This document shows positions 1 to 64,000 of a stretch of DNA of 64,000 nt, piece after piece. Every line of letters starts with the position of its first letter. Within the stretch, counting starts at the first letter, position 1. The position numbers and the translations under genes were made by a program. Below the pieces are notes generated by a model. The model was not told where the DNA came from. It saw only the letters and a program-made list of their open reading frames with translations, and ran no database searches. Source of the stretch: Elusimicrobium minutum. GTDB taxonomy: Bacteria > Elusimicrobiota > Elusimicrobia > Elusimicrobiales > UBA9959. The stretch covers positions 1 to 64,000 of the forward strand of contig DYIF01000007.1 of assembly GCA_020723765.1 (NCBI GenBank), read 5' to 3'.

Positions 1-60
1 GTTATTTTTGACAAGATGTATCATATTATAGTTAGATTATATTTGATTTGATTCGAAAAG

Positions 61-89
61 TTGATTATTTAGTCATTTTTTGCTATTCT
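61..89 (+). promoter_or_regulatory. Candidate promoter for the HD-GYP gene
   Basis: TTGATT (61-66) and TATTCT (84-89) are separated by 17 bases. The expected transcription start falls on or next to the ATG at 96, and no Shine-Dalgarno sequence precedes that ATG. If used, the mRNA would be leaderless. Inference from spacing only. Confidence 0.4.
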
Positions 90-95
90 AATTTT

Positions 96-1319
96 ATGGT
101 TTATGCGTTATTGTCGATAATAATCATATTGCTGGTGGTGCTTTTCATAGTCATTAACAGGCTTTATAACCTCAAACTTTCTTCTATAAAAAACAAAAAA
201 CATAGCGATCCGAACTTGAAAAGGATATGGAGCAAATTCGACGAACTGCTACTGGATATGATAGCCATTCATAATTACGGAATGAGCGGAATACCCAGCG
301 GCAAAGAGGGAGATTTTTACAAAATGGCCCTGGATAGAGCCTGCGACATAGTCGATTCCGAACGCGGTTCGGTTATGATTTACGACCAAAACGACGGTTT
401 TTTGCATATAGTAGCCGAGAGAGGGATAAGCAAGGACCTGGTCGAAAGCGTAAAATTAAAACCGGGGGAAGGGATAGCGGGACGGGCTTTTGAAAAAGGC
501 GAGATAATATTCGTTACAAATCCGCAGAGAAACCCGGATTACGACAAATTTTTAGGTTATGACGAACAAATGGAGCCTTTCGTATCGATACCTTTAAAAA
601 TACAGGGGAAATCTATCGGAGTTTTAAATATACATCTTCCCAAACATAAAACCAGTTTTACCGATTGGGAACTTAAATTTTTAACGATACTTGCCGACGA
701 AGTATCGGTTATGGTGGAGAATATAACCTTATATCAAAGCATAGAGAAATTCTATATAGAACTGGTTCAGACTCTTGCGAGAATAATAGACGCAAAAGAT
801 TCTTATACCGGAGATCATGCCACAAGGGCCAGAGAAAGAGCTTTAAAGTTGTCTAAAAAACTTAGCGTTCCCGAAAAAATGTTAAGAACGATAGAATACG
901 CCGCGCTTTTGCACGATATGGGCAAGATCGGTATAGACGAAAAAATAATAACAAAACCCGGCAAGCTTACCGATGAAGAATATAAACAGATGAAAAAACA
1001 TCCGGAAATCGCATACGACATATTGTCGCCGATAGAATTTTTGTCTCCCGTAGCGAAGATAGTTCTTTATCACCACGAGTGGTATAACGGAATGGGATAT
1101 CCCGACGGGCTTAAAGGAGAGGAAATTCCATTGGGCTCGAGAATCGTAAGCGTGATAGACGCATGGGACGCCATGACATCCGATAGACCTTATAGAAAAG
1201 CTTTGTCTAAAGAGGCCGCGATAGAAGAGTTGAAGAAAGGATCCGGAAGGCAGTTCGATCCCAAAGTGGTAGACGCTTTTTTAAGCTTGATAGAAGAAGA
1301 AGATTTTAGCAAGGAATAA
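96..1319 (+). CDS. Membrane-anchored GAF / HD-GYP domain protein
   Basis: Probable cyclic-di-GMP phosphodiesterase or signalling hydrolase. One membrane segment lies at about residues 3-22. A GAF domain follows at about 50-205 (GEGIAGRAF, then FVSIPLKIQGKSIGVLNIH). The HD-GYP domain covers about 220-400, with HDMGKIG near residue 273 and the HHE..NGMGYPDGL signature near 330. Metal-ligand residues look intact, so it should be active. I chose the ATG at 96 because an upstream TTG (48) would add a polar stretch before the membrane segment, and a promoter-like pair abuts the ATG. It lies one base before the rsmI-like gene. The ligand of the GAF domain cannot be told. Confidence 0.85.
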   Translation: MVYALLSIIIILLVVLFIVINRLYNLKLSSIKNKKHSDPNLKRIWSKFDELLLDMIAIHNYGMSGIPSGKEGDFYKMALDRACDIVDSERGSVMIYDQNDGFLHIVAERGISKDLVESVKLKPGEGIAGRAFEKGEIIFVTNPQRNPDYDKFLGYDEQMEPFVSIPLKIQGKSIGVLNIHLPKHKTSFTDWELKFLTILADEVSVMVENITLYQSIEKFYIELVQTLARIIDAKDSYTGDHATRARERALKLSKKLSVPEKMLRTIEYAALLHDMGKIGIDEKIITKPGKLTDEEYKQMKKHPEIAYDILSPIEFLSPVAKIVLYHHEWYNGMGYPDGLKGEEIPLGSRIVSVIDAWDAMTSDRPYRKALSKEAAIEELKKGSGRQFDPKVVDAFLSLIEEEDFSKE

Positions 1320-1320
1320 A

Positions 1321-2448
1321 GTGCTTTATTTGGTAGGAACACCCATCGGAAACATTAAAGACATAACTTTAAGAGCGATAGAAACTCTTAAAGACTGCGA
1401 TTTAATTTTTTGCGAAGACACCAGAAGAAGTTTGAATCTTTTAAACCATTATCAAATCAAAAAACCGTTGTATAGATATTCGGACCACATAAAGGAAACG
1501 GTTAATAATATAATTAAAAATATATCCGAAGGTAAAAAAGTGGCTTTGCTTACGGACGGCGGTATGCCCAATATTTCCGATCCGGGTTTCGCCGTAGTTA
1601 AAGCCGCAATAGAAAAAGGCATAAAAGTGGAAGTTGTCGGGGGGGTTAGCGCCGTTATAAACGCGATGGCTTTAAGCGGATTTGACGGAAGTTCTTTTGT
1701 CTTTTTGGGTTTTTTAGAGCGTAGCGATAGCAGAATAATAAAAACTCTGGAAACCCATTTCGCTTTCGGTTTGCCTATAGTATTGTACGAATCTCCCAAT
1801 CGCATCGTAAATCTTGTAGAGATACTGGCGAAGTATTTCCCTAACGCATATGTCGTCATAGCCAGAGAGATGACAAAGATTTACGAAGAGTGGATAAGAG
1901 GATATCCCTCGGAAATTTTGGATAAAATTAAGAAAAGAGAAATAAAAGGAGAGATAACGGTCGTTTTAAAAAACTTAAGAGACGAACGAACAGATTTAAG
2001 TTCTATCGGATTTGTTTGTACCGGAAATACTTGCAGAAGCGTTATGGCCCATTACTACGCTTTAAAAATAATATCCGAGAAAAAAATGGATTTAAACGTT
2101 TCTTCCGCCGGGATTTTGGTTGAGGAAAATGCGGTTTGCGATCACTCCTTGGAAATATTAAAGAAAAACGGGGTGGAGGATTTTAATCATATACCCGTTC
2201 AGGCCGATAGAAAATTTATGGAGAAAAACGACCTGATACTTACAATGACAAAAAAACAGAGAAATATTTTAAAAGGGTTTTTCCCGGAATACGCTTTAAA
2301 GATACGAACCCTTTTGGAGTATTCCGGTTTGGGAAGCGGAGATATATATGACCCTTTCGGCAAAAGCTATATGGAGTACGAACTTGCTTTTAAAAATATA
2401 AAAAAAGCGGTCGATAATATTATTGAGTCGATATCAAAAAAGAGTTAA
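1321..2448 (+). CDS. rsmI: RsmI 16S rRNA methyltransferase fused to low-molecular-weight protein phosphatase domain
   Basis: The N-terminal 225 residues are RsmI, which 2'-O-methylates C1402 of 16S rRNA: it starts LYLVGTPIGNIKDITLRAIE and contains FCEDTRRS and LLTDGGMPNISDPG. The remaining 150 residues (about 229-375) form a complete low-molecular-weight phosphotyrosine/phosphoarginine phosphatase domain: the P-loop FVCTGNTCRS (C-x4-C-R-S) near 230 and the general-acid motif YDPFG near 345. The reading frame is open throughout, so the fusion is real in this sequence. The start is GTG one base after the upstream stop. RsmI alone is about 280 residues in most bacteria; its own C-terminal tail is absent and replaced by the phosphatase. 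The substrate of the phosphatase part is unknown. Confidence 0.88.
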   Translation: MLYLVGTPIGNIKDITLRAIETLKDCDLIFCEDTRRSLNLLNHYQIKKPLYRYSDHIKETVNNIIKNISEGKKVALLTDGGMPNISDPGFAVVKAAIEKGIKVEVVGGVSAVINAMALSGFDGSSFVFLGFLERSDSRIIKTLETHFAFGLPIVLYESPNRIVNLVEILAKYFPNAYVVIAREMTKIYEEWIRGYPSEILDKIKKREIKGEITVVLKNLRDERTDLSSIGFVCTGNTCRSVMAHYYALKIISEKKMDLNVSSAGILVEENAVCDHSLEILKKNGVEDFNHIPVQADRKFMEKNDLILTMTKKQRNILKGFFPEYALKIRTLLEYSGLGSGDIYDPFGKSYMEYELAFKNIKKAVDNIIESISKKS

Positions 2449-2488
2449 AATAATATAAGAAAGGCTTTGAATTTTACGGGAGGATATT

Positions 2489-3733
2489 ATGTACGAAGAG
2501 ATAAAAAAATTTGATCCGGAAATTTACAATGCGGTAAGAGGAGAGCTTTTAAGGCAACAAAATAAGCTCGAACTTATAGCTTCCGAAAATTACACTTCTA
2601 AGGCCGTTTTGGAAGCTTTGGGCAGCGTTTTGACAAACAAATACGCCGAGGGTTATCCTGGAAAAAGATATTACGGCGGTTGCGAATGGGTGGATATCGC
2701 CGAAAACCTTGCGATTAAAAGAGCGAAAGATCTTTTTAAAGCCGAGCATGCCAACGTTCAGCCTCATAGCGGAACTCAGGCCAATATTACGGCATATTTG
2801 TCTTTGATAGAGCCCGGGGATACGGTAATAGGATTAAATCTTTCTCACGGCGGACATCTTTCCCACGGCCATCCTTTAAATTTCTCCGGAAGGTATTTTA
2901 AAATAGTAAACATAAACGTAAATAAAGACACCGAGCTGATAGACTACGACGAGATGGAGAAAACCATAGAGAAGGAAAGACCCAAACTTATTATGGCGGG
3001 GGCTTCCAACTATTCGAGGGTCTGGGATTGGAAAAGGATAAAAAAGATGGCGGATAACTGGAAATGTTATATGGTTTGCGATATAGCTCATTACGCCGGA
3101 CTGATAGCCGCCGGAGTATATCCTTCGCCGGTCGAGTATGCGGATGTAGTAACCACCACCACTCATAAAACATTAAGAGGCCCTCGAGGCGGACTTATAC
3201 TTTCTAAAAAAGTTTATTCAAAGTCCATAGATAGAACCAATTTCCCCGGAAATCAAGGCGGTCCTTTGATGCATGTAATAGCGGCTAAGGCCGTTTGTTT
3301 CGGAGAAGCTTTAAAACCCGAGTTTGTAAATTATCAAAAACAGGTAGTTTCAAACGCTAAAAAATTAGCTTCTGAAATGGAAAAAAGAGGATACAGAGTG
3401 GTTTCCGGCGGAACGGATTCTCATTTGTTTTCTTTGGATTTGAGAGCCAAAAACATAACAGGCAAAGAGGCGGAGGCGGTTCTTGATAAAGCCGGCATAA
3501 CGGTTAATAAAAATACGATACCTTACGATCCTCAACCTCCGATGGTTACAAGCGGAATAAGAGTGGGAACTCCGGCAATAACCACAAGAGGCATGAAGGA
3601 AAAAGAAATGGAAGAGGTCGCCGAGTATATCGACGAGGCGATAAACCATAAAGATAACGATACGTATCTTAAATCGGTGGAGGAGAAAATAAAAAAACTT
3701 ACCGATAGATTTCCCATTTATGAAAATTTTTAG
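2489..3733 (+). CDS. glyA: Serine hydroxymethyltransferase
   Basis: PLP enzyme interconverting serine and glycine with transfer of a one-carbon unit to tetrahydrofolate; cytosolic. At 414 residues it has the family's usual length. Visible signatures are [30 protein letters not shown], the PLP-lysine segment [14 protein letters not shown] (about 225-238) and [11 protein letters not shown] near the C-terminus. A good ribosome binding site (GGGAGG) lies 6 bases before the ATG. It follows the rsmI fusion by 40 bases and precedes a sensor kinase by 14. Confidence 0.97.
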
Positions 3734-3747
3734 GTAGAATATAGTAT

Positions 3748-4905
3748 ATGCCTTCAAAAGTATTGATAGTCGACGACGACGCTCATTTAAGAGAAACTTT
3801 GCGCGATCTTTTAGAGATGGAAGGTTATGAAGTTTTTGAGGCGTCGAGCGGTGCGGAAGCCATGGGGCTTGTGGCTTCGGATTTTTATCACATAATACTG
3901 ATGGATTTTAATCTTACCGACAAAACCGGCATAGAAGTAATAAAAGACATAAGAAAACTTAATAAAGACAGCCAGATACTTATGATGACGGCTCACGCGT
4001 CGCTTGATACCGCGGTAAGAGCGATACAGGAATCGGTATACGATTTTCTGATAAAACCGGTAGATTTTAATTATTTAAGAAGCGCGATAAGAAGAGCCGA
4101 AGATAAACTCAGGTTGGAACAGGAAAACCAGAGATTGCTTGCCGTTTTAAAGGAACAAAATAAAGAGCTTGACAGGCTTAACAATATGAAATCGAAGTTT
4201 CTTTCCATGGCAAGCCACGATCTTTCAAACGCTTTAATGACCCTTCAGATAAGCTTTGAGATGCTTGCCGCTTCGATAAAAACTCCCACGGACGACCAAA
4301 AGAAAAAAATGGATTTTATAACCACAAGCATACAGCAGATATCCAGGCTCGTTGGGGATCTTGTGGACTGGGCGTCGATAGAACAGGGCAAGTTCAGGCT
4401 TGAAAAAAACTATTTTGAGATGCAAAAGCTTGTGGATGAACTTATCGTCGGGCCCAGAGCCAGAGCGAGCCAAAAAAATATAGAAGTCGGAACGGATATC
4501 GTACCTGAAGGTTTGAAAATGGTTTGCGCCGACAAAAGAAGAATAAGCCAGGTTATATTAAATTTGCTTGAAAACGCCATAAGACATACCCCCAGAGGCG
4601 GAAAAATAAAGGTAAGAGTTGAAAAAATGCAAGATGAGGACGCGGTATGCGTTAGCGTGATAGACAACGGCGAGGGAATTCCGCCGGAAGTTTTACAAAA
4701 CCTTTTTCAAAGTTTTTATCAGCCCCCTGGTTCTAAAGCCGGTCATGGAAGATTGGGACTCGGGCTTTCGATATCCAAGGAAATCGTTCAGGCTCATAAC
4801 GGAAGGATATGGGTGGAGTCGGAGGGCGTGGGAAAAGGCGCTTCTTTTAAATTCGTGATTCCTTTCGCCAAGGAAGGCGAAGCGAATAACGTTGAGAATA
4901 AATAA
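3748..4905 (+). CDS. Response-regulator / histidine kinase hybrid
   Basis: Soluble signalling protein with an N-terminal receiver domain (residues 1-120; DDD acid pocket, phospho-acceptor in ILMDFNL, K in LIKPVD) followed by a short coiled coil (about 122-145) and a kinase core. The kinase H-box is MASHDLSNAL (about 151-160), the N-box LLENAIRHTP, G1 DNGEGIP and G2 GHGRLGLGLSIS. There is no membrane segment or sensor domain, so input probably comes through phosphorylation of the receiver. The next gene, 15 bases on, is a LuxR-type response regulator, the likely output partner. The signal is unknown. Confidence 0.9.
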   Translation: MPSKVLIVDDDAHLRETLRDLLEMEGYEVFEASSGAEAMGLVASDFYHIILMDFNLTDKTGIEVIKDIRKLNKDSQILMMTAHASLDTAVRAIQESVYDFLIKPVDFNYLRSAIRRAEDKLRLEQENQRLLAVLKEQNKELDRLNNMKSKFLSMASHDLSNALMTLQISFEMLAASIKTPTDDQKKKMDFITTSIQQISRLVGDLVDWASIEQGKFRLEKNYFEMQKLVDELIVGPRARASQKNIEVGTDIVPEGLKMVCADKRRISQVILNLLENAIRHTPRGGKIKVRVEKMQDEDAVCVSVIDNGEGIPPEVLQNLFQSFYQPPGSKAGHGRLGLGLSISKEIVQAHNGRIWVESEGVGKGASFKFVIPFAKEGEANNVENK

Positions 4906-4920
4906 ATTATCGGAGGTTTT

Positions 4921-5574
4921 ATGGGAAAGATAGTAACGGTTCTTCTGGCGGACGACCAAACGCTTTTTAGAGAAGGTCTCAAAGACTTACTGGAAGACGA
5001 AAAAGGGATAAAAGTGGTAGGCGAGGCGAAAACCGGACCCGAGGCGATAGATCTGGTAAGAAGATTAAAGCCGGATGTGGTTTTGATGGATATAAAAATA
5101 CCCGAGATGGACGGAATATCCGCGACGAAGGTGATAAGAGAAAAATTTCCGCAGACAAACGTAATAATACTTTCAAGTTATGAAGACGAGGCCCATATAA
5201 CCGAAGCGGTAAGCGCGGGCGCAAACGGATATCTTTCCAAAATGCTTCCCGCAAGCGAGCTTGTAAACGCGTTAAAAACTTTTACAAGCGAATCCGTGAT
5301 GATTCCTCAACCTATAATGAATAAGCTTATAAACGGATTAAGGCAGGGTACTTCCAAAGATTCTCCGGAAGCTCTAACCAATACCGAGATGAAAGTTATG
5401 GCTCTTTTGGGAAGGGGGAAATCCAATAAAGAAATAGCTCAGGAACTTAAATGCAGCGTTAAGACGGTAAAAAATCATCTTAACAGCATATTTAACAAGT
5501 TAGGCGTAACCAACAGGACAGAGGCCGTGGTTAAAGCCATAGAAAAAGGGCTTATATCTCCCGAAAATCAGTAA
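4921..5574 (+). CDS. NarL/FixJ-family response regulator
   Basis: Two-component transcription regulator. The receiver domain (1-125) has the acidic pair DD in LLADDQTLFREGL, the phospho-acceptor Asp in VVLMDIKIPEMDG and the Lys in YLSKMLP. A LuxR-type helix-turn-helix follows (about 150-215: LTNTEMKVMALLGRGKSNKE, then CSVKTVKNHLNSIFNKLGV). The ribosome binding site GGAGG is 6 bases upstream. It lies directly behind the hybrid kinase at 3748-4905, the probable phosphodonor. Targets are unknown; the pilin-like genes 80 bases downstream are candidates by position only. Confidence 0.93.
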   Translation: MGKIVTVLLADDQTLFREGLKDLLEDEKGIKVVGEAKTGPEAIDLVRRLKPDVVLMDIKIPEMDGISATKVIREKFPQTNVIILSSYEDEAHITEAVSAGANGYLSKMLPASELVNALKTFTSESVMIPQPIMNKLINGLRQGTSKDSPEALTNTEMKVMALLGRGKSNKEIAQELKCSVKTVKNHLNSIFNKLGVTNRTEAVVKAIEKGLISPENQ

Positions 5575-5619
5575 TATAATTTTACGAGCCGAGTTAATAA
5601 AAATTTAAACAAAAAGACA

Positions 5620-5648
5620 TTGAAAATTGCTTTTTTTAGTGCTATAAA
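5620..5648 (+). promoter_or_regulatory. Promoter ahead of the pilin-like cluster
   Basis: TTGAAA (5620-5625), 17-base spacer, TATAAA (5643-5648). Only six bases separate the -10 box from the ATG at 5655, so the transcript would start at the start codon. No Shine-Dalgarno is present. Confidence 0.55.
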
Positions 5649-5654
5649 ATAATT

Positions 5655-5843
5655 ATGAAGAGATTTTGCGGTTTTCGTAATTCTTTAAGAAAAGCTCAGG
5701 CTACGGTGGAATATCTTTTGCTTTTGGCCACAGCCGCCGGCGGAATAATAATATTTTTTATTCTTTTTTATAAAAAAATAATAGGAGTTTTTTTTACTCT
5801 GGTCGGTTTAATATTGGGAGCGGGAACTCCGAAACAGAGTTGA
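5655..5843 (+). CDS. Small pilin-like protein (Flp/class III type)
   Basis: A 62-residue protein with a short basic leader, then KAQATVEYLLLLATAAGG and a hydrophobic helix. If cleaved between Ala and Gln, Glu is at mature position 5 and Tyr at 6, the hallmark of Flp/TadE-type prepilins processed by a type IV prepilin peptidase. After the helix there is only a short second hydrophobic stretch. It heads a tight group of three secreted proteins with similar leaders. No pilus ATPase or peptidase is next to it; pilT is 18 kb away. Confidence 0.65.
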   Translation: MKRFCGFRNSLRKAQATVEYLLLLATAAGGIIIFFILFYKKIIGVFFTLVGLILGAGTPKQS

Positions 5844-5845
5844 TT

Positions 5846-6967
5846 ATGAAAAGAAAAGCGCAGTTGCTTTTGCCGTCCATTCTGGTAATACCTTCGCTAC
5901 TTATTTTTATTTATCTTTTATATGAAACGACAAAAATATCGAGAGAAAAAATAAGAACGCAGTTTGCTTTGGATTCCGCGGCTTTCATACAGATGCAGGA
6001 CTATACCAACTTTTTAAACAGAACCGCTTATGTAAACGGCGCTTTTCCTTACAGAATATTCAAACAAGAATGGGATTGCAAAAAACAAGAAGATTTTTTG
6101 CAGAGAACCGACGATAACGGCAACGCCTGTCCTTACACTATGTTTTGGGAGGCCGGGGCTTTCCCGAGCTGGACTGGGGATGTGATAGGGGCCGATCCGA
6201 GCGGCTCTACATTCGACAACGCCGAAAAATGGGAGATAAAATATAACGAATCCGCAACGGAGCTTGTCGAAACGCCGAGACAGGCGGCTTTGAATACCGC
6301 AAATCCCAATTTTGGCAACGAGCTTATATTTATAACTCCAAAACAAGCCCAGAGAATTTACATATTCTGGGATCCCTCTCTTAATTATTATAAATTTTAC
6401 GCTCAGGTTTATCTTACTTTAGGTACTATAGAAGAATCCCAGCTTGCCGTTTTCCAGAGACTTACCGAAAAGATGAATTTTTTTAGAAAATCTTTTTATT
6501 TAAACGCGGCGACTCAGAAATGCATGGATAATCCCGAATTATGCGGAGAGGACGCACTTAAGGGTTCCGGGCTTAGAAAGTGGAACAGGGGAAGCGACGT
6601 AAAGATTCATTACATAAAAACTATGAAATGGTGGGCTAAGTATTATGTGGGAGGGCTTCCGCCTTACGAAATAGCGAAAACAGACCCGCCGGTGGATTTT
6701 CCCGATCCGGGATTATTTCAGTTAGCTACGGCGGATCCGGGGCTATTAAAACAGATAGGATGGGGTTACGACTTGTACCATCCGGTAGATCCGGGGAAAA
6801 ATTATTTTAACGTTAATTTTAATTTAAAAGGATGGCAGGAGTGTAGTGACCAGTCGGCTCCATGCGTTCACGCAAAAATTACTACTCAGTGTCCAAATCT
6901 CTTGCAATCGAATAACTGCGTTTGGCCAAACCCCACTCCGAAATATCAGACAAGACTTTATCCTTAG
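5846..6967 (+). CDS. TadE/TadG-like secreted protein, function unknown
   Basis: The start ATG at 5846 lies 2 bases after the preceding stop. The protein begins MKRKAQLLLPSIL, a basic leader and hydrophobic helix (about 5-27) resembling pseudopilin or TadG N-termini, but without Glu at position 5. The remaining ~345 residues are predicted to be outside the membrane, rich in Trp, Tyr and Pro, with about ten Cys (for example KCMDNPELC and QSAPCVHAK) that could form disulfides. I recognise no known domain. Context suggests a minor subunit of the same pilus-like structure as its neighbours. Confidence 0.6.
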   Translation: MKRKAQLLLPSILVIPSLLIFIYLLYETTKISREKIRTQFALDSAAFIQMQDYTNFLNRTAYVNGAFPYRIFKQEWDCKKQEDFLQRTDDNGNACPYTMFWEAGAFPSWTGDVIGADPSGSTFDNAEKWEIKYNESATELVETPRQAALNTANPNFGNELIFITPKQAQRIYIFWDPSLNYYKFYAQVYLTLGTIEESQLAVFQRLTEKMNFFRKSFYLNAATQKCMDNPELCGEDALKGSGLRKWNRGSDVKIHYIKTMKWWAKYYVGGLPPYEIAKTDPPVDFPDPGLFQLATADPGLLKQIGWGYDLYHPVDPGKNYFNVNFNLKGWQECSDQSAPCVHAKITTQCPNLLQSNNCVWPNPTPKYQTRLYP

Positions 6968-6971
6968 TATT

Positions 6972-7535
6972 ATGAATATAATTTTATTGAAAATAAAAAA
7001 ACGAGCTTCTCAAGCAATGACTGAAGTTGTTTTGTTGTTCCCGGTTTTTATGATTGTTATGTTTTTTACCGCAAAGATATTCGCTTTGCTAGTTTTAATA
7101 CAAAAAATGGAGATAGGCGCATATTACGCCGCAAGAAGATGGCAGTTAGAGTCTCATTTGTACACCGGCTACGCCACCGGATGGGATGAGACATTTTTAA
7201 AACAAAACATAAAAGAAAAGGTTTCCGAATATATAGGATTTAAATCTCCGGGTATAAGAAAATTTTTAAATTTAAAGGATAACGGACTTGAGCTTGAGAT
7301 AACTAGAACCCAGGTTTGGAATGTGGTTACGATAAGGGTTTTTACAAATCCCGCGGGCATAAAGATACTTTGCAAATATCCGAAACAAGCGGTTTGCGTG
7401 GATAAATTCAAAAATCAGTACTGCGAATCCGGATACGACTATATATGCACAAGCGGTAAAGCTTTGGAAGTGGTTAAGTATGTTCCCAACAGAGACAGAC
7501 CCATAGCCTTCGTTCTTCCGGGTCTCCAGGATTAA
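6972..7535 (+). CDS. TadE-like pseudopilin
   Basis: The ATG at 6972 is chosen because an in-frame upstream ATG at 6846 lies inside the preceding gene and gives no signal. The N-terminus KKRASQAMTEVVLLFPVFMI matches TadE minor pilins (polar leader, Glu, then a long hydrophobic helix, about 15-40). About 145 further residues are external and include several Cys (KYPKQAVCVDK, YICTSG). It is the third gene of the pilin-like set and ends 5 bases before the FtsH-like gene, so the four are probably co-transcribed. Confidence 0.65.
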   Translation: MNIILLKIKKRASQAMTEVVLLFPVFMIVMFFTAKIFALLVLIQKMEIGAYYAARRWQLESHLYTGYATGWDETFLKQNIKEKVSEYIGFKSPGIRKFLNLKDNGLELEITRTQVWNVVTIRVFTNPAGIKILCKYPKQAVCVDKFKNQYCESGYDYICTSGKALEVVKYVPNRDRPIAFVLPGLQD

Positions 7536-7540
7536 TCTTT

Positions 7541-9139
7541 ATGTTTTGGTACAGACTCAAACTTTTTTTTAAAAAAAATTGGATTGTTTTAAGTTTGGCT
7601 TTTCTCGTTTTTATATCGATTATTTTGCCTATAATTTATCTTTCAAATCTCGAGGTAAACACCAGAAGATATATAATGGGCATAAATATAGCTTCTATGC
7701 CCTGGGCAGTTTTACAAACCATAATATTCGTAGGTTTTCTCTATCTTTTACATTACGGCGGAGGTTTTTCCAGATTTAAAAAAGCGAAAATTAAATCCGA
7801 AAAAGTCAATATAAAATTTTCCGATATAATAGGGCTTGAGCAAGCGAAAAGAGAGGCATGGGAAGTAGTTCAGTTAATAAAAGACAGAAAAAGAGTCAAA
7901 AAGATAGGCGGTAAGATAATAAAGGGGGTTTTGTTGATAGGTCCTCCGGGATGCGGTAAAACAATGCTTGCCAAAGCAATATCGACGGAATCGGAGGTCC
8001 CTCTCCTTTCGGTTGCAGGATCTGAATTTGTAGAAGTGTTTGTCGGAGTCGGGGCGTCCAGAGTTAGAAAATTGTTTTCCGAGGCGAGATACACTGCAAA
8101 ATCTTTCGGAGCTTGCATAATATTTATAGACGAAGTGGAGGTTATTGGAAGAAGAAGAATTTTATACGACGCTTTCGGCGGAGGTTCCGAAACAAACTCC
8201 ACACAAAACCAACTTCTTGTAGAGATGGACGGACTTAACGACGACGATTCAAACGTAATAGTTTTTGCGGCTACAAACGCCCTCGAAGAGATACTGGACG
8301 ACGCCCTTTTAAGACCGGGCAGATTTGACAGAAAAATATTTGTCGGAAGGCCGAATCTTATTGAAAGAGAACAACTTTTCGGTTATTATCTGAATAAAAT
8401 AAAATACGATCCCGCCATAGATATACCTCGACTTGCCAGAAAAGCGGTTTACAAAACTCCGGCGGAGATAGAAAACATAGTAAAAGAATCCGCTTTAATT
8501 GCCGCGAGAAACAACAGAGAAATGGTAACATATCAGGATATAACCGCGGCAATAGAAAGAATAGAATTGGGTTTTGCTCATAAACTTATTATGACTCCGA
8601 AAGAAAGGGAGATGACCGCATATCACGAAGCCGGACATCTGGTCGTTTTGTATCTAACTCATCCTACAAGAGATGTTTTTAAAATTTCCATTTTAAATCG
8701 AGGCAGAGCTTTGGGAGTGGTTCATTCTATTCCAAAAGAAGAATTGTACACCCAGGATAGAAATTCTCTGCTTGCAAGCATCAGGGTATCGCTTTCGGGA
8801 TATGTATGCGAGAAGATAAAATATAACACCACAAGCGACGGCGTCGGCGAAGATTTGGATAATGCTACGAAAATAGCTCACAATATGGTATGGAAATTGG
8901 GGATGGGAGACGGAGGTTATGTGGGTAATTTTTCGGCAATACCGGAAAAAGAATTATCTCCGGATATCGCTTTAAAACTTAATAACGAAATGTTAAGCAT
9001 TTTGAAAAAAGAAATGAACGAGTCGGAAATTATATTGAGAAAAAATTGGAATATAGTGGAAGAATTTGTAAAACTGCTTTTGGAAAAAGACGAACTGGAA
9101 TACGACGAAATAGTCGAGGTTTTTAATAAATATAAGTAA
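7541..9139 (+). CDS. FtsH-type membrane AAA+ zinc protease, short paralogue
   Basis: ATP-dependent membrane protease of the FtsH/M41 family. Two membrane segments (about 13-35 and 57-78) enclose only about 20 external residues, against roughly 70 in classical FtsH. The AAA domain has Walker A GPPGCGKT (about 134-141), Walker B IIFIDEVEVIG and the second-region-of-homology motif RPGRFDRKIFVG. The protease domain has HEAGH (about 362-366) and the third zinc ligand in GVGEDLDNAT (about 435). All catalytic residues are present. At 532 residues it lacks the usual long tail. Its position 5 bases behind three pilin-like genes suggests a dedicated role in processing or quality control of those exported proteins, but it could also be the only housekeeping FtsH. 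Confidence 0.88.
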   Translation: MFWYRLKLFFKKNWIVLSLAFLVFISIILPIIYLSNLEVNTRRYIMGINIASMPWAVLQTIIFVGFLYLLHYGGGFSRFKKAKIKSEKVNIKFSDIIGLEQAKREAWEVVQLIKDRKRVKKIGGKIIKGVLLIGPPGCGKTMLAKAISTESEVPLLSVAGSEFVEVFVGVGASRVRKLFSEARYTAKSFGACIIFIDEVEVIGRRRILYDAFGGGSETNSTQNQLLVEMDGLNDDDSNVIVFAATNALEEILDDALLRPGRFDRKIFVGRPNLIEREQLFGYYLNKIKYDPAIDIPRLARKAVYKTPAEIENIVKESALIAARNNREMVTYQDITAAIERIELGFAHKLIMTPKEREMTAYHEAGHLVVLYLTHPTRDVFKISILNRGRALGVVHSIPKEELYTQDRNSLLASIRVSLSGYVCEKIKYNTTSDGVGEDLDNATKIAHNMVWKLGMGDGGYVGNFSAIPEKELSPDIALKLNNEMLSILKKEMNESEIILRKNWNIVEEFVKLLLEKDELEYDEIVEVFNKYK

Positions 9140-9141
9140 TC

Positions 9142-10233
9142 CTATCTTGAGATCGGAGTCTCTCCGGCGTTTGAAGTTTTTCCGTCATAGGGTTTAGCTT
9201 GGTTATATATTGTGGCAAAGTTTCTCGAAAAATAAGCGGCGTAGATCGACGGTAGCAAAACCGCGTTTTCCCAGTTATAAGTTTCGGCGTTATTCGACCA
9301 GTTAAAAGATCCGGTTATCACTATGGAGTTATCGAATATGGCATATTTATTATGCATCATTCCTTTGTTAAAACCGTCCGATATTTTTATATCAAATCCC
9401 GCGTCGTATAATTTTTTAACGGTGGCGCTCTGAGTCGACTGAAGCCTGTCGGTTACTATTCTTATTTTAACTCCGCGGTTTTTGGCGTTTACAAGCGTAT
9501 TAAAAATATCGTCGTCGGATATGGAATAGACCGCTATGTCTATGGTCTTTTTGGAATAGTTTATCATCTTTATTATGTTGGCTCTTATGCTGTTAATCAT
9601 GGTAAGAAGAGCGGTCGGAACATCCGACGGGATAGATAAAGATTTGGAAGGATACGATATATCCGTAGCCCTTGACCACATCGTTTCAAAGTAATTTTTA
9701 TATGAGTTTATGTCCGACTGATTATCTAGAAAAACAATGTTTTCATAATTATTTATATTTGCGTTTATTGTAAAATTATAAGACCCGGTTATTAAAATAG
9801 AAGAATCTATCAATGTGATTTTGTTATGCATTATTCCATATAGCCCGCCGCCTTTCAATAACCTTATCGGTACATTTGCGTTTATAAGTTTTGTTATCGC
9901 AGGATCCACTTTAGAAGTCTGAACTTTAGTATATTCTATTATCATCCTTACTTTGACCCCTCTGTTATGAGCTTTTATTATCGCATCGCTTATATCTTGA
10001 TTGGTTAAAGAGTAGATCGCTATATCCAAAGTTTTTTGGGCATAATTAATTTGTTTTATTAACTGAAACGCTATATCGGATTCGTTTGAAAAAAGACAAA
10101 TATTGGAAAGCAAAACAGTTTTAGATATATTTGATTGCGCCTCGGGGATATCCAAATCCTTTTCTATTTTAAATTCTAACTCTGCCGAATTAATATTTAT
10201 GGCTGTTATAATAGCTATTAATAATTTAATCAT
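9142..10233 (-). CDS. Exported phospholipase D-like protein with two HKD motifs
   Basis: A signal peptide (about residues 1-17, ending INSAE) is followed by two PLD-like domains. The first HKD motif is MHNKITLIDSSILITGSYN and the second MHNKYAIFDNSIVITGSFN; both keep His, Lys and Asp with the correct spacing, so both half-sites look active. The family includes phospholipases, Nuc-type nucleases and cardiolipin synthases. The signal peptide and absence of transmembrane helices favour a periplasmic or secreted nuclease or lipase. It converges on the FtsH-like gene with a 2-base gap. Confidence 0.85.
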   Translation of the reverse strand: MIKLLIAIITAININSAELEFKIEKDLDIPEAQSNISKTVLLSNICLFSNESDIAFQLIKQINYAQKTLDIAIYSLTNQDISDAIIKAHNRGVKVRMIIEYTKVQTSKVDPAITKLINANVPIRLLKGGGLYGIMHNKITLIDSSILITGSYNFTINANINNYENIVFLDNQSDINSYKNYFETMWSRATDISYPSKSLSIPSDVPTALLTMINSIRANIIKMINYSKKTIDIAVYSISDDDIFNTLVNAKNRGVKIRIVTDRLQSTQSATVKKLYDAGFDIKISDGFNKGMMHNKYAIFDNSIVITGSFNWSNNAETYNWENAVLLPSIYAAYFSRNFATIYNQAKPYDGKTSNAGETPISR

Positions 10234-10397
10234 AATTAAATTTTAATATCCTTTTGATATTTATCAAGTACCAAAAGACCTATATAAGTTGTATGTTTAA
10301 AGTCATAAGAAAGAGAACAGAGAATAGGGTATAGAGAATAGGGACATAAGTTGAAAGTCTAAAGTTAAAAGTTGAATGAAAAAATCGATATAGTATT
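10234..10397. repeat. Intergenic spacer with short A-rich repeats
   Basis: Contains two copies of AGAGAATAGGG (10319-10329 and 10333-10343) followed by irregular repeats built on the word AAGTT(N)AAAGT (10348-10378). No gene or promoter is clear. A similar simple-word array occurs at 13831-13911 beyond the tRNA gene, so the two bracket the variable zone. Confidence 0.5.
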
Positions 10398-11114
10398 CTA
10401 ACCTTTATTTAAAATCGTAGTTAATAATAATAAAACCCATAAAAATACAAAAATAAAGAAAACAATTCTTAATTTTTTGAATCTTTTTATATCGCTTGGA
10501 GAATCTATGATTTTATCCGTTTGAAAATTTATATAAAAACACGGTATGGAAAAAATAATTCCGAATACTGTAAGAGAAATAAGAAAACAGTAGAGATAGT
10601 TAATTTTTATGTAAAGTTTTATATTTTTTATTATATATAAATCGTTTTCGAATGTTTTTATGGTTCTTTTAATGATAATATATCCGATATAAAGCATTAT
10701 AATCAATAAAACCGTCAATATTAAGATATCGTCTATTATGCTTGAAAAAGAGGATTTACAAGGAAAATCTTTGTTAAGATAATAAAAATACATTTTGAGA
10801 TTATGGTAATTTTTATCCGAAATTAGATTGAAAATAGCAAAAATAAAAAAATATAACAAAGAGCCGCTTAACATATTTACGGCTGCGGAGGCTTTTTTGA
10901 GAATTTCTATTTTTGTTTTATCTACTAAAAACGATATAAAAAAATATATGGGGAAAATGCCTAAAAATATTAAATTGTAAATGATAAGGTATGCAAAGTG
11001 AACCAATTCTTGTCCATGCGAGAAATGGATTATTTTATCGATAACATAACCTATAGCGAAAGGAATGGAAAATGAAAGTAAAGAGAGAATGATAATCCCG
11101 GTTTTTAAAATCAT
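10398..11114 (-). CDS. Six-helix membrane protein, unknown function
   Basis: A 238-residue protein with about six hydrophobic segments (near 4-26, 38-62, 80-102, 130-150, 168-192 and 215-233), short loops and no motif I recognise. It is AT-rich and stands alone between the PLD-like gene and the non-coding variable zone. It may be an ordinary orphan or part of the accessory region. Confidence 0.55.
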   Translation of the reverse strand: MILKTGIIILSLLSFSIPFAIGYVIDKIIHFSHGQELVHFAYLIIYNLIFLGIFPIYFFISFLVDKTKIEILKKASAAVNMLSGSLLYFFIFAIFNLISDKNYHNLKMYFYYLNKDFPCKSSFSSIIDDILILTVLLIIMLYIGYIIIKRTIKTFENDLYIIKNIKLYIKINYLYCFLISLTVFGIIFSIPCFYINFQTDKIIDSPSDIKRFKKLRIVFFIFVFLWVLLLLTTILNKG

Positions 11115-11198
11115 AAAAAAAGTATATTATATTGATTTTTATAAATCAAATTACATTATAATGTTTGTTTATAAAACTGATGTGTCGTAATTGGAAAA

Positions 11199-11361
11199 GG
11201 AAATGATATTCGCATTTCCTAGATAAGCTACGGAGGGAGTGGGATTCTCACGCAAATAAATTTTGCTCGCCGCAAAATTTTTCGCGTGCCGCCCCTCGAC
11301 CTTATGATTGGTTCAATCGGTCTGCGGGCTTTCGAATCCCGCGAAATGCTATACGCATTTC
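11199..11361. repeat. Palindrome-rich intergenic sequence
   Basis: Two related hairpins, GAAATGATATTCGCATTTC (11200-11218) and GAAATGCTATACGCATTTC (11343-11361), flank nested inverted repeats: CACGC/GCGTG around an ATTTTGC/GCAAAAT pair (about 11249-11290) and GCGGG/CCCGC (11324-11342). Local GC is much higher than in neighbouring genes. The downstream bases 11362-11551 hold further GC-rich fragments and no credible gene. Probably debris of repeated insertion next to a tRNA gene. Confidence 0.55.
11231..11247 (-). repeat. 17-base copy of the tRNA-Ser 3' end (putative att site)
   Basis: The 17 bases CGGAGGGAGTGGGATTC are identical to 13571-13587, the 3' acceptor and T-arm portion of the tRNA-Ser gene read on the minus strand. 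The two copies lie in direct orientation 2,340 bases apart and enclose the restriction-modification genes. This is the arrangement left by elements that integrate into tRNA 3' ends. Confidence 0.65.
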
Positions 11362-11551
11362 TCATATAAACTGCGGTGTGTATTTGAAAAAATCTGAACC
11401 GATTTCATTAACGGGCTCAGCGGGCGGAAGGGCAAAGATCGAACCCCCTTTCCGCCAGCCTCGACCTGCCTGCCCGATCGAAGCGGCGCGTAGGCGGGAA
11501 GCGGAAGCGAAAAGGACGATTTCAAGTTTTTCTTTGGCGGCAAATTCTTTT

Positions 11552-12376
11552 TTACTTATAAATGATTAAGATTTTCGAAATTGTTGTATAAGTTTTCTTT
11601 TTAAAACTAAAAACAATTTCGTCTTTGGTTGACACCAAAGCATTGTCAAAAAATTTATCAATCTCGCTAAATACAAAATCAAAATCTCTTTTCAATTTCC
11701 AGCTCTCCTCTAGATTATTTTTACTCGCTAAAACTACGAAAAATCTATTGTCAGCACCAAATCTTTGCGCACCCTGATTTTCATAAAGCCAAATAATTAA
11801 ATCTTTAGGATTTTTCAAAGCTTTTTCAAGAGTAAAATCTTTTGGTAGATAAGTAATTTTTAAGTCAAAGGGTTGGTTATCGAAGAAAATATCAACGCCG
11901 AAATTATTTTTGAGCGTTGGAATTACTTTTGGATGCTGACTAATATGGTCTTCAATTAAAACTGTTGTCCAGTGATTATACCAAGTGGCAATTACATAGT
12001 GTGTAATATCATCATGCAGTTTGCTTTTTACGCCGTTTATTAAATCTTCATATCTTACAAATCGCCTGACATATTCAGTTTGGATTTTTTGATCTAATTG
12101 TCCTTGAACAACACCCCATCTAAATTCTTTAACTTTCAACAATTCTTGTTTCAATGCTTCGTCAGATATAAGTTTTTGTCTTTCTTTGATTTGTGTTTGA
12201 TATTTTTTCTTAATAAATTCATCAATTTTATTTTGCGGAATATTAATAAGTTTTTTAATAAGATTTGTAGCAGTACCTCTTGCATCAACGCCTAAAATTC
12301 CAGCTAATTCTTTTAAGTCATCAGATTTAATAGCTCTTAACTTTAGATTTGCTAATTCTTTTTTTGAAACTAACAT
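11552..12376 (-). CDS. Putative type II restriction endonuclease (SAP-like N-terminus, PD-(D/E)xK core)
   Basis: A 274-residue protein. The N-terminus (about 8-45) resembles a SAP DNA-binding helix-extended-loop-helix (KLRAIKSDDLKELAGILGV). The middle holds a plausible nuclease core: Glu in TTVLIEDHISQHP, Asp in FGVDIFFDN and D-x-K in PFDLKITYLP. It overlaps nothing and follows the methyltransferase by 2 bases in the same direction, the usual pairing of a type II system. Ile is mostly ATT here while most window genes prefer ATA, consistent with acquisition. The recognition sequence cannot be inferred. Confidence 0.7.
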   Translation of the reverse strand: MLVSKKELANLKLRAIKSDDLKELAGILGVDARGTATNLIKKLINIPQNKIDEFIKKKYQTQIKERQKLISDEALKQELLKVKEFRWGVVQGQLDQKIQTEYVRRFVRYEDLINGVKSKLHDDITHYVIATWYNHWTTVLIEDHISQHPKVIPTLKNNFGVDIFFDNQPFDLKITYLPKDFTLEKALKNPKDLIIWLYENQGAQRFGADNRFFVVLASKNNLEESWKLKRDFDFVFSEIDKFFDNALVSTKDEIVFSFKKKTYTTISKILIIYK

Positions 12377-12378
12377 AG

Positions 12379-13185
12379 TTATCTTTTTTGAAATAATAAA
12401 ATATATTCGTGTCTAAAAATATAGAAGCCCCCAACCAAAGCTCTATATCTCCATAAATGTTCCTGATTTCTTTTGGCGCGATTATTAACCATATTTTTAA
12501 CCAAAATACTTTTCAGTATTAAGCCATCTCTATTTAATACTTCCTGCATTGTCATAAATCCTAAAGGCACCCATTCAGAGTTTGTATATTTATCGCCAAT
12601 CACAACCGCTAAATAATGTTTTCTTTCAAGTAAATCTAAAAAGTTAGAAACAACATCGCCAAAGAGTTTTAGAAAATCCTTTACTGATCTGGCGTTGCTT
12701 AAATCGTCAGACCTATTACTAAATTTAATAATATCGTGATAAGGCGGATGCATTATTATTAACTGAACATTTTGCTTATTGTGAGATTTTAAAATTTCAT
12801 ATACTTTTTCGCGTGTTTCCTTTTTTGTGCTATCTGCAACTAAAATCTCTGCAAAAACATTAGAATCAAATAAAGATTCTTGGCTGATTCTTTGTTTCGC
12901 AATTTCTGCAATTTGCGGCAATAATTCAATGCCAATTCCGTTTCTTCCTAATCTTTTGCACTCAATTAAAGTTGTTCCGCTTCCTAAAAAAGTATCTAAA
13001 ATAACATCCCCCTTTTTAGTAAATCGTCTCATTAGTTGATTTGGTATTTGTGGAATAAAATTTCCGTGATAATCACCTCTATGAGCCCCAGATTTATCTC
13101 GCTCACCAATAATCCATAAACTATCAGTGATAATGTCCTGATATTCTTTCCAGTTTTTTAAGTTTAAGTCGTTTATTTTTGACAT
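12379..13185 (-). CDS. DNA methyltransferase (N4/N6 type) of a restriction-modification system
   Basis: S-adenosylmethionine-dependent DNA amino-methyltransferase, 268 residues. SAM-binding motif: DTFLGSGTTLIECKRLGRNG (about 62-81), followed by the acidic GIELL. Catalytic motif IV reads MHPPYHD (about 148), a variant of (D/S/N)PPY in which His takes the first position. It lies 4 bases after a broken Cro-like gene and 2 bases before the nuclease. Codon use (ATT for Ile) differs from most neighbours. It should protect the host from the adjacent nuclease. Confidence 0.85.
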   Translation of the reverse strand: MSKINDLNLKNWKEYQDIITDSLWIIGERDKSGAHRGDYHGNFIPQIPNQLMRRFTKKGDVILDTFLGSGTTLIECKRLGRNGIGIELLPQIAEIAKQRISQESLFDSNVFAEILVADSTKKETREKVYEILKSHNKQNVQLIIMHPPYHDIIKFSNRSDDLSNARSVKDFLKLFGDVVSNFLDLLERKHYLAVVIGDKYTNSEWVPLGFMTMQEVLNRDGLILKSILVKNMVNNRAKRNQEHLWRYRALVGGFYIFRHEYILLFQKR

Positions 13186-13189
13186 AGAT

Positions 13190-13359
13190 TCATTTAATTA
13201 ACTCCTCAATATTTACTCCCAATGCTTTCGCAATTTTCGCCATTGTTTGAACACTTGGTCGATTAACTACTTCGCTTTCTTGGCTAAATCATCTTGATTC
13301 AAGCCAAGTTTGGCCCTTAATCTCTTTATGTTTTCGCTTATTACTTTTCCACTTGTCAT
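13190..13359 (-). pseudogene. Broken Cro/CI-type helix-turn-helix gene (probable RM controller)
   Basis: Read from the ATG at 13357-13359, the frame gives ENIKRLRAKLGLNQDDLAKK and hits TAG after 30 codons. The second half of the same fold continues in another frame as SEVVNRPSVQTMAKIAKALG, ending INIEELIK-like at a TGA at 13190-13192. The total length is 170 bases, not a multiple of three, and about ten residues of the expected helix-turn-helix are missing at the junction. A small deletion has therefore destroyed the gene. Its place just ahead of the methyltransferase is typical of C-proteins that time restriction-modification expression. Confidence 0.75.
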
Positions 13360-13468
13360 ACTAATAAAGTTTTGGTAGTATAATAGTAAATGATAATTTT
13401 ACATCTATTATTATGTTACCAAAAAATATGAAATCAAGCAACATAAATTCGAAAAGCCCGCTTCTGGC

Positions 13469-13486
13469 GTCCCGCATTAGCGGGAC
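13469..13486. repeat. GC-rich hairpin GTCCCGC-ATTA-GCGGGAC
   Basis: Perfect 7-bp stem with a 4-base loop in AT-rich surroundings, between the broken regulator and tRNA-Ser. Function unknown; possibly part of the insertion debris. Confidence 0.5.
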
Positions 13487-13520
13487 AAAGACAAAAAATT
13501 AAATTTCTGCTTCAAAATCG

Positions 13521-13551
13521 GCTGGCGAGCCCTCGCAAAGGGCGAGCCAGC
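13521..13551 (-). terminator. Strong hairpin downstream of tRNA-Ser
   Basis: Stem GCTGGC/GCCAGC plus GCCCT/AGGGC, separated by a symmetric GA/GA internal loop. It lies 17 bases beyond the tRNA 3' end on the minus strand. A T-rich run occurs but not immediately after the stem, so it may be a terminator, a processing signal or only a repeat element. Confidence 0.4.
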
Positions 13552-13567
13552 AACCTCATTTTCCAAC

Positions 13568-13657
13568 TGGCGGAGGGAGTGGGATTCGAACCCACGATAC
13601 GGTAAACCGTATACCGGTTTTCGAGACCGGCGCTTTCGACCGCTCAGCCATCCCTCC
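13568..13657 (-). tRNA. tRNA-Ser (anticodon CGA)
   Basis: Minus-strand cloverleaf: the acceptor GGAGGGA (13651-13657) pairs with TCCCTCC (13572-13578). Anticodon stem CCGGT/ACCGG with loop CTCGAAA gives anticodon CGA (13621-13623), decoding UCG. A long variable arm (TATACGGTTTACCGTAT) and a GTTCGAATC T-loop are as expected for serine tRNA. Discriminator G and an encoded CCA (13568-13570) follow. The gene is intact although its 3' end is the apparent integration site of the adjacent insert. Confidence 0.95.
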
Positions 13658-13816
13658 AGAACTATATAGATTTAAGAGTTTTTAAAATTTTTTAGAGATC
13701 TATTAAACTTTTATGTTTGCGGGCTTCGCAGTACCCGCGCCGACAAAAACTTTTCAGCTTTTGTCGGGCTCTCCCTTTGCGGCGAGCCACGCCGAGTCGA
13801 GAGCAGCCATCCCTCC
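13645..13816. repeat. Duplicated 13-base tRNA-Ser 5' end with GC-rich spacer
   Basis: CAGCCATCCCTCC (13645-13657), the 5' end of the tRNA gene, recurs at 13804-13816. Between the copies lie inverted repeats including CCGACAAAA/TTTTGTCGG (about 13739-13768). It suggests another rearrangement on the upstream side of the tRNA gene. There is no gene here. Confidence 0.5.
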
Positions 13817-13830
13817 CGTTAGTTATATGT

Positions 13831-13911
13831 TAAATGTTCAAAGTTCAATGTTCAATGTGGAATGTGCAAAGTTTAAAGTTTAATGTTATAAGTTGGGTGT
13901 TAAAGAACTAT
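13831..13911. repeat. Irregular short-word array
   Basis: About 80 bases made of variants of TGTTCAAAGT and TGTTCAATGT (for example 13836-13857). Unit length is not constant and there are no spacers, so this is not CRISPR. Similar words occur at 10348-10378. Confidence 0.5.
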
Positions 13912-13923
13912 AAGTATATTTTA

Positions 13924-14604
13924 TTAAAAATTTATAAATTCCGTAATGGTTTTTCTGTATTTTAAAGGGACTTTCGATTTTTGAAGCTTTTCGTTGGCTC
14001 TTTCTTTTATCGCTATTTCGTTAAAAAATTTCTTCCATAAACTTTCTATTTTAATTTCTTCGTTTGTTTTTTGAAATCTCAGATTTTCGACTTTTTTAAT
14101 ATACGATTTGTCTTTTATTCTTATGAAAATCGATTTTCTTTTCTCGTCGTATATAATAAAATTTTCTCTCATTCTTTTTTTAAAATATGAGCCTAAGTCC
14201 TCTATAATATTGTTTTCGGTAGAGATTTTAGCTATGTATGAGCCTTTTTCAAATTCCATAAATCTTAAAAAACCTTTCATTCTATGAAGCTCTGAAAAAT
14301 AACTTTTTTTTATTTTTTCCACAAGATTAACCCATTTGTTTGTTATATCGTTCTTTTTATTTATATCGTTTTTGATAAATCTCAAGTAATTAAGAGCTAT
14401 ATTTTCAAATCCCTCTCTTTCGGATAGATAAATTGTTTTCAATTCTATATAAAAATCTTTGGCCCAGTCGTGTTCTTCTTGAGTTTTTATGTTTATGTTT
14501 TCTCCTAAAACATCCTCGCTCGATATCTTGGAGTTTTCATATTCAAGAGCGAATTTTAAAGCGGTAAGATATCCTTCAAAGCTTTTGTCGTATGTTACGT
14601 TCAT
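13924..14604 (-). CDS. DUF4130 / TIGR03915-family DNA metabolism protein
   Basis: A 226-residue protein starting VTYDKSFEGYLTALKFAL, with central LHRMKGFLRFMEF, as in the family annotated as probable DNA metabolism protein (DUF4130). This family is nearly always encoded beside a specific radical SAM protein, and here it overlaps that gene by 4 bases. The pair is thought to act in DNA modification or repair because some lineages fuse it to uracil-DNA glycosylase, but the reaction is not established. No glycosylase domain is present here. Confidence 0.8.
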   Translation of the reverse strand: MNVTYDKSFEGYLTALKFALEYENSKISSEDVLGENINIKTQEEHDWAKDFYIELKTIYLSEREGFENIALNYLRFIKNDINKKNDITNKWVNLVEKIKKSYFSELHRMKGFLRFMEFEKGSYIAKISTENNIIEDLGSYFKKRMRENFIIYDEKRKSIFIRIKDKSYIKKVENLRFQKTNEEIKIESLWKKFFNEIAIKERANEKLQKSKVPLKYRKTITEFINF

Positions 14605-15824
14605 AATTCTCCGGTGTTTGCGGATAAATATGTCGTATATAAAAGTTTTTCGTCTTCGAATAGGTTGTCTTGCTTGTATTCGATGAGTAAATTTTTTATT
14701 TTATCGGGGTTGTTAGTCGTTATGCCGTGATATTTCCCGTTAAAGGTTAGAAAATAAACGGCTTTTTTGACCGATATTCTCAGTTTTTTCATGTCTTCTA
14801 TTTTTAAATTGGAAAATTTTCTCGCTTTTATTATTTTTTTCGCTCCGACTATTCCTATTCCCGGAACTCTTATAAGCTCGTCGTAAGAAGCTTTGTTTAT
14901 TTCCAAAGGGAACAAGTTTAGATTATTTAAAGCCCATTGAGTTTTAGGGTCGAATATCAAATTTAAATTCTCGTTTTCGTTTAATATTTCGTTTAATTTA
15001 AAATCGTATATTCTTATTAACCAGTCCGCCTGGTAAAGCCTGTGTTCTCTCAAAAGAGGGGGTTTGTTTAGGGCGGGAAGCCTTTCGTCCGAGTTTATGT
15101 TTATAAAAGCCGAGTAGTATACCCTTTTTAACTTCATTTTTTCATATAATTTTTGAGCTAAATTCATTATTTTATAGTCGCTGTCTTCCGTCGCTCCGAC
15201 TATCAATTGAGTCGATTGCCCGCCGTGTTTTTTGTTTTCGTAAATTTCGGATATTTTGTCTTTTGCGTAAGACATCGGCTTTATTATCATCTCCCTCGTT
15301 TTGTCTGGGCATATGGAATCCAGTTTTTTGGAGTCTGCGATTTCTATGTTTACGCTTACTCTATCCGCGTATCTTATCGCCTCTTCTATCAGTTTTTCGT
15401 TTGAGCCAGGAATAATTTTGAGATGTATGTATCCTTTAAAACCGTATTCTTTTCTTAGCTTCGACGCCGTTTTGTTCATTAGTTCCATTGTAAAATCGGG
15501 GTTTTTCATAACCGCCGAGCTTAAAAAAAGACCCTCTATGTAATTTCTTTTATAAAACTCCGTAGTAAGAAGGCATATCTCATCCGGAGTAAAAGCGGTT
15601 CTTTTGATGTTATTCGATTTTCTATTTATGCAATATGCGCAGTCGAATTCGCATATGTTTGTGAGCAGTATTTTTAACAAAGATACGCATCTGCCGTCCG
15701 CGGACCACGAATGACAAATCCCGCTTAAGCGCGAATTATTTTTAAAAGAAGATTTGGACGAAGCGCAGCTTGCGTCGTATTTCGCCGAATTTGAAAGTAT
15801 TTCCAATTTTTCCAAAAGTTCCAT
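14601..15824 (-). CDS. Radical SAM protein with HhH domain, putative DNA modification/repair (TIGR03916 type)
   Basis: 407 residues. The radical SAM cluster motif is ICEFDCAYCINR (C-x3-C-x2-C, about residues 57-64), preceded by CHSWSADGRCVSLLKILLTN, a sequence typical of this family. Toward the C-terminus a helix-hairpin-helix DNA-binding motif is visible (ELIRVPGIGIVGAKKIIKAR, about 315-334). It partners the DUF4130 protein downstream (4-base overlap) and overlaps the rmuC stop by one base. The substrate is unknown; binding to DNA or nucleic acid is inferred from the HhH motif. Confidence 0.88.
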   Translation of the reverse strand: MELLEKLEILSNSAKYDASCASSKSSFKNNSRLSGICHSWSADGRCVSLLKILLTNICEFDCAYCINRKSNNIKRTAFTPDEICLLTTEFYKRNYIEGLFLSSAVMKNPDFTMELMNKTASKLRKEYGFKGYIHLKIIPGSNEKLIEEAIRYADRVSVNIEIADSKKLDSICPDKTREMIIKPMSYAKDKISEIYENKKHGGQSTQLIVGATEDSDYKIMNLAQKLYEKMKLKRVYYSAFININSDERLPALNKPPLLREHRLYQADWLIRIYDFKLNEILNENENLNLIFDPKTQWALNNLNLFPLEINKASYDELIRVPGIGIVGAKKIIKARKFSNLKIEDMKKLRISVKKAVYFLTFNGKYHGITTNNPDKIKNLLIEYKQDNLFEDEKLLYTTYLSANTGEL

Positions 15825-17140
15825 TATCTGTTTTCTTCGGTTTCTTGAGAAACTTCCGATTCTATTTCGAGTATCTTTTCCGATTCTTCTGGAGTTACGG
15901 TTTCTATTTTTTTTAGCTTTCTGCCTATTAGCGTGGTTCTTTTTTCGGCTTTTTCTATCTCGTTAGCCGCATCTTCCAATTTCTTTTTGGTTTTTGACAG
16001 GTAATCTCCGAATTTTACAAATTCCGTTTTTACCGCGGCCAGAATCTTCCATACCTCGTGAGATTTTTTTTCTATGGCGAGCGTCCTAAAACCCATCTGC
16101 AAACTATTTAGTATGGCGGTTATTGTAGTTGGGCCGGTTATTATTACGTTATAATCGGTTCTTATCCTTTCAAAAAGGCCAGGAATTCTTAAAACTTCCG
16201 CAAAAAGGCCCTCCACCGGCAAAAATAGTATGGCGAAGTCGGTTGTACTGGGTGGGTCTATGTATTTGTCCCTTATATCCTTGGCTTCGTTTTTTATTCT
16301 TGTTTCTAAAGATTTAACCGCTTCGATTAAAGCCTCGGAATCCGCTTTTTCTTGAGCGTTTAGTATCTTTTCATAATCTTCCCTTGGGTATTTGGAATCT
16401 ATAGGCAAAAGTATGTGTTTGCCGTCTTCGTTTTTGGAAGGTATTTTTATCGCAAATTCGACTACGCTTGCCTTTTTTATGTTTGCGTTTTCTATGTACT
16501 GATCTTCGGTAAGAATATCTTCAAGTATTTTTTTTAGCTGAAGTTCTCCGAATATTCCTCTTTGTTTTACATTTGTTAAAACTCTTTTTAAATCTCCCAC
16601 ATCCGAGGCCAATCTGCTCATTTCTCCTATGCTTTTATATACGTTTTCCAATTGAGAGCTTACCGTTTTAAAAGATTCCCCGAGCCTTTTTTCCAGAGTC
16701 GTTTGAAGTTTTTCGTCCACGGTTTTTCTCATTTCTTCCAATTTTTTTTCGTTGTTATTCATTATCTCCTTTAGTTTGTCGTCTATCGTTTTGGTTAAGT
16801 GATTTAAATTGTCGGTAAAAGTCTTAAGGCTTTCCCTTTGATCTTCGGACGAGTTTTTTAGAACGGAAGAAATTTTCTCAAAACCCGAAGATATTACCGA
16901 ATTTAAACTGGATATTCCTTCGTTTATGGCTTTTATGTTTTCCGCTCTGGTTCTGGATATTTCGTCCGATACCGCTTGAAAAGCCGTTTGAGTCAGGGTT
17001 TTGGATTCGGTTATTTTTTCGTTTATCTTTTTTATGTTTTCGAGCACTTCTTCTCCGCTATTTGTTTTCATTTTATTATTTTGGTATATAAGATATAGAG
17101 TTAAAAAAAGTATCAGAATCAAAATTATGGTGGATATCAT
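15824..17140 (-). CDS. rmuC: DNA recombination protein RmuC
   Basis: One membrane helix at the N-terminus (about 2-20), then a long coiled coil (about 30-190) and the conserved RmuC domain (FGELQLKKILEDIL, DSKYPREDYEKIL, DFAILFLPVEGLFAEVLR, ITGPTTITAILNSLQMGFRT). The family limits inversions at short inverted repeats and is nuclease-like. I start at the ATG at 17140 because GGAGG lies 4 bases upstream and a longer frame (to 17251) adds no conserved sequence. The inverted-repeat-rich zone nearby may be unrelated. Confidence 0.92.
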   Translation of the reverse strand: MISTIILILILFLTLYLIYQNNKMKTNSGEEVLENIKKINEKITESKTLTQTAFQAVSDEISRTRAENIKAINEGISSLNSVISSGFEKISSVLKNSSEDQRESLKTFTDNLNHLTKTIDDKLKEIMNNNEKKLEEMRKTVDEKLQTTLEKRLGESFKTVSSQLENVYKSIGEMSRLASDVGDLKRVLTNVKQRGIFGELQLKKILEDILTEDQYIENANIKKASVVEFAIKIPSKNEDGKHILLPIDSKYPREDYEKILNAQEKADSEALIEAVKSLETRIKNEAKDIRDKYIDPPSTTDFAILFLPVEGLFAEVLRIPGLFERIRTDYNVIITGPTTITAILNSLQMGFRTLAIEKKSHEVWKILAAVKTEFVKFGDYLSKTKKKLEDAANEIEKAEKRTTLIGRKLKKIETVTPEESEKILEIESEVSQETEENR

Positions 17141-17261
17141 ATGGCCTCCGTATAACTTATTATATTCTATCATAAACTTGCGACACAATTTTGTCGGGGA
17201 AAATAATGTTTGTAATGTATATAAATGAGAAAAATTATATAAAATAATCATTGGAGGCTTT

Positions 17262-18479
17262 ATGAAAAGTTTTTTATTTTTTATTTTTTATTTTCTTCTT
17301 TTTTCGGGCTTAGGTTTTTCCGGATCGGTTTATAAACTAAATCCCAATGCCAGGATAATAACCTTAGATATGAAAATGGTCTGTAACGGCGATAAATGCG
17401 TTATGCCTTTTTCCAAAGATTTCGATTTGAAAGAAGGCGATATTCTTGTTTCAACGGTCGGAGAGGGTTATATAAAAAAAATCGGCTCGGTTAAAAAAAA
17501 CAAATACGAATACGAAATATTAACCGAACCGGCTACGATAGAAGAGGCTTTTGAGTCTTTGAAGTTCGATTTTAGAAACGAATTAAATCCAAAAGATGTC
17601 GTGAAATTCACAAAAGAAGTCGAAGGGGTCGAGATCTTAAATTCCAAAGCCGAAGCCAAAGAATTTTCGATTAAATTAAACGATGTGGTTATACACGATT
17701 TCGACAATAATCCGAAAACTACCGACGACAGAATAGTATTAAACGGTGTTTTGAATTTCGATTCGTATATGGACCTGGATATGGAAGTAGAAAATTCCGA
17801 ACTTAAAGCTTTTTCTTTTAAAAATAGGCTTGTTCAAAAATCCGATTTCAAATTAAATATAAGCTCTCATGTAAATATACCGATATCTTTCGGCAAATCT
17901 ATAAAGCTTTGCGAGTATAAAATGGCTCCCGTAACCGTAGGCCCGGTTGTGTTTACACCGATATTTTCGGTTATTTTGGGCATAACGGTTAGCGCCAAAG
18001 GAGAGTTATCGCTTAACGCCGGTCAGAAGTTGGACTATCTCGGCGGGGTTGTTTATTCAAACGGTAAATGGGAAGAAGTTTCCGAACTTAAAGACAAATC
18101 TTTTTTGGGCGGGGTCGGTTTTATCGGGGCAAAAACTTTTGTTAAAGCGTATATAGGTCCCAAGTTTTTAATTAACTTATACGATACTTTAGGCCCATAT
18201 ATCAACGGTTTCGCTTACGCCAGGCTTAACGGTGATTTGCATATAAAACCCAACTCCTTTTTATGGGAGTTGTATGGAGGTTTGGAAGCGAATGCCGGAG
18301 TAAATTTAAAGATTTTAAGTTATTTCCAGAAGGATTTCAATAAGAACTTGATAGATTATAGCATACTTATAAAATCAGGCGTTTTTCAAAAAAATAATAA
18401 ATCTGTTTACGACATTGAAAACCGCGAAATAAAACTTCTTTCTCCGTCTATTATAAATAACTTTGAAAAAGGCTTTTAA
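17262..18479 (+). CDS. Secreted protein of unknown function
   Basis: Signal peptide MKSFLFFIFYFLLFSGLG followed by about 380 residues predicted to be mainly beta strand. GGAGG lies 7 bases before the ATG. The middle contains alternating polar/hydrophobic strands (FKLNISSHVNIPISFGKSIK, KMAPVTVGPVVFTPIFSVIL) that could form an outer-membrane or lipid-binding barrel. I recognise no family. Divergent from rmuC, 2 bases before the NERD protein. Confidence 0.65.
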   Translation: MKSFLFFIFYFLLFSGLGFSGSVYKLNPNARIITLDMKMVCNGDKCVMPFSKDFDLKEGDILVSTVGEGYIKKIGSVKKNKYEYEILTEPATIEEAFESLKFDFRNELNPKDVVKFTKEVEGVEILNSKAEAKEFSIKLNDVVIHDFDNNPKTTDDRIVLNGVLNFDSYMDLDMEVENSELKAFSFKNRLVQKSDFKLNISSHVNIPISFGKSIKLCEYKMAPVTVGPVVFTPIFSVILGITVSAKGELSLNAGQKLDYLGGVVYSNGKWEEVSELKDKSFLGGVGFIGAKTFVKAYIGPKFLINLYDTLGPYINGFAYARLNGDLHIKPNSFLWELYGGLEANAGVNLKILSYFQKDFNKNLIDYSILIKSGVFQKNNKSVYDIENREIKLLSPSIINNFEKGF

Positions 18480-18481
18480 AT

Positions 18482-20062
18482 ATGGCCCAGATGTTTCCGG
18501 ATGTGGAGAAATTGGGTAAAATAACTTCCATAAACAAAAGCGAAATAGAGTTTTACGAACTTCTTAAAAATAGCGAGCATACATCGAATTGGAAGGTATT
18601 TTATTCCAAAATAATAAAGTTTAAGTATAAAACAAGAGAGGTGGATTTTATTATTTTTATTCCAAACGAAGGAATAGTTCTCGTAGAACTTAAAGCCAAT
18701 AATCCCGTAAGGATATCTCAGGACGAGTTCGTTTATAATTATCACGGAGTCGAAAAAGCTCAGGAAAATCCTTTTAGAAAAATAAAAAACACCGCCCATC
18801 AATTTAAAACCACTTTGAATTTAACCGAGGAGGAAAAAAATAAAATATTCGTTTCAAGCATTGTGGTTTTCCCGAAGTTGAAATTCGAATTCGATTTATC
18901 CATATGCGAAGACGAACTCAATTATTTAAACTCCAAGGTCAAATATAAAGATATCCCTTTTTATATACTTAGCAAATTTAAAGACAAAAAAAGAAAAGAA
19001 GAAAACAGAATAGGAGCGAACGCCTCCTCCGAAGAAATAAATAAGATAATGGATAAGATATTTGAAAAATTTGTAAAAACCAAAGAAATAAAAATAGAAA
19101 GCGGAGACGAGTATCTGGAAGATATAGAGGATAACGCCAAAAGAAGCATGCTTAATTGTTATCAATCGATATCCAATTTAAGAAGAGTTTTTATAGACGC
19201 TCCATGTTCGGGGGGGAAAAGCTTTTTCGCTTTGCAGCAAATAATAAACAAAAGATCTGATCCGAATTTTAAAATAGCTTATTTATGCAAATCTAAACAT
19301 CAGTTTGAAAAAATGAAGTATTCGTTTCAAAAAACCGGCAATGTCGATATCTCCATATACGATTTGTTGTCCGCGCTTCCCAAACAAAGATACGATTTTG
19401 TCATTATGGACGATTTTAATTTTGATAAAAACGCCATTTCAAAAATAAACGATATTATGGAAGGAGGAGTAAAAAACGGAAATCTGTGGATTTTAACAGA
19501 TACGGAAGATAAAAAAAACGAACTTCAAGGTTTTCTTTCGGAATTTAACTTTAAAGATTTTTATGTTAAGTTTTCATTAAACTTTAGAAATAATATAGCC
19601 GTTTCCGATTTTATAAACGAAATTATGGAAAAAGAAGTATATAGCGATAACCTTTTCGAATATTATAACGACATAAACTTCGTTTCTTATTCAAATTCCA
19701 ATTTCGAATCGAAATTTGAAGATGTGATTTTTTCTCTTTTAAATAAAGAAAATTTCTTAAATCGAGATATAAAAATACTCAGTCTTAAAAAGGATATTAA
19801 AGAATCGGCGTTGTTTCCGGTCATTTCAAGAAAAAAATGGGCGAGGTCTTTAAAGGAATATTCCAGAGGATTTGAGGACGGTTTGTCGTATTCTTTACTC
19901 GAAGATTTTATGGGACTTGATTCTAAAGCCGTTATACTCATAGACGCGGATAATACCGTTAGAGATTTGCAAACCGAGTTATATAAAGGAGCCTCGAGAG
20001 CAAGACAAAGGCTTATTATTATGTTTAAAGAAAACACGGCGATGCTCGGGGGATATTTATGA
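18482..20062 (+). CDS. NERD-domain protein with SF1-helicase-like P-loop region
   Basis: 526 residues. The N-terminus (about 1-125) is a NERD nuclease-related domain: REVDFIIFIPNEGIVLVELK supplies the D...E-x-K nuclease signature and QENPFRKIKNTAHQFK the following helix. The rest resembles DUF2075/UvrD-like helicases: P-loop DAPCSGGKSFFALQQI (about 238), Walker B-like YDFVIMDDFNFD and a C-terminal ILIDADNTVRDLQTELYKGA with SRARQRLIIMF, matching the end motif of SF1 helicases. The P-loop is shortened (GGKS). A nucleic-acid processing or defence role is plausible. No ribosome binding site is obvious, so translation may be coupled to the upstream gene. Confidence 0.75.
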   Translation: MAQMFPDVEKLGKITSINKSEIEFYELLKNSEHTSNWKVFYSKIIKFKYKTREVDFIIFIPNEGIVLVELKANNPVRISQDEFVYNYHGVEKAQENPFRKIKNTAHQFKTTLNLTEEEKNKIFVSSIVVFPKLKFEFDLSICEDELNYLNSKVKYKDIPFYILSKFKDKKRKEENRIGANASSEEINKIMDKIFEKFVKTKEIKIESGDEYLEDIEDNAKRSMLNCYQSISNLRRVFIDAPCSGGKSFFALQQIINKRSDPNFKIAYLCKSKHQFEKMKYSFQKTGNVDISIYDLLSALPKQRYDFVIMDDFNFDKNAISKINDIMEGGVKNGNLWILTDTEDKKNELQGFLSEFNFKDFYVKFSLNFRNNIAVSDFINEIMEKEVYSDNLFEYYNDINFVSYSNSNFESKFEDVIFSLLNKENFLNRDIKILSLKKDIKESALFPVISRKKWARSLKEYSRGFEDGLSYSLLEDFMGLDSKAVILIDADNTVRDLQTELYKGASRARQRLIIMFKENTAMLGGYL

Positions 20063-20526
20063 GTTTTAAGCCGAAGATGGGAGGGGGAGATTTTGGACTT
20101 ACCGATTTTTACGCCAAAAGAGTCAGAAAAGATTCGCTGGATGTTTTGGCCCTTGCGTTAATCGACGAGATAAACGCTTTATTGTCTCAAGTTTCTTTAA
20201 AAAAGAAAAAACTTTTAAAGTTAATATCTAAAATTCAAAACTATAATATGACGGCTATGGGAAATGTCGCGGGTTTTGTGGGGGAGAAGGAGCTTAAGGA
20301 CGCTATAAAAAACATTGAATTTGAAATAAATAGAAGGAAAAAAACAAATATCAAAAACTTCGTTTTGTTTAACAAAAACGAAGTTTCGGTTTTATTGAAT
20401 CTTATAAGAGCCAAAATAAGAATAGTCGAAATAATCGCATGGAGGATTAAAAAGAAATCTCTCGCCGTTTATTTGAATAGATTGTCGGATATCTTTTTTT
20501 TAATTTCCATTCAATCGGATAAATAA
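20059..20526 (+). CDS. PduO-type corrinoid adenosyltransferase-like protein, short
   Basis: 155 residues, overlapping the NERD gene by 4 bases (ATGA). The N-terminus GGGDFGLTDFYAKRVRKDS matches the ATP-binding GDxGxT...RVxKD motif of PduO/MMAB ATP:cob(I)alamin adenosyltransferases, followed by ALIDEINALLSQV (the VDELNS motif). The C-terminus LIRAKIRIVEIIAWRI and AVYLNRLSDIFFLI matches the R-x3-R-x-VE and YLNRLSD motifs. It is shorter than the usual 180 residues and some Arg positions differ, so activity is uncertain. No B12-dependent enzyme is recognisable in the window. Confidence 0.65.
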   Translation: MSFKPKMGGGDFGLTDFYAKRVRKDSLDVLALALIDEINALLSQVSLKKKKLLKLISKIQNYNMTAMGNVAGFVGEKELKDAIKNIEFEINRRKKTNIKNFVLFNKNEVSVLLNLIRAKIRIVEIIAWRIKKKSLAVYLNRLSDIFFLISIQSDK

Positions 20527-20530
20527 AGTT

Positions 20531-22135
20531 TTACATCCTTTCCGGCGCCGAAACCCCTATGAGTTCCAGCCCTTTCTTTATGCTTGATTTGATTCCTTTT
20601 AATATAAAGAGTCTGGCTCTTGTGGAGTTTTCGTTGGTTTCGTCTATTATTTTGTTTCTTTCGTAATATGAATGAAACTCTCCGGCAAGTTCAATAAGAT
20701 AAGTGGTAATATGATGAGGAGAGAGGTCTTTTACGCACTGGTTTAAAATTTTTTCAAACCAGAATATCTTTTTGATTACTTTTTTGTCGTCCCTGGTCGG
20801 TTCGTAATTTCCGAAAGAGTTTATATCCTCCGGATTAAAATTTTTGTTTTTTGAGTTTTCCATTATCGAGCAAATTCTCGCGTGAGCGTACTGGACGTAA
20901 TAAAGAGGATTTTCGTTAGATTGTTTTTTCGCAAGTTCTATGTCGAATACGAGATGAGTGTTTGGGCTTCTGGTGGTAAAGAAGAATCTTACGGCGTCTT
21001 TGGATGTTTCCTCCACCAACCGCCTCAGAGTGTAAAAGGTTCCGGCTCTTTTTGACATTTTTAATATTTCGTCTCCTTTTTTAATGGAGACGAGTTGATG
21101 TATTAAAACTGTAAATTTTTTTTCGTCCAACCCTAACATTTTAATTCCGGCCTTCATTCTCGGTATATACCCGTGGTGGTCGGCTCCCCATATGTCTATT
21201 ATCCAGTCGAATCCTCTTTCGTATTTTGTAAGGTGATATGCCAGGTCGTTTAAAAAATATGTTTTAAGTCCGTTTGATTTTACCAAAACCCTTTCTTTAT
21301 CTTCCGAGTTTTCCATTTTTAACCATTTAGCTCCGTCTTTTTCTTCCACGGCTTTTTTTTCGATCAGTTTTTCCAAAACAAGATTGGGAAGGTTCTTTTC
21401 GTGCAGCTCGGATTCGTAAAACCAGTTGTCAAAATCCACTCCGAATAATTCCATATCTTCTTTTTGAGTTTTTATGATTTCATTTACGGCGAATTGAGAA
21501 AACTTTAAAATTTCGTTTTTATCGGCCCACTCTTTAGCCTCAAATGGAAGTTTTTTCGCTATCTCTACAAGATAATCCCCATGATATCCTTCTTCCGGCA
21601 CCTCCTGTCCCAAGTATCTTGCCATAAGCGATTTCCCTAACATTTCTATTTGATTTCCGACGTTGTTTACGTAATATTCTTTAAAAACCGGATAACCCAA
21701 TTCTTTCATTATGTTGGATAATGAATCTCCCATCGAAGCGGCGCTTGCCGAAGCCAAATGAAGAGGCCCGGTAGGATTTGCGGATACGAATTCCAGTATG
21801 GTTTTTTTGTTTTTATTGTAATCTTTTACAAAGATTTTTTCCCCGGAAATAATTTTGTTTATGTAATCCCGGTATATTTTAGAGGGAAAGAAAATGTTTA
21901 TAAATCCGCTTGCCGCTTCGGTTTTAAATCCTTGTTCCGAAAGAATGTTAGATATTTTCGAATAAACCTCTTCTATTTTTAACTTATTTTTCTTGGATAT
22001 TATTATTGCGAAATTGGTTGAAGCGTCCGCTTCTATGTGGGCGGGCGGCTGAGTTAAAGAAAAAAGTTCCGCGTCGTTTGAAAAATATTTTCTAAGCAGT
22101 TCTTTTATTTTAGATTCTATCTCGAAGGGAGTCAT
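20531..22135 (-). CDS. argS: Arginyl-tRNA synthetase
   Basis: Class I synthetase charging tRNA-Arg. At 534 residues it is slightly short. The N-terminal Add1 domain (1-110) is followed by EFVSANPTGPLHLASASAAS (HIGH motif as HLAS), the KMSKRAGTFYTLRRLVEE signature loop and the DALR anticodon-binding domain with YVQYAHARICSIM. Its start overlaps the rsfS stop by 4 bases. Confidence 0.97.
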   Translation of the reverse strand: MTPFEIESKIKELLRKYFSNDAELFSLTQPPAHIEADASTNFAIIISKKNKLKIEEVYSKISNILSEQGFKTEAASGFINIFFPSKIYRDYINKIISGEKIFVKDYNKNKKTILEFVSANPTGPLHLASASAASMGDSLSNIMKELGYPVFKEYYVNNVGNQIEMLGKSLMARYLGQEVPEEGYHGDYLVEIAKKLPFEAKEWADKNEILKFSQFAVNEIIKTQKEDMELFGVDFDNWFYESELHEKNLPNLVLEKLIEKKAVEEKDGAKWLKMENSEDKERVLVKSNGLKTYFLNDLAYHLTKYERGFDWIIDIWGADHHGYIPRMKAGIKMLGLDEKKFTVLIHQLVSIKKGDEILKMSKRAGTFYTLRRLVEETSKDAVRFFFTTRSPNTHLVFDIELAKKQSNENPLYYVQYAHARICSIMENSKNKNFNPEDINSFGNYEPTRDDKKVIKKIFWFEKILNQCVKDLSPHHITTYLIELAGEFHSYYERNKIIDETNENSTRARLFILKGIKSSIKKGLELIGVSAPERM

Positions 22136-22563
22136 TTGGAGCTTTTCTTCCTCTTTATTTTTGGAGTTTTAGTTTTTGTTTTTTTCGGTTCTTTTTTGAT
22201 TTGCTTCTTTTCCCATTTTATTTTTTTGCAATCCGAATATATTTTATCCAGGGCGTAGAAATCTCTGGTATTTGAATCGAATATGTGAATTACCAACCCT
22301 CCGTAATCTAAGGCTTTCCAGTTTTGAGACAAAATCCCGTCTCTATGCAAAAGATATTCGTTATTTTCTCTTTTAAATTTAGTAACGATTTCTTCTTCTA
22401 TGGCTTTTAAATGCGGAGAAGACAGCGCGTTCATTATTAACGAGTAATAATATAAACCGGTTTTTGATTCCACATCGTATATCGTTATGTTTTCGGCTTT
22501 TTTTGCGTCCGCCGTTCTTGCGGCTTCCACCGCCAATTTGGAGTAATATTTTTTGTCTTTCAT
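22132..22563 (-). CDS. rsfS: Ribosome silencing factor RsfS (Iojap/YbeB)
   Basis: Binds uL14 of the large subunit and blocks subunit joining when nutrients are short. The RsfS fold is seen in NITIYDVESKTGLYYYSLIM and LDYGGLVIHIFDSNTRDFYA (about 85-105). A Lys-rich tail (about 117-143) extends past the domain. It lies in the conserved nadD-yqeK-rsfS neighbourhood, here split by three inserted genes. Confidence 0.92.
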   Translation of the reverse strand: MKDKKYYSKLAVEAARTADAKKAENITIYDVESKTGLYYYSLIMNALSSPHLKAIEEEIVTKFKRENNEYLLHRDGILSQNWKALDYGGLVIHIFDSNTRDFYALDKIYSDCKKIKWEKKQIKKEPKKTKTKTPKIKRKKSSK

Positions 22564-22574
22564 TTTTTTTCCTT

Positions 22575-23420
22575 TTATATTCCTGTTTTTTTCTGTTTTA
22601 GTTTCTTTAAAAGAAAATCCTCTTTATTACGGGATGTTTTTTCTATCCCGTTAGAGGCTATAAAATATATTGTATTAAATATTGTAGTGAAATCGTTTAT
22701 TTCGTTTCTAGTAAGCCTTTTGGGCGAAGCGAATAAAATGCTCGCCATAAGAGATTGTTTTACTTTTACCTGCATCAGGTATTTGTTATCGTCGAGCCAT
22801 AAAGGATCTTTATAATCCGATATTTTTAAATCGAAATTATAGTTCTTGTTCAATTCTTTTATTTTTTCAAACTCCCGGTTAAATTGGTTGTAAAAATATC
22901 CTTCTATTCCCCAGTCCGGGAAATACATCGATATTTCGTCTATTAACGAAGATAAAAATTCTTTTTCGTCGTTGTATTCCTCGGATAAGTGTTTGGATAT
23001 GTCGTAGAGAAGCGTAAGTTCTTTGGATGTATGAGCCAATCGGAGAGATAAAGTTTTTATTATCGTAGAAAATATTTTTACGGCTATTTCCTCGTCTTTT
23101 TTTATTATTTCGAAAAAATTTTCTCTTTTGATTTCGTAAACCTTTATGTCGGTCAGGGCTCTGGCTCTTGCGGTTCTTCTGGTTTTTTCAAACATTGCTA
23201 TCTCGCCCAGAAAATTCCCTTCGGATATTATGGCTATATCTTTAAATTCCGTTTTTTCTTTGTTTATGGCTTTTTCTATAATTACGTCGCCCTTATCTAT
23301 TATATACAAAGAATCGGACTCTTCTCCTTCGTCGAATATTATATCCCCTTCTTTATATGTTTTTTCCGAAAATAAGTCTTTTATTTTGGCGTCTTTTATC
23401 AAATCGTATATGTATGACAT
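22575..23420 (-). CDS. Cyclic nucleotide-binding domain protein
   Basis: The N-terminal 120 residues form a CAP-family cNMP domain (SDSLYIIDKGDVIIEK, NFLGEIAMFEKTRRTARARA, with the phosphate-cassette-like GEIAMFEKTRRTARAR). No DNA-binding helix-turn-helix follows. Residues 130-280 form a mixed alpha/beta region that might be a degenerate GAF-like domain (LYDISKHLSEEYNDEKEFLS). It sits 21 bases behind pilT, so it may regulate motility or surface behaviour; ligand unknown. Confidence 0.8.
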   Translation of the reverse strand: MSYIYDLIKDAKIKDLFSEKTYKEGDIIFDEGEESDSLYIIDKGDVIIEKAINKEKTEFKDIAIISEGNFLGEIAMFEKTRRTARARALTDIKVYEIKRENFFEIIKKDEEIAVKIFSTIIKTLSLRLAHTSKELTLLYDISKHLSEEYNDEKEFLSSLIDEISMYFPDWGIEGYFYNQFNREFEKIKELNKNYNFDLKISDYKDPLWLDDNKYLMQVKVKQSLMASILFASPKRLTRNEINDFTTIFNTIYFIASNGIEKTSRNKEDFLLKKLKQKKTGI

Positions 23421-23441
23421 CTTCCCTCCGTTTCGCTTTTA

Positions 23442-24512
23442 CTAAGCGCCAACCCCGCCGGCTAAAAATCTTTTAAAGCTTTCTTTGTCCGTGGCTTTCG
23501 CCATGGCCTCGTTTAAGTCCACTATATTGTTTTTAACGAGCATGGCAAGCGCTCTGTCCATCGGTATCATTCCGAACTTTGCTCCGGTTTCTATGGCACC
23601 GTATATAAGATGAGTTTTTCCTTCCCTTATTATGTTGCTTATCGCGGGCGTCATTATCATAACTTCTCTCGCCGCCACAAGACCTTTGCCGTCTTTTCTG
23701 GGCAGAAGTATTTGGGATACCACCGCTCTTAAAGAAGAAGCCAATTGTATCCTTATCTGTTCCTGCTGGTGAGGGGGGAAAACGTCTATTATTCTATCTA
23801 CGGTGGTAGCCGCGTCCTGGGTATGAAGAGTCGCAAAAGTCAAATGTCCGGTTTCGGCGGAGGTTAGAGTTAATTGTATGGTTTCCAAGTCTCTCATTTC
23901 TCCGACCAAAAGGACGTCCGGATCTTCTCTAAGCGCGGATTTTAAAGCGTTTGCGAAACTCTTCGTGTGCTGACCGACCTCTCTTTGTCTTATCACCGAG
24001 CTTTTGCTTTCATAAGTAAACTCGATCGGATCTTCTATCGTTATTATGTGGCTTTTGTATTTTTCGTTTATAAGATTTATAAGACATGCGAGTGTCGTGG
24101 ATTTTCCCGAACCGGTCGGGCCGGTTACAAGAACAAGTCCTTTGGGCGCGTCGACTATCTCCGTTATCTCTTTGCTAAGTCCTATATCCTCAGGCCTGGG
24201 TATTTTGGACGGTATTATTCTCGCCACCGCTTCGACCCCGTTTTTGGATATGAAGACGTTAAGCCTGAATCTCGAAAGCCCTTTAATGGCAAAAGAGCAA
24301 TCTAATTCCCAATTTTCTTCAAACTTCGCTTTTTGAGAGTCCGACAAAAGACCGTATATTATCGCTTTTGTTTGTTCCGCGGTCAATACAAGATCGTTTG
24401 TTATCGGAACCATATCGCCTTTCAGTCTCATCATCGGCGGTTTGCCGGGAGTTATGTGTATGTCGCTTGCCCCCATATCAAGAGCCGTTTTGAATATTGT
24501 CATCAATTCCAT
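23442..24512 (-). CDS. pilT: PilT twitching-motility retraction ATPase
   Basis: Hexameric ATPase that retracts type IV pili. 356 residues, matching the family. Visible are ASDIHITPGKPPMMRLKGDM at the N-terminus, Walker A GPTGSGKSTT (about 130), the Asp box ITIEDPIEF, Walker B LLVGEMRDLETI and the His box HLTFATLHTQDA. Its start overlaps the LytR_C gene by 1 base. PilT implies type IV pili in this organism, consistent with the pseudopilin genes elsewhere in the window. Confidence 0.96.
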   Translation of the reverse strand: MELMTIFKTALDMGASDIHITPGKPPMMRLKGDMVPITNDLVLTAEQTKAIIYGLLSDSQKAKFEENWELDCSFAIKGLSRFRLNVFISKNGVEAVARIIPSKIPRPEDIGLSKEITEIVDAPKGLVLVTGPTGSGKSTTLACLINLINEKYKSHIITIEDPIEFTYESKSSVIRQREVGQHTKSFANALKSALREDPDVLLVGEMRDLETIQLTLTSAETGHLTFATLHTQDAATTVDRIIDVFPPHQQEQIRIQLASSLRAVVSQILLPRKDGKGLVAAREVMIMTPAISNIIREGKTHLIYGAIETGAKFGMIPMDRALAMLVKNNIVDLNEAMAKATDKESFKRFLAGGVGA

Positions 24513-25315
24513 TATTCCCCCTTGTAATCTTTGGATATTATTATTTTTACGTCTCCCAACATAAAGTTTTTTTCTATATATATTTCCTTGTTTTTTATTC
24601 CCAGTATTTCCATTATTTTTATGGCTTTTTCGTAGTTATCCAGGGTATTTGTTATTAACATAGTTTGAGAGTATGAGTTTGAGTTTTTCTGGTCTATTAT
24701 GTCGATTTTTTCTTTTTTTAGTTTTTCAATCACTTTTTTAATCGTAGTTTTGTCGGATTTCGAGTTTATAAGTTCTACCGTTATTTGCAGATTGGAATTT
24801 TTTACGGCCGGTTCGGGATTTTCTTCCGAGTTTATGAGTATTATCTGAGAAGGATTTGTTCTCAAAAGCAATGATATGGCAGTAAGTCTATCGCCGAAAG
24901 AAAGATTCGTTTTTATATGAGATAATGTCTTTATCAATTTGGGAAGAATAAACGGATTTTTCTTCCACTCAAATATCGCGTCGGTTATGTATTTTGCGTA
25001 TTCCTTAGGAGAAATTTCAAAATAAAAAACTTCGTTTTTTATTTCTTTGGAAAAGTTTGAGTATATTTCCATGGCCTTTTGTTTTGCGCTTATGCTTATA
25101 TTTTTATCTTTATTTGGTTTTTTTGAGGTTTTTATTATAACGCTTCCGTCTTTTCTGTAGGATATTAAAGATTGCACCGGAGATAAGCATACGATATCTA
25201 TTTGTTTTTCTTTTATCGTTAAATTTGTCAAAGGCTGATTGATGAAATATAAACTTAAAGATATTATTAAAACGACCGCGACTACGCTTATTATCCTTAG
25301 ATTTTTTTCATTCAT
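24512..25315 (-). CDS. LytR_C-like membrane-anchored protein
   Basis: A single N-terminal membrane helix (about 6-24) and external residues that end in a LytR/CpsA/Psr C-terminal domain (LQITVELINSKSDKTTIKKV, then MLITNTLDNYEKAIKIMEIL and MLGDVKIIISKDYKGE). The central part (about 70-165) keeps weak LCP-like spacing but no clear catalytic Arg/Asp set. LytR_C proteins are commonly encoded between yqeK and rsfS, which supports the assignment. The start overlaps nadD-yqeK by 8 bases. Confidence 0.6.
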   Translation of the reverse strand: MNEKNLRIISVVAVVLIISLSLYFINQPLTNLTIKEKQIDIVCLSPVQSLISYRKDGSVIIKTSKKPNKDKNISISAKQKAMEIYSNFSKEIKNEVFYFEISPKEYAKYITDAIFEWKKNPFILPKLIKTLSHIKTNLSFGDRLTAISLLLRTNPSQIILINSEENPEPAVKNSNLQITVELINSKSDKTTIKKVIEKLKKEKIDIIDQKNSNSYSQTMLITNTLDNYEKAIKIMEILGIKNKEIYIEKNFMLGDVKIIISKDYKGE

Positions 25316-26402
25316 ATAATTTTTGTTTTTTCATCTTAACAAAGTTTTCTTTAATTTTTTTTGCTTTTTCGTAAGCCTCATTTATATCTTTTTTAGCAAG
25401 CTCCTTTATTATGCCGGCTTCTTTAAAATTTCTGTCCTCTGCCGCCATATCGGAGACATATATTATTTTATCTAATAATGACATGTTTTTCTCTCCTGTG
25501 GTATGTTTTTTGACGGCGGATAGTATTTCTTTGTCGGTTATATTAAATTTTGTTTTGGAATATGCCGCGGCAGACCATTGATGCAATATCTCCGGAAAAT
25601 CTTTTATTACGCTCGATATTTTTTTTACTTTAATATCGGATTTTTTTATCAACTCTAATTGTTTTTCGAGTTCCATATCCTTTGTGGCGTCGTGAAGAAG
25701 AGACGCCAGAGCGGTTTTTGCCGTATCCGATTTGTATATCCGGGATAATTCCAAAGCCAATTTCGTTACGCATAGAGAGTGTTTGAATCTTTTTTGGGTT
25801 TGCAATTTTTTTATTTCTCGGATTATATTTGAAAAATAAAGGCCTTTCTTTAAAATATATTTTTTAATTTCTTTGTCTATCAAAGAATAATCTCCGCAAA
25901 AAAGCCGGTTTCTTATTTCGGTGGAGGATAAATTTTTAAATCTTCCTTTAAGGATTATGGCGTTTTCGACTATCGTTTTTTTTATTTCATGTCCTTCCCT
26001 TACCGCCACCGCGAATTTGAATATTCTTTTTATTTCTTCGTATCTTTTCCATTTTTCAAGCGAGTTGTAAGAGTCGCTTCCCAATAGAAAATAAAACTCC
26101 GATTTTTTATATTTGCGCTTTAAATATTTCGCCAGTTGATAAGTGTATGTTTTTTTGCCTCTTTTGTATTCGAAATCGTCTATGTAAGCCTTTATCTTAT
26201 TTTTTTTAATAATAATTTTTATCATTTCTTTCCTGTGAACATAATCTGCGCAATGTTCGTTTTTAAAAGGAGAAATATAAGTCGGCACTATAATTATTTT
26301 GTTCGGTTTTACGGTTTTTGCGGCTTTTTTAAGTATATTAGCGTGATATTTATGAGGCGGGTCGAAACTTCCGCCGAATACCAATATTTTTTCGTTTATC
26401 AT
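25308..26402 (-). CDS. nadD: Fused nicotinate-nucleotide adenylyltransferase / YqeK-type HD hydrolase
   Basis: 364 residues from the ATG at 26402. Residues 1-190 are NadD (LVFGGSFDPPHKYHANIL nucleotidyltransferase motif, YFLLGSDSYNSLEKWKRYEE, and LSSTEIRNRL), making NaAD in NAD synthesis. Residues about 195-364 are a YqeK-like HD domain (RFKHSLCVTKLALELSRIY, ALASLLHDATKDM, HQWSAAAY), a family that hydrolyses diadenosine tetraphosphate. In most bacteria these are adjacent separate genes; here one frame links them. An upstream extension to 26597 crosses the divergent promoter and is rejected. Confidence 0.92.
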   Translation of the reverse strand: MINEKILVFGGSFDPPHKYHANILKKAAKTVKPNKIIIVPTYISPFKNEHCADYVHRKEMIKIIIKKNKIKAYIDDFEYKRGKKTYTYQLAKYLKRKYKKSEFYFLLGSDSYNSLEKWKRYEEIKRIFKFAVAVREGHEIKKTIVENAIILKGRFKNLSSTEIRNRLFCGDYSLIDKEIKKYILKKGLYFSNIIREIKKLQTQKRFKHSLCVTKLALELSRIYKSDTAKTALASLLHDATKDMELEKQLELIKKSDIKVKKISSVIKDFPEILHQWSAAAYSKTKFNITDKEILSAVKKHTTGEKNMSLLDKIIYVSDMAAEDRNFKEAGIIKELAKKDINEAYEKAKKIKENFVKMKKQKLYE

Positions 26403-26447
26403 AAATTTGTATAATTTAATTATATTAAATTTGCGGTTTGTAACGAT

Positions 26448-27206
26448 ATGAACAGAGAAAACGCGATAATATACCTTGTAGCCGCTCCAGACGTAAATAA
26501 TACGTTCGACGAATTGAAAAATAGTTTCGGAGTGGAAAGGTCTATAAATATAAACAGAGACCTTTACATTAAAACCTATTCCAAAATTTCTTCTCATAAA
26601 AATTCAGTAGTTTTCATCGCATATTCAAAAACCAAAAAATTTTACGATTTAAGATGGATGAGCATTGACGAGCCTGGTTTTTTGGATACTACGGGAAAGA
26701 ATTATTACGAATCGTTCATTTTAAACTCGGAGCTTGCTTTTAAAACCGGAGCTAAAAAGGTTTTATGGGTAAGTCATTTATGCCCTTTTGTAACCGAAGA
26801 AGATATCAATTTCGCTTTTTCGAATATCGGCGAAAAAAACATGGTTTTGGGGCCGGCAAAAAATAAAGGCATTTATCTTTTGGGTTTTACGAGAGAGAAT
26901 ATGAAAATATTGGAAAACTTTTATCTGCTTAAAGAAAACTTAAAAGACGAGATTGTCGAGAAAATAAGGAAGAACAGAATTTCTTATATGGAGATGGAAG
27001 AAAAGTTCATAGTCAAGGACGACGAATCGCTTAAAGTTTGGGTGGAAAGCAAAGATTACATTTCGGATTTTAAAAAGCTCTCTCCTGATATCGGCGCAAA
27101 TTTAAAAGAAGATAAACATAAAAAAAAGCATAAAGAAAAAGAAAACGCCGTTAACGGCAACAACAATAACCAGCAAAACGTTTCCAATTCTAACCCCGCC
27201 GTTTAG
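26448..27206 (+). CDS. DUF2064 / glycosyltransferase-A-like protein, degenerate
   Basis: 252 residues. The central segment AKKVLWVSHLCPFVTEEDIN and MVLGPAKNKGIYLLGFTREN matches the DUF2064 (SpsF-like GT-A) pattern in which GTDSP...I and LGPAxDGGYYLIG are conserved. The metal-binding DSP is replaced by SHL and the DGG by NKG, so it may not transfer sugars. The tail (about 217-252) is a low-complexity Lys/Asn stretch. Divergent from nadD; 29 bases before tldE. Confidence 0.6.
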   Translation: MNRENAIIYLVAAPDVNNTFDELKNSFGVERSININRDLYIKTYSKISSHKNSVVFIAYSKTKKFYDLRWMSIDEPGFLDTTGKNYYESFILNSELAFKTGAKKVLWVSHLCPFVTEEDINFAFSNIGEKNMVLGPAKNKGIYLLGFTRENMKILENFYLLKENLKDEIVEKIRKNRISYMEMEEKFIVKDDESLKVWVESKDYISDFKKLSPDIGANLKEDKHKKKHKEKENAVNGNNNNQQNVSNSNPAV

Positions 27207-27235
27207 CGCGATTAAAAAAATATAAAGGGGGATAC

Positions 27236-28555
27236 GTGAATAATATAATCGAAAAAATATTAAAACACACAAAGGGTCTGGATACCCATATAATATTAAA
27301 TTCGAATAAAAACAGCCTTACAAGGTTCGGAGATAACGAGGTTTCGCAAAACGTATCCACATCCGATACGTACGCTTATGTAAGGATTATAAAAGATTTG
27401 AAAGCGGTAAAATTTGTATTAAACAAATTCGACGATAAATCCGTAACGGAATCGATAAACTCGGCGAAAGAAAAATTAAAGTTCGTAAAAAAAGATTCCA
27501 ATATCCCTTTCCCTACCAAAACTTCCGTAAAAATAGATAGCAAAAAATATTTCGACGAAAAAACGGATTCTCTTTCTCCCGAGGAAAGGGTTTTAAAAAT
27601 TTCCAGGTTTCTTAAATTTTGTAAAAAAACCAAAAGAAACGCTTACGGAGTTATAAATAATTCTTCGGGCGAGGTTATAATAGCAAATTCATTCGGCCTT
27701 TTTCAAAAATTTTCGGCCACTCAAATAGATTACGATATCACGGTAAATAAAGACGGTTTTTACGGTAAAGCGTCCGCCTCATCTTTCAAAGACGATATAG
27801 ATTACGACAGCGTAAACGAAAAAGCTTTAAAAAAATCTGATATGGCTAAAAACCCTGTAGACATAAAGCCCGGAAAATATACCATAATAGCCGAGCCTAT
27901 GGCGGTAAGCGGATTTTTGCCTTTTTTCGGATATATGGGTTTTAACGCTCTGGCTTATTATGAGAATAGAAGTTTTGCAAGTGGAAATATCGGCAAGAAA
28001 ATTTTTAGTGAAAAATTAACAATAACTGAAAATTCCTATGACTTTCCTTTGGGAATAATGCCGTTTGATCTCGAGGGACAGCCCAGAGAAAGGGTTATAC
28101 TTATAGATAAGGGAGTTTTAAAAAACTTAGTTACGGATAAAAAAACATCCATGCTTTGCAATCTCAAATATACCGGTCATTCTTTATTTGAGCCAAACGG
28201 TTTCGGGGCCGTGCCTTCTGCAATGATGGTGGAGGCGGGTGAGAGAAGCATGGAGGATATAATAAAAGACACTGAGAGGGCGATACTCGTGACGGAATTT
28301 CATTATACAAACCCGTTAAAGCCCAAAACATTGGAAATAACAGGAATGACCAGAAACGGGACTTATCTTGTAGAAAATGGGAAAATTAAAAGGGCGGTTA
28401 AGAACTTAAGATTTACTCAAAATATGGTCGAAGCTATGAATAATATAGAAGAGCTTAGCCTTGAAAGAGAATCTTTTTCGGAATACGGGGGTGGTATTTT
28501 TACTCCGGCCTTTAAAATAAAGGAATTTAACTTCACATCCTCGACTGAATTTTAA
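27236..28555 (+). CDS. pmbA: TldE/PmbA-family protein
   Basis: Non-catalytic half of the TldD/TldE metalloprotease, which degrades unfolded peptides and matures modified peptides. GTG start preceded by AAGGGGG. 439 residues: N-terminal FGDNEVSQNVSTSDTYAYVR and C-terminal LFEPNGFGAVPSAMMVEAGE and LEITGMTRNGTYLVENGKI are diagnostic. It lacks the HExxxH motif, as expected for TldE. The next gene, 10 bases on, is TldD. Confidence 0.93.
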   Translation: MNNIIEKILKHTKGLDTHIILNSNKNSLTRFGDNEVSQNVSTSDTYAYVRIIKDLKAVKFVLNKFDDKSVTESINSAKEKLKFVKKDSNIPFPTKTSVKIDSKKYFDEKTDSLSPEERVLKISRFLKFCKKTKRNAYGVINNSSGEVIIANSFGLFQKFSATQIDYDITVNKDGFYGKASASSFKDDIDYDSVNEKALKKSDMAKNPVDIKPGKYTIIAEPMAVSGFLPFFGYMGFNALAYYENRSFASGNIGKKIFSEKLTITENSYDFPLGIMPFDLEGQPRERVILIDKGVLKNLVTDKKTSMLCNLKYTGHSLFEPNGFGAVPSAMMVEAGERSMEDIIKDTERAILVTEFHYTNPLKPKTLEITGMTRNGTYLVENGKIKRAVKNLRFTQNMVEAMNNIEELSLERESFSEYGGGIFTPAFKIKEFNFTSSTEF

Positions 28556-28565
28556 GGAGATAAAT

Positions 28566-30005
28566 ATGAAAGAATTTTTAAAAAAAGCGATAGAAATAAT
28601 GGAAAGCAAAAAAGTAGACTTCGGTGACATAAGGATAATAGACGAAAGATATCAAAATATAAACATAAAAAACTTTGATATTACCGATTTAAAAGACGAT
28701 ACGACTTTAGGTTTCGGAGTAAGGATTTTGTCAAATGGCGGTTGGGGTTTTGCCTCAAGCAACACTATGAATCTTAAGGAATTGGAAAAAACGGTTCTTT
28801 TAGCTCTGGATATAGCGAAAGCTTCCGCCAGGTTAAGAAACTCTAAAGTTAAGCTTGCTTACGAGCCTTCGTATAAAGACGTATGGAAAACTCCGGTATT
28901 GATAGACCCTTTTGAGGTTAGCATAGACACCAAGATAGGTTTACTTTTAAAAATAAACGAAACACTTTTGAAAAATAAAAAAGTAAAAATAGCAAACTCT
29001 AAAATGACTTTTGTTAAAACCCACAAATATTACGCTTCCACGGAAGGTTCGGATATAGAGCAAATTTTTTATTACTCCGGTGCGGGATATTCAGCTACAT
29101 CTATAAATGATAGAGAAGTTCAGGCCAGATCTTACCCCGGCGGGCATGCTTATATGCTTTCGATGGGTTATGAGTATGTGGAAAGTTTAAAGCTTCTTGA
29201 AAACGCCGAAAGGGTGGCGGAAGAGGCGGCTTCTCTTTTAACCGCTGCAAACTGTCCTTGCGACGAGAGGGATCTTATAATATACGGAGACCAGTTGGCG
29301 CTTCAAATCCACGAATCCACGGGACATGCCAGCGAATTAGACAGAGTTTTGGGTTATGAAGAATCTTACGCGGGCTCGAGCTTTTTGACTACGGAAAAAT
29401 TGGGGAAATTAAGATACGGAAGCGAATTAGTTAATCTTGTCGCGGATACCACGCTCCCGGGCGGTCTTGCCACTTGCGGATACGACGACGACGGAGTCAG
29501 AGCTCAAAGATGGCATATAGTAAAAAACGGGATACTGAGCGGCTATATGACTAACAGAGAGTTTGCTTCGGCTATAGGCCATAAAAGAAGCATGGGATCA
29601 AACAGAGCCGATTCGTATAAAAGCATACCCATAATAAGAATAACCAATTTAAGTTTAATGCCCGGGGATTGGGAGTATGAGGATATTATAAAAAGCACAA
29701 AAAAAGGGATAATAATGGAAAACAACAAATCCTGGAGCATAGACCAGAAAAGGTTGAATTTTCAATTCGGTTGCGAGATAGGCTGGCTTATAGAAAACGG
29801 AAAGATTACGAAGATGGTAAAAAACCCGGTTTATCAGGGAATAACTCCGGTTTTCTGGGGAAATTGCGACGCGATAGCAAACGAAAAATATTGGAAGTTA
29901 TACGGGGTTTCAAACTGCGGTAAAGGGCAGCCTACTCAGATATTCAGAATGAGCCACGCCTCAAGCCCCGCAAGGTTTAAAAAAGTAAAAGTGTTTTCAA
30001 GGTAA
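28566..30005 (+). CDS. tldD: TldD zinc metalloprotease
   Basis: Catalytic partner of TldE. 479 residues with the zinc motif IHESTGHASELDRVLGYEES (HExxxH, about 250-269), the third ligand region LPGGLATCGYDDDGVRAQRW and FQFGCEIGWLIENGKITKMV near the end. GGAGA lies 5 bases upstream. No obvious peptide substrate gene is seen nearby. Confidence 0.95.
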   Translation: MKEFLKKAIEIMESKKVDFGDIRIIDERYQNINIKNFDITDLKDDTTLGFGVRILSNGGWGFASSNTMNLKELEKTVLLALDIAKASARLRNSKVKLAYEPSYKDVWKTPVLIDPFEVSIDTKIGLLLKINETLLKNKKVKIANSKMTFVKTHKYYASTEGSDIEQIFYYSGAGYSATSINDREVQARSYPGGHAYMLSMGYEYVESLKLLENAERVAEEAASLLTAANCPCDERDLIIYGDQLALQIHESTGHASELDRVLGYEESYAGSSFLTTEKLGKLRYGSELVNLVADTTLPGGLATCGYDDDGVRAQRWHIVKNGILSGYMTNREFASAIGHKRSMGSNRADSYKSIPIIRITNLSLMPGDWEYEDIIKSTKKGIIMENNKSWSIDQKRLNFQFGCEIGWLIENGKITKMVKNPVYQGITPVFWGNCDAIANEKYWKLYGVSNCGKGQPTQIFRMSHASSPARFKKVKVFSR

Positions 30006-30019
30006 TATAACTATTCAAA

Positions 30020-30766
30020 ATGGATAGAAATAAAACGAATAAAGAATGGTTTAAGTCTTTTTTTAAAAAAGATTTTTATAATTTCGATTTTATCCCTAAA
30101 AAAAGAACTCAAGAAGAGGTTAGTTTTATAATAAAAGCTTCCGGGATAAAAAAGGGCTTTAAAATTCTCGATATCCCTTGCGGGGCGGCAAGACATTCTT
30201 TAGAACTTGCCAAAAAAAAATTTGACGTCACGGCTTTGGATTATTCTAAAGAATATCTGGAGGATGCCGTTAAAAAAGCCCAAAAAACGGGGTTAAAAAA
30301 CATAACTTTTGTAAGGAAAGACATGAGAAAGATAGATTTTAGAGAAGAGTTTGACCTTGCAATTAATATGTTTACATCATTCGGATACTTCGACGATAAA
30401 GATAATTATTTGTTTTTAAAAAAGATTTATAGATCTTTAAAAAAAGGCGGAGTTTTTATAATAGATATTAAAAACGGGGTATTTAGAAAAAATAATTTAA
30501 GCGAGAAAAACTGGGATATAATAGGAGATGCCATAGAACTTCAAGAGTTTGTATGGTTAAATAAAACTACGCTTAAAAATATATGGCATAAAATAGAAAA
30601 CGGCGAGATGAAAACCAGAGTTTTTTATTTAAAAGTTTACGATAAAAAATCGCTTAATAAAATTCTTAAAAAAGCCGGGTTTAAAGTTAAAAAAATATAC
30701 GGCGATTTCGATTTTTCTCTGCTTAAAAAAAATTCAAAGCGAATAATAGCCGTTTGCAAAAAATAA
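30020..30766 (+). CDS. Class I SAM-dependent methyltransferase
   Basis: 248 residues. SAM-binding motif I is LDIPCGAARHSLELAKKKFD (about 53-72), the following acidic residue is in VTALDYSKEY and motif III in FDLAINMFTSFGYF. It starts 14 bases after tldD, without a ribosome binding site but with a -10-like TATAAC (30006-30011) 8 bases upstream. The substrate is unknown; sequences like this are often annotated as Tam/UbiE-like. Confidence 0.85.
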   Translation: MDRNKTNKEWFKSFFKKDFYNFDFIPKKRTQEEVSFIIKASGIKKGFKILDIPCGAARHSLELAKKKFDVTALDYSKEYLEDAVKKAQKTGLKNITFVRKDMRKIDFREEFDLAINMFTSFGYFDDKDNYLFLKKIYRSLKKGGVFIIDIKNGVFRKNNLSEKNWDIIGDAIELQEFVWLNKTTLKNIWHKIENGEMKTRVFYLKVYDKKSLNKILKKAGFKVKKIYGDFDFSLLKKNSKRIIAVCKK

Positions 30767-30784
30767 ATCGGTATAATATTATAT

Positions 30785-31924
30785 ATGATAAACTCTCTAT
30801 ATTTGAAAAAATATTTTTATGTTTTTTTGTTTATTAATTTTATCTTTTTTTTAGAACTTGGATATAAAAAGATATTTGCAGAAGAGGATATTAAAGATAA
30901 AAAATTTAAAAAAGAATCCAATTTTAAAGAAGCTATGTTTTACGAAAAACTTAAAGATAAAAAGGTTAAATGCAATCTTTGTCCTCGAGGATGCGTTTTA
31001 AAAGACGGAGAGATCGGTTTTTGCAGGGTTAGACAAAACATGGAAGGAATGCTTTATTCTTTAAATTACTCGAAAGTAGCTGCCATAAATATAGACCCGA
31101 TAGAAAAAAAACCGTTTTTCCATTTTCTTCCGGGCACAAAGGCTTTTTCCGTTGCTTGCGCGGGGTGCAATTTGAGATGCAAATACTGTCAGAACTGGGA
31201 TATATCCCAGAGGGGGGCGTCGGATAGTATAGATAGATTCTTGTCTCCGAAAGAACTGGTAGATGCGGCTTTAAAATCCGGGGCTAAAAGCATAGCCTAT
31301 ACTTACTCAGAACCTACTGTTTTTTACGAATACGTAATAGACTCGGCTAAACTTGCCAGAGAAAAAGGATTGAAAAACGTAGTAGTCACTTCCGGATTTA
31401 TAAACCCCGAACCGCTTAAAGAGCTTATAAAATATGTGGATGCCTTTAAAATAGATTTAAAAGGATTTAACGAGGGGTTTTATCTGAAATATACCTCCGG
31501 CGGACTTAAGCCGGTTCTTGAGTCTTTAAAAGTTATAAAAAATTCCAAAAGACATATTGAAATAGTAAATCTCGTTATTCCCGGAGCAAACGACAGCGAA
31601 GAAGATATAAGAAGTGTTTCAAAGTGGATAAAAGAAAATTTGGGTCCCGAGATACCCGTGCATTTTACAAGATTTTATCCTAACTATCTGATGACTCAAA
31701 CCCCGCCCACATCCAAAAATACTCTTATAGTCGCGAGAAAAATAGCTATGGATGAAGGGTTAAAATATGTTTATACTGGAAATATAGATAATCCCGAAGG
31801 AGAAACGACATACTGCCCCGGCAATAAAATAGCGATAGAAAGACGCGGATTTTTTTTATTAAAAAATAACTTAAACAAAGGAAAATGTCCGGACGGGACA
31901 AAAATATACGGGGTTTTCGAGTAA
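30785..31924 (+). CDS. amrS: AmrS-type radical SAM protein with N-terminal membrane segment
   Basis: 379 residues. After an unusual hydrophobic N-terminus (about 9-28, ending KKIFAEED) comes the AmrS pattern: CNLCPRGCVLKDGEIGFCRV, then the cluster motif ACAGCNLRCKYCQNWDISQ (C-x3-C-x2-C, about 120-127), DPIEKKPFFHFLPG before it, and ITFTYSEP-like AYTYSEPTVFYEY after it. The family is the radical SAM member of the AmmeMemoRadiSam system; the AmmeMemo partners are not in this window. TATAAT (30772-30777) ends 7 bases before the ATG and no ribosome binding site is present. Confidence 0.88.
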   Translation: MINSLYLKKYFYVFLFINFIFFLELGYKKIFAEEDIKDKKFKKESNFKEAMFYEKLKDKKVKCNLCPRGCVLKDGEIGFCRVRQNMEGMLYSLNYSKVAAINIDPIEKKPFFHFLPGTKAFSVACAGCNLRCKYCQNWDISQRGASDSIDRFLSPKELVDAALKSGAKSIAYTYSEPTVFYEYVIDSAKLAREKGLKNVVVTSGFINPEPLKELIKYVDAFKIDLKGFNEGFYLKYTSGGLKPVLESLKVIKNSKRHIEIVNLVIPGANDSEEDIRSVSKWIKENLGPEIPVHFTRFYPNYLMTQTPPTSKNTLIVARKIAMDEGLKYVYTGNIDNPEGETTYCPGNKIAIERRGFFLLKNNLNKGKCPDGTKIYGVFE

Positions 31925-31927
31925 ATA

Positions 31928-32455
31928 ATGAAAGAAGATCTTGAGATAATAAAAAGGGTGCTTTCTGGCGAGAAAGAGGCTTTTTCGGAAATTTTTTTAA
32001 AACACTACGATTTTATATTCAGGTCTGTAATGAAATATATTTCCATAGAAGATAAAGCCAAAGACATAACTCAGGATGTTTTTATAAAAGCTTATGAGAA
32101 ATTGGAAACTTTTAAAAACGATTCCAAACTATCCTCATGGCTTTATTCCATAGCATATAATATTTCGATTAATTATATAACGAGAGAAAAAGATAAATTT
32201 GTAGATTTAAATTATGACGATTTTTTTGTATCAAATGAAACTCAAGACGATATATACGATAAAGAAATGATAAAAGAACTCTCAGATGCGTTAGAAAAGC
32301 TTCCGGCTCATTACAGGATAATAATAAAACTATATTATTTCGACGAAAAATCTTACGAAGAAATATCCGAAATATTGAATATCCCGATAAACACGGTAAA
32401 GACTCAACTGTTTAGGGCCAAAGATAAGATAAAAAAATATTTTAAGGACGAGTGA
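31928..32455 (+). CDS. ECF-family RNA polymerase sigma factor
   Basis: 175 residues with region 2 (DITQDVFIKAYEKLETFKND, then SKLSSWLYSIAYNISINYI) and region 4 (LEKLPAHYRIIIKLYYFDEK, YEEISEILNIPINTVKTQLF). The spacing is typical of SigW/RpoE-like ECF sigma factors. No zinc-finger anti-sigma gene follows. The next gene is a two-helix membrane protein with a DUF4097-like exterior, whose upstream region carries a possible ECF promoter. It starts 3 bases after amrS. Confidence 0.92.
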   Translation: MKEDLEIIKRVLSGEKEAFSEIFLKHYDFIFRSVMKYISIEDKAKDITQDVFIKAYEKLETFKNDSKLSSWLYSIAYNISINYITREKDKFVDLNYDDFFVSNETQDDIYDKEMIKELSDALEKLPAHYRIIIKLYYFDEKSYEEISEILNIPINTVKTQLFRAKDKIKKYFKDE

Positions 32456-32481
32456 AACATTTTTGATGTTTTTGTGTCTTA
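32453..32481 (+). promoter_or_regulatory. Possible ECF-sigma promoter
   Basis: TGAAAC (32453-32458), 17 bases, GTCTTA (32476-32481), resembling GAAC / GTCTxA ECF promoters. It overlaps the sigma-factor stop codon and precedes the membrane gene at 32525. TATAAT at 32482-32487 offers an alternative sigma-70 -10 box without a properly spaced -35. Confidence 0.35.
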
Positions 32482-32524
32482 TATAATGAAAGGATAAAAC
32501 TTTCGATATACAAGGAGGTAAGTT

Positions 32525-33388
32525 ATGATAAGAAGACTTATAGAACTTATGGTTCTATTGATACTCGTGTTGGGGTTTGTTTATTTGCTGTCGGTATTAA
32601 ATTCTGCAAACCCCGATATAGCGGCCAAAACTATAGAGGTAATTAAATGGGGGGTAATAATAGTTTTCGGCTTTTTGACGGTTATTGTACTCGGAGTGGT
32701 GTTGATAGCGGTAGTTGCTATAATATTCGGAGTTTCCTGGCTTAAAAAAGAAAAATTTCTTAATATATCGGATATTATTTCTTCAAAAGCTAAAGACTTA
32801 GACATAAAAAACTATCAGAGAAGAAAAGTGAATATTGATATTTCCGATTATAAAGACGATATCTTCGAGGTTAAGTCTGCAATAGACGGAGTAAAGATAG
32901 AAGGAACGGGAGATAAAAAAGCGACAATAGAAGCCGAGATATACGAAAAAGAGGAAGGGGAAACCGAGCTTTATATAGAAAACGGAGTTTTAAGTTTAAA
33001 GACCGCAAGCGGAAACAAATCCAGGATAGGCGAAGTTTCAGCTAAGATTCCGAATAACTTAAAAGAAGTTACCGCGGTATCGACGAACGGAGATATAGAA
33101 ATATCTCATATGAAATCCAAAGAGATTACGATAAAAAACGTAAGCGGTGATATAAAACTATCCGATTGTTATTCTGACCAGGCCACTGTTAAATCGGTCA
33201 ACTCCGATATAATAATCTCGGGCGGAGAGTATAAAGAGATTTATGTTAAAAATATAAATGGAGATGTTTTGTTGGAAAACTCCAAGATTGAGGAAGCCAG
33301 TGTTAAAACCGTTAATGGAAACATTAAAAAACAAAACTCAGAAATCAAAAAACAAAACTTCAAAGTGTTAAAAGGGAACATATATTAA
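32525..33388 (+). CDS. Membrane protein with DUF4097-like beta-helix domain
   Basis: 287 residues. Two membrane helices (about 5-25 and 38-75) precede a repetitive beta-strand region in which the pattern VKSVNSDIIISGG, VKNINGDVLLENS and VKTVNGNIKKQNS recurs about every 20 residues, as in DUF4097/adhesin-head proteins. GGAGG lies 6 bases before the ATG. Such proteins often accompany ECF or PspC-type envelope stress systems. Its position behind the sigma factor suggests regulation by it or a role as its sensor. Confidence 0.72.
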   Translation: MIRRLIELMVLLILVLGFVYLLSVLNSANPDIAAKTIEVIKWGVIIVFGFLTVIVLGVVLIAVVAIIFGVSWLKKEKFLNISDIISSKAKDLDIKNYQRRKVNIDISDYKDDIFEVKSAIDGVKIEGTGDKKATIEAEIYEKEEGETELYIENGVLSLKTASGNKSRIGEVSAKIPNNLKEVTAVSTNGDIEISHMKSKEITIKNVSGDIKLSDCYSDQATVKSVNSDIIISGGEYKEIYVKNINGDVLLENSKIEEASVKTVNGNIKKQNSEIKKQNFKVLKGNIY

Positions 33389-33413
33389 AAACGTGTAAAA
33401 TTGCCGTTCAATA

Positions 33414-33463
33414 TATTAGAGGGTATTGGAAAATAAAAGCAAACTTACCAATACCCTCTAATA
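33414..33463. repeat. 16-bp perfect inverted repeat between convergent genes
   Basis: ATTAGAGGGTATTGG (33415-33429) and its exact complement CCAATACCCTCTAAT (33448-33462), extended by one further pair, with an 18-base loop. It lies between convergent stop codons. There is no T-tract next to the stem, so it is either a factor-assisted bidirectional terminator or a mobile palindromic element. Confidence 0.65.
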
Positions 33464-33528
33464 ATTTTAGATTCTTTTATATTTTGAAAATAAAAAGTAA
33501 TAATTAAAGGCTGTTATTTAGATAATTA

Positions 33529-34380
33529 TTATTCGCAAATTTTTGTACATTTGCATTTTTCTTTTTCACAGTCGATCCATTTCTTGCATTTATAATTGAT
33601 ACATTCACCTGTGTAATAATCGTAATCGGTGCATTCTTCTTCTTCACAACATTTTGTTTTATATGTTTCACACTCATATTCGCAACATGAGGTATCTATA
33701 TTTTTTTGTTTTTCCGGTAGTTTGGATTGGGAAATATTTATTTTAAATCCGATTTTATTATATTCTGAAGATGGGGGACATCCGGATACTTCAAGTTTTT
33801 TTTCAAGAACCATTTGTTTGCATGCGTAGTCTGTTGCCATTCCTTTAAAATAACTCGAAGGAGCCAATTTTATAAATTTTTCGAGGTTTTCAATTGCTTT
33901 ATTAGATTCCGGAGTGTTTTTGTATAGTTGAAATAGTTCATACCATACATAAGGATTTTCCGGTTTTAGCTCAGAAGATTTTTTAAGATTTGTTAGGGCT
34001 TTGGAAAAATCCCCTTTATTTGAATATAATCTCCCGAGTGTATAGTAATATTTAGATTCCTTTGGATTCTTTTCTATAGCTTTTGAAATATTAAAAATAG
34101 CGTTATCTAAATCTCCAATCATTTCATTAATTAGTGTCGCTTTAAAGAGATCTTCTTCGCTTTCTATTTTATTTTGTTTTAAATATTTTTCTGCGGATTT
34201 ATAAATTTCTGTTGAAATTTTATCCATATCGCCTTTGTAAATCTTAATTAATGTATATGATTGCAAAGGGGTTAGATCTAACATTTTAATTATCTCCTGC
34301 CATTGATTGACATCGTTTTTAGTTTGAGAATTTAATGTATATGAAAATAAGAAAAAAACAACGTAGAAAAGCCTTTTCAT
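33529..34380 (-). CDS. Secreted TPR protein with cysteine-rich C-terminal tail
   Basis: Signal peptide MKRLFYVVFFLFSYTLNSQT, then about four TPR-like helical repeats (residues 30-185; for example SKYYYTLGRLYSNKGDFSKA and PYVWYELFQLYKNTPESNKA). The last 52 residues contain 12 Cys alternating with acidic and basic residues (CCEYEC, CCEEEEC, CEKEKCKC), suggesting metal binding or several disulfides. The ATG at 34380 is preceded by GGGAGGAAAA. I know no family with this tail. Confidence 0.7.
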   Translation of the reverse strand: MKRLFYVVFFLFSYTLNSQTKNDVNQWQEIIKMLDLTPLQSYTLIKIYKGDMDKISTEIYKSAEKYLKQNKIESEEDLFKATLINEMIGDLDNAIFNISKAIEKNPKESKYYYTLGRLYSNKGDFSKALTNLKKSSELKPENPYVWYELFQLYKNTPESNKAIENLEKFIKLAPSSYFKGMATDYACKQMVLEKKLEVSGCPPSSEYNKIGFKINISQSKLPEKQKNIDTSCCEYECETYKTKCCEEEECTDYDYYTGECINYKCKKWIDCEKEKCKCTKICE

Positions 34381-34502
34381 TTTTCCTCCCAATTCTTAAT
34401 TAAATTATAAAAAAAATAATTTTTCGTGTCAATTTAACTCCGTAGGTGGGTATAGAGATCGCGAACACCTGGAAACAGGATTAGTAAAAATTATAAAATT
34501 GG

Positions 34503-34574
34503 TCCTGACCAGGGTGTTTGAGGTTGAAAGGCTAAACTTTTCACGTTTTAGCCAGTTAAAACCCCTGGCCAGGA
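34503..34574 (+). other. Structured leader ahead of a transposase remnant
   Basis: Outer arms TCCTGACCAGGGTGTTT and AAACCCCTGGCCAGGA can pair over about 15 bp with one mismatch and G-U pairs, enclosing an inner hairpin GGCTAAAC...GTTTTAGCC (34530-34553). It ends 10 bases before the ATG of the broken transposase gene. It may be a transposon end or an RNA structure controlling translation. Confidence 0.45.
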
Positions 34575-34584
34575 GGTGTCTTGT

Positions 34585-34798
34585 ATGGTATCTGTAGTCA
34601 CCTATAATGAATTATATCAAATTAGCCCGGTTAAGGCTCGTATGAAAATTAAAGAATTGTTTTCTAAAACACATAGTATCAGGCAAACTGCAAAAATATT
34701 ATCCTGTTCCAACTTCTACTGTATCTAAATGGCTCAAACGCCATAACTTACTTAATCTTTCTAAATCACCTAAAAAATGTTTATTATTGTATGTTTAA
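34585..34798 (+). pseudogene. Transposase N-terminal fragment (IS481-like), frameshifted
   Basis: From ATG 34585 the frame encodes VKARMKIKELFSKTHSIRQT, a helix-turn-helix start of IS481/integrase-type transposases, and stops after about 48 codons. The fold continues in another frame with PVPTSTVSKWLKRHNLLNLS up to TAA at 34796-34798. The catalytic DDE domain is absent. The bases from 34393 to 34502 and 34799 to 34911 hold no gene. This is a decayed insertion sequence. Confidence 0.7.
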
Positions 34799-34911
34799 TC
34801 CCTTCCTCATTTATACTTTATTTTACAATTTACACAATTTTATGAATACTATCGATACCTAAATTATTAGTAATTGGAAATCTTTTATGTATAATTTATT
34901 AAGGAGGGTTT

Positions 34912-36519
34912 ATGAAGTTTGAGTTTAAGAAAATATTATCAGCTGAAAAACAAAAAGTTAAATACAGGCTTATAACCAAAGATTATGTTAAAACTTTCAA
35001 ATCAGGTAAGTTTCAATTTTTACAAATAGATCCAAAAGCTTTGGAATTGTTGGCTAAAGAAGCTTTTAGAGACCTTGAGTTTTTATATAGAACCGATCAT
35101 TTAAAACAAACGGCATCCGTATTGGAAGATCCCCAAGCCTCCGATAACGATAAATATATAGCCTATCTTTTTCTGGAAGACGCCGTTATATCTAAAAATT
35201 TTGAGCTTCCTTTATGCCAGGATACCGGAACGGCTACTGTGGTGGCCAAAAAAGGCGAGTTTGTAATAACCGGCGCAGATGACGAAAAATATATATCCAA
35301 GGGGATATTTGAAACTTTTCAAAAAGAAAATTTAAGGTATTCCCAAACTTTGCCTTTAGATATGTATAAAGAAAAAAACAGCGGTAATAATTTGCCGGCT
35401 CAAATAGACATATATTCCAATACGGGAAACGAGTATGAATTTTTGTTTATAGCAAAAGGCGGCGGTTCGGCTAATAAAACATTTTTATATCAGGAAACCG
35501 CCGCGATATTGACTCCGGAAAAACTAAAACCTTTTCTTGTCGAAAAAATGAAAAACATAGGCACATCCGCATGCCCTCCTTATCATCTGGTTTTTGTTAT
35601 AGGCGGAACAAGCGCGGAGTATGTTTTAAAAACGGTAAAATTGGCTTCCACAGGTTATTACGATAATCTGCCGCCAAAACCCACAAAAAAATCCATAGGG
35701 TTTAGAGATTTGGAAATGGAAAAATATCTTTTGGAAGAGTCCTATAAATTAGGTTATGGAGCTCAGTTTGGCGGCAAATACTTTGCTCACGACGTAAGAG
35801 TTATAAGGCTCCCAAGACACGGCGCAAGCTGTCCAATAGGGGTCGGTTTATCCTGTATGGCCCACAGGCAGGCTTTGGGTAAGATAAACGAAAAAGGGAT
35901 ATGGGTCGAGGAATTAGAAAGAAATCCAGAAAGATTTATTAAGGACGAATGGAGAGAAAGATACGGAAAACAAAACGGCATTATAATAGATTTAAACAGG
36001 CCTATAAAAGAAGTGCTTTTAGATATATCTAAACACCCGGTCGGAACAAGGCTTCTTTTAAACGGCAAAATAGTCGTTGCAAGAGACCTGGCTCATAAAA
36101 GATTTAAAGAAATATTCGATAGCGGAAAACCTCTTCCCGACTATCTTTTAAATCATCCCGTATATTATGCGGGCCCCGCAAAAAAACCGAATAATAAACC
36201 TTCAGGTTCCATGGGCCCCACGACGGCCGGAAGAATGGATTCTTATGTGGAATTTTTACAATCGAAAGGGGCGTCGATGGTTATGATAGCAAAAGGCAAT
36301 AGAAGTCAAGTTGTAACCGACTCGTGCAAAAAATACGGCGGTTTTTATTTAGGCTCTCCAGGAGGTCCCGCCGCATATCTTGCGGATAGATGCATTAAAA
36401 AAGTCGAGTGTATAGATTTTTCGGACCTTGGAATGGAAGCTGTATGGCTCGTAGATGTGGAAAATTTCCCGGTATTTATAATAGTCGACGACAAAGGCAA
36501 CGATTTGTATAAACTCTAA
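34912..36519 (+). CDS. fumA: Class I fumarate hydratase
   Basis: Oxygen-sensitive [4Fe-4S] fumarase interconverting fumarate and malate. 535 residues, containing both the alpha part ([17 protein letters not shown] with the first cluster Cys; [54 protein letters not shown]) and the beta part ([37 protein letters not shown]). Ribosome binding site GGAGG. A -10-like TATAAT is at 34890-34895. It complements sucCD in a partial or reductive TCA pathway. Confidence 0.95.
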
Positions 36520-36649
36520 TTTTATATTTAATAAAAATATCTAAGACTAAAAATTAACTTTTCGACTATTTTGGCCGATCGGCGTTTTTTGTCGCAAATA
36601 GTGGTAGAGTTTAAAAAGAAATCTTTATTAATTTTATAAAATATCATTT

Positions 36650-37519
36650 ATGTCGAATAATAAATTCTGGCTTTATTTGGGGCTTTTTTACTGCGCTTTT
36701 ATATGGGGTTCGACTTTTGTGGTTACAAAATGGGCTTTGTCGACCGTAAATCCGGTGGTTATGGTTTCAATAAGGTTTTTTATATCTGCCATAGTTCTTT
36801 TGCCTTTTGTTTTAAAAAAAGATTTAAAAAGTTATTTTAAAGAAGCATTTATCCTTTCAATTTTTTTGTCTTTGCTCTATATCACTCAAACAGTAGGTCT
36901 TTTATACACTACAGCTTCAAACAGTGGTTTTATTACTGGTCTTTTTATAATATTCATTCCTCTTTTTATCTTTTTATTTAAGAAAATAAGGCCTGACAAA
37001 ATAGAAATAATTTCTTCTCTTATTGCGATATCCGGAATGTGGTTTCTAACGGGTGGAGTAGACGGGATAAACAAAGGAGACCTTTTGACTCTTATAGCAG
37101 CAATGAGCTATTCTGCTCATCTTCTTTTTACGGATAAATATGTTAAAAAAAATTACGATACTACACTTCTTGTTTTTCAGCAGTTCTGGATGGTAGGTTT
37201 AATTTCCCTCGTTTTTTCTTTGATATTTAAATATGATTTTAAGATTTTAAATTTTAATGGTTGGATTGTTATAGTTTTTTTATCCTTGTTTCCTACGCTT
37301 TCAGCTTTTTTTATACAGATGAGGGCACAAAAACATATAGAACCATTTAAGGTTGGAATAATATTCTGTTTTGAGCCGGTTTTCGCCGCCATATTCGCAT
37401 GGACCATCGGAGGAGAAGATTTTGTTTTTTCAAAGGCTATTGGGGGTTTTTTGATATTTATGGCTATGGTTTCAGTGGAAGTTGAAAAGTTCTTTAATTT
37501 TAGAAAACAAGAAGAATAA
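36650..37519 (+). CDS. EamA/DMT-family transporter
   Basis: 289 residues with about ten hydrophobic helices in two repeated halves; the first begins YCAFIWGSTFVVTKWALS, the second AMSYSAHLLFTDKYVKK. A conserved EPVFAAIFAW marks the end of the second repeat. The family exports amino acids, nucleosides or other metabolites; substrate unknown. TATAAA (36635-36640) lies 9 bases before the ATG and there is no ribosome binding site. Confidence 0.9.
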   Translation: MSNNKFWLYLGLFYCAFIWGSTFVVTKWALSTVNPVVMVSIRFFISAIVLLPFVLKKDLKSYFKEAFILSIFLSLLYITQTVGLLYTTASNSGFITGLFIIFIPLFIFLFKKIRPDKIEIISSLIAISGMWFLTGGVDGINKGDLLTLIAAMSYSAHLLFTDKYVKKNYDTTLLVFQQFWMVGLISLVFSLIFKYDFKILNFNGWIVIVFLSLFPTLSAFFIQMRAQKHIEPFKVGIIFCFEPVFAAIFAWTIGGEDFVFSKAIGGFLIFMAMVSVEVEKFFNFRKQEE

Positions 37520-37549
37520 TTTTTATATAATATCTAAAAAGGAGGGTTT

Positions 37550-38932
37550 ATGAAATTTTTGTTGCTTTCAGTTATTTCTGCATCTTTAAGCTCGGAGGTT
37601 AAAGATAGCGCTTTAACAGTTTATAATACTAATATGGCAAGCGTTAATCAAACTTATCTCGAAGAATGTAGAAGAGGAATTTCAAATATTACAATATCTA
37701 ATATGCCAAAAACGATAATAAGCGATAGCATAAATTTAAATCTGCCAGATTATTTGGAATTAAGACTCCAGAGTTATAAAAACGAAAACTCAGATTATGT
37801 AAAACAAAGTGTTAGTATATTTACTAAAGATAATAGCATAATAACAGGTACACTCTACAAATTCGATGGAGAAAATTATATTATTAAGAATGATAAAGAA
37901 GAGTATCTTTTAGTTTCAAAGGATTATGTCAAATATTTAAGCTATGGCAAATTCGATGAGATAGATTTTAGAAACAGAATGATAAATAATGGAGTTTTGA
38001 AGTTGGAACTAAACTCTACTAAATCGGATAAATGTAAGATAGGAGTAAATTATCTTTTGAATAACATCTCATGGACCGCCTCTTATGACGCTTTTGTAAA
38101 TGAAAATGAAACTGAGCTTGATATAAACGGAAGGGTTGTCTTAACTAATGATTCTGGCTATAACTTTAAAAACGCTAAAATAAGTCTTGTGGCAGGATCT
38201 ATTAACAGAGTATCAGAGCAGACAAATGCTATAGCTTTCAGGGCTATGTCTAAGTCCCTTTCTGATGCGGATTATGAAGGAGGAGGTGAGATTAAAGCCC
38301 AGGTTTTAAGTGATTTTTACGCTTATGATTTGCCTTTTAAAGAGATTACTATAAACACAGGTGAAACACTTTCTCTGGATATGTTTTCAAAAAAAGGAGT
38401 TAAATTTAAAAAAATTTATGTTTATAAAGGTCAGAAAGATATGTGGTATTTCTATGATAACTTAAGAAACTATAAATACGATAACAATCTTACAGCTCAA
38501 TTTATATTTGAAAATAATAAAGAAAATTCTATGGAGATTCCTTTGCCGGAAGGTAGAGTGAGGATTTACAAGAAAAAAGGAGATTTTTTGAGTTTGATAG
38601 GCGAAGATAATGTTAAACATACTGCACCAAACTCAAAAGTGGAGATAAATACTGGCAAGGCTTTTAATGTAAGTGGTGAGAGAAAAATAATTAAACATGA
38701 TAAAATAATGCCGAATGTTTATAGAGACACGATAGAAATTAAAATCAAAAATGAAAAAAATGAAAATATAAACGTCAAAATTAAGGAATATCTCTGGGGT
38801 AATTGGAAGATGATAGAATCCAGCCATAAATACGATAAAATAGACGTAAACAACATAGAGTTTAATTTAGAGGTAGCCAAAAAATCATCCGTTATTATAA
38901 AATATACCGCTGAGTATAACTTTAATCAATGA
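37550..38932 (+). CDS. Secreted DUF4139-domain protein
   Basis: Signal peptide (about 1-14), then about 440 residues. The DUF4139 pattern is clear in KIGVNYLLNNISWTASYDAF, ELDINGRVVLTNDSGYNFKN, the LPEGRVRIYKKKG segment, and the C-terminal DTIEIKIKNEKNENINVKIK and EYLWGNWKMIES. The family is of unknown function and predicted to be envelope-associated. GGAGG lies 6 bases before the ATG. The stop overlaps the pseudopilin start by 4 bases. Confidence 0.8.
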   Translation: MKFLLLSVISASLSSEVKDSALTVYNTNMASVNQTYLEECRRGISNITISNMPKTIISDSINLNLPDYLELRLQSYKNENSDYVKQSVSIFTKDNSIITGTLYKFDGENYIIKNDKEEYLLVSKDYVKYLSYGKFDEIDFRNRMINNGVLKLELNSTKSDKCKIGVNYLLNNISWTASYDAFVNENETELDINGRVVLTNDSGYNFKNAKISLVAGSINRVSEQTNAIAFRAMSKSLSDADYEGGGEIKAQVLSDFYAYDLPFKEITINTGETLSLDMFSKKGVKFKKIYVYKGQKDMWYFYDNLRNYKYDNNLTAQFIFENNKENSMEIPLPEGRVRIYKKKGDFLSLIGEDNVKHTAPNSKVEINTGKAFNVSGERKIIKHDKIMPNVYRDTIEIKIKNEKNENINVKIKEYLWGNWKMIESSHKYDKIDVNNIEFNLEVAKKSSVIIKYTAEYNFNQ

Positions 38933-39348
38933 GAAAAGGTTTTACTCTTATTGAAGTAATGCTTGTTATATTGATAGTTGGGGTAATAGGAGTTATTGCT
39001 GTTCCTAAAATCTCTTTCGCGATATTAAAAACAAAAGAAAAATCTAATATTGCAAATCTTAGTTCCATAAGAGAGGCTTTAAGGCTTTATTATGCCGATA
39101 ACTCAACATATCCTACCGATGATTTGTCTTCGCTCTATCCTAAATATATATCCAAAATTCTCGAATTGGATATTCCCAACTCATTTCATCCTAAAACTGC
39201 TTCGGTTAGGACAAGTAATTCTGTTTCTGATATAACAGATAGCGGTATGTGGGGTTATATTAATATATCGAGTTCCGCCGATTTCGGCTATGTTTTTATA
39301 GATTGTACTCATACCGATTTAAGCGGCAAAAGATATTGCGATTACTGA
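38929..39348 (+). CDS. Type IV pilin / GspG-like pseudopilin
   Basis: 139 residues. N-terminal methylation motif: MRKG|FTLIEVMLVILIVGVI, with Phe+1 and Glu+5, followed by a globular domain with GspG features (SSIREALRLYYADNSTYPTD). Two Cys near the C-terminus (DCTHTDLSGKRYC) may form a disulfide loop as in major pilins. ATGA overlap with the DUF4139 gene and a one-base overlap with archease. Confidence 0.9.
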   Translation: MRKGFTLIEVMLVILIVGVIGVIAVPKISFAILKTKEKSNIANLSSIREALRLYYADNSTYPTDDLSSLYPKYISKILELDIPNSFHPKTASVRTSNSVSDITDSGMWGYINISSSADFGYVFIDCTHTDLSGKRYCDY

Positions 39349-39749
39349 TGGGCGATTATAAAATAAATTTTACGGGAGATCTTGAGATAGAAGTAAAAGC
39401 TATAAACTTTAAGGATATATTTGATACTCTGGCTAAATCATTTTGTGATATTGTAGTAGATTGTAATTACGATTTGAATTTTGAAAAAGAGTTGATTTTA
39501 AATTCAGACATTCCCGGAATTTTTGTTGATTTCTTTAATGAGCTTATATATTTCTTTGAAACCGAAGGTTTTGTCCCAAAACTTGTTAGCAATTTTAAAA
39601 AAAATGAGAATACTGTGATCAGGTTAAAAGGTTTTAAATTGGATTTTCATAAAAATAAACCGAAAAGGATTTTAAAAGCCGCAACTTACCACGATTTAAA
39701 GTTTAAATCTGATTATTTTTTTTATCTTAAAATTATAGTGGATTTGTGA
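39348..39749 (+). CDS. Archease
   Basis: 133 residues from the ATG at 39348 (TGATG overlap); an upstream in-frame ATG at 39303 lies inside the pseudopilin gene. Features of the family are the N-terminal NFTGDLEIEVKAINFKDIFD, the acidic ELIYFFETEGFVPK and the C-terminal LKAATYHDLKF metal-binding motif. Archease activates RtcB by helping guanylylation and turnover. The rtcB gene follows with a 4-base overlap, which supports the call despite a weak overall sequence. Confidence 0.88.
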   Translation: MGDYKINFTGDLEIEVKAINFKDIFDTLAKSFCDIVVDCNYDLNFEKELILNSDIPGIFVDFFNELIYFFETEGFVPKLVSNFKKNENTVIRLKGFKLDFHKNKPKRILKAATYHDLKFKSDYFFYLKIIVDL

Positions 39750-41191
39750 TTTTGGAATATATTATGTATAGAAAAGATGATAATACTTTGGTTGTAAAAA
39801 AAGGATACAAAGAAGGAATGTTAACCGATGCTGTCATATATGCAGATAGGGAAATAGAAAAAACCTTGGAAGTAGATGCAATAAATCAGATAATAAACGT
39901 AACGACTCTGCCGGGAATAGTTGGGAATGCAATTGCTATGCCTGATATACATAAAGGGTACGGTTTTCCTATAGGTGGGGTTGCGGCTTTTGATATTGAA
40001 AAGGGAATTATTTCTCCAGGAGGAATAGGTTATGATATAAACTGCGGGGTAAGGCTTATTTCAACATCTTTGAAAAAAGAAGAAGTTGATAAAAGAAAAA
40101 AAGAGATTGTCGATTCTCTTTATAACCAGGTTCCTCTTGGAGTAGGTTCGGAGGGAAGTATAAAATTATCCTATTCAGATTACAAGGTTCTTTTTAAAAA
40201 GGGTGCTTTGTGGGCAGTTGAGAATGGATACGGGGATGAAGAAGATCTTGAAAATATAGAATCCAAAGGTTTTTTGAATTCAGAGCCTTCGGAAGTCAGC
40301 AAAAAGGCGATGGAAAGGGGTAGAAAACAGATGGGAAGTTTGGGTAGCGGAAACCATTTTTTAGAGGTCCAGTATATCGAAGAGATATTCAATGAAAAAA
40401 TTGCATATGATTTGGGGTTTTTTAAGGGTCAGATTTTTGTTATGATTCATACAGGTTCCAGGGGTTTTGGGCATCAGATATGTTCAGATTATGTAAACAT
40501 TATGATAGCCGCTGCTCGAAAATACGGAATAAAATTATATGACAGAGAACTTGCCTGCGCACCGTTTAAAAGCCAGGAAGGTCAGGGTTATTTTAACTCG
40601 ATGAAAGCCGCCGCTAATTTCGCCTGGGCTAACAGACAAATACTTAAAGATATGTCCGAAAAAGTTTTTTTGAAGGTTTTAAAAATTTCGCCCCAGTTTC
40701 TTTCTTTTAAAACTGTTTACGATGTAGCTCATAATATAGCCAAAATCGAAAAACATAATATAAATGGAGAAGAAAAAGAAGTTTTGGTTCATAGAAAAGG
40801 TGCGACAAGAGCCTTTGGGCCTTCGGATTACGAGGTTAGCGAAAAATATAGAAAATTTGGTCAGCCCGTAATAATACCGGGCGATATGGGAAGAGAATCA
40901 TATATTTTATTGGGGCAAAATTTATCTATGAATAAATCCTTCGGATCTTCTTGTCACGGAGCAGGAAGAGTTATGTCGAGAGCGAAGGCCATCGAAAATG
41001 CTAAGGGTAAGGATATAAAAAAAGAGCTTTATGACAAAGGTATTTTACTTATGGTCGGCTCTAAAACTACGATAGCTGAAGAGATGAGTGATGCCTATAA
41101 AAACGTTTCTGATGTGGTTAAGGTAATAGAAAGATCAGGTATAAGCAAAAGACTTTTAAAACTAAAACCTATTTGCGTTATTAAAGGATAA
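39746..41191 (+). CDS. rtcB: RNA ligase RtcB
   Basis: GTP- and Mn-dependent ligase joining 2',3'-cyclic phosphate or 3'-phosphate to 5'-OH RNA ends; repairs or splices RNA. 481 residues. Motifs: GNAIAMPDIHKGYGFPIGGV, GGIGYDINCGVR with the metal Cys, GSLGSGNHFLEVQ, MIHTGSRGFGHQIC, VLVHRKGATRAFGP, and the guanylated His in GSSCHGAGRVMSRAKA. GTG start in a GTGA overlap; ATG at 39764 is an alternative. Confidence 0.96.
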   Translation: MILEYIMYRKDDNTLVVKKGYKEGMLTDAVIYADREIEKTLEVDAINQIINVTTLPGIVGNAIAMPDIHKGYGFPIGGVAAFDIEKGIISPGGIGYDINCGVRLISTSLKKEEVDKRKKEIVDSLYNQVPLGVGSEGSIKLSYSDYKVLFKKGALWAVENGYGDEEDLENIESKGFLNSEPSEVSKKAMERGRKQMGSLGSGNHFLEVQYIEEIFNEKIAYDLGFFKGQIFVMIHTGSRGFGHQICSDYVNIMIAAARKYGIKLYDRELACAPFKSQEGQGYFNSMKAAANFAWANRQILKDMSEKVFLKVLKISPQFLSFKTVYDVAHNIAKIEKHNINGEEKEVLVHRKGATRAFGPSDYEVSEKYRKFGQPVIIPGDMGRESYILLGQNLSMNKSFGSSCHGAGRVMSRAKAIENAKGKDIKKELYDKGILLMVGSKTTIAEEMSDAYKNVSDVVKVIERSGISKRLLKLKPICVIKG

Positions 41192-41192
41192 G

Positions 41193-41858
41193 TTATTTAA
41201 CCACGCCGACGGCTATTCCGTCGGATGTTGGGATTATCGCTCTTTGAGAAATTTTATCGTCGGTGAAAAATATATGAAGAAATTCTCTCATCCCCCTTGA
41301 TTTGGCGTTTTGTTCTTTATCTTCCCCTTCATAAAACAAATTACCTTTCATTAAAGGATTATGGGCTATTATTAATCCGCCGCTTCTTAAATTTTTTAAA
41401 GCCCATTTTATGTAATAAGGATAATCGTCTTTGTTGGCGTCTATGAAACAGAAATCGAAAGGAGAAAATTTCGACAATTTCGTAAGCGCCTCTTTTGCAT
41501 CCGAGTTCATAACTATTATTTTTTTCTCAAGTCCTAACTCCGATATCATTTTTAAAGCTATTTCCGCATGTTTTGGTTCTTTTTCTATGGTATATAACTT
41601 TCCGTTTTCATCTAACGATTTGGAAATCCATAATGAAGAGTATCCGCATAAAGTTCCTATCTCTACTCCTCTTTTGGGTTTTATCGCTGAAAGAAGTGTC
41701 GAGATTATGTTTCCTTCAAAAGGAGTTATATTTATTTTTCTTATTCCATTTTTTTCCATCTCATTTATTATCTTTTTTAAGTAATCATCATCGGATGCCG
41801 TATGATTAATTATATACTCTGCTGTTTTGGGTTCTATACTCGTTGGGATTATTTTCAT
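41193..41858 (-). CDS. Class I SAM O-methyltransferase (CCoAOMT/COMT-like)
   Basis: 221 residues. SAM motif VEIGTLCGYSSLWISKSLDE (about 75-94), acidic residue in LYTIEKEPKHAEIA, and metal-linked FDFCFIDANKDDYPYYIKW (about 133-151), as in catechol or caffeoyl-CoA O-methyltransferases. One metal position reads HNPLMKG where DN is usual, so metal binding may differ. The physiological substrate is unknown. Confidence 0.88.
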   Translation of the reverse strand: MKIIPTSIEPKTAEYIINHTASDDDYLKKIINEMEKNGIRKINITPFEGNIISTLLSAIKPKRGVEIGTLCGYSSLWISKSLDENGKLYTIEKEPKHAEIALKMISELGLEKKIIVMNSDAKEALTKLSKFSPFDFCFIDANKDDYPYYIKWALKNLRSGGLIIAHNPLMKGNLFYEGEDKEQNAKSRGMREFLHIFFTDDKISQRAIIPTSDGIAVGVVK

Positions 41859-41882
41859 ATATCTATATTTTACAAATATTTT

Positions 41883-41911
41883 TTGACTAATTTAATTTTT
41901 TTTGATATATT
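41883..41911 (+). promoter_or_regulatory. Sigma-70 promoter of the pyrophosphatase gene
   Basis: TTGACT (41883-41888), 17-base spacer, TATATT (41906-41911). A start near 41918 gives a leader of about 27 bases with GGAGG ahead of the ATG at 41945. Confidence 0.7.
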
Positions 41912-41944
41912 TTAATGAGAGGATTTTTTGATTAGGAGGTAGAG

Positions 41945-44311
41945 ATGAAATTGTTATTGGCTCTTTTAACGATCGCTCAAAATTCTTTTGCAAGCGAAGC
42001 GAATCTCGTGATACCTGATTTAAAGACCGTGAGTTTCGGTTCTTTCGACGGTCATAGCTTGCTTTTATGGGGCATACTTATATGCGTTTTGGGTATGTTT
42101 TTCGGAATATATCATTTTTCAAAAGTGGCGAAACTTCCGGTCCATAAATCTATGCTTGAGGTTTCGGAGCTTATATACGAAACCTGTAAAACATACCTTT
42201 TAACTCAGGGAAAATTTTTAATGATACTCTGGGCTTTTATAGCTGTGATAATACTTTTTTATTTCGGATATCTTATGCATTTTACCGCCGGAAAGATTTT
42301 TATAATACTATTGTTCAGCGTAATAGGCATACTGGGTTCTTATAGTGTGGCGTGGTTTGGTATGAGAATGAATACTTATGCTAACTCAAGAACCGCTTTT
42401 TCGGTTTTAAAAGGATATCCTTATCCGGCTATGGACATACCTTTGAGAGCCGGAATAAGCATAGGAACGGTTTTGATAAGTGTAGAGCTCATAATAATGT
42501 TAATAATTCTTCTTTTTGTGCCTGGCGAATACTCTGGACCGTGTTTTATAGGTTTCGCGATAGGTGAATCATTAGGTGCTGCCGCTCTTAGAATAGCGGG
42601 AGGAATATTTACCAAGATAGCTGACATCGGTTCAGACCTTATGAAAATTGTTTTCAAGATTAAAGAGGATGATGCTAGAAACCCAGGAGTTATAGCTGAC
42701 TGCACCGGTGACAACGCCGGAGACTCTGTCGGGCCGACCGCCGACGGTTTTGAAACATATGGAGTTACTGGAGTGGCTTTGATTACATTTATAGTTTTGG
42801 CAGTAAAAGATCCTACCACTCAAATACAGCTTTTGGTTTGGATATTCGTAATGCGTGTGGCGATGATAGCTACGAGCATAATATCGTATTGGTTAAATGG
42901 AGCTTATTTTAAGTCGAAATATGAAAATGAAAAACATTTTAATTTCGAGCTGCCTTTAACATCTTTAGTATGGCTTACTTCTTTTGTATCCATAGCAATG
43001 ACTTATATATTAAGCTACATATTGATACCGGATCTGGGAGGCGATAATACATACTGGTATAAGTTGGCGACAATAATAACCTGTGGAACATTAGCTGGCG
43101 CAATAATTCCGGAGTTTGTAAAAGTTTTTACTTCTACGAAATCCAAACATGTAAGAGAGGTTCTTAACGCTTCAAAAGAGGGAGGAGCATCTCTTAACAT
43201 ACTCTCTGGTTTCGTCGCTGGAAACTTTTCGGCATACTGGTTGGGTATGGCGATAGTTGTTTTAATGGGCATAGCATATTACGTAAGCACAGCGGGACTG
43301 GATCTTATAATGATAAGCCCAGCAATATTTGCTTTTGGCCTTGTAGCTTTCGGATTCTTGGGTATGGGTCCGGTTACTATAGCCGTGGATTCCTATGGCC
43401 CTGTAACGGATAACGCTCAGTCAATATTTGAGCTTTCAACTATAGAAACCATTCCCAACGCCAAAGAAGAAATAAAAAAGGAATTCGGGTTTGAGCCGAA
43501 TTTCGAAGCCAAAGCTTATTTAGAAGAAAACGATGGCGCTGGAAATACTTTCAAAGCTACTGCAAAGCCGGTTTTAATAGGAACCGCGGTAGTAGGCGCA
43601 ACCACGCTTATATTCTCCATAATACAGGTATTAAGACAAAGCTATGGTGATGCAAGCGCTGTGGAAGGACTTTCGATACTAAATCCATTATTCTTGCTCG
43701 GCTTGATAGTTGGCGGCGCAATGATATACTGGTTTAGTGGAGCTTCAAATCAAGCTGTTACCACCGGAGCCTACAGAGCGACCGAGTTTATTAAAAATAA
43801 TATGAAACTGGATGGTGTTACTAAAGCCAGCGTTTCCGATTCAAAAAAAGTTGTTGAAATATGCACTCAATACGCTCAAAAAGGAATGTTTAATATATTC
43901 CTTTCGGTCTTCTTTGCGACTTTAGCGTTTGCATGTCTTAATCATTATTTCTTCATAGGTTATCTTATATCCATAGCGCTTTTTGGCTTGTTTCAGGCTA
44001 TTTTTATGGCTAATGCTGGTGGAGCATGGGACAACGCAAAAAAATTGGTTGAGACTGAACTTAATATGAAAGGGACTGATTTACATGCGGCTACGGTTGT
44101 CGGAGATACCGTTGGAGATCCTTTTAAAGATACCGCTTCGGTTTCAATGAATCCGATAATAAAGTTTACTACTTTATTCGGTCTTTTGGCCGTGGAGCTT
44201 GCTATTGAACTTTCTCCAAAAGCCAAATTTGCCGCGTTTTTGATATTCTTTATCCTATCGGTTGTTTTTGTCTGGAGAAGTTTTTATAAGATGAGGATAA
44301 AAGAGGATTAA
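41945..44311 (+). CDS. hppA: Membrane-bound ion-pumping pyrophosphatase
   Basis: Hydrolyses PPi to pump H+ or Na+. 788 residues and about 16 membrane helices; longer than the typical 670-700. Substrate-binding loops: EDDARNPGVIADCTGDNAGD and SVGPTADGFETYG; the C-terminal loop has HAATVVGDTVGDPFKDTASV. The position that decides K+ dependence reads GNTFKA, a Lys where K+-dependent enzymes have Ala, so a K+-independent, probably H+-pumping type is inferred. The DCTGDNAGDSVGPTADG variant marks a divergent clade. GGAGG 5 bases upstream. Confidence 0.95.
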   Translation: MKLLLALLTIAQNSFASEANLVIPDLKTVSFGSFDGHSLLLWGILICVLGMFFGIYHFSKVAKLPVHKSMLEVSELIYETCKTYLLTQGKFLMILWAFIAVIILFYFGYLMHFTAGKIFIILLFSVIGILGSYSVAWFGMRMNTYANSRTAFSVLKGYPYPAMDIPLRAGISIGTVLISVELIIMLIILLFVPGEYSGPCFIGFAIGESLGAAALRIAGGIFTKIADIGSDLMKIVFKIKEDDARNPGVIADCTGDNAGDSVGPTADGFETYGVTGVALITFIVLAVKDPTTQIQLLVWIFVMRVAMIATSIISYWLNGAYFKSKYENEKHFNFELPLTSLVWLTSFVSIAMTYILSYILIPDLGGDNTYWYKLATIITCGTLAGAIIPEFVKVFTSTKSKHVREVLNASKEGGASLNILSGFVAGNFSAYWLGMAIVVLMGIAYYVSTAGLDLIMISPAIFAFGLVAFGFLGMGPVTIAVDSYGPVTDNAQSIFELSTIETIPNAKEEIKKEFGFEPNFEAKAYLEENDGAGNTFKATAKPVLIGTAVVGATTLIFSIIQVLRQSYGDASAVEGLSILNPLFLLGLIVGGAMIYWFSGASNQAVTTGAYRATEFIKNNMKLDGVTKASVSDSKKVVEICTQYAQKGMFNIFLSVFFATLAFACLNHYFFIGYLISIALFGLFQAIFMANAGGAWDNAKKLVETELNMKGTDLHAATVVGDTVGDPFKDTASVSMNPIIKFTTLFGLLAVELAIELSPKAKFAAFLIFFILSVVFVWRSFYKMRIKED

Positions 44312-44320
44312 AACCTGTTA

Positions 44321-44348
44321 AAGCCCCGCTTTATGCGGGGCTTTTTTA
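44321..44348 (+). terminator. Intrinsic terminator after hppA
   Basis: Stem AAGCCCCGC / GCGGGGCTT with loop TTTAT and a T6 run. It lies 10 bases after the stop and 4 bases before the next ATG, so the downstream gene would need its own start or readthrough. Confidence 0.9.
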
Positions 44349-44351
44349 TTT

Positions 44352-45845
44352 ATGGCGTTATTTTTTATAATAACTTTTATTTTGGTTTTGTCCTGCTCAG
44401 TTTTTATTATTCATAGACTTAACAAATCCATAATTACATCCGTTATAAACGATGAAAAATTGGATGTTAGAGCCAAGTTGGTAGAGCATATAAACGAATT
44501 GTATTCTTTTTATTCTCGTGGAATCATACCGGTTTTGATTTTTAATATTATTTCGCTTTTGTTGGTTTATTTTATAGATAAAAGCTTTTTTTTGCCGTTT
44601 ATTTACGGGGCGTTAATCTTTTTATTATTTGTTTTTTTAGATGTATTTTTAAATTATATTCTTTCTCTTTATTTTTATCCTCATATAATATCCGATCAAA
44701 AGCATAAAGAGATGAAAAACTCTTTTGTACTATTAAAGGGTTTGGTTTTAATTTCGCTAACCTATATCCTTTTCGTTCTTTTTTCGAGATTTTTAAATAA
44801 AATGGATTATATCGTCGCTTATGCCGGAGTGTGTTTTTCCGCTTTATCCGTTTATATAAGCTCGTTAAAATATAGAAAAATAAATTACTTTTTTAATCTC
44901 TCTTGTTTTTCTTTTATCTTTGTTTTATCTTTGCTTCTTTTTATGAGATTCGGTTATTTAAAGTATCTGGAAACTTTAACGGCGTTGTTTTTTGTTTATT
45001 ATATCGCAAAAACCGTAAATTCCATATCCGGCTTGAAGGTCGGATTTATTAAAAGCGAAAAGATATCCGAGATTTTTGTTTTTTTTATTTCTTATTTCCT
45101 CTTTTCTCTTTTTGTTTTTTTAAATCAATACCAGAATATGTATTTGTTTTTCGCCCATATATTTTATTTCTTTATATTCTATTTCGTTTTAAGAGTCAAT
45201 CTTATCGGTTTTAGTAAAATTTTTTTAGTCCTTTTAATCGTTTTTTTAACAAAAACAATCTCCGGTTTGAGTTTGAAAATGATAGACGGGTTTACTTCCG
45301 AAAATATTTATTTTTTTCTTTTATTTTCCATTCTTGCGGTCTTATTCGATTATCTTAAAGAAGCGGAATTTTCGGATTTAGTGGATTTTAATAAAAATTT
45401 TATGAAAGGCAAATGGGATAAAACTCTGGATATCAATAATTTAAAAATACCTTTTGTCGTCAATGTTTTGTTTTTTTATCTGGTTTTTTCTTACATGTAT
45501 AATCTTATGAACGCGTATTACGGCTATTCGGATAATTTTGATTTTTTGGTTTTAATAATATCCGTTTCCGCGTTTTATTTTTACGAGTCTTTTTCGGATA
45601 AATTGCTTTTTTCCATTGAAAAATCCGGTTTGAATTTTATTTATAATATATCGGTTTTGATTTTTGTCTTTTCTTTTATTATAGTTTTGATATCCTATTC
45701 CGTTAAAATAGGATTTACAAATCTTTACGGTTCTTATCTTATTTTCGCTTTTCTCGCGGCTATTCTTTCTAAAAAATATTACTCTTATTTAATTTCCGTT
45801 TTTTATCTCTCGCTTTTTTATATCCTTTCTTATGTTCGCGGCTAA
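44352..45845 (+). CDS. Polytopic membrane protein, unknown function
   Basis: 497 residues, mostly hydrophobic, about 12-13 helices, rich in Phe, Tyr and Ser, with one polar segment near 335-365. No motif I recognise. No ribosome binding site: the ATG follows a T-rich tract of the hppA terminator. It overlaps the next gene by 14 bases, so the two are coupled. Confidence 0.6.
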   Translation: MALFFIITFILVLSCSVFIIHRLNKSIITSVINDEKLDVRAKLVEHINELYSFYSRGIIPVLIFNIISLLLVYFIDKSFFLPFIYGALIFLLFVFLDVFLNYILSLYFYPHIISDQKHKEMKNSFVLLKGLVLISLTYILFVLFSRFLNKMDYIVAYAGVCFSALSVYISSLKYRKINYFFNLSCFSFIFVLSLLLFMRFGYLKYLETLTALFFVYYIAKTVNSISGLKVGFIKSEKISEIFVFFISYFLFSLFVFLNQYQNMYLFFAHIFYFFIFYFVLRVNLIGFSKIFLVLLIVFLTKTISGLSLKMIDGFTSENIYFFLLFSILAVLFDYLKEAEFSDLVDFNKNFMKGKWDKTLDINNLKIPFVVNVLFFYLVFSYMYNLMNAYYGYSDNFDFLVLIISVSAFYFYESFSDKLLFSIEKSGLNFIYNISVLIFVFSFIIVLISYSVKIGFTNLYGSYLIFAFLAAILSKKYYSYLISVFYLSLFYILSYVRG

Positions 45846-46566
45846 AAAAATAATATCTTCTTTCCTTCTGCCATGCGGAATATTCGTTTCGCTTTTTTTT
45901 GTTATTTCCGTTTATTTCTTTTTTAAGAATAACCGGAAAAAAGCTTTTATGTTTTTGTTTTTCGGTTTTTTTATATGGATTTTTTCTTCGAATTTCTGGA
46001 TAAATTTTTTGATATGCCGGTATGAAAATAGGTTAAATCCCAAGCTGGATGGGGATTTCGTCGTTTTTTTAAGCGGAGGCAATTCCGATTTTAAGGATAT
46101 TTTAATTTCCGATTATTATCTTTCTCCTTCTTCTTACGAAAGGCTTTTTGCGGTTTACAGAATATACAAAGAAAAAAATATACCGATGGTTTTAACCGGA
46201 GGAAGAATTTATAACTCGGCTTCGGATGCCGAAATAGCTAAAAATATTCTTTTAAAACTCAAAGTGAGCGAGAATAAAATTTTTGCGGAAAACAAATCAA
46301 AAGACACTTATGAAAACGCCTTATATTCAAAAGAAATAGCCGATAAAAACGGTTTTAAAAAACCGATAATAGTGACCGAGTCCGTTCATATAAAAAGAAG
46401 CGTTTTGGCCTTTAAAAAAGCCGGATTTGAAGAAATTTATTATTATCCTTCTTCTTATTTTTGTCATAAAACAGTATTTGCCGATTTCCTGCCTTCGGAT
46501 TTCTATTTCCATAGAAAATATTTTCACGAGATATTGGGAATTTTGTTCTATAAAATTTTTTACTAA
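45832..46566 (+). CDS. YdcF/SanA/ElyC-like DUF218 protein
   Basis: 244 residues. Two N-terminal membrane helices (about 7-30 and 36-58) are followed by a DUF218 domain: DGDFVVFLSGGNSDFK, MVLTGGRIYNSASDAEIAKN, ENKSKDTYENALYSKEIADK and IIVTESVHIKRSVLAFKKAG. The arrangement matches ElyC/SanA envelope proteins linked to cell-wall or lipid-carrier metabolism. The exact reaction is unknown. Confidence 0.87.
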   Translation: MFAAKKIISSFLLPCGIFVSLFFVISVYFFFKNNRKKAFMFLFFGFFIWIFSSNFWINFLICRYENRLNPKLDGDFVVFLSGGNSDFKDILISDYYLSPSSYERLFAVYRIYKEKNIPMVLTGGRIYNSASDAEIAKNILLKLKVSENKIFAENKSKDTYENALYSKEIADKNGFKKPIIVTESVHIKRSVLAFKKAGFEEIYYYPSSYFCHKTVFADFLPSDFYFHRKYFHEILGILFYKIFY

Positions 46567-46621
46567 ATTATGTAAAATTATATTAGATGAATTTGAGTTG
46601 TAATTTTTTATCGGAGGATTT

Positions 46622-47779
46622 ATGAAGCTTGTCGAATACGAAGGGAAAGACCTTTTCATAAAATATTCAATACCGACCGCAAAAAGATACGGGGTTATTA
46701 AAATCGGAGAAGATATTTCCAAATTAAAGATAGACGAATATCCCGTAGTAATAAAAGCTCAGGTTCTGGCCGGCGGAAGAGGAAAAGCCGGAGGCGTAAA
46801 AATAGCCAAAAACGAATCCGAGGCCAAAGAGATAATAAAAAACATGCTGGGAATGACTCTTGTAACTCACCAGACGGGCGGCAAAGGGATAAAAGTCGAA
46901 GAAGTTTTGGTGGAAAAAGCAAACGATATAGAAAGAGAAATTTACATATCGGTTATAATGGATAGAAAAATATCTTCTCCCACTATTATAGCTTCAAAAG
47001 AAGGGGGAATGTCTATAGAAGAACTTGCCAAAGACAAACCCGAGCTTATAGTAAAAATGCCGGTTGATGTCGAGACCGGGCTTATGGACTGGCAGGCGAG
47101 GGAGCTTGCTTACAAACTGGATATAACCGATAAGTCTTTGTTTTGCGAATTTACGGCTTTTGCAAAAAATCTCGTAAAAGTTTTTATAAACTACGACGCT
47201 AATTTAGTTGAGGTAAATCCTCTTATTATAACCAAAGAGAAAAAACTCATAGCGCTCGATTCCAAAGTAATAGTCGATGACAACTCGTTGTTTAGGCACA
47301 AAGACATAGCTTCTTTGCCGGATAGAGAATCCTCCGAGCTTGAAAAAGAGGCTAAAAAAATAGAGATAAACTATATAGGGCTTGACGGAAGCGTGGGATG
47401 CATGGTCAACGGTGCCGGACTTGCCATGGCCACTCTGGATACGATAAAGCTCGCCGGCGGAGATGCCGCAAACTTTCTGGATGTGGGCGGGGGAGCCAAT
47501 GTGGAGCAGATTACCAACGCTTTCAAAATAATACTTAAAGACCCCAAGGTAAAAGCCGTTTTGGTCAATATATTCGGCGGTATTATGAAATGCGACAATA
47601 TAGCCAAAGGGATAGTTGAAGCCGCCAAAAACGTCGATATAAAAGTTCCCGTCGTTGTAAGGCTTGAAGGGACTAACGTAAAAGAAGGAAAAGAGATATT
47701 AAAAAATTCGGGTCTTAAATTCGAGCAGGCGGATAGCCTGTGGGACGGTTGTAAAAAAGCGGTGGCGCTTTGTAAATAG
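46622..47779 (+). CDS. sucC: Succinyl-CoA synthetase beta subunit (ADP-forming type)
   Basis: Substrate-level phosphorylation in the TCA cycle, with SucD. 385 residues: ATP-grasp domain starting [60 protein letters not shown] and the CoA-ligase domain [41 protein letters not shown] lies 5 bases upstream. It heads an eight-gene operon. Confidence 0.97.
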
Positions 47780-47787
47780 GAGGTTTT

Positions 47788-48681
47788 ATGTCGATAATAC
47801 TCAATAAAAATTCCAGAGTTTTAGTTTGCGGTATAACCGGGGGGCATGGAAGTTTTCATACGGAGCAGTGTATAGCTTACGGTACCAACATAGTCGCCGG
47901 TGTAACGCCTGGAAAAGGCGGGACTAAACATTTAGGAGTTCCGGTTTTTAATACGGTATCCGATGCGGTAAAAGAAACCAGCGCCGATACCTCCATGATA
48001 TTCGTTCCCGCTCCTTATGCGGCCGATTCTATACTGGAATGCGCTTATAACGGTATAAAAGTCATAATATGCATAACGGAAGGTATTCCGGTTATGGATA
48101 TGGCCAGGGTTAAAAAACATTTAAACAATTTAAAATCTCAAGGCAAAAACATAATTCTTGTCGGGCCCAACTGCCCCGGTGTTATAACTCCCGGCGAGGC
48201 TAAATGCGGAATAATGCCGGGATACATTCATAAAAAAGGAAGCATGGGAATAGTTTCGAGGTCCGGAACTTTGACTTACGAAGCCGTGTGGCAGATTACA
48301 AACGAAGGAATAGGAGAATCCACGGTCGTTGGAATCGGCGGAGATCCGGTCCAGGGTATGAATTTTGTGGATACCATTAAATTATTTAACGAAGATAACG
48401 AAACAAGATCGATACTTATGATAGGAGAGATTGGCGGAAGCGCCGAAGAAGACGCGGCGAAGTTTATTAAAGAGAATGTTAAAAAACCGGTTTTTGCTTT
48501 TATAGCCGGTAAAACCGCGCCTAAAGGAAGGAGAATGGGGCACGCCGGAGCCATAGTGGAAGGATCCGCCGGAACTCACGAGTCGAAGGTAAAAGCTTTG
48601 AAAGAAGCGGGAATTACAGTAATAGAAAACCTTTCGGATACCGGAAAAATAGTTTCTTCGGTTTTAAAATCAAAGGTATGA
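47788..48681 (+). CDS. sucD: Succinyl-CoA synthetase alpha subunit
   Basis: 297 residues. CoA-binding [20 protein letters not shown] and [10 protein letters not shown]-like [40 protein letters not shown], and the phosphohistidine loop [20 protein letters not shown]. It lies 8 bases behind sucC with its own AGGAGG. Its stop overlaps the corA-like start by 4 bases. Confidence 0.97.
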
Positions 48682-49616
48682 TAAAAAAATATACGATAAT
48701 AAATCATAATATAGTTGAAACCGAGGAAAATGAAAGGATAATAGTTCTGGTATCTCCGACTCAGGAAGAAAAAGAAGAAATAATTAACAAATTTAATATA
48801 GACCCTCACAATTTAAATTCCTCTTTGGATCCCGAGGAGCCTTCGAGAATAGAATTCGAAGAAGGTAGAATAGAGGTAATATTCAAAAGGCCCAAAAACT
48901 ATTCTTCCAAAGACCATTATCTTTTTAAGGTTCAGTCTTTAGGCTTGTTTTTGTCCAACGAAAAACTTATAGTGGTAATCGGAGAAGAATGCAATCTTTT
49001 CGTGGGAAAATATTTTAAGAACGTAATAGGAATAAAAGAAATATTTTTAAAGCTTATATATAATTCGATATTTCACTTCATAGAACACCTTAAAGTGATA
49101 AACATGATAGCCGACGAAATAGAAACAAAGATATCTAAGGCCATGGATAATAAATACCTTATACATATGTTTACTCTCGAAAAATCGCTGGTTTATTACG
49201 CAAGCGCCATAACCTCCAATTCGTTTGTTTTGGAAAAACTTAAATATCAGGCGCCGAAGTTCGGTTTTAAAGAAAGAAGCATGGAGTATCTGGAAGATAT
49301 AATAATAGAAAACAGTCAGGCTAAGATTCAATCGGATATATACCTTCAGGTTTTTTCAAGTTTGATGGACGCAAGAGCTTCCATAATAAATAACAATATG
49401 AATATATGGCTTAAAACTTTAACCATTATAACAATAGCCATAGCGGTTCCAAACTTCTTCGCTTCCATGGCCGGGATGAGCGAAATAGAAAGAATTATGG
49501 GAATAGATAATGTAAGGGCTGCTCAAGGAATCTTTTTGATTTTTTCGATTGTAATGGCATATCTTATATTTATTGTGTTCAGAAAGTTAGAGAGAAAAGG
49601 AATCTTCGATAAGTGA
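48678..49616 (+). CDS. CorA-family divalent cation transporter, GMN motif altered
   Basis: 312 residues: an acidic cytosolic domain (1-240, [20 protein letters not shown]) and two C-terminal helices (about 245-266 and 283-303). The CorA signature YGMN at the end of helix 1 reads AGMS ([17 protein letters not shown]). GMN forms the selectivity loop for Mg2+, so this variant may differ in ion selectivity or transport direction. 4-base overlaps on both sides. Confidence 0.85.
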
Positions 49617-50899
49617 AAAAAATATATATAGTAAGTTTGGGATGTCCCAAAAATCTTGTGGATACGGAAGTGGCCGTTTCAAAATTTTTAAATAATAATT
49701 ATGAACTGGTTTTCGACGAAACAAAAGCCGATATTGTCGTAATAAATACCTGCGCGTTTTTAAAATCCGCCATAGAAGAATCGGATTCTGTAATAAATCA
49801 TTATCTTAAACTTAAAAAAGAAAAAAAGATAGAATCGGTAATAGTTTTGGGTTGCCTTGTGGAAAGATTGAAGAAAAAACTGATTTTAAAATATCCCGAA
49901 ATAGACGCGGTTTTTGGAGTCGGCGCTTACGATATGATTGAAGATTTTCTAAAAAATAAAGGAAGATACTTTGTTAAAGATTATAATAAGAGGATTGATT
50001 TCGAGGATAGAACGCTTTTGACCCGGAATCATTCCGCGTATCTTAAAATAGCGGACGGTTGCGATAATTTTTGTTCTTACTGCACGATTCCTTTAATAAG
50101 AGGAAGATTCAGGTCCAAAAAAATGGAAGAGGTGATAGAAGAAGCAAAAGCTTTGGTTGGATCTGGGGTAAAAGAAATATCTTTAATAGCTCAAGACACC
50201 ACCAATTACGGCTCGGACTTATACTCTAAACCTAAATTGAAAGAGCTTTTAAAGGAGATTGAAAAGATAAGAGGTTTAAAATGGATAAGGCTTATGTATT
50301 TATATCCTTCTTCTATAGATTTAGAGCTTATAAAAATGATATCTCAGAGCTCTAAAATATTGCATTATATCGAAATGCCGATCCAGCATATTTCCGATAG
50401 AATACTTAAGCTTATGAATAGAAAATACGACTCTAAAGCGATTTATAATACGATAGATAATATAAAAAAACACATTCCCGATATAGCCTTGAGAACGACT
50501 TATATAGTGGGTTTCCCAGAGGAAAAAGATAAAGATTTTAAAGAACTTTTAAAATTTAATTCTTACGCTCGATTTAATTCTCTTTCCGTTTTTAAGTACT
50601 CTAAAGAAAAAAATACGAAAGCCTATAATATGAAACAGGTCGGCGAAAATATTAAAAACGAAAGATATGAAGAAATTATCAGGTCTCAGAGCGAAATAGT
50701 CGACGAGTTTAATAAAAAGATAATAGGTAAAAGATTTAAAGTATTATTCGATACTCCTTTTACGGCGAGAAGCTATATGGACGCTCCGGATATAGATGGA
50801 AGATTTGATATTGTAAAGGGGAAACATAAAACCGGAGAATTTGGTAATATAAAGGTCTTGGAAGCGAAAGGATATGTAAGGAGAGGGATTTCGGTATGA
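49613..50899 (+). CDS. rimO: Ribosomal protein uS12 methylthiotransferase RimO
   Basis: Radical SAM enzyme adding a methylthio group to Asp of ribosomal protein S12. 428 residues: N-terminal UPF0004 domain (VSLGCPKNLVDTEVAV; the second Cys in INTCAFL, third in VLGCLVERL), radical SAM motif CDNFCSYCTIPLIRGRFRSK, and a C-terminal TRAM domain. The start is GTG inside a GTGA overlap with the corA-like gene. Confidence 0.96.
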   Translation: MKKIYIVSLGCPKNLVDTEVAVSKFLNNNYELVFDETKADIVVINTCAFLKSAIEESDSVINHYLKLKKEKKIESVIVLGCLVERLKKKLILKYPEIDAVFGVGAYDMIEDFLKNKGRYFVKDYNKRIDFEDRTLLTRNHSAYLKIADGCDNFCSYCTIPLIRGRFRSKKMEEVIEEAKALVGSGVKEISLIAQDTTNYGSDLYSKPKLKELLKEIEKIRGLKWIRLMYLYPSSIDLELIKMISQSSKILHYIEMPIQHISDRILKLMNRKYDSKAIYNTIDNIKKHIPDIALRTTYIVGFPEEKDKDFKELLKFNSYARFNSLSVFKYSKEKNTKAYNMKQVGENIKNERYEEIIRSQSEIVDEFNKKIIGKRFKVLFDTPFTARSYMDAPDIDGRFDIVKGKHKTGEFGNIKVLEAKGYVRRGISV

Positions 50900-51234
50900 A
50901 GAGGTTTTTTTTGGTTTGTTTTTTTATGATTTCATGCGCGACGACTAAAAAATACGAGGCGAAGATTTCCTCCTGGATAGGTTCGGATATAAACGAGTTG
51001 ATTTCGGTTTGGGGTAGTCCGAGTAACGAATCCAATATGCCCAACGGTAACAGGGTTTATACCTGGTTATGGGTCGGCAAAGCCTTGATTGGCCCCAAAG
51101 AGTACGAATCTACGGTTAAAAAATTGGCTTTTGAAGGATCCGGAATTAACTGGTGCAGAACATCTTTCGTTTCCGATAAAAATTTTAAAATCTTAAATTA
51201 CTCTTTTGACGGAAGTTATTGTAAATCCAGATAA
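50896..51234 (+). CDS. Small lipoprotein, SmpA/OmlA-like
   Basis: 112 residues. Lipobox MISC at about 14-17 directs lipidation; the mature part SSWIGSDINELISVWGSPSN with YTWLW resembles the BamE/SmpA-type fold in which helix-turn-strand ends with GxPxxxxxxxG...Y.W. It overlaps rimO by 4 bases. An outer-membrane location is probable if the cell is diderm; specific role unknown. Confidence 0.65.
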   Translation: MKRFFLVCFFMISCATTKKYEAKISSWIGSDINELISVWGSPSNESNMPNGNRVYTWLWVGKALIGPKEYESTVKKLAFEGSGINWCRTSFVSDKNFKILNYSFDGSYCKSR

Positions 51235-51237
51235 TAT

Positions 51238-51906
51238 ATGAATATAACCATAGCGAAGAATAAAGAAGAAGTTTTCGAATTTAAAAAGATAGCGGTAGTA
51301 GTCGATTTTTTTAGATTTTCCACCACCGTTAACGCCCTTTTATCTCGCAAAAAAAATATTTTGATATACTCGGACGAGGAAAAAGCTCTTCGTTTTTGGG
51401 AAAAAAACGGAGATTACGATATTTTTTCCGAAAAGGATTTGAAAATAGAAAAGTTCGATAACTCTCCTCATCTCGCCTTAACCGAAAAAACAAAAGACAA
51501 TTTGATAGTTTTGACAAACTCCGGCTCGAAAGCGGTTATGGCATCGGCTAAAGCGGAAAAAATAATAATAGCGTCTTTGTGCAATATTTCCGCTTTGAAA
51601 AAATATCTAATAAAATCAAGCGAAGATGTTATGATAGTTCCCGCCTGTATATTTTTCGATCAAAAACATGTGGAAGATTTCTTTGCAAGTCGATTTATAA
51701 AAGATTACCTCATAACCGGTTTAGGAGATGTCGATGATCTTATAAAAAAAATCGATGAAGCCGGAAGGATAAAAGAATTAAAAAAATTAAGGAAAACCGC
51801 CGATAAAGACATCGAGATAATATTTTCTATAGATAAATTTAAAACTCTTCCAATAGCCAGATTGAAAGGAGATTTTGCGGAGGTCATGAATGAAAGCGAT
51901 AATTAG
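51238..51906 (+). CDS. ComB-family 2-phosphosulfolactate phosphatase-like protein
   Basis: 222 residues. The family motif AVVVDFFRFSTTVNALLSRK, then FDNSPHLALTEKTKDNLIVL and TNSGSKAVMASAKAEKIII, matches ComB (PF04029), a Mg-dependent phosphatase of coenzyme M synthesis in archaea. Bacterial members occur without that pathway, so the true substrate is unknown. It overlaps queC by 17 bases. Confidence 0.82.
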   Translation: MNITIAKNKEEVFEFKKIAVVVDFFRFSTTVNALLSRKKNILIYSDEEKALRFWEKNGDYDIFSEKDLKIEKFDNSPHLALTEKTKDNLIVLTNSGSKAVMASAKAEKIIIASLCNISALKKYLIKSSEDVMIVPACIFFDQKHVEDFFASRFIKDYLITGLGDVDDLIKKIDEAGRIKELKKLRKTADKDIEIIFSIDKFKTLPIARLKGDFAEVMNESDN

Positions 51907-52543
51907 CCTGTCGGGGGGGCTTGATTCTACCACCTGTCTTGCCTGGGCGGTAGATAGAGGTTACGATTGCTACTGCGTATCGTTTGATTACGGACAAAGA
52001 CACATAAGAGAGATGAAATCGGCAAGGGCCGTAGCCCGTTATTATAAAACGCCTCTATACGAGATAAAACTTAACTTCCCATGGCTTAAAAAAAGCTCGC
52101 TTGTCGATAAAAACAAAAAAATTCCGAATAAAAAATACGAAGAGATATTAAAAGGAAGTATCCCTTCCACTTATGTTCCGGGAAGAAATTTGGTTTTTGC
52201 TTCCATACTTATCTCTTACGCCGACGCCGTTAAGGCGGACGCCGTAATACTCGGGCCAAACGCCATAGACTATTCTGGTTATCCCGATTGCAGGCCTTCT
52301 TTTTACAAGGCCCTGTCTAAAGCGGTAAAATACGGGACAGAAAAAGGGGATATTAAAATAATTACTCCCATAATCAATATGTCCAAAAAAGAAATAATAA
52401 AACTGGCCGTAAAACTTAAAGCTCCTTTGCATCTTAGCTGGTCCTGTTATTTCGGAGGAAAAAAACCCTGCGGTAAATGCGATTCTTGCAAATTAAGAGC
52501 GAAAGGTTTTGAGGAAGCCGGAGTTAAAGACCCTATTTTATGA
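51890..52543 (+). CDS. queC: 7-cyano-7-deazaguanine synthase QueC
   Basis: Converts 7-carboxy-7-deazaguanine to preQ0 with ATP and ammonia, for queuosine or DNA 7-deazaguanine modification. 217 residues: PP-loop ISLSGGLDSTTCLAWAVDRG, FDYGQRHIREMKSA, PSTYVPGRNLVFASILISYA and the zinc site CYFGGKKPCGKCDSCKLRAK. Overlaps queE by 4 bases. QueD and QueF are not in the window. Confidence 0.95.
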   Translation: MKAIISLSGGLDSTTCLAWAVDRGYDCYCVSFDYGQRHIREMKSARAVARYYKTPLYEIKLNFPWLKKSSLVDKNKKIPNKKYEEILKGSIPSTYVPGRNLVFASILISYADAVKADAVILGPNAIDYSGYPDCRPSFYKALSKAVKYGTEKGDIKIITPIINMSKKEIIKLAVKLKAPLHLSWSCYFGGKKPCGKCDSCKLRAKGFEEAGVKDPIL

Positions 52544-53226
52544 AAACTTTAACCGCACCCATTTACGAAATATTCGTCTCATACCAGGGGGAAGGGTTAT
52601 TCGTTGGACAGAGACAAATATTCGTTCGATTTTCCGGATGCAATTTGGAATGTTCTTACTGCGACGAGCCGGCGGCGAGAGTAAAATCCGATTTGAAATC
52701 TTTAGGCTGGGCGGTAAAAAAAATAAAAGAGTTGTCCCAAAAACACAAAACAAACAAAATTTCTTTTACCGGAGGCGAGCCGCTTTTATATCATTATTTT
52801 ATAAAGAATCTTATAAAAAAACTCGGTAAAAAATATTTTTATATTTTAGAGACAAACGGTACGCTTTATAAAAATTTAGATGGTATAATAAGCCTTATAG
52901 ATTTCGTTTCCATGGACATCAAATTGTCGGATTATGTTAAAAAAGATTTGTTGAAAGAACATGTGTCGTTTTTTAAAAAATGCAAACAAAAATCGTATAT
53001 AAAAATGGTTTTTGACAAAAATATAAAGATATCCGAGTTAGAAAAGATATTTATTGAAATTTCCAAGATAAAAAAAGATGTCGTTTTTTTCCTTCAGCCC
53101 GCGACTATTAACCGAAAAATAAAAATAGACAAACAGCTATCCGATGAAATTTACAAAATCGCATCCGATTATCTTAAAGACGTAAGGCTTTTGCCTCAAA
53201 TACATAAACTTATTAAGATAAAATAA
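52540..53226 (+). CDS. queE: 7-carboxy-7-deazaguanine synthase QueE
   Basis: Radical SAM enzyme upstream of QueC. 228 residues: IYEIFVSYQGEGLFVGQRQI, the cluster motif FSGCNLECSYCDEPAA (C-x3-C-x2-C, about 31-38), KISFTGGEPLLYHYFIKNLI and SMDIKLSD. Last gene of the sucC-started operon. Confidence 0.93.
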   Translation: MKTLTAPIYEIFVSYQGEGLFVGQRQIFVRFSGCNLECSYCDEPAARVKSDLKSLGWAVKKIKELSQKHKTNKISFTGGEPLLYHYFIKNLIKKLGKKYFYILETNGTLYKNLDGIISLIDFVSMDIKLSDYVKKDLLKEHVSFFKKCKQKSYIKMVFDKNIKISELEKIFIEISKIKKDVVFFLQPATINRKIKIDKQLSDEIYKIASDYLKDVRLLPQIHKLIKIK

Positions 53227-53261
53227 TTTTATCTTAAGTTTTCTTTTTATATAATTTATTT

Positions 53262-53552
53262 ATGGATACGATACTTATAGAATGTCCGGATTGCGGGCTT
53301 AGAATAGAAATAGACAGGAAAACCGGAAAGATTGTAAACAAATTTAAAAAACCCGATATCTCCTCGGCCGATCCGTTATCCGATATGATAAAAAAAACAA
53401 ACGAGAATAAAACCAAATTGGAAGATTATTTCGGAAACGCTCATAAAGAGATGGAAAAGAAAAAAAAGGAGCTTGAGAAGCAGTTTGAGGAAAATAAGAA
53501 AAAAGCCAAAGACGACCCCACAAAACCGATAAATCCGATGGATCTGGATTAA
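53262..53552 (+). CDS. Small charged protein with one CxxC
   Basis: 96 residues: DTILIECPDCGLRIEIDRKT at the N-terminus has a single CPDC knuckle, followed by a Lys/Glu-rich predicted coiled coil (about 50-85). TATAAT at 53250-53255 ends 6 bases before the ATG, without a ribosome binding site. Unknown function; it may bind zinc as a dimer. Confidence 0.6.
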   Translation: MDTILIECPDCGLRIEIDRKTGKIVNKFKKPDISSADPLSDMIKKTNENKTKLEDYFGNAHKEMEKKKKELEKQFEENKKKAKDDPTKPINPMDLD

Positions 53553-53643
53553 AAAAATTCTTGAAAAAAATCTTTTAATTAAGTAAATTATTTTTAGAGA
53601 CAAATAGTTCTTTTTTGTTTCAAATATAAAATTCGGAGGAATT

Positions 53644-54873
53644 ATGATAGATCTTGTCAAAAATCTGGCTACCGCGCCGAGAAGAACCAAAGCTTCCGTC
53701 ATCAGAGAACTTTTGAAACTCACAAACAAACCTGGAATAATATCTTTTGCGGGAGGTCTCCCGGACCCCGAAGTTTTCCCGTACGATTTCATAACCGATT
53801 CCGTTAAAAGAATTATGGATAAGAAAGGCAAAGTCGCTTTGCAATACGGTCCTACCGAAGGGCTTCCGGAGTTAAAAGAAGAATTTATTAAATTTTTGGA
53901 AAAAGAAGAGGGTTTAAAGGTAAAACCGGAAAATCTTTTGATTACCACCGCTTCTCAACAGGCGCTTGACATAGTGGGAAGATTGTTTATTGACGCATCC
54001 GATCCGATACTTGTCGAGCTTCCGAGTTACATGGGCGGTTTACAGGTTTTTAAATCTTACGGATGCGATTTTGTCGGCGTTAGAATGAGCGACACCGACG
54101 GAATAATAACGACCGAGCTTGAAGAGAAACTGGAATGGCTTAAAAATCAAGACGAGCATTATAAGTTTTTGTATCTCGTTCCAGATTTCCAAAACCCTAG
54201 CGGAGTTACGCTTTCCGAAAAGAAAAGAAAAAGAATAGTGGAAATTTCAGAAAAATATAACATAGCGGTCATAGAAGATTCTCCTTACAGGCAGATAAGA
54301 TTTGAAGGGAAGGCCCCAAAAATGATTTATAAGATAGATAAGGAAACAAAAAATACCGATAATATCATATCTCTTTTTACCATATCCAAGACATTTGCTC
54401 CGGGGCTCAGGATAGGAATCATACTAGCAAACGAACAGATAATAAAAAAGATGGTGATATTAAAGCAATCTTTAGATCTTTGTACCTCGAGCTTAAATCA
54501 GCTTATAGCCGCGGATTTCTTCGCTTCCGGAGAATTTTATAAACATGTAGAAAAGGTTAAAAAGGTTTATAAGACAAAGAAAGACGCTATGCTTGCGGCG
54601 TTAGAAAAATATATGCCGGAAGGAGTTACCTGGACAAGACCCGAGGGCGGGCTTTTCTTATGGGTTAAACTTCCCGAAGGCATAAGCGCCGACGACATGT
54701 TTGCCGACGCCATAAAAGAAAATGTCGCTTACGTAATAGGTTCCGCTTTCCATGTGGACGGTAGCGGAAAAAATACGATGAGACTTAATTTCTCATACGC
54801 CACATTGGATGAAATAGAAGAAGGAATAAAGAGACTTTCAAAAGCCGTAAAAAGCAGGATGGTAAGAAAATAA
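53644..54873 (+). CDS. PLP-dependent aminotransferase, class I/II (2-aminoadipate/MocR-type fold)
   Basis: 409 residues, cytosolic. Motifs: ISFAGGLPDPEVFPYDFITD, LQYGPTEGLPELKEEF, LVPDFQNPSGVTLSEKKRKR, IEDSPYRQIRF and the PLP lysine in FTISKTFAPGLRIGIILAN. It belongs to the LysN/KAT-like group; the substrate cannot be fixed. GGAGG lies 5 bases upstream. It converges on the BMC locus. Confidence 0.92.
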   Translation: MIDLVKNLATAPRRTKASVIRELLKLTNKPGIISFAGGLPDPEVFPYDFITDSVKRIMDKKGKVALQYGPTEGLPELKEEFIKFLEKEEGLKVKPENLLITTASQQALDIVGRLFIDASDPILVELPSYMGGLQVFKSYGCDFVGVRMSDTDGIITTELEEKLEWLKNQDEHYKFLYLVPDFQNPSGVTLSEKKRKRIVEISEKYNIAVIEDSPYRQIRFEGKAPKMIYKIDKETKNTDNIISLFTISKTFAPGLRIGIILANEQIIKKMVILKQSLDLCTSSLNQLIAADFFASGEFYKHVEKVKKVYKTKKDAMLAALEKYMPEGVTWTRPEGGLFLWVKLPEGISADDMFADAIKENVAYVIGSAFHVDGSGKNTMRLNFSYATLDEIEEGIKRLSKAVKSRMVRK

Positions 54874-54895
54874 TTACCGGCTCTTTTCCTTGTTT

Positions 54896-55141
54896 TTACT
54901 CTTTTATTATTATCTTTATGTTTTCGTAATCTATCCAGTCCATCGATAGAGGACTTATTATCGAGTTGGGGGGAATGGTTATCGTTTTGGAGTTTTTGTC
55001 GTAGTATTTTTTTCTTATTTCGTAGTCGCTTATAAATATTTTTTTAACGGCTTTTTTTTCTTCTTTAGCGTCGATTTTTCTAATCTTAGGTTTTCCGTAT
55101 ATCTTTGAATATACTATATCGACTATATGTTTTATCTGCAT
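54896..55141 (-). CDS. Small protein at the distal end of the BMC operon
   Basis: I start at the ATG at 55141 (81 residues), since an ATG at 55162 lies inside a terminator-like hairpin. The C-terminal half, KIFISDYEIRKKYYDKNSKT then ITIPPNSIISPLSMDWIDYE, resembles a segment found at the N-terminus of EutT-like and some other BMC-linked proteins (pattern I-x-V-P-x-x-x-I-x-T-P-L-A). No catalytic motif. Transcription would need readthrough or its own promoter. Confidence 0.5.
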   Translation of the reverse strand: MQIKHIVDIVYSKIYGKPKIRKIDAKEEKKAVKKIFISDYEIRKKYYDKNSKTITIPPNSIISPLSMDWIDYENIKIIIKE

Positions 55142-55143
55142 AC

Positions 55144-55172
55144 CAAAAATTACGGGGGGCATTTCGCCCCCC
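55144..55172 (-). terminator. Terminator-like hairpin after the last shell gene
   Basis: On the minus strand GGGGGGC-GAAAT-GCCCCCC (7-bp stem, 55154-55172) is followed by GTAATTTTTG. It comes 15 bases after the stop of the BMC-H gene at 55187. Confidence 0.7.
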
Positions 55173-55186
55173 CCGATAGTTTTTTA

Positions 55187-55483
55187 TCAGTCTAATTTAA
55201 CCGATATTTTTTCTATGTATTTGTTTAAATCGTCATGAGGTCTCGGTATTACATGAGTGCCTATCAACTCTCCGACTTTCTGCGCCGCGGCCGCGCCGGC
55301 TTCTACCGCCGCTCTAACCGCTCCAACCTCTCCTACGCATAAAGTGGTCACATATCCCGAACCTATTTTTTCATAACCTATCAATCTGACCTTGGCGGCT
55401 TTCGCCATTGCGTCAGAGGCTTCTATCATTCCTATGAATCCTTTTGTTTCAACCATTCCAAGCGCTTCTTTTAATATCGACAT
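55187..55483 (-). CDS. BMC-H shell protein 1
   Basis: Single-domain hexameric microcompartment shell protein (PF00936), 98 residues: [79 protein letters not shown]. It belongs to the PduA/CcmK type with the pore loop KIGSG. GGAGGAAAA precedes the ATG. Paralogue of the BMC-H at 59867. Confidence 0.97.
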
Positions 55484-55501
55484 TTTTCCTCCTTGAATTT
55501 A

Positions 55502-56458
55502 TTAATATTTCCCGCCGCCGGCGTCTTTTCCGGTTACTATCGCCACGCTTGCGCTCGTTCCGAGTCTGGTGGCTCCCGCTTTCACCATCTCTGAGGCGGT
55601 TTTCGAGTCTCTTATTCCGCCGGAAGCTTTTACTCCCATATCGGGACCGACTACTTCTCTCATAAGTTTTACATCCTCAACTGTGGCTCCGTGAGGACCG
55701 AACCCCGTGGAAGTTTTTACAAAATCCGCGCCGGCTTCTTTTGACATTTTACATGCCCTTATCTTTTCGTCTCTCGTAAGATAAGCGGTTTCTATTATTA
55801 CTTTTAATATCTTTCCTCTCGTGGCTTCTCTTACCGCTTTTATGTCTTCCAAAACCAGTTGATCGTTTCCCGATTTTAAAGCTCCTATGTTTATTACCAT
55901 ATCTATTTCGTCCGCTCCCGCGGCTATTGCGTCTCTGGCTTCTATGGCTTTAACGGTAGGAGTGGTGGAGCCTAAAGGGAAACCTATGACCGTACATACT
56001 TTGACGTTGCTTCCTTTTAAAAGTCTCGATGCTAAAGAAACATAAGCCGGGTTTACGCATACCGACGCGAAATTATACTGCCTTGCTTCCTGACATAGCT
56101 TGCCTATTTCTTCCTGCGTGGCGTTTGCTTTAAGCAACGTGTGGTCTATCATGGATGCAAACTGTGAACAATCCGAGCCGGGATTACAGAAGCTTATTCT
56201 ATCGGCTCCCATTTGTTTCACTTCGCTTGCGCTGAATTTCCCCTGAGGACTGCAGGATTTGCAGTTCGGCCCGCAGGTGTTTTCTTCGCATATGTCGTTT
56301 TTTTCTTTTTGATTTTGTTGGCTGTTTACAAGCGGATTTCTAAATACCTTGCCGGCGGTTCCTATGTTTACGGAGTCTCCGGGCATTTTGAATTTTTTTT
56401 CTTCTTTAAGTATCTTTGCCACTTCCTGGGCTATCTTTTTTATTTCTTCGTCACGCAT
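55502..56458 (-). CDS. deoC: Microcompartment deoxyribose-phosphate aldolase with Cys-rich linker
   Basis: Cleaves 2-deoxyribose-5-phosphate to acetaldehyde and glyceraldehyde-3-phosphate. 318 residues against about 220-260 for plain DeoC. Residues 1-23 ([20 protein letters not shown]) form an amphipathic helix typical of BMC encapsulation peptides, nearly the same as that of the aldehyde dehydrogenase. A linker follows with Cys at 57, 62, 66, 69, 91 and 97. The catalytic TIM barrel (about 98-310) has [45 protein letters not shown] and the Schiff-base Lys in [14 protein letters not shown]. Overlaps the BMC-P gene by 8 bases. Confidence 0.95.
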
Positions 56459-56750
56459 ATTTTTTCTCCTCTTTTTTGTAATTTACCGAATCCAGTATCC
56501 CCGCAACCACGGTCCTTACCGGCGCTTTTAAATCTTTTATTATTTTTCTCGCCGAACCCCCTTCGTCCAATATCAAGACTATATCTCCGGGGCCCGCTCC
56601 CATATCTTTGTCCACCGCCATGGTAGCTTCGCCAGTAAGTTTGTCCGGGTTTATAGGATCTATGGCTTTCACTATTAAAAGTTTTAAGTTATTAAGATGT
56701 TTATGTTTTCTGGTCGCCCATACGTTTCCTATTACTTTACCCACAAACAT
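56451..56750 (-). CDS. BMC-P (EutN/CcmL) shell vertex protein 1
   Basis: 99 residues, pentamer capping shell vertices: [74 protein letters not shown]. It overlaps both neighbours (8 bases with deoC, 1 base with the next BMC-P). Confidence 0.95.
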
Positions 56751-57067
56751 TATTTTATCTCCTTATTTTTTTCCGTTATATTTTTCCCGTCTATTATCCC
56801 GACTATGGCCGCATCTACGGGGGGAAGCGGTTCGTTTATTAAAACATCACCGCCCCAATCTTCAAAAGCGACTATGGCTTCTCTGGCCGCCACATAAAAA
56901 ACATTCTCTCCCGCACCCGCTCCAACGGTATCCGCCGCGACTATGGGTTCCCCGACGGGAGTGTCCGTTTCCCAATCTAAAGGTTGAATTAAAAGCAAAG
57001 TTTTTTTATCGGTTCCGCAACATTGTCTCGATGCAAATACTCTTCCTATTACTTTTGCCTGTTTCAT
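56750..57067 (-). CDS. BMC-P (EutN/CcmL) shell vertex protein 2
   Basis: 105 residues: QAKVIGRVFASRQCCGTDKK, LLLIQPLDWETDTPVGEPIV, AADTVGAGAGENVFYVAARE, VDAAIVGIIDGKNIT. It has a Cys-Cys pair near the N-terminus and an insert (FEDWGGDVLINEPLPP) replacing the GSAR loop, so it is the most divergent of the three. Confidence 0.92.
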   Translation of the reverse strand: MKQAKVIGRVFASRQCCGTDKKTLLLIQPLDWETDTPVGEPIVAADTVGAGAGENVFYVAAREAIVAFEDWGGDVLINEPLPPVDAAIVGIIDGKNITEKNKEIK

Positions 57068-57068
57068 A

Positions 57069-57512
57069 TTAATATTTATTTTCTATCGCGGTTATTTTGT
57101 CCAATCTCTTTTGGTATTTTCCGCCTTCAAAAGGAGTGTTTAGCCAGGTTTTGGTTATTTCCTGCAAGGCGAGCTCCCCGTGAGTTTTGCCTCCGAGGCA
57201 AAGTATGTTGCAATTTTCGTGAGCCGAGGCGAATCTCGCCGATATTATATCGTAAGCGCAAACGGCTCTTATCCCGTGAATCTTATTGGCCGCCAACGGC
57301 ATCGCCCCGCCGAAACCGTCTATAAGAATCCCTTTTTCAAATTCTTTGTTTTTTATCGCTTCTCCGACAAGCATGGCTATATCGGTAAAATCCACGGGGT
57401 CGGTGGAATAACAACCGAAGTCTATAACGTCGTGGCCCAGAGATTGCAAGAATTTTTTTAATTTTTCTTTCGCTTCAAATCCGGCATGGTCCGAACCTAT
57501 TACTATTTTCAT
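57069..57512 (-). CDS. rpiB: RpiB-like sugar-phosphate isomerase, catalytic Cys replaced
   Basis: 147 residues, RpiB/LacAB family: IGSDHAGFEAKEKLKKFLQS at the N-terminus, AANKIHGIRAVCAYD and HENCNILCLGGKTHGELALQ. In E. coli RpiB the catalytic base is Cys66 in CGTGIG; here the aligned segment is GILIDGFGGAM with Asp65, and Thr68 becomes Phe67. His98 aligns with His99. Asp could serve as base, as Glu does in some mycobacterial enzymes, so it may isomerise ribose-5-phosphate or a related sugar phosphate. There is no encapsulation peptide. Confidence 0.9.
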   Translation of the reverse strand: MKIVIGSDHAGFEAKEKLKKFLQSLGHDVIDFGCYSTDPVDFTDIAMLVGEAIKNKEFEKGILIDGFGGAMPLAANKIHGIRAVCAYDIISARFASAHENCNILCLGGKTHGELALQEITKTWLNTPFEGGKYQKRLDKITAIENKY

Positions 57513-57521
57513 AAGGACTCC

Positions 57522-58070
57522 TTATAATATGTTAAGCATATCCGGGTGGGCGTTGGGTATGACGATTCTGTTTACTATAGCATTTTCCCCTACGGCTTTA
57601 ACTCCGGCGCTTATGGCGGTTTTTACCGCTCCCACTTCTCCGTTTATCGTAAAATATCCTTTTCCGCCTATTCCCGAACCGGTTTTTATTTCCACTATCT
57701 CTACATAAGCGGCTTTTAAAGCCGCATCGGCCGCATAAACCGAGCTTACTGCGTCTTTGGTTTCTATAACCCCTATCGCTTCCACTTTTTCTATTTTCAC
57801 TTTTTTATTGAGAGCCTGCAATACTCCTTTGTGAACGTTTCTTATTATGTATTTGTCTATAAGATCTTTTCCGGCTATTTCGCCGCCCCTTGTTAAGGCC
57901 GATTCCACTTCGGCGACGGTTCCGGATATAAAAATGATATATTTCCCTTTTGCCGTGGCAAAAGCGGATTCCAATTTTATTTCGGACATTTTTCTCATAG
58001 CGTCGGCGGTTTCTATGCCTTTTGCTATAGAGGACAATTCAACTAAACCTATGGATATGTTCGCTTGCAT
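57522..58070 (-). CDS. BMC-T shell protein 1 (tandem domain, no pore Cys)
   Basis: 182 residues with two BMC domains: ISIGLVELSSIAKGIETADA plus EAIGVIETKDAVSSVYAADA. Trimer forming pseudohexameric tiles. At the position of the PduT cluster cysteine the sequence reads TAKGKY, so no Fe-S cluster is expected; the second domain has GIGGKGYFTI. Together with the other BMC-T it could provide a metabolite pore. Confidence 0.94.
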   Translation of the reverse strand: MQANISIGLVELSSIAKGIETADAMRKMSEIKLESAFATAKGKYIIFISGTVAEVESALTRGGEIAGKDLIDKYIIRNVHKGVLQALNKKVKIEKVEAIGVIETKDAVSSVYAADAALKAAYVEIVEIKTGSGIGGKGYFTINGEVGAVKTAISAGVKAVGENAIVNRIVIPNAHPDMLNIL

Positions 58071-58083
58071 AATATTCCTCCTA

Positions 58084-59493
58084 TTATGCTATTCTTAAAT
58101 AACCTACCAGAGAGCACTGGAGCGGTCTTGTAAAATGAGTGGGCTTTGTTATCCCGTCTCCCGTAGGAGTTCCTATGGACATCGAAGCGTATCCTTCTCC
58201 CATTCCGAGTCCGTGAAGAGTGCATGCGTTTTTAACGAATATAGAACATGCCATTCTTCTGGCCATCTTGGTCATGTTCTCCACATTCATCGAATATAAG
58301 CCGCTTGTATGATGGTTTTCCCATTCGACTTTATAAGCTAAATCCACCGCTTCGTCGAAATTTTTAACCGATGTTATCGGAAGTACCGGCATTAGTTGTT
58401 CGGATATTACAAATGGATGGTCGTTTGACGTTTCCGCCCATAATACCCTTATCTCGTCGCTTAAATTTAAACCTATCGCTTTTGCTATTACCGACGGATT
58501 TCTCCCTACGAAATCCCTATTTAATTTAGGCTCCTGCCCCGGTTCCGGTATGGCTATTTTGGCTAAAGCGTCTATCTGTGAAGAATTTAATTCGTATGCA
58601 TACGGATTTTTTCTTAAAGCTTCAATAAAATCCTTTTTTATTTTTTCTACCAGGATTACTTCTTTTTCGGCTATACATAAAACATTATTATCAAAACCGC
58701 ATCCGAATACTATTTGATCTGCGGCAAGCTTCAAATCTGCGGTTTCGTCGACTACTATCGGGGGATTCCCGGGTCCCGCGGCTATCGTTTTTCTGGCTTT
58801 TCCGGACTGCATTGCGACCTTGACTATCGCTGGCCCTCCGGTTACTATGGTCATATTGATTTTATCGTGGGTCAATAAAGCTTTTGTGGCTTCTTGAGTC
58901 GGGTTTGATATGGTGGAAACTAAGTTTTCCGGCCCTCCGGCTGATACTATGGCGTTATCTAAAATTTTTACAGCGTCCGCCACGCATCCTTTTGCCGCGG
59001 GGTGGGGGGAGAAAACCACCGAGTTTCCCGCGGATAAAATGGCTATGGCATTGCTTATTATAGTGGCTACGGCGTTTGTGGAAGGAGTTATCGCGGCGAC
59101 TACACCGAAAGGAGCGTATTCAACCAGAGTAAGTCCTTTGTCTCCGGTGTAGGATACGGAATGTAAATCTTCCACTCCGGGAGTTTTTTCCGCTACCAGA
59201 ATGTTTTTTGTTATTTTATCGTTAACTCTTCCCATTTTAGTTTCATCTACGGCCATCTCTGCCCATCTTTTTGCGTTTATCTTTGAAACCTCTCTTATGG
59301 CTGTTATTATTTTTTCTCTTTTCTCAAGTCCCAAACTTTGAAAATATTGTTGAGCTTCGGCCGATTTTTTTATAGCGGAGTCGAAGGTATCGAAAATCGG
59401 TCCCTCATCCGAGCTTTTTTCGTTCGGCTCGGATTCCAAATTTTTAACGACCTCTTGTATTATTTTCTTTATATCTTCTTCGTTTATGGGCAT
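58084..59493 (-). CDS. CoA-acylating aldehyde dehydrogenase (PduP/EutE type)
   Basis: Oxidises acetaldehyde to acetyl-CoA with NAD+. 469 residues. N-terminal encapsulation-type helix MPINEEDIKKIIQEVVKNLE, an acidic linker, then the dehydrogenase domain: FGVVAAITPSTNAVATIISN, VTGGPAIVKVAMQSGKARKT, AAGPGNPPIVVDETADLKLA and the catalytic Cys in GFDNNVLCIAEKEV. Ends with FTRPLQCSLVGYLRIA. It is the signature enzyme next to deoC and pduL. Confidence 0.96.
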   Translation of the reverse strand: MPINEEDIKKIIQEVVKNLESEPNEKSSDEGPIFDTFDSAIKKSAEAQQYFQSLGLEKREKIITAIREVSKINAKRWAEMAVDETKMGRVNDKITKNILVAEKTPGVEDLHSVSYTGDKGLTLVEYAPFGVVAAITPSTNAVATIISNAIAILSAGNSVVFSPHPAAKGCVADAVKILDNAIVSAGGPENLVSTISNPTQEATKALLTHDKINMTIVTGGPAIVKVAMQSGKARKTIAAGPGNPPIVVDETADLKLAADQIVFGCGFDNNVLCIAEKEVILVEKIKKDFIEALRKNPYAYELNSSQIDALAKIAIPEPGQEPKLNRDFVGRNPSVIAKAIGLNLSDEIRVLWAETSNDHPFVISEQLMPVLPITSVKNFDEAVDLAYKVEWENHHTSGLYSMNVENMTKMARRMACSIFVKNACTLHGLGMGEGYASMSIGTPTGDGITKPTHFTRPLQCSLVGYLRIA

Positions 59494-59496
59494 AAA

Positions 59497-59802
59497 TTAT
59501 TCCATTTTATCTTTGGATTTTCTAAAAACTATTTTTCCGTCTTTCTCTATGGTATCCACTATTGCGAATATGGTGCAATCTACCGGAGTGTTTTCGGTTT
59601 TGGATGTTTGCCTCGCGCTTGAACCTTGAACTATTAAAACTAATTCTCCTTCTCCCGCTCCTACCGCGTCTATGGCGACTATGGGATTGCCTTTTGGCGA
59701 ATCGTCAAGTCCCACAGGTTGTACCATTAAAAGTTTGGTCCCTACCAGCTTATCGTCTTTTCTGGTGCATACCACATTGCCTACAACCCTTGCAAAAACC
59801 AT
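59497..59802 (-). CDS. BMC-P (EutN/CcmL) shell vertex protein 3
   Basis: 101 residues: FARVVGNVVCTRKDDKLVGT, LLMVQPVGLDDSPKGNPIVA, IDAVGAGEGELVLIVQGSSA, IFAIVDTI. It is the canonical EutN-like member. GGAGG lies 6 bases upstream, just after a strong hairpin (59824-59848). Confidence 0.95.
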   Translation of the reverse strand: MVFARVVGNVVCTRKDDKLVGTKLLMVQPVGLDDSPKGNPIVAIDAVGAGEGELVLIVQGSSARQTSKTENTPVDCTIFAIVDTIEKDGKIVFRKSKDKME

Positions 59803-59823
59803 AAAACCTCCGCTTTTTATAAA

Positions 59824-59848
59824 CCCGCCCCGGTTTTAACGGGGCGGG
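59824..59848 (-). terminator. Intra-operon hairpin after BMC-H 2
   Basis: CCCGCCCCG / CGGGGCGGG 9-bp perfect stem, loop TTAAAAC, followed on the minus strand by TTTATAAAAAG. With only a short U run it is likely a partial terminator or mRNA-end stabiliser giving more of the upstream BMC-H transcript. Confidence 0.65.
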
Positions 59849-59866
59849 AATTTTCTCCGATTTAAA

Positions 59867-60151
59867 TTATTTTTTCTTTTCTACGCTTATCGGCATCTTG
59901 CCTTCTAAGTCCTGGTGAGGCTGAGGTATTACATGAACCGAAACCACCTCTCCCACTTTCTGCGCGGCCGCCGCACCCGCGTCGCAGCTTGCTCTGCATG
60001 CCGCAACTTCTCCTCTAAACAAAACGGTAACAAGCCCGGAACCTATCTTTTCATATCCTACAAGCTTTACATTTGCGGCTTTTACCGCGGCATCCGCCGC
60101 CTCTATGCAAGCGACAAGTCCTCTTGTTTCTATCATTCCCAATGCTTCCAT
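59867..60151 (-). CDS. BMC-H shell protein 2
   Basis: 94 residues, single PF00936 domain: [85 protein letters not shown] before the ATG. First gene after the internal promoter, so probably the most abundant shell tile. Cys residues (VACIEA, ACRASC) distinguish it from the other BMC-H. Confidence 0.97.
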
Positions 60152-60192
60152 TTTATCCTCCTTAAAATCCTTGAATAGTATAACGCAAAAAT

Positions 60193-60221
60193 ATTATATG
60201 AATTTTGTTTTGATATTGCAA
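60193..60221 (-). promoter_or_regulatory. Internal sigma-70 promoter for the shell/enzyme half of the BMC operon
   Basis: Minus strand TTGCAA (60216-60221), 17-base spacer, TATAAT (60193-60198). A start near 60186 gives a leader of about 35 bases before the BMC-H ATG at 60151. Confidence 0.7.
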
Positions 60222-60236
60222 GAAAATTTTAAACAA

Positions 60237-60260
60237 TTAGGTTAACATTGGTTAACCTAA
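60237..60260. promoter_or_regulatory. Perfect palindromic operator
   Basis: TTAGGTTAAC-ATTG-GTTAACCTAA: 10-bp arms with a 4-base centre, 15 bases upstream of the -35 box of the internal promoter and 14 bases after the pduL stop. Its position suits an activator, or a repressor acting on readthrough. The regulator is not in the window. Confidence 0.7.
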
Positions 60261-60274
60261 GTTAAAAAGGATTT

Positions 60275-60907
60275 TTATATTATATAAACGGGATCTCCGG
60301 TTTTAACTCCGGCTGCGTTTGCCTCGTCCGTGTCTATATGGAACTCAAGCGCGTATTTATCGCTTACTCTGCATAAAACGCTTTCGTATATGGTTTCTTT
60401 GTCCGTTCCCGGAGAACACAAAACTCTTACTATTTGCTGGTCTTCTATTTTAAATTTTTTAGCGTCTTCCGGCGAAAAATGGATGTGTCTTTTGGATATT
60501 ATCACTCCCTTTGGAACGGTTATCTCGCCGTTTGGGCCTTTGATTTTTATGCCGGGAGAGTTTTCGATTTTGCCGGAATCTCTTATGGGGGGATTTAGTC
60601 CGAGTACTCTGGCGTCCGATGAGGATATCTCTATCTGGGTGTATCCCCTGCAAGGCCCTATCATTCTAACCCCTTTAAAAGTTCCTTTTTCGGTGGATAT
60701 ATCGACCTTCTCGTTGCAAGCGTAAAACCCGGGCTGAACTATTTTGCGATAAAGCGTGGGTTTGCAATTTTCTCCGAATAGTTTTTTAAAATCTTCCTCG
60801 GTTAAATGGATATGTCTGTTGGATACCCCCGCTGGTATCGGCATTTTTTCTCGTTCTTTTCTGAGTTTTAACTCTTTTAATATTTCGCTTACTATTTTTT
60901 CATCCAT
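60275..60907 (-). CDS. pduL: PduL phosphate propanoyl/acetyltransferase
   Basis: Makes acetyl-phosphate from acetyl-CoA and recycles CoA in the shell. 210 residues. N-terminal helix DEKIVSEILKELKLRKERE is an encapsulation peptide. Two PduL domains with zinc-binding His motifs: VSNRHIHLTEEDFKKLFG and ISKRHIHFSPEDAKKFKI, plus LEFHIDTDEANAAG at the end. Acetate kinase is not in the window. Confidence 0.96.
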   Translation of the reverse strand: MDEKIVSEILKELKLRKEREKMPIPAGVSNRHIHLTEEDFKKLFGENCKPTLYRKIVQPGFYACNEKVDISTEKGTFKGVRMIGPCRGYTQIEISSSDARVLGLNPPIRDSGKIENSPGIKIKGPNGEITVPKGVIISKRHIHFSPEDAKKFKIEDQQIVRVLCSPGTDKETIYESVLCRVSDKYALEFHIDTDEANAAGVKTGDPVYII

Positions 60908-60929
60908 AATTCCGCCGTTAACTTTATAT

Positions 60930-61697
60930 TTATTTGCTTAAAACTTTCTGGTAATGTATTACTCTTAAAAATTTATCCGCTTTTAAGCTTTCGCCTCCGA
61001 CAAGCGCTCCGTCTATGTTGGGTTTTGCCATAAGTTCGTCTATGTTTTCGGCTTTGACCGAGCCTCCGTATAATATTCTTATATTTTCCGATGTGTTGGT
61101 ATCGTACAACCTCGATATCTCTTTCCTTACGAATATATGAGCGTCTTCCGCCTGGTCGGGAGTCGCTGTTTTCCCGGTTCCTATCGCCCACACCGGCTCG
61201 TAAGCTATCACTATTGCGGACAAATCTTCTTTCGATATCTCTTTTAGCCCGTTTTGAATTTGGGTTTGCAATACTCTGTAGGTTTGATTGTTTTCTCTCT
61301 CTTCCAATGTTTCTCCTATGCAAAATATGACCTTTAAATTGTTTTTAAGAGCGGATTTTATTTTTTTGTTTAGCGTCTCGTCGGTTTCTCCGAATATTTT
61401 TCTTCTTTCGGAATGGCCAATTATGACATAGTCGCATCCGATGTCTTTTAATTGTAATGGAGAAACTTCTCCGGTAAAGGCTCCTTTTTCTTCCCAGCAC
61501 ATATTTTGAGCCGATAGCAATATTTTCGAATCGAAAATTATGTTTTTAACGGTTTCCAGATTTGTAAAACTCGGAGCAAGCAATACTTCGTGTTTTAAAT
61601 CCGGGTCGAGCCCTTTTTTAATCGCGCTTGCAAGCTCCCCGGCTTCTTTTCTTGTAAGATGCATCTTCCAATTTCCCGCAATCATCGGCTTTCTCAT
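60930..61697 (-). CDS. tpiA: Triosephosphate isomerase encoded in the BMC operon
   Basis: 255 residues: MIAGNWKMHLTRKEAGELAS, catalytic His in DYVIIGHSERRKIFGE, catalytic Glu in VIAYEPVWAIGTGKTATPDQ, and phosphate loops ILYGGSVKAENIDEL and GALVGGESL. No N-terminal encapsulation helix, so it is probably cytosolic, converting glyceraldehyde-3-phosphate from DeoC to dihydroxyacetone phosphate. GGAGG before the ATG. Confidence 0.97.
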   Translation of the reverse strand: MRKPMIAGNWKMHLTRKEAGELASAIKKGLDPDLKHEVLLAPSFTNLETVKNIIFDSKILLSAQNMCWEEKGAFTGEVSPLQLKDIGCDYVIIGHSERRKIFGETDETLNKKIKSALKNNLKVIFCIGETLEERENNQTYRVLQTQIQNGLKEISKEDLSAIVIAYEPVWAIGTGKTATPDQAEDAHIFVRKEISRLYDTNTSENIRILYGGSVKAENIDELMAKPNIDGALVGGESLKADKFLRVIHYQKVLSK

Positions 61698-61723
61698 AAT
61701 AACCTCCAGTTAAATTTAAAAAA

Positions 61724-62272
61724 CTAAATATTTTCGGAAAATAACTCTTTTCTGGGATTCGGTATTATAACTTTGTCTACCAAAAGCCCTTTTTTAGAAA
61801 CCGCCATAGATCCGGCGTTAACCGCCGTTTCCACGGAAGCCACGGTTCCCGTCATCGTTACAAATCCTTTGCCGCCCAAAGCCATCGCTAATCTTATTTC
61901 TATAAGCTTTACATCCGCGGCTTTTACCGCGGCATCCGCCGCTTCTATTATTGCGGATACGGAAAAAGCTTCTATTACGCCTAAAGCCTTGGGCTCTTCT
62001 ATAATAACGGTGTTTTCTATGGCTTTGAGCACATCCTCATGGATGTTAGGTATTACGAAATTGTCTGCAAGACAATACGATGCTATCGATATTCCCGCCT
62101 CAACGCTTGCGTTTACGTCTCCCACATCTCCGGATATGAGTATCAGGTATTTTCCGGGACATATGCTTCTTGAAAGAATCAGTTTAACATCGGAGGTTTT
62201 TAGCATGTGGTCGGCAACCTGATAACCTTTGGCTATGCTTGAAAGTTCAACTCCGCCTATTGCGTTTAACAT
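61724..62272 (-). CDS. pduT: BMC-T shell protein 2, PduT-like with cluster cysteine
   Basis: 182 residues, two BMC domains. The first has SIAKGYQVADHMLKTSDVKL and SRSICPGKYLILISGDVGDV with Cys at residue 38, the position reported to ligate the [4Fe-4S] cluster in PduT; the second has ALGVIEAFSVSAIIEAADAA and LGGKGFVTMTGTVASVETAV. Its gene lies 4 bases behind the PduS-like gene. It may conduct electrons across the shell. Confidence 0.93.
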   Translation of the reverse strand: MLNAIGGVELSSIAKGYQVADHMLKTSDVKLILSRSICPGKYLILISGDVGDVNASVEAGISIASYCLADNFVIPNIHEDVLKAIENTVIIEEPKALGVIEAFSVSAIIEAADAAVKAADVKLIEIRLAMALGGKGFVTMTGTVASVETAVNAGSMAVSKKGLLVDKVIIPNPRKELFSENI

Positions 62273-62276
62273 AAAA

Positions 62277-63620
62277 TCATCCTATTATTTCTATATATTT
62301 AAAATTAACCTCACCTACGGTTCCGTCGATACTGGAATGAACCGGACATCCCAACTCCTTTTCTTCCACATCCGCTATTATCTGCCCTTTCTTTACCGCG
62401 TCTCCCTTTTTTACTATAGGTTTTGTCGAAACTCCTATATGCTGGGAAAGTAATATTTTAACTTTTTCGGGTTTATAATCAAAATTGGAATAAGGAGCCG
62501 GTTTGTCGTAATCGGAAAGTCCTAATTTTTTAATTAATTTTTTAACGGGCACTTTTCTGAATTCTCTTAACGGATGAGGTTCTTTAGGCTTTATTTGAGA
62601 TACCGCGGAATTTTTTATTCCTATTTTCATTTCCCTTAAATTATTTTTAGATTTTACGCATACCTCTTTGGGATTTAGGTTTTCGGGACAGGAATATAAA
62701 CTGCATAATGAGCATTCGCAACATAAAAGAGAATATTCGTTGTGTATTTTTGATTCTTTCGGGTTGAATAAAAGGCTCCTCATGGATCTATGAGGCTGAA
62801 CGGAGTGTCCCAGCAAGTATCTCGGACAAAATTCGGTACAAAAAGAGCACTGGTCGCATGCGGATTTTCCTATTCTGGAAAATTGTTCTACGCCTTGAGT
62901 TTTCTTTTTTATAAGAGGATGGTCCGCCGCCAGAACTATTATTCCGGCCGATGTTTTGGTAACTTGAGTTTCGAGGTCGGTTATTACTTTTCCCATCATA
63001 GGTCCGCCGTCTATTCCGACGGGATTTTTCACGGTTGTTCCTTGGCAAAATTCTATCGCTTCTTTATAACTTATCCCTATCGGAACCTTGATAGTGGAAG
63101 GTTTTTTTACCGCTCCCGTAACGGTTATAAACTTTTCGACCACCGGCGTTTTGTTTGACAGAGATATATTGTAAACGGTTTCCACATTGTTAACAACGCA
63201 TCCTACGCTTAAAGGAATTTCTCCGGGAGGAATTATTCTTTTCGTCGTTTCGTACACCAGGCAAAATTCGTCTCCGGCGGGATAAAAATCTCCCAATTTG
63301 AAAACCGATATGTTTTCTTCTTTTCGGCATTCCTTTTCCAATTTTTCTATAAGCTTTTCGTGTTTTTTCTTTATTCCTATTATTCCCTTTTTTGCTCCTA
63401 CGCTTTTCATTAAAAGTTTGATTCCGTTTATTACTTCTTCCGTAAAAAATTCCATTATTATCTGGTCTTTTCTCAATAAAGGTTCGCATTCCGCTGCGTT
63501 AAGTATGACTATTTCGGCTTGAGAGTTTGCTTTTACGTAGGTTGGAAAACCGGCTCCGCCCGAGCCGACTATACCGGCTTTTCTTATTTGTTTTACAAAA
63601 TTTTCTTTGTTAAATTCCAT
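62277..63620 (-). CDS. pduS: PduS/RnfC-like flavo-iron-sulfur protein
   Basis: 447 residues. GIVGSGGAGFPTYVKA and NAAECEPLLRKDQ mark the NADH/FMN-binding part of the RnfC/PduS family; SLBB-like residues 165-235; two [4Fe-4S] motifs CDQCSFCTEFCPRYLLGH (about 260-277) and CCECSLCSLYSCPENLNP; a C-terminal barrel-sandwich domain (LLSQHIGVSTKPIVKKGDAV). PduS binds PduT and reduces corrinoid in the Pdu system. Here no B12 enzyme is seen, so NADH oxidation with electron export is the likely role. Probably the first gene of the operon. Confidence 0.93.
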   Translation of the reverse strand: MEFNKENFVKQIRKAGIVGSGGAGFPTYVKANSQAEIVILNAAECEPLLRKDQIIMEFFTEEVINGIKLLMKSVGAKKGIIGIKKKHEKLIEKLEKECRKEENISVFKLGDFYPAGDEFCLVYETTKRIIPPGEIPLSVGCVVNNVETVYNISLSNKTPVVEKFITVTGAVKKPSTIKVPIGISYKEAIEFCQGTTVKNPVGIDGGPMMGKVITDLETQVTKTSAGIIVLAADHPLIKKKTQGVEQFSRIGKSACDQCSFCTEFCPRYLLGHSVQPHRSMRSLLFNPKESKIHNEYSLLCCECSLCSLYSCPENLNPKEVCVKSKNNLREMKIGIKNSAVSQIKPKEPHPLREFRKVPVKKLIKKLGLSDYDKPAPYSNFDYKPEKVKILLSQHIGVSTKPIVKKGDAVKKGQIIADVEEKELGCPVHSSIDGTVGEVNFKYIEIIG

Positions 63621-63637
63621 ATTTGTCGTTTGATTTT

Positions 63638-63665
63638 ATTATATAAAAAACAAAGATGTAAACAA
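63638..63665 (-). promoter_or_regulatory. Weak promoter for the BMC operon
   Basis: Minus strand TTGTTT, 16 bases, TATAAT (63638-63643). The start would be about 11 bases before the PduS ATG, with no ribosome binding site. Confidence 0.4.
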
Positions 63666-63717
63666 AATAAAAAAACGGTTTAAAGATAAATTTTTATATG
63701 GTTTTAAGAGATAGACG

Positions 63718-63757
63718 TTTTCAATTGAAAATATTTATTTTCATTTGAAAATATTTG
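63718..63757. promoter_or_regulatory. Two tandem 20-base palindromic repeats (putative regulator sites)
   Basis: TTTTCAATTGAAAATATTTA (63718-63737) and TTTTCATTTGAAAATATTTG (63738-63757) match at 18 of 20 positions; each contains a TTTTCA(A/T)TTGAAAA dyad. Two helical turns apart, in the intergenic region between the BMC operon and a divergent secreted-protein gene. Confidence 0.65.
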
Positions 63758-63815
63758 AGTGTTTTTAACGGGGCTAAATAAATAGATTTTGCTATGGAGC
63801 TCTCGATTGGCGAGT

Positions 63816-63832
63816 TTGGCATAAAAATTGAT
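63816..63832 (+). promoter_or_regulatory. Sigma-54-like promoter
   Basis: TTGGCAT (63816-63822), then AAAAA and TTGAT (63828-63832), matching TTGGCA-N-TTGC(A/T) with one substitution at the -12 C. The tandem repeats lie 60-100 bases upstream, where an enhancer-binding protein would sit. Confidence 0.45.
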
Positions 63833-63840
63833 ACTAATTG

Positions 63841-63867
63841 TTTTTGCGACTTAAAAAATCGCAAAAA
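63841..63867 (+). repeat. Inverted repeat in the leader of the last gene
   Basis: TTTTTGCGA / TCGCAAAAA, 9-bp perfect arms with a 9-base loop, just downstream of the predicted promoter and 11 bases before the ATG. It could be an operator or an RNA hairpin. Confidence 0.55.
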
Positions 63868-63878
63868 AAGGAGGAGTA

Positions 63879-64000
63879 ATGAAAAAAATACTAATATGTT
63901 TAATGTTGATTATACCCGAGATAACGTATTCTGAGACGTTTTCCTCGGTTTTTGACGGTAACGGGGTTTATAGATTGTCTGTTTCGGACGAAGATTTAAA
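63879..64000 (+). CDS. Secreted protein, 5' end only
   Basis: The gene runs off the window. Forty residues are visible: a signal peptide MKKILICLMLIIPEITYS, then ETFSSVFDGNGVYRLSVSDE. GGAGGAG precedes the ATG. Function unknown. It is divergent from the BMC operon and shares its upstream region. Confidence 0.7.
   Translation, partial: MKKILICLMLIIPEITYSETFSSVFDGNGVYRLSVSDEDL

Follow-up and report, generated by a model that had tools for sequence, protein, structure and literature searches.

An RsmI methyltransferase joined to a YwlE-type phosphatase in one family of Elusimicrobiota, a fusion probably due to operon collapse

Why should an enzyme of rRNA modification and a protein phosphatase be made as a single polypeptide? 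The question is raised by a gene located in the first 64,000 bases of contig C32 (this stretch is called here the window) of a genome of 2.1 Mb, assembled in 32 contigs and 98% complete. It had been predicted that one continuous frame joins RsmI to a complete phosphatase with an intact P-loop, and this was confirmed: the two-domain protein is a genuine fusion (Table 1). An AAGGA motif is found 5 nt upstream of its GTG start codon, within the 3' end of the preceding HD-GYP gene. Neither ATG, GTG nor TTG is present in frame across the 26 codons preceding Cys233, so that a separate phosphatase cannot initiate there, and a free phosphatase produced from an internal start was ruled out for the window gene, whose linker has no start codon. 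In the fused genes of G009, G018, G024 and G159 an ATG or GTG is present near the P-loop and a free phosphatase form is conceivable.

Table 1. Features of the fusion locus in the window, genomes carrying the fusion, and TsaC-phosphatase frames of another family.
Feature	Location	Strand	Remarks
GAF-HD-GYP gene	48..1319	+	upstream, conserved neighbour; stops 1 nt ahead of the fusion GTG
RsmI-phosphatase fusion gene	1321..2448	+	375 aa; GTG start at 1321, TAA stop at 2448
RsmI domain	1321..1974	+	residues 1-218; TIGR00096, alignment with 5hw4 and 3kwp, fold match to 5hw4
Linker	1975..2001	+	about residues 219-227
YwlE-type low-molecular-weight phosphatase domain	2002..2445	+	residues 228-375; PF01451, YwlE PDB matches
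P-loop CTGNTCRS	2017..2040	+	Cys233 to Ser240, with Cys233 and Arg239
Asp344, presumed general acid in DPFG	2350..2352	+	near-invariant alignment column
glyA (serine hydroxymethyltransferase)	2489..3733	+	downstream, 40 nt from the fusion; ptp neighbour phylum-wide
Fused genomes of g1	G000, G001
Fused genome of g2	G002
Fused genome of g8	G008		cut by contig end
Fused genomes of g9	G009, G018, G024, G159
Fused genomes of g12	G012, G020, G128
Fused genomes of g13	G013, G021, G126
TsaC-phosphatase frame	L215 1797-2972	-
TsaC-phosphatase frame	L216 1670-2821	-
TsaC-phosphatase frame	L217 1221-2381	+

The N-terminal half (residues 1-224) matched TIGR00096, the curated equivalog profile of RsmI, scoring 206.5 bits where the cut-off is 167.9. 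Among PDB sequences it came nearest to 3kwp and to 5hw4, the E. coli RsmI (E of 1e-36 or lower); 9pzg, an entry of RsmI with the 30S subunit, matched as well. In the E. coli enzyme, Asp100, Ala124, Phe144 and Tyr169 contact AdoMet or were mutated, and Arg174 belongs with them to the residues for AdoMet and RNA (PMC5053481). Alignment placed these residues at Asp87, Ala111, Phe131, Tyr156 and Arg161 of the window protein. Asp87, Phe131, Tyr156 and Arg161 are invariant in all 14 fused rows, and Ala111 is replaced by Ser in three of them. When the AlphaFold2 model was compared using Foldseek, this half matched 5hw4 with a TMt of 0.91. Residues 1-218 are alike in sequence, key residues and fold to RsmI, the 16S rRNA cytidine-1402 2'-O-methyltransferase (5hw4, 9pzg), and the most likely activity predicted for this half is the 2'-O-methylation of C1402 of 16S rRNA. 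RsmI of several other phyla has a 50-residue C-terminal tail, whereas the window protein lacks it and carries the phosphatase instead; the tail is also absent from unfused RsmI of the Elusimicrobiota phylum and from Bacteroidota.

The C-terminal half matched PF01451 (LMWPc) over residues 229-366 with 85.8 bits against 23.2, covering model positions 1-142 of 144, and contains both the C(X)4CR(S/T) P-loop (CTGNTCRS) and the DP general acid (DPFG). Its best PDB sequence matches were the YwlE entries 1zgg, 4kk3 (E 2.7e-20) and 4eti, arsenate reductases and tyrosine phosphatases ranking below them, and its Foldseek matches were also YwlE structures (4etn, TMt 0.92; 4kk4; 4kk3; range 0.91-0.92). According to the available part of PMC8001253, an Asp is the general acid in such phosphatases, and Thr at position 5 of the P-loop favours phosphoarginine, as in YwlE and PtpB, while Ile favours phosphotyrosine. 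This position is Thr237 in the window protein, i.e., the phosphoarginine type, and Thr occupies it in all 45 separate domains and in all but one of the 16 fused rows (15, of which two duplicate other genomes); the exception, G013, has Ile. Since YwlE is the closest relative and the P-loop carries Thr, the target residue is more likely to be arginine than tyrosine, and dephosphorylation of protein arginine is the most likely predicted activity. With YwlE and S. aureus PtpB (4kk3, 4pic) this half shares the fold, the CTGNTCRS P-loop, the specificity Thr and the DP general acid, and also the gene neighbourhood, as glyA adjoins and, elsewhere in the phylum, tsaC adjoins too. Unlike them, the window phosphatase is not free-standing and the McsB-type kinase of its genome is degenerate.

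The AlphaFold2 model, obtained from a 28-row alignment, contains two complete domains (mean pLDDT 90.2, pTM 0.69, informing on each domain singly and leaving the mutual placing of the halves free) and dips below a pLDDT of 50 solely at residues 221-223, between them. A check for separate copies of either gene gave a single RsmI profile match in the whole genome, the fused copy being its sole rsmI, and two LMWPc matches. The second LMWPc protein (148 aa, C32:90712-91113, outside the window) has the P-loop CTGNSCRS and 26% identity with the fusion phosphatase over part of its length; judged by eye, it would be more like an arsenate-reductase-type member.

The domain pair was then sought in other genomes by comparing the whole protein with 340 genomes of the phylum, the counts being taken among about 160 matches listed. 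Within f1, the family of the window, 14 of 59 genomes carry the fusion, which is distributed in six genera and either full-length or cut by a contig end; L076 and L113, identical to G126 and G159, were not counted as extra fusions. Linkers vary in length and sequence between the fused genera. No fusion outside f1 was identified among those matches, a search by which a weak distant fusion may be missed, and a genome_contigs scan for both domains at one locus gave, judged by record titles, only Elusimicrobiota among the best 80 loci, with L080 titled just 'bacterium'. In a phosphatase-only search, the long frames examined in other families were either fusions with TsaC, one fusion of PPDK type, or frames open by chance. 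Among titles and the starts of abstracts, no publication reported a fusion of the phosphatase with RsmI or with Sua5, most subscription journals lying outside this search. Within these searches the RsmI-phosphatase pairing is previously undescribed and, as far as seen, confined to one family.

The possible origin of the fusion was studied through the gene order of its relatives. A string formed by HD-GYP, rsmI, tsaC, ptp (the phosphatase gene) and glyA was seen in G170 (L221), G172 (L224) and G201 (L228), and G323 (L222) has the same string from HD-GYP to glyA with extra genes inserted, which we take to be argC/argJ-like. In G171 (L227), tsaC, ptp and glyA were seen in the fetched part. In two of these five loci Pfam confirmed the TsaC domain. 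The original prediction had named Sua5/YrdC-type (TsaC) neighbours of such phosphatases, and tsaC is in fact located between rsmI and ptp in these other genomes of the phylum. Inside f1, G005 retains the old string with tsaC between rsmI and ptp, G016 and G010 retain tsaC after rsmI, and coordinates placed rsmI and then tsaC in the 12 genomes searched of a second family (12/12). Wherever rsmI and ptp adjoin or are fused, tsaC is missing from the string. A TsaC-domain frame of 316-361 aa, whose length suggests the long form Sua5, is present on another contig in 13 of 19 f1 genomes searched; that of the window genome is at C10:21677-22207.

This neighbourhood extends to a further fusion, as the TsaC (YrdC) domain is joined to the same phosphatase in G218, G219 and G220, which belong to another family (Table 1). 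These frames lie in the same HD-GYP to glyA string and contain the same phosphatase as the window fusion, but the partner is an enzyme of t6A synthesis and not RsmI, and the pair arose in another family. The phosphatase frame at L218 gave no TsaC match; a long phosphatase frame in another family is thus no sure sign of a TsaC fusion.

Among the 31 unfused adjacent rsmI-ptp pairs of f1 (excluding L080, a copy of G143, and G005, with its intervening tsaC), 21 overlap by exactly 4 nt, an arrangement that is one frame change from fusion. The route that we propose would begin with the departure of tsaC from the string, apparently following its takeover by a longer TsaC/Sua5-type gene elsewhere. Afterwards, rsmI and ptp would have come to overlap as neighbours, to be joined, probably three times, by a minor change of frame. 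In the fused genomes G009 and G018 of g9 the joint reads MTVMFVCTGNTCRS or a near form, and the start of the unfused phosphatase of G014 is MTIMFVCTGNTCRS. As judged from these letters, MTVMFVC in the former would be what is left of a start like MTIMFVC in the latter, and this start-like joint supports a recent separate fusion in g9.

Phylogenetic trees were constructed from the phosphatase and from RsmI (60 rows each) and from the two combined (51 rows). All of them gave three fused groups, namely g12, g1+g2+g8+g13, and g9, the last placed beside the unfused g3. The RsmI and joint trees need three changes, none of 200 bootstrap trees gives one, and the starred branches force two; a single clade of fused genes was rejected (AU p 0.00226). 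The fusion apparently had about three separate origins, an argument limited by the few fusion events and by long branches. Since these branches and an odd letter make-up were flagged, two origins, or one with losses, may also apply, and the fission of one old fusion keeps some probability as an alternative history. Six pairs within g12 and g9 gave dN/dS values of 0.05-0.08 (RsmI) and 0.09-0.21 (phosphatase), deeper pairs being saturated, or nearly so, in at least one domain; dS is saturated for G000-G001 and G013-G021, which leaves the window's own genus without a ratio. Both halves are under purifying selection. An inactive RsmI and an inactive phosphatase were each ruled out by the kept residues together with dN/dS.

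We consider, with a probability of about two in three, that the two-domain protein was made by operon collapse with the predicted activities of both halves kept, and that the fusion would mainly lock their production together. It counts against this reading that a single frame contains both RsmI and the phosphatase in 25 of the 75 loci examined (repeat genomes included), but both HD-GYP and RsmI in none of 89, and both the phosphatase and GlyA in none of 76. Joining is therefore not equally common among neighbours, and as the other neighbours of the string were never fused in these loci, the phosphatase may just accommodate extra sequence at its N-terminus easily. Frames of 600-800 aa near some rsmI or ptp genes (e.g., 732 aa in G020) were rejected as frames that lack stops by chance in GC-rich genomes; the HD-GYP gene is read in a different frame, so they are not HD-GYP fusions.

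A different question is on what the phosphatase acts. That it has outlived its kinase and is directed at phosphotyrosine or another non-phosphoarginine substrate is possible, though we hold it improbable. In favour of it, the window genome contains on C20 (L165 1135-3238, minus strand) an operon with genes for an ABC ATPase, a McsA-like protein, so called from its paired CxxC motifs and position, and a McsB-like protein without the NEEDH and Cys/Arg (GTG-R) motifs, and no other cognate kinase was found in this genome. The second Glu of NEEDH is catalytic in guanidino kinases, and B. subtilis McsB carries a PF00217 domain. The available passages of PMC8370763 do not state that role of the Glu. 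An alignment of 17 kinases revealed an intact NEEDH in G004, G005, G011, G012, G015, G020, G022 and four rows from other families. The same position reads NLYEH in the window genome, NISEH in G001, NFSSH in G013, NFRDH in G021, NFAEH in G126 and NGEDH in G002. The kinases of G001 and of the three g13 genomes thus show the same motif decay, GTG-R included, and that of G002 is partly eroded. Judged by its motifs, the McsB-type kinase of the window genome looks catalytically dead. In the four fused g9 genomes no kinase was detected either with Pfam or with a profile built here; PF00217 gave no match in 14 of 14 control genomes, and the custom profile gave the same absences. The P-loop is intact in all fused genomes with a decayed or undetected kinase. 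The Ile of G013 and a tyrosine-kinase-like gene (TIGR01007), above cut-off in eight of ten genomes including that of the window, are also in line with a substrate other than phosphoarginine.

However, the nearly constant P-loop Thr and the fact that the closest solved relatives are all YwlE argue for phosphoarginine. Moreover, G012 and G020, two fused genomes of g12, have an intact kinase. Kinase and phosphatase also co-occur in f1, a strong phosphatase match being present in 38 of 41 genomes with the kinase vs. 11 of 18 without it (Fisher p 0.006, kinship ignored; G137 was counted as present though cut, and G127 as absent). The kinase of G005 is a clear McsB (6fh1, E 6e-72). ClpC-like proteins with two Clp_N repeats were found in the ten genomes searched (10/10). 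At L017 (G019), L013 (G007) and L022 (G017), all from f1, the space from rsmI to glyA lacks ptp, and no McsB-type kinase was found in these genomes. This lineage offers natural cases of an intact YwlE-type phosphatase after decay or loss of the McsB-type kinase, which makes it testable whether YwlE-type phosphatases have targets beyond McsB.

A competitor of operon collapse is a ribosome-targeted phosphatase: through its RsmI half the protein would reach the 30S subunit and there dephosphorylate ribosomal or nascent proteins, the fusion having been selected for this link. Solved structures have RsmI bound to 30S (title of 9pzg), the phosphatase sits where RsmI of several other phyla has its tail, and the fusion has been kept in six genera after being gained apparently about three times. 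In addition, the linker ends only about six residues before Cys233, which obliges the RsmI half to lie close to the active site. TsaC provides another RNA-modification partner fused to the phosphatase; that both fusions attach such an enzyme counts against operon collapse, as a functional link would also predict it. Nevertheless, the linker changes from genus to genus, 31 f1 genomes have the two genes separate and adjacent, and the phosphatase is joined to whatever gene precedes it. As the substrate of TsaC is a tRNA precursor and not the ribosome, what the two partners have in common is their place in the operon more clearly than their target. Repeated fusion is no proof of a special ribosome-phosphatase link. 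The original prediction had suggested that the fusion may link ribosome modification with protein dephosphorylation; this is not favoured here, since fusion looks like a by-product, produced repeatedly, of adjoining genes that overlap. We prefer operon collapse and regard a selected ribosome link as unlikely. A narrower version, in which the tethered phosphatase would act on ribosomal or nascent proteins, taking phosphate from arginine or from some other residue, independently of McsB, whose kinase activity this lineage would have lost, appears less likely still.

If operon collapse is accepted, the locus bears on a common practice, as domain fusions are often taken as evidence of a functional link and the fusion steps found here warn against such a reading. 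Separated genes, a 4-nt overlap and repeated fusion are all visible in living relatives, and the joining of the same phosphatase to a different upstream gene adds to the warning. The evolutionary route to the fusion is clear, and its novelty is modest.

Finally, that the gene is decayed, or an artefact of assembly or sequencing, is scarcely credible: such errors occur in drafts, as in G015 (L176), where rsmI is split in two frames next to an intact ptp, but the frameshift or assembly error considered in the original prediction is ruled out by 14 fused genomes with differing linkers, among them three of g12 and four of g9, with both active sites kept and low dN/dS. The split rsmI of G015 is itself either a sequencing error in the draft or a broken gene. 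Another long frame with a C-terminal LMWPc domain was identified by Pfam at L223 4768-10107, minus strand (G195:C49), where 1780 aa include PEP-utilizer and PPDK_N domains; similar frames, judged by their length of 1771-1796 aa, are present in G196, G207, G209 and G232.

Follow-up and report, generated by a model that had tools for sequence, protein, structure and literature searches.

Metabolosomes of the sugar phosphate utilisation (SPU) type are defined by the combination of DeoC and RpiB (PMC4207490, PMC8217296). A triosephosphate isomerase (TIM) was part of their first description. The question how metabolosomes lacking an alcohol dehydrogenase (ADH) recycle NAD+ was raised in 2014 (PMC4207490). 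For other types of bacterial microcompartment (BMC) it has already been published that electrons may leave through the shell by way of PduS and PduT. This was proposed for the GRM microcompartments (PMC6325248) and for the isethionate BMC of Bilophila wadsworthia (PMC8667426), and also for the ethanolamine BMC of Listeria, according to the passages of this literature in which that proposal is cited (PMC6325248, PMC8667426). The PduS of PDU and GRM systems is a four-domain protein and PduT a tandem BMC protein with a pore cysteine, which were hypothesised to form an electron conduit (Ferlez et al. 2019, PMC6325248). For homologues it is known that PduS oxidises NADH, that it contacts PduT and that PduT holds a cluster with a potential of +99 mV (PMC6325248).

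The window, that is, the whole stretch of 64,000 nucleotides analysed here, contains a BMC operon (Table 1) that is a new member of the known SPU type. A DeoC-type aldolase (pfam01791) and an RpiB-type isomerase (pfam02502) are encoded together with BMC-H, BMC-T and BMC-P shell proteins, an acylating aldehyde dehydrogenase (AldDH) and PduL. The locus shares DeoC, RpiB, AldDH, PduL, PduS and TIM with the published SPU metabolosomes (Axen 2014, PMC4207490; Sutter 2021, PMC8217296); as here, the published description includes no ADH, and there is no essential difference. In contrast to the PDU and GRM loci (PMC6325248), neither a B12 enzyme nor a glycyl radical enzyme nor an ADH is present. The Bilophila wadsworthia cluster likewise comprises AldDH, PduS and PduT without an ADH, but its signature enzyme is a glycyl radical enzyme, whereas DeoC takes that place here (PMC8667426). 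The host genome measures 2.1 Mb and is 98% complete; statements on the genome as a whole rest on family searches, by which six PF00936 domains were found, all of them within this locus.

Table 1. Genes of the SPU operon and the convergent neighbouring gene (window coordinates)
Feature	Position	Strand	Basis
PduS-like protein of 447 aa (NADH/FMN/2x[4Fe-4S]), heading the operon	62277..63620	-	Pfam domains, motifs; nearest solved relatives RnfC
BMC-T 2, PduT-like, 182 aa, pore Cys38	61724..62272	-	two BMC domains; PduT structures 3NWG, 3PAC, 3N79
Triosephosphate isomerase (TIM)	60930..61697	-	PF00121, TIGR00419
PduL phosphotransacylase; N-terminal helix resembling encapsulation peptide	60275..60907	-	PF06130, NF011652; helix by inspection
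BMC-H shell protein 1	59867..60151	-	EutM-like NF012018
BMC-P pentamer 1	59497..59802	-	EutN/CcmL
CoA-acylating AldDH, N-terminus like an encapsulation peptide; proposed NADH source	58084..59493	-	NF011927
BMC-T 1, no pore Cys (TAKGK)	57522..58070	-	ORF, BMC domains, alignment
RpiB/LacAB-type sugar-phosphate isomerase	57069..57512	-	PF02502, NF004051
BMC-P pentamer 2	56750..57067	-	CcmL/EutN
BMC-P pentamer 3	56451..56750	-	CcmL/EutN
DeoC deoxyribose-phosphate aldolase, N-terminus like an encapsulation peptide	55502..56458	-	TIGR00126, 309.5 bits over 100-308
BMC-H shell protein 2	55187..55483	-	EutM-like
88-aa protein, last gene of operon, no clear family; N-terminal helix resembling encapsulation peptide	54896..55162	-	very weak TIGR02536
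PLP aminotransferase, convergent with operon end	53644..54873	+	

The AldDH is 81-83% identical to the AldDHs of two Elusimicrobiota MAGs, which puts the host very probably in this phylum, and its Cys273 is invariant in 13 relatives. The gene of the 88-aa protein is conserved at this position in the majority of SPU loci from the class. Four other stretches (L174, L183, L185, L186) code for AldDHs about 58-63% identical to that of the window; no BMC gene was recognised in the parts fetched.

The PduS-like protein unites Complex1_51K (pfam01512), SLBB (pfam10531), Fer4_17 (pfam13534) and RnfC_N (pfam13375), the four Pfam domains of PduS, in one soluble polypeptide. It contains the motif GSGGAGFP as well as the four-cysteine motifs CDQCSFCTEFCP and CCECSLCSLYSCP, which are the two [4Fe-4S] motifs that had been read in the first-pass annotation. 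RnfC is similar in that PduS scores barely above the TIGR01945 cut-off and that the closest solved structures are those of RnfC; PduS differs in being soluble, in its permuted domain order (RnfC_N at the C-terminus) and in the absence of the Rnf partners from the genome. Only 4 bp separate the gene from that of BMC-T 2, so that the two genes do abut as described before. BMC-T 2 has tandem BMC domains with a pore cysteine in the pattern C-P/S/A-G-K. Its Cys38, within SICPGK, aligns with the cysteines of 3PAC (icpgk) and 3NWG (vcpgk), confirming the likeness to PduT that had been claimed, and is replaced by serine in the structures 3N79/4NWN. The reading of TAKGK in BMC-T 1 was also correct, as alanine stands in FATAKGK where BMC-T 2 has Cys38. 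Against the PduT equivalog model TIGR02526 BMC-T 2 reached 137.8 bits, below the cut-off of 250.3 bits; by this model it is PduT-like but not a PduT equivalog.

Among unique sequences from related loci, all 68 BMC-T proteins encoded directly beside PduS have a cysteine at the position of Cys38. Those not scored as adjacent to PduS have alanine, serine, proline or histidine there, with 14 exceptions. Six of these belong to Bacteroidales loci without PduS; in seven PduS truly adjoins but the open frame overran the distance limit, and one (L172) stands on a contig that breaks off there. Judged from these alignments, the association of PduS with a cysteine-containing BMC-T is not due to chance. 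A PduT-like BMC-T precedes the AldDH in nine Bacteroidales SPU loci that lack PduS; the pore cysteine is present in six of them (L205, L208, L212, L217, L220, L230) and absent from three sister loci (L221, L223, L231).

As far as sequence can tell, the pair has everything that the PduS/PduT exit model needs, namely an NADH/FMN domain, two cluster motifs, a pore cysteine and conservation in tandem. The pair probably lets electrons out through the shell or is at least an oxygen-sensitive accessory, and we give roughly even chances to the more definite reading that it is an anaerobic exit from NADH to the shell of the SPU metabolosome. In this organelle, whose type degrades deoxyribose phosphate, the acylating AldDH would convert acetaldehyde and NAD+ to acetyl-CoA and NADH, and PduL would recycle the CoA. 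PduS would sit on the inner face of the BMC-T 2 trimer and oxidise luminal NADH via FMN and its two clusters, from where the electrons would pass to a cluster held by the three Cys38 residues in the trimer pore and on to a cytosolic acceptor. The pair would thus provide an anaerobic route for the recycling of NAD+, and lineages gaining a heme-copper respiratory chain would have repeatedly lost it or moved it outside the main operon.

The DeoC reaction is reversible, and the pathway could run toward sugar synthesis, from acetyl-CoA via acetaldehyde to deoxyribose phosphate, with the pair importing electrons. A direction from aldehyde to sugar was proposed for SPU loci of Atribacteria, according to a passage of PMC6776118 citing Nobu et al. 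We consider this reading very unlikely for the present locus, as PduT at +99 mV would be a poor electron route to NAD+ and catabolism fits PduL and TIM equally well or better. That the pair is the leftover of a cobalamin reductase system is scarcely credible: PduS is a cob(III)alamin reductase in PDU microcompartments (PMC6325248), but neither a B12 enzyme nor PduO is encoded in the locus, and the pair and its cysteine are strictly conserved.

The first-pass annotation had proposed the pair as an electron exit in place of an ADH. Its observation that the locus is devoid of ADH holds, since none was found in the operon, among the open reading frames of the window inspected from 40000 to 64000 or further out to base 84000 of the contig of 93250 bases. 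The genes upstream of the operon are unrelated as far as that base, and an encapsulated ADH just outside the window, which had been named as a finding that would refute the proposal, is likewise missing up to there. ADH-based recycling of NAD+ thus has no gene in or near the locus. The only Fe-ADH of the host genome (C10:15915-16421) could in principle be a cytosolic enzyme recruited through binding to the AldDH, in the way PduP recruits PduQ; some encapsulated ADHs without an encapsulation peptide do enter by this route (PMC6325248). Nevertheless, this explanation is highly improbable. The enzyme, which is of a YqhD/BDH-like cytosolic type, scored best with the YqhD-type model PRK15138 and poorly with EutG; it has no N-terminal extension, its gene adjoins a CoA ligase-like gene, and it is shared with a congener (G176) that yielded neither an SPU AldDH nor a BMC-T. 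Moreover, a clear Fe-ADH is missing altogether from many SPU genomes of the class; weak PF00465 matches (below about 45 bits) were presumed, as a group, to be related enzymes, for example dehydroquinate synthase or glycerol dehydrogenase, rather than ADHs. A Zn-ADH as hidden recycler was rejected, the sole PF08240 match of the genome being threonine dehydrogenase.

The comparison with related loci does not bear out the second half of the proposal. No Fe-ADH was found within the stretches fetched around SPU loci, whether the pair was present or absent, so that SPU microcompartments in general appear to have none in the locus. Four Zn-ADH matches lie several kilobases outside SPU operons, and the Zn dehydrogenases near two SPU loci (L214, L219) are at best Tdh- or inosose-dehydrogenase-like and stay under every cut-off. 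At least 26 SPU genomes of the Elusimicrobiota have neither PduS anywhere nor an ADH in the locus, and several of the 26 genomes without the pair have no Fe-ADH above the cut-off. NAD+ must therefore be recycled by other means in these lineages, so that NAD+ recycling in the SPU pathway can do without the pair. Since SPU loci are without Fe-ADH either way and many SPU genomes lack both, the absence of an ADH fails to explain the pair. Conversely, another BMC type of the Elusimicrobiota has the pair next to an Fe-ADH (L123). Hence the pair fits the exit model, but the idea that it replaces an ADH is rejected; the wording "instead of ADH" is misleading, and the pair follows the absence of heme-copper oxidase and not that of ADH. 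The second BMC type with PduS and a cysteine-containing PduT is seen in L123 and L124, and the Fe-ADH following in L123 is lactaldehyde-reductase-like.

About 80 loci were fetched from Elusimicrobiota and 295 genomes were used for co-occurrence. The pair co-occurs with the SPU AldDH: both were found in 62 genomes, the pair only in 6, the AldDH only in 27 and neither in 200. Wherever both ends are visible in the Elusimicrobiota loci, PduS and the cysteine-containing BMC-T are adjacent. The position of the pair varies: it heads the operon in the family of the window, whereas in outer families AldDH and RpiB flank it. In 20 genomes of the order and class it is a satellite of two genes at a great distance from the main locus. 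For the 26 SPU genomes without the pair the best PduS matches were at most 34 bits, a score that NuoF-type relatives also reach.

The pair is retained mostly in relatives lacking a heme-copper oxidase (PF00115; "oxidase" below refers to this type only). Among Elusimicrobiota SPU genomes an oxidase was present in 25 of 26 without the pair and in 12 of 46 with it (Fisher p 2.6e-9). A second set comprised loci of Bacteroidota, Spirochaetota, Atribacterota, Riflebacteria, Bacillota, Eremiobacterota and others, and a few Elusimicrobia (L190 is from the same genome as G090). In this set, in which the pair was scored by locus only, none of the 20 genomes with the pair in the locus had an oxidase versus 19 of 22 without (p 3.5e-9; 19 of 26 if the four truncated loci L207, L215, L228 and L236, none with an oxidase, are included). 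Both Fisher p-values are inflated by kinship, and the hypothesis was formed during inspection, the second set being scored afterwards. Where a PF00115 match of 140-220 bits lay in a frame of 730-800 aa, it was interpreted as a nitric oxide reductase, and a partial match of 141 bits in G205 was likewise scored as no oxidase; with all such doubtful matches rescored as oxidase, p was 2e-7. Phylogenetically independent pairs on the AldDH tree gave on average about 6 for and 0 against (median p 0.03), and p 0.125 in the reverse test.

The association fits either an exit made needless by aerobic respiration or an oxygen-labile accessory, and the data do not separate the two. Oxygen alone could be responsible if the clusters of the pore and of PduS are labile and aerobes lose the accessory whatever its role; an oxygen-related reason was proposed by Ferlez et al. 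for GRM2 loci (PMC6325248), and damage to exposed clusters explains the oxidase association equally well, which counts against the exit. As the full explanation we regard this as improbable. It leaves the function itself unexplained, and oxidase and pair coexist in 12 genomes of Elusimicrobiota, the pair being a satellite in 11 of them; an oxidase was found in 11 of the 20 genomes with a satellite pair versus 1 of the 26 with an integrated pair. The anaerobic exit is favoured over an oxygen-labile accessory because the pair is kept in 34 of 35 Elusimicrobiota SPU genomes without oxidase (20 of 23 in the second set).

The same retention bears on the alternative that NAD(H) is not recycled inside at all but is exchanged via shell pores or shell turnover and reoxidised in the cytosol by HydABC and complex I, the pair having another redox role such as scavenging or setting the redox state of the lumen. 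The SPU loci devoid of both the pair and an ADH speak for it, as does the gene content of the host, which encodes a bifurcating-type [FeFe] hydrogenase HydABC of the NADH-dependent group A6 beside Rex, and complex I (NuoF). A dispensable side role, however, predicts the retention poorly, and we hold this alternative to be unlikely, though to be taken seriously. HydABC of group A6 with Rex is located at L244:6744-13523, and the same genome has a second hydrogenase-like histidine-kinase fusion.

The acceptor is a difficulty for the anaerobic exit. If BMC-T 2 has a PduT-like potential, its electrons could at +99 mV neither make H2 nor reduce NAD+, and therefore either its potential differs or an acceptor of higher potential exists. 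Rnf is ruled out as acceptor, as PF02508 is absent from the genome by family search; with this and +99 mV, if valid for BMC-T 2, no acceptor is evident. No redox partner was recognised in selected translations of the extra open reading frames within the relatives' loci, and no conserved acceptor gene beside the satellite pairs, where only a PLP aminotransferase stood out.

In the literature searched we did not find the pattern of pair versus oxidase, the satellite form or the separation from ADH, and no mention of a link between the pair and the absence of oxidase was found in the SPU papers searched (PMC4207490, PMC8217296). According to the comparison, the pair should be important under anoxic conditions, and the matched natural variants with and without it make the exit testable in close relatives. 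More tentatively, the pair could be a portable anaerobic electron port that is kept without heme-copper oxidase, carried as a satellite in several oxidase-containing lineages and repeatedly lost in others, and electron transfer through the shell rather than alcohol formation could be the mode of NAD+ recycling of this whole widespread class of BMCs. Among 31 loci compared, satellites included, 10 have a relative of the PLP aminotransferase encoded next to the operon end adjoining PduS or BMC-T 2, and the pair may originally have been located in this neighbourhood.
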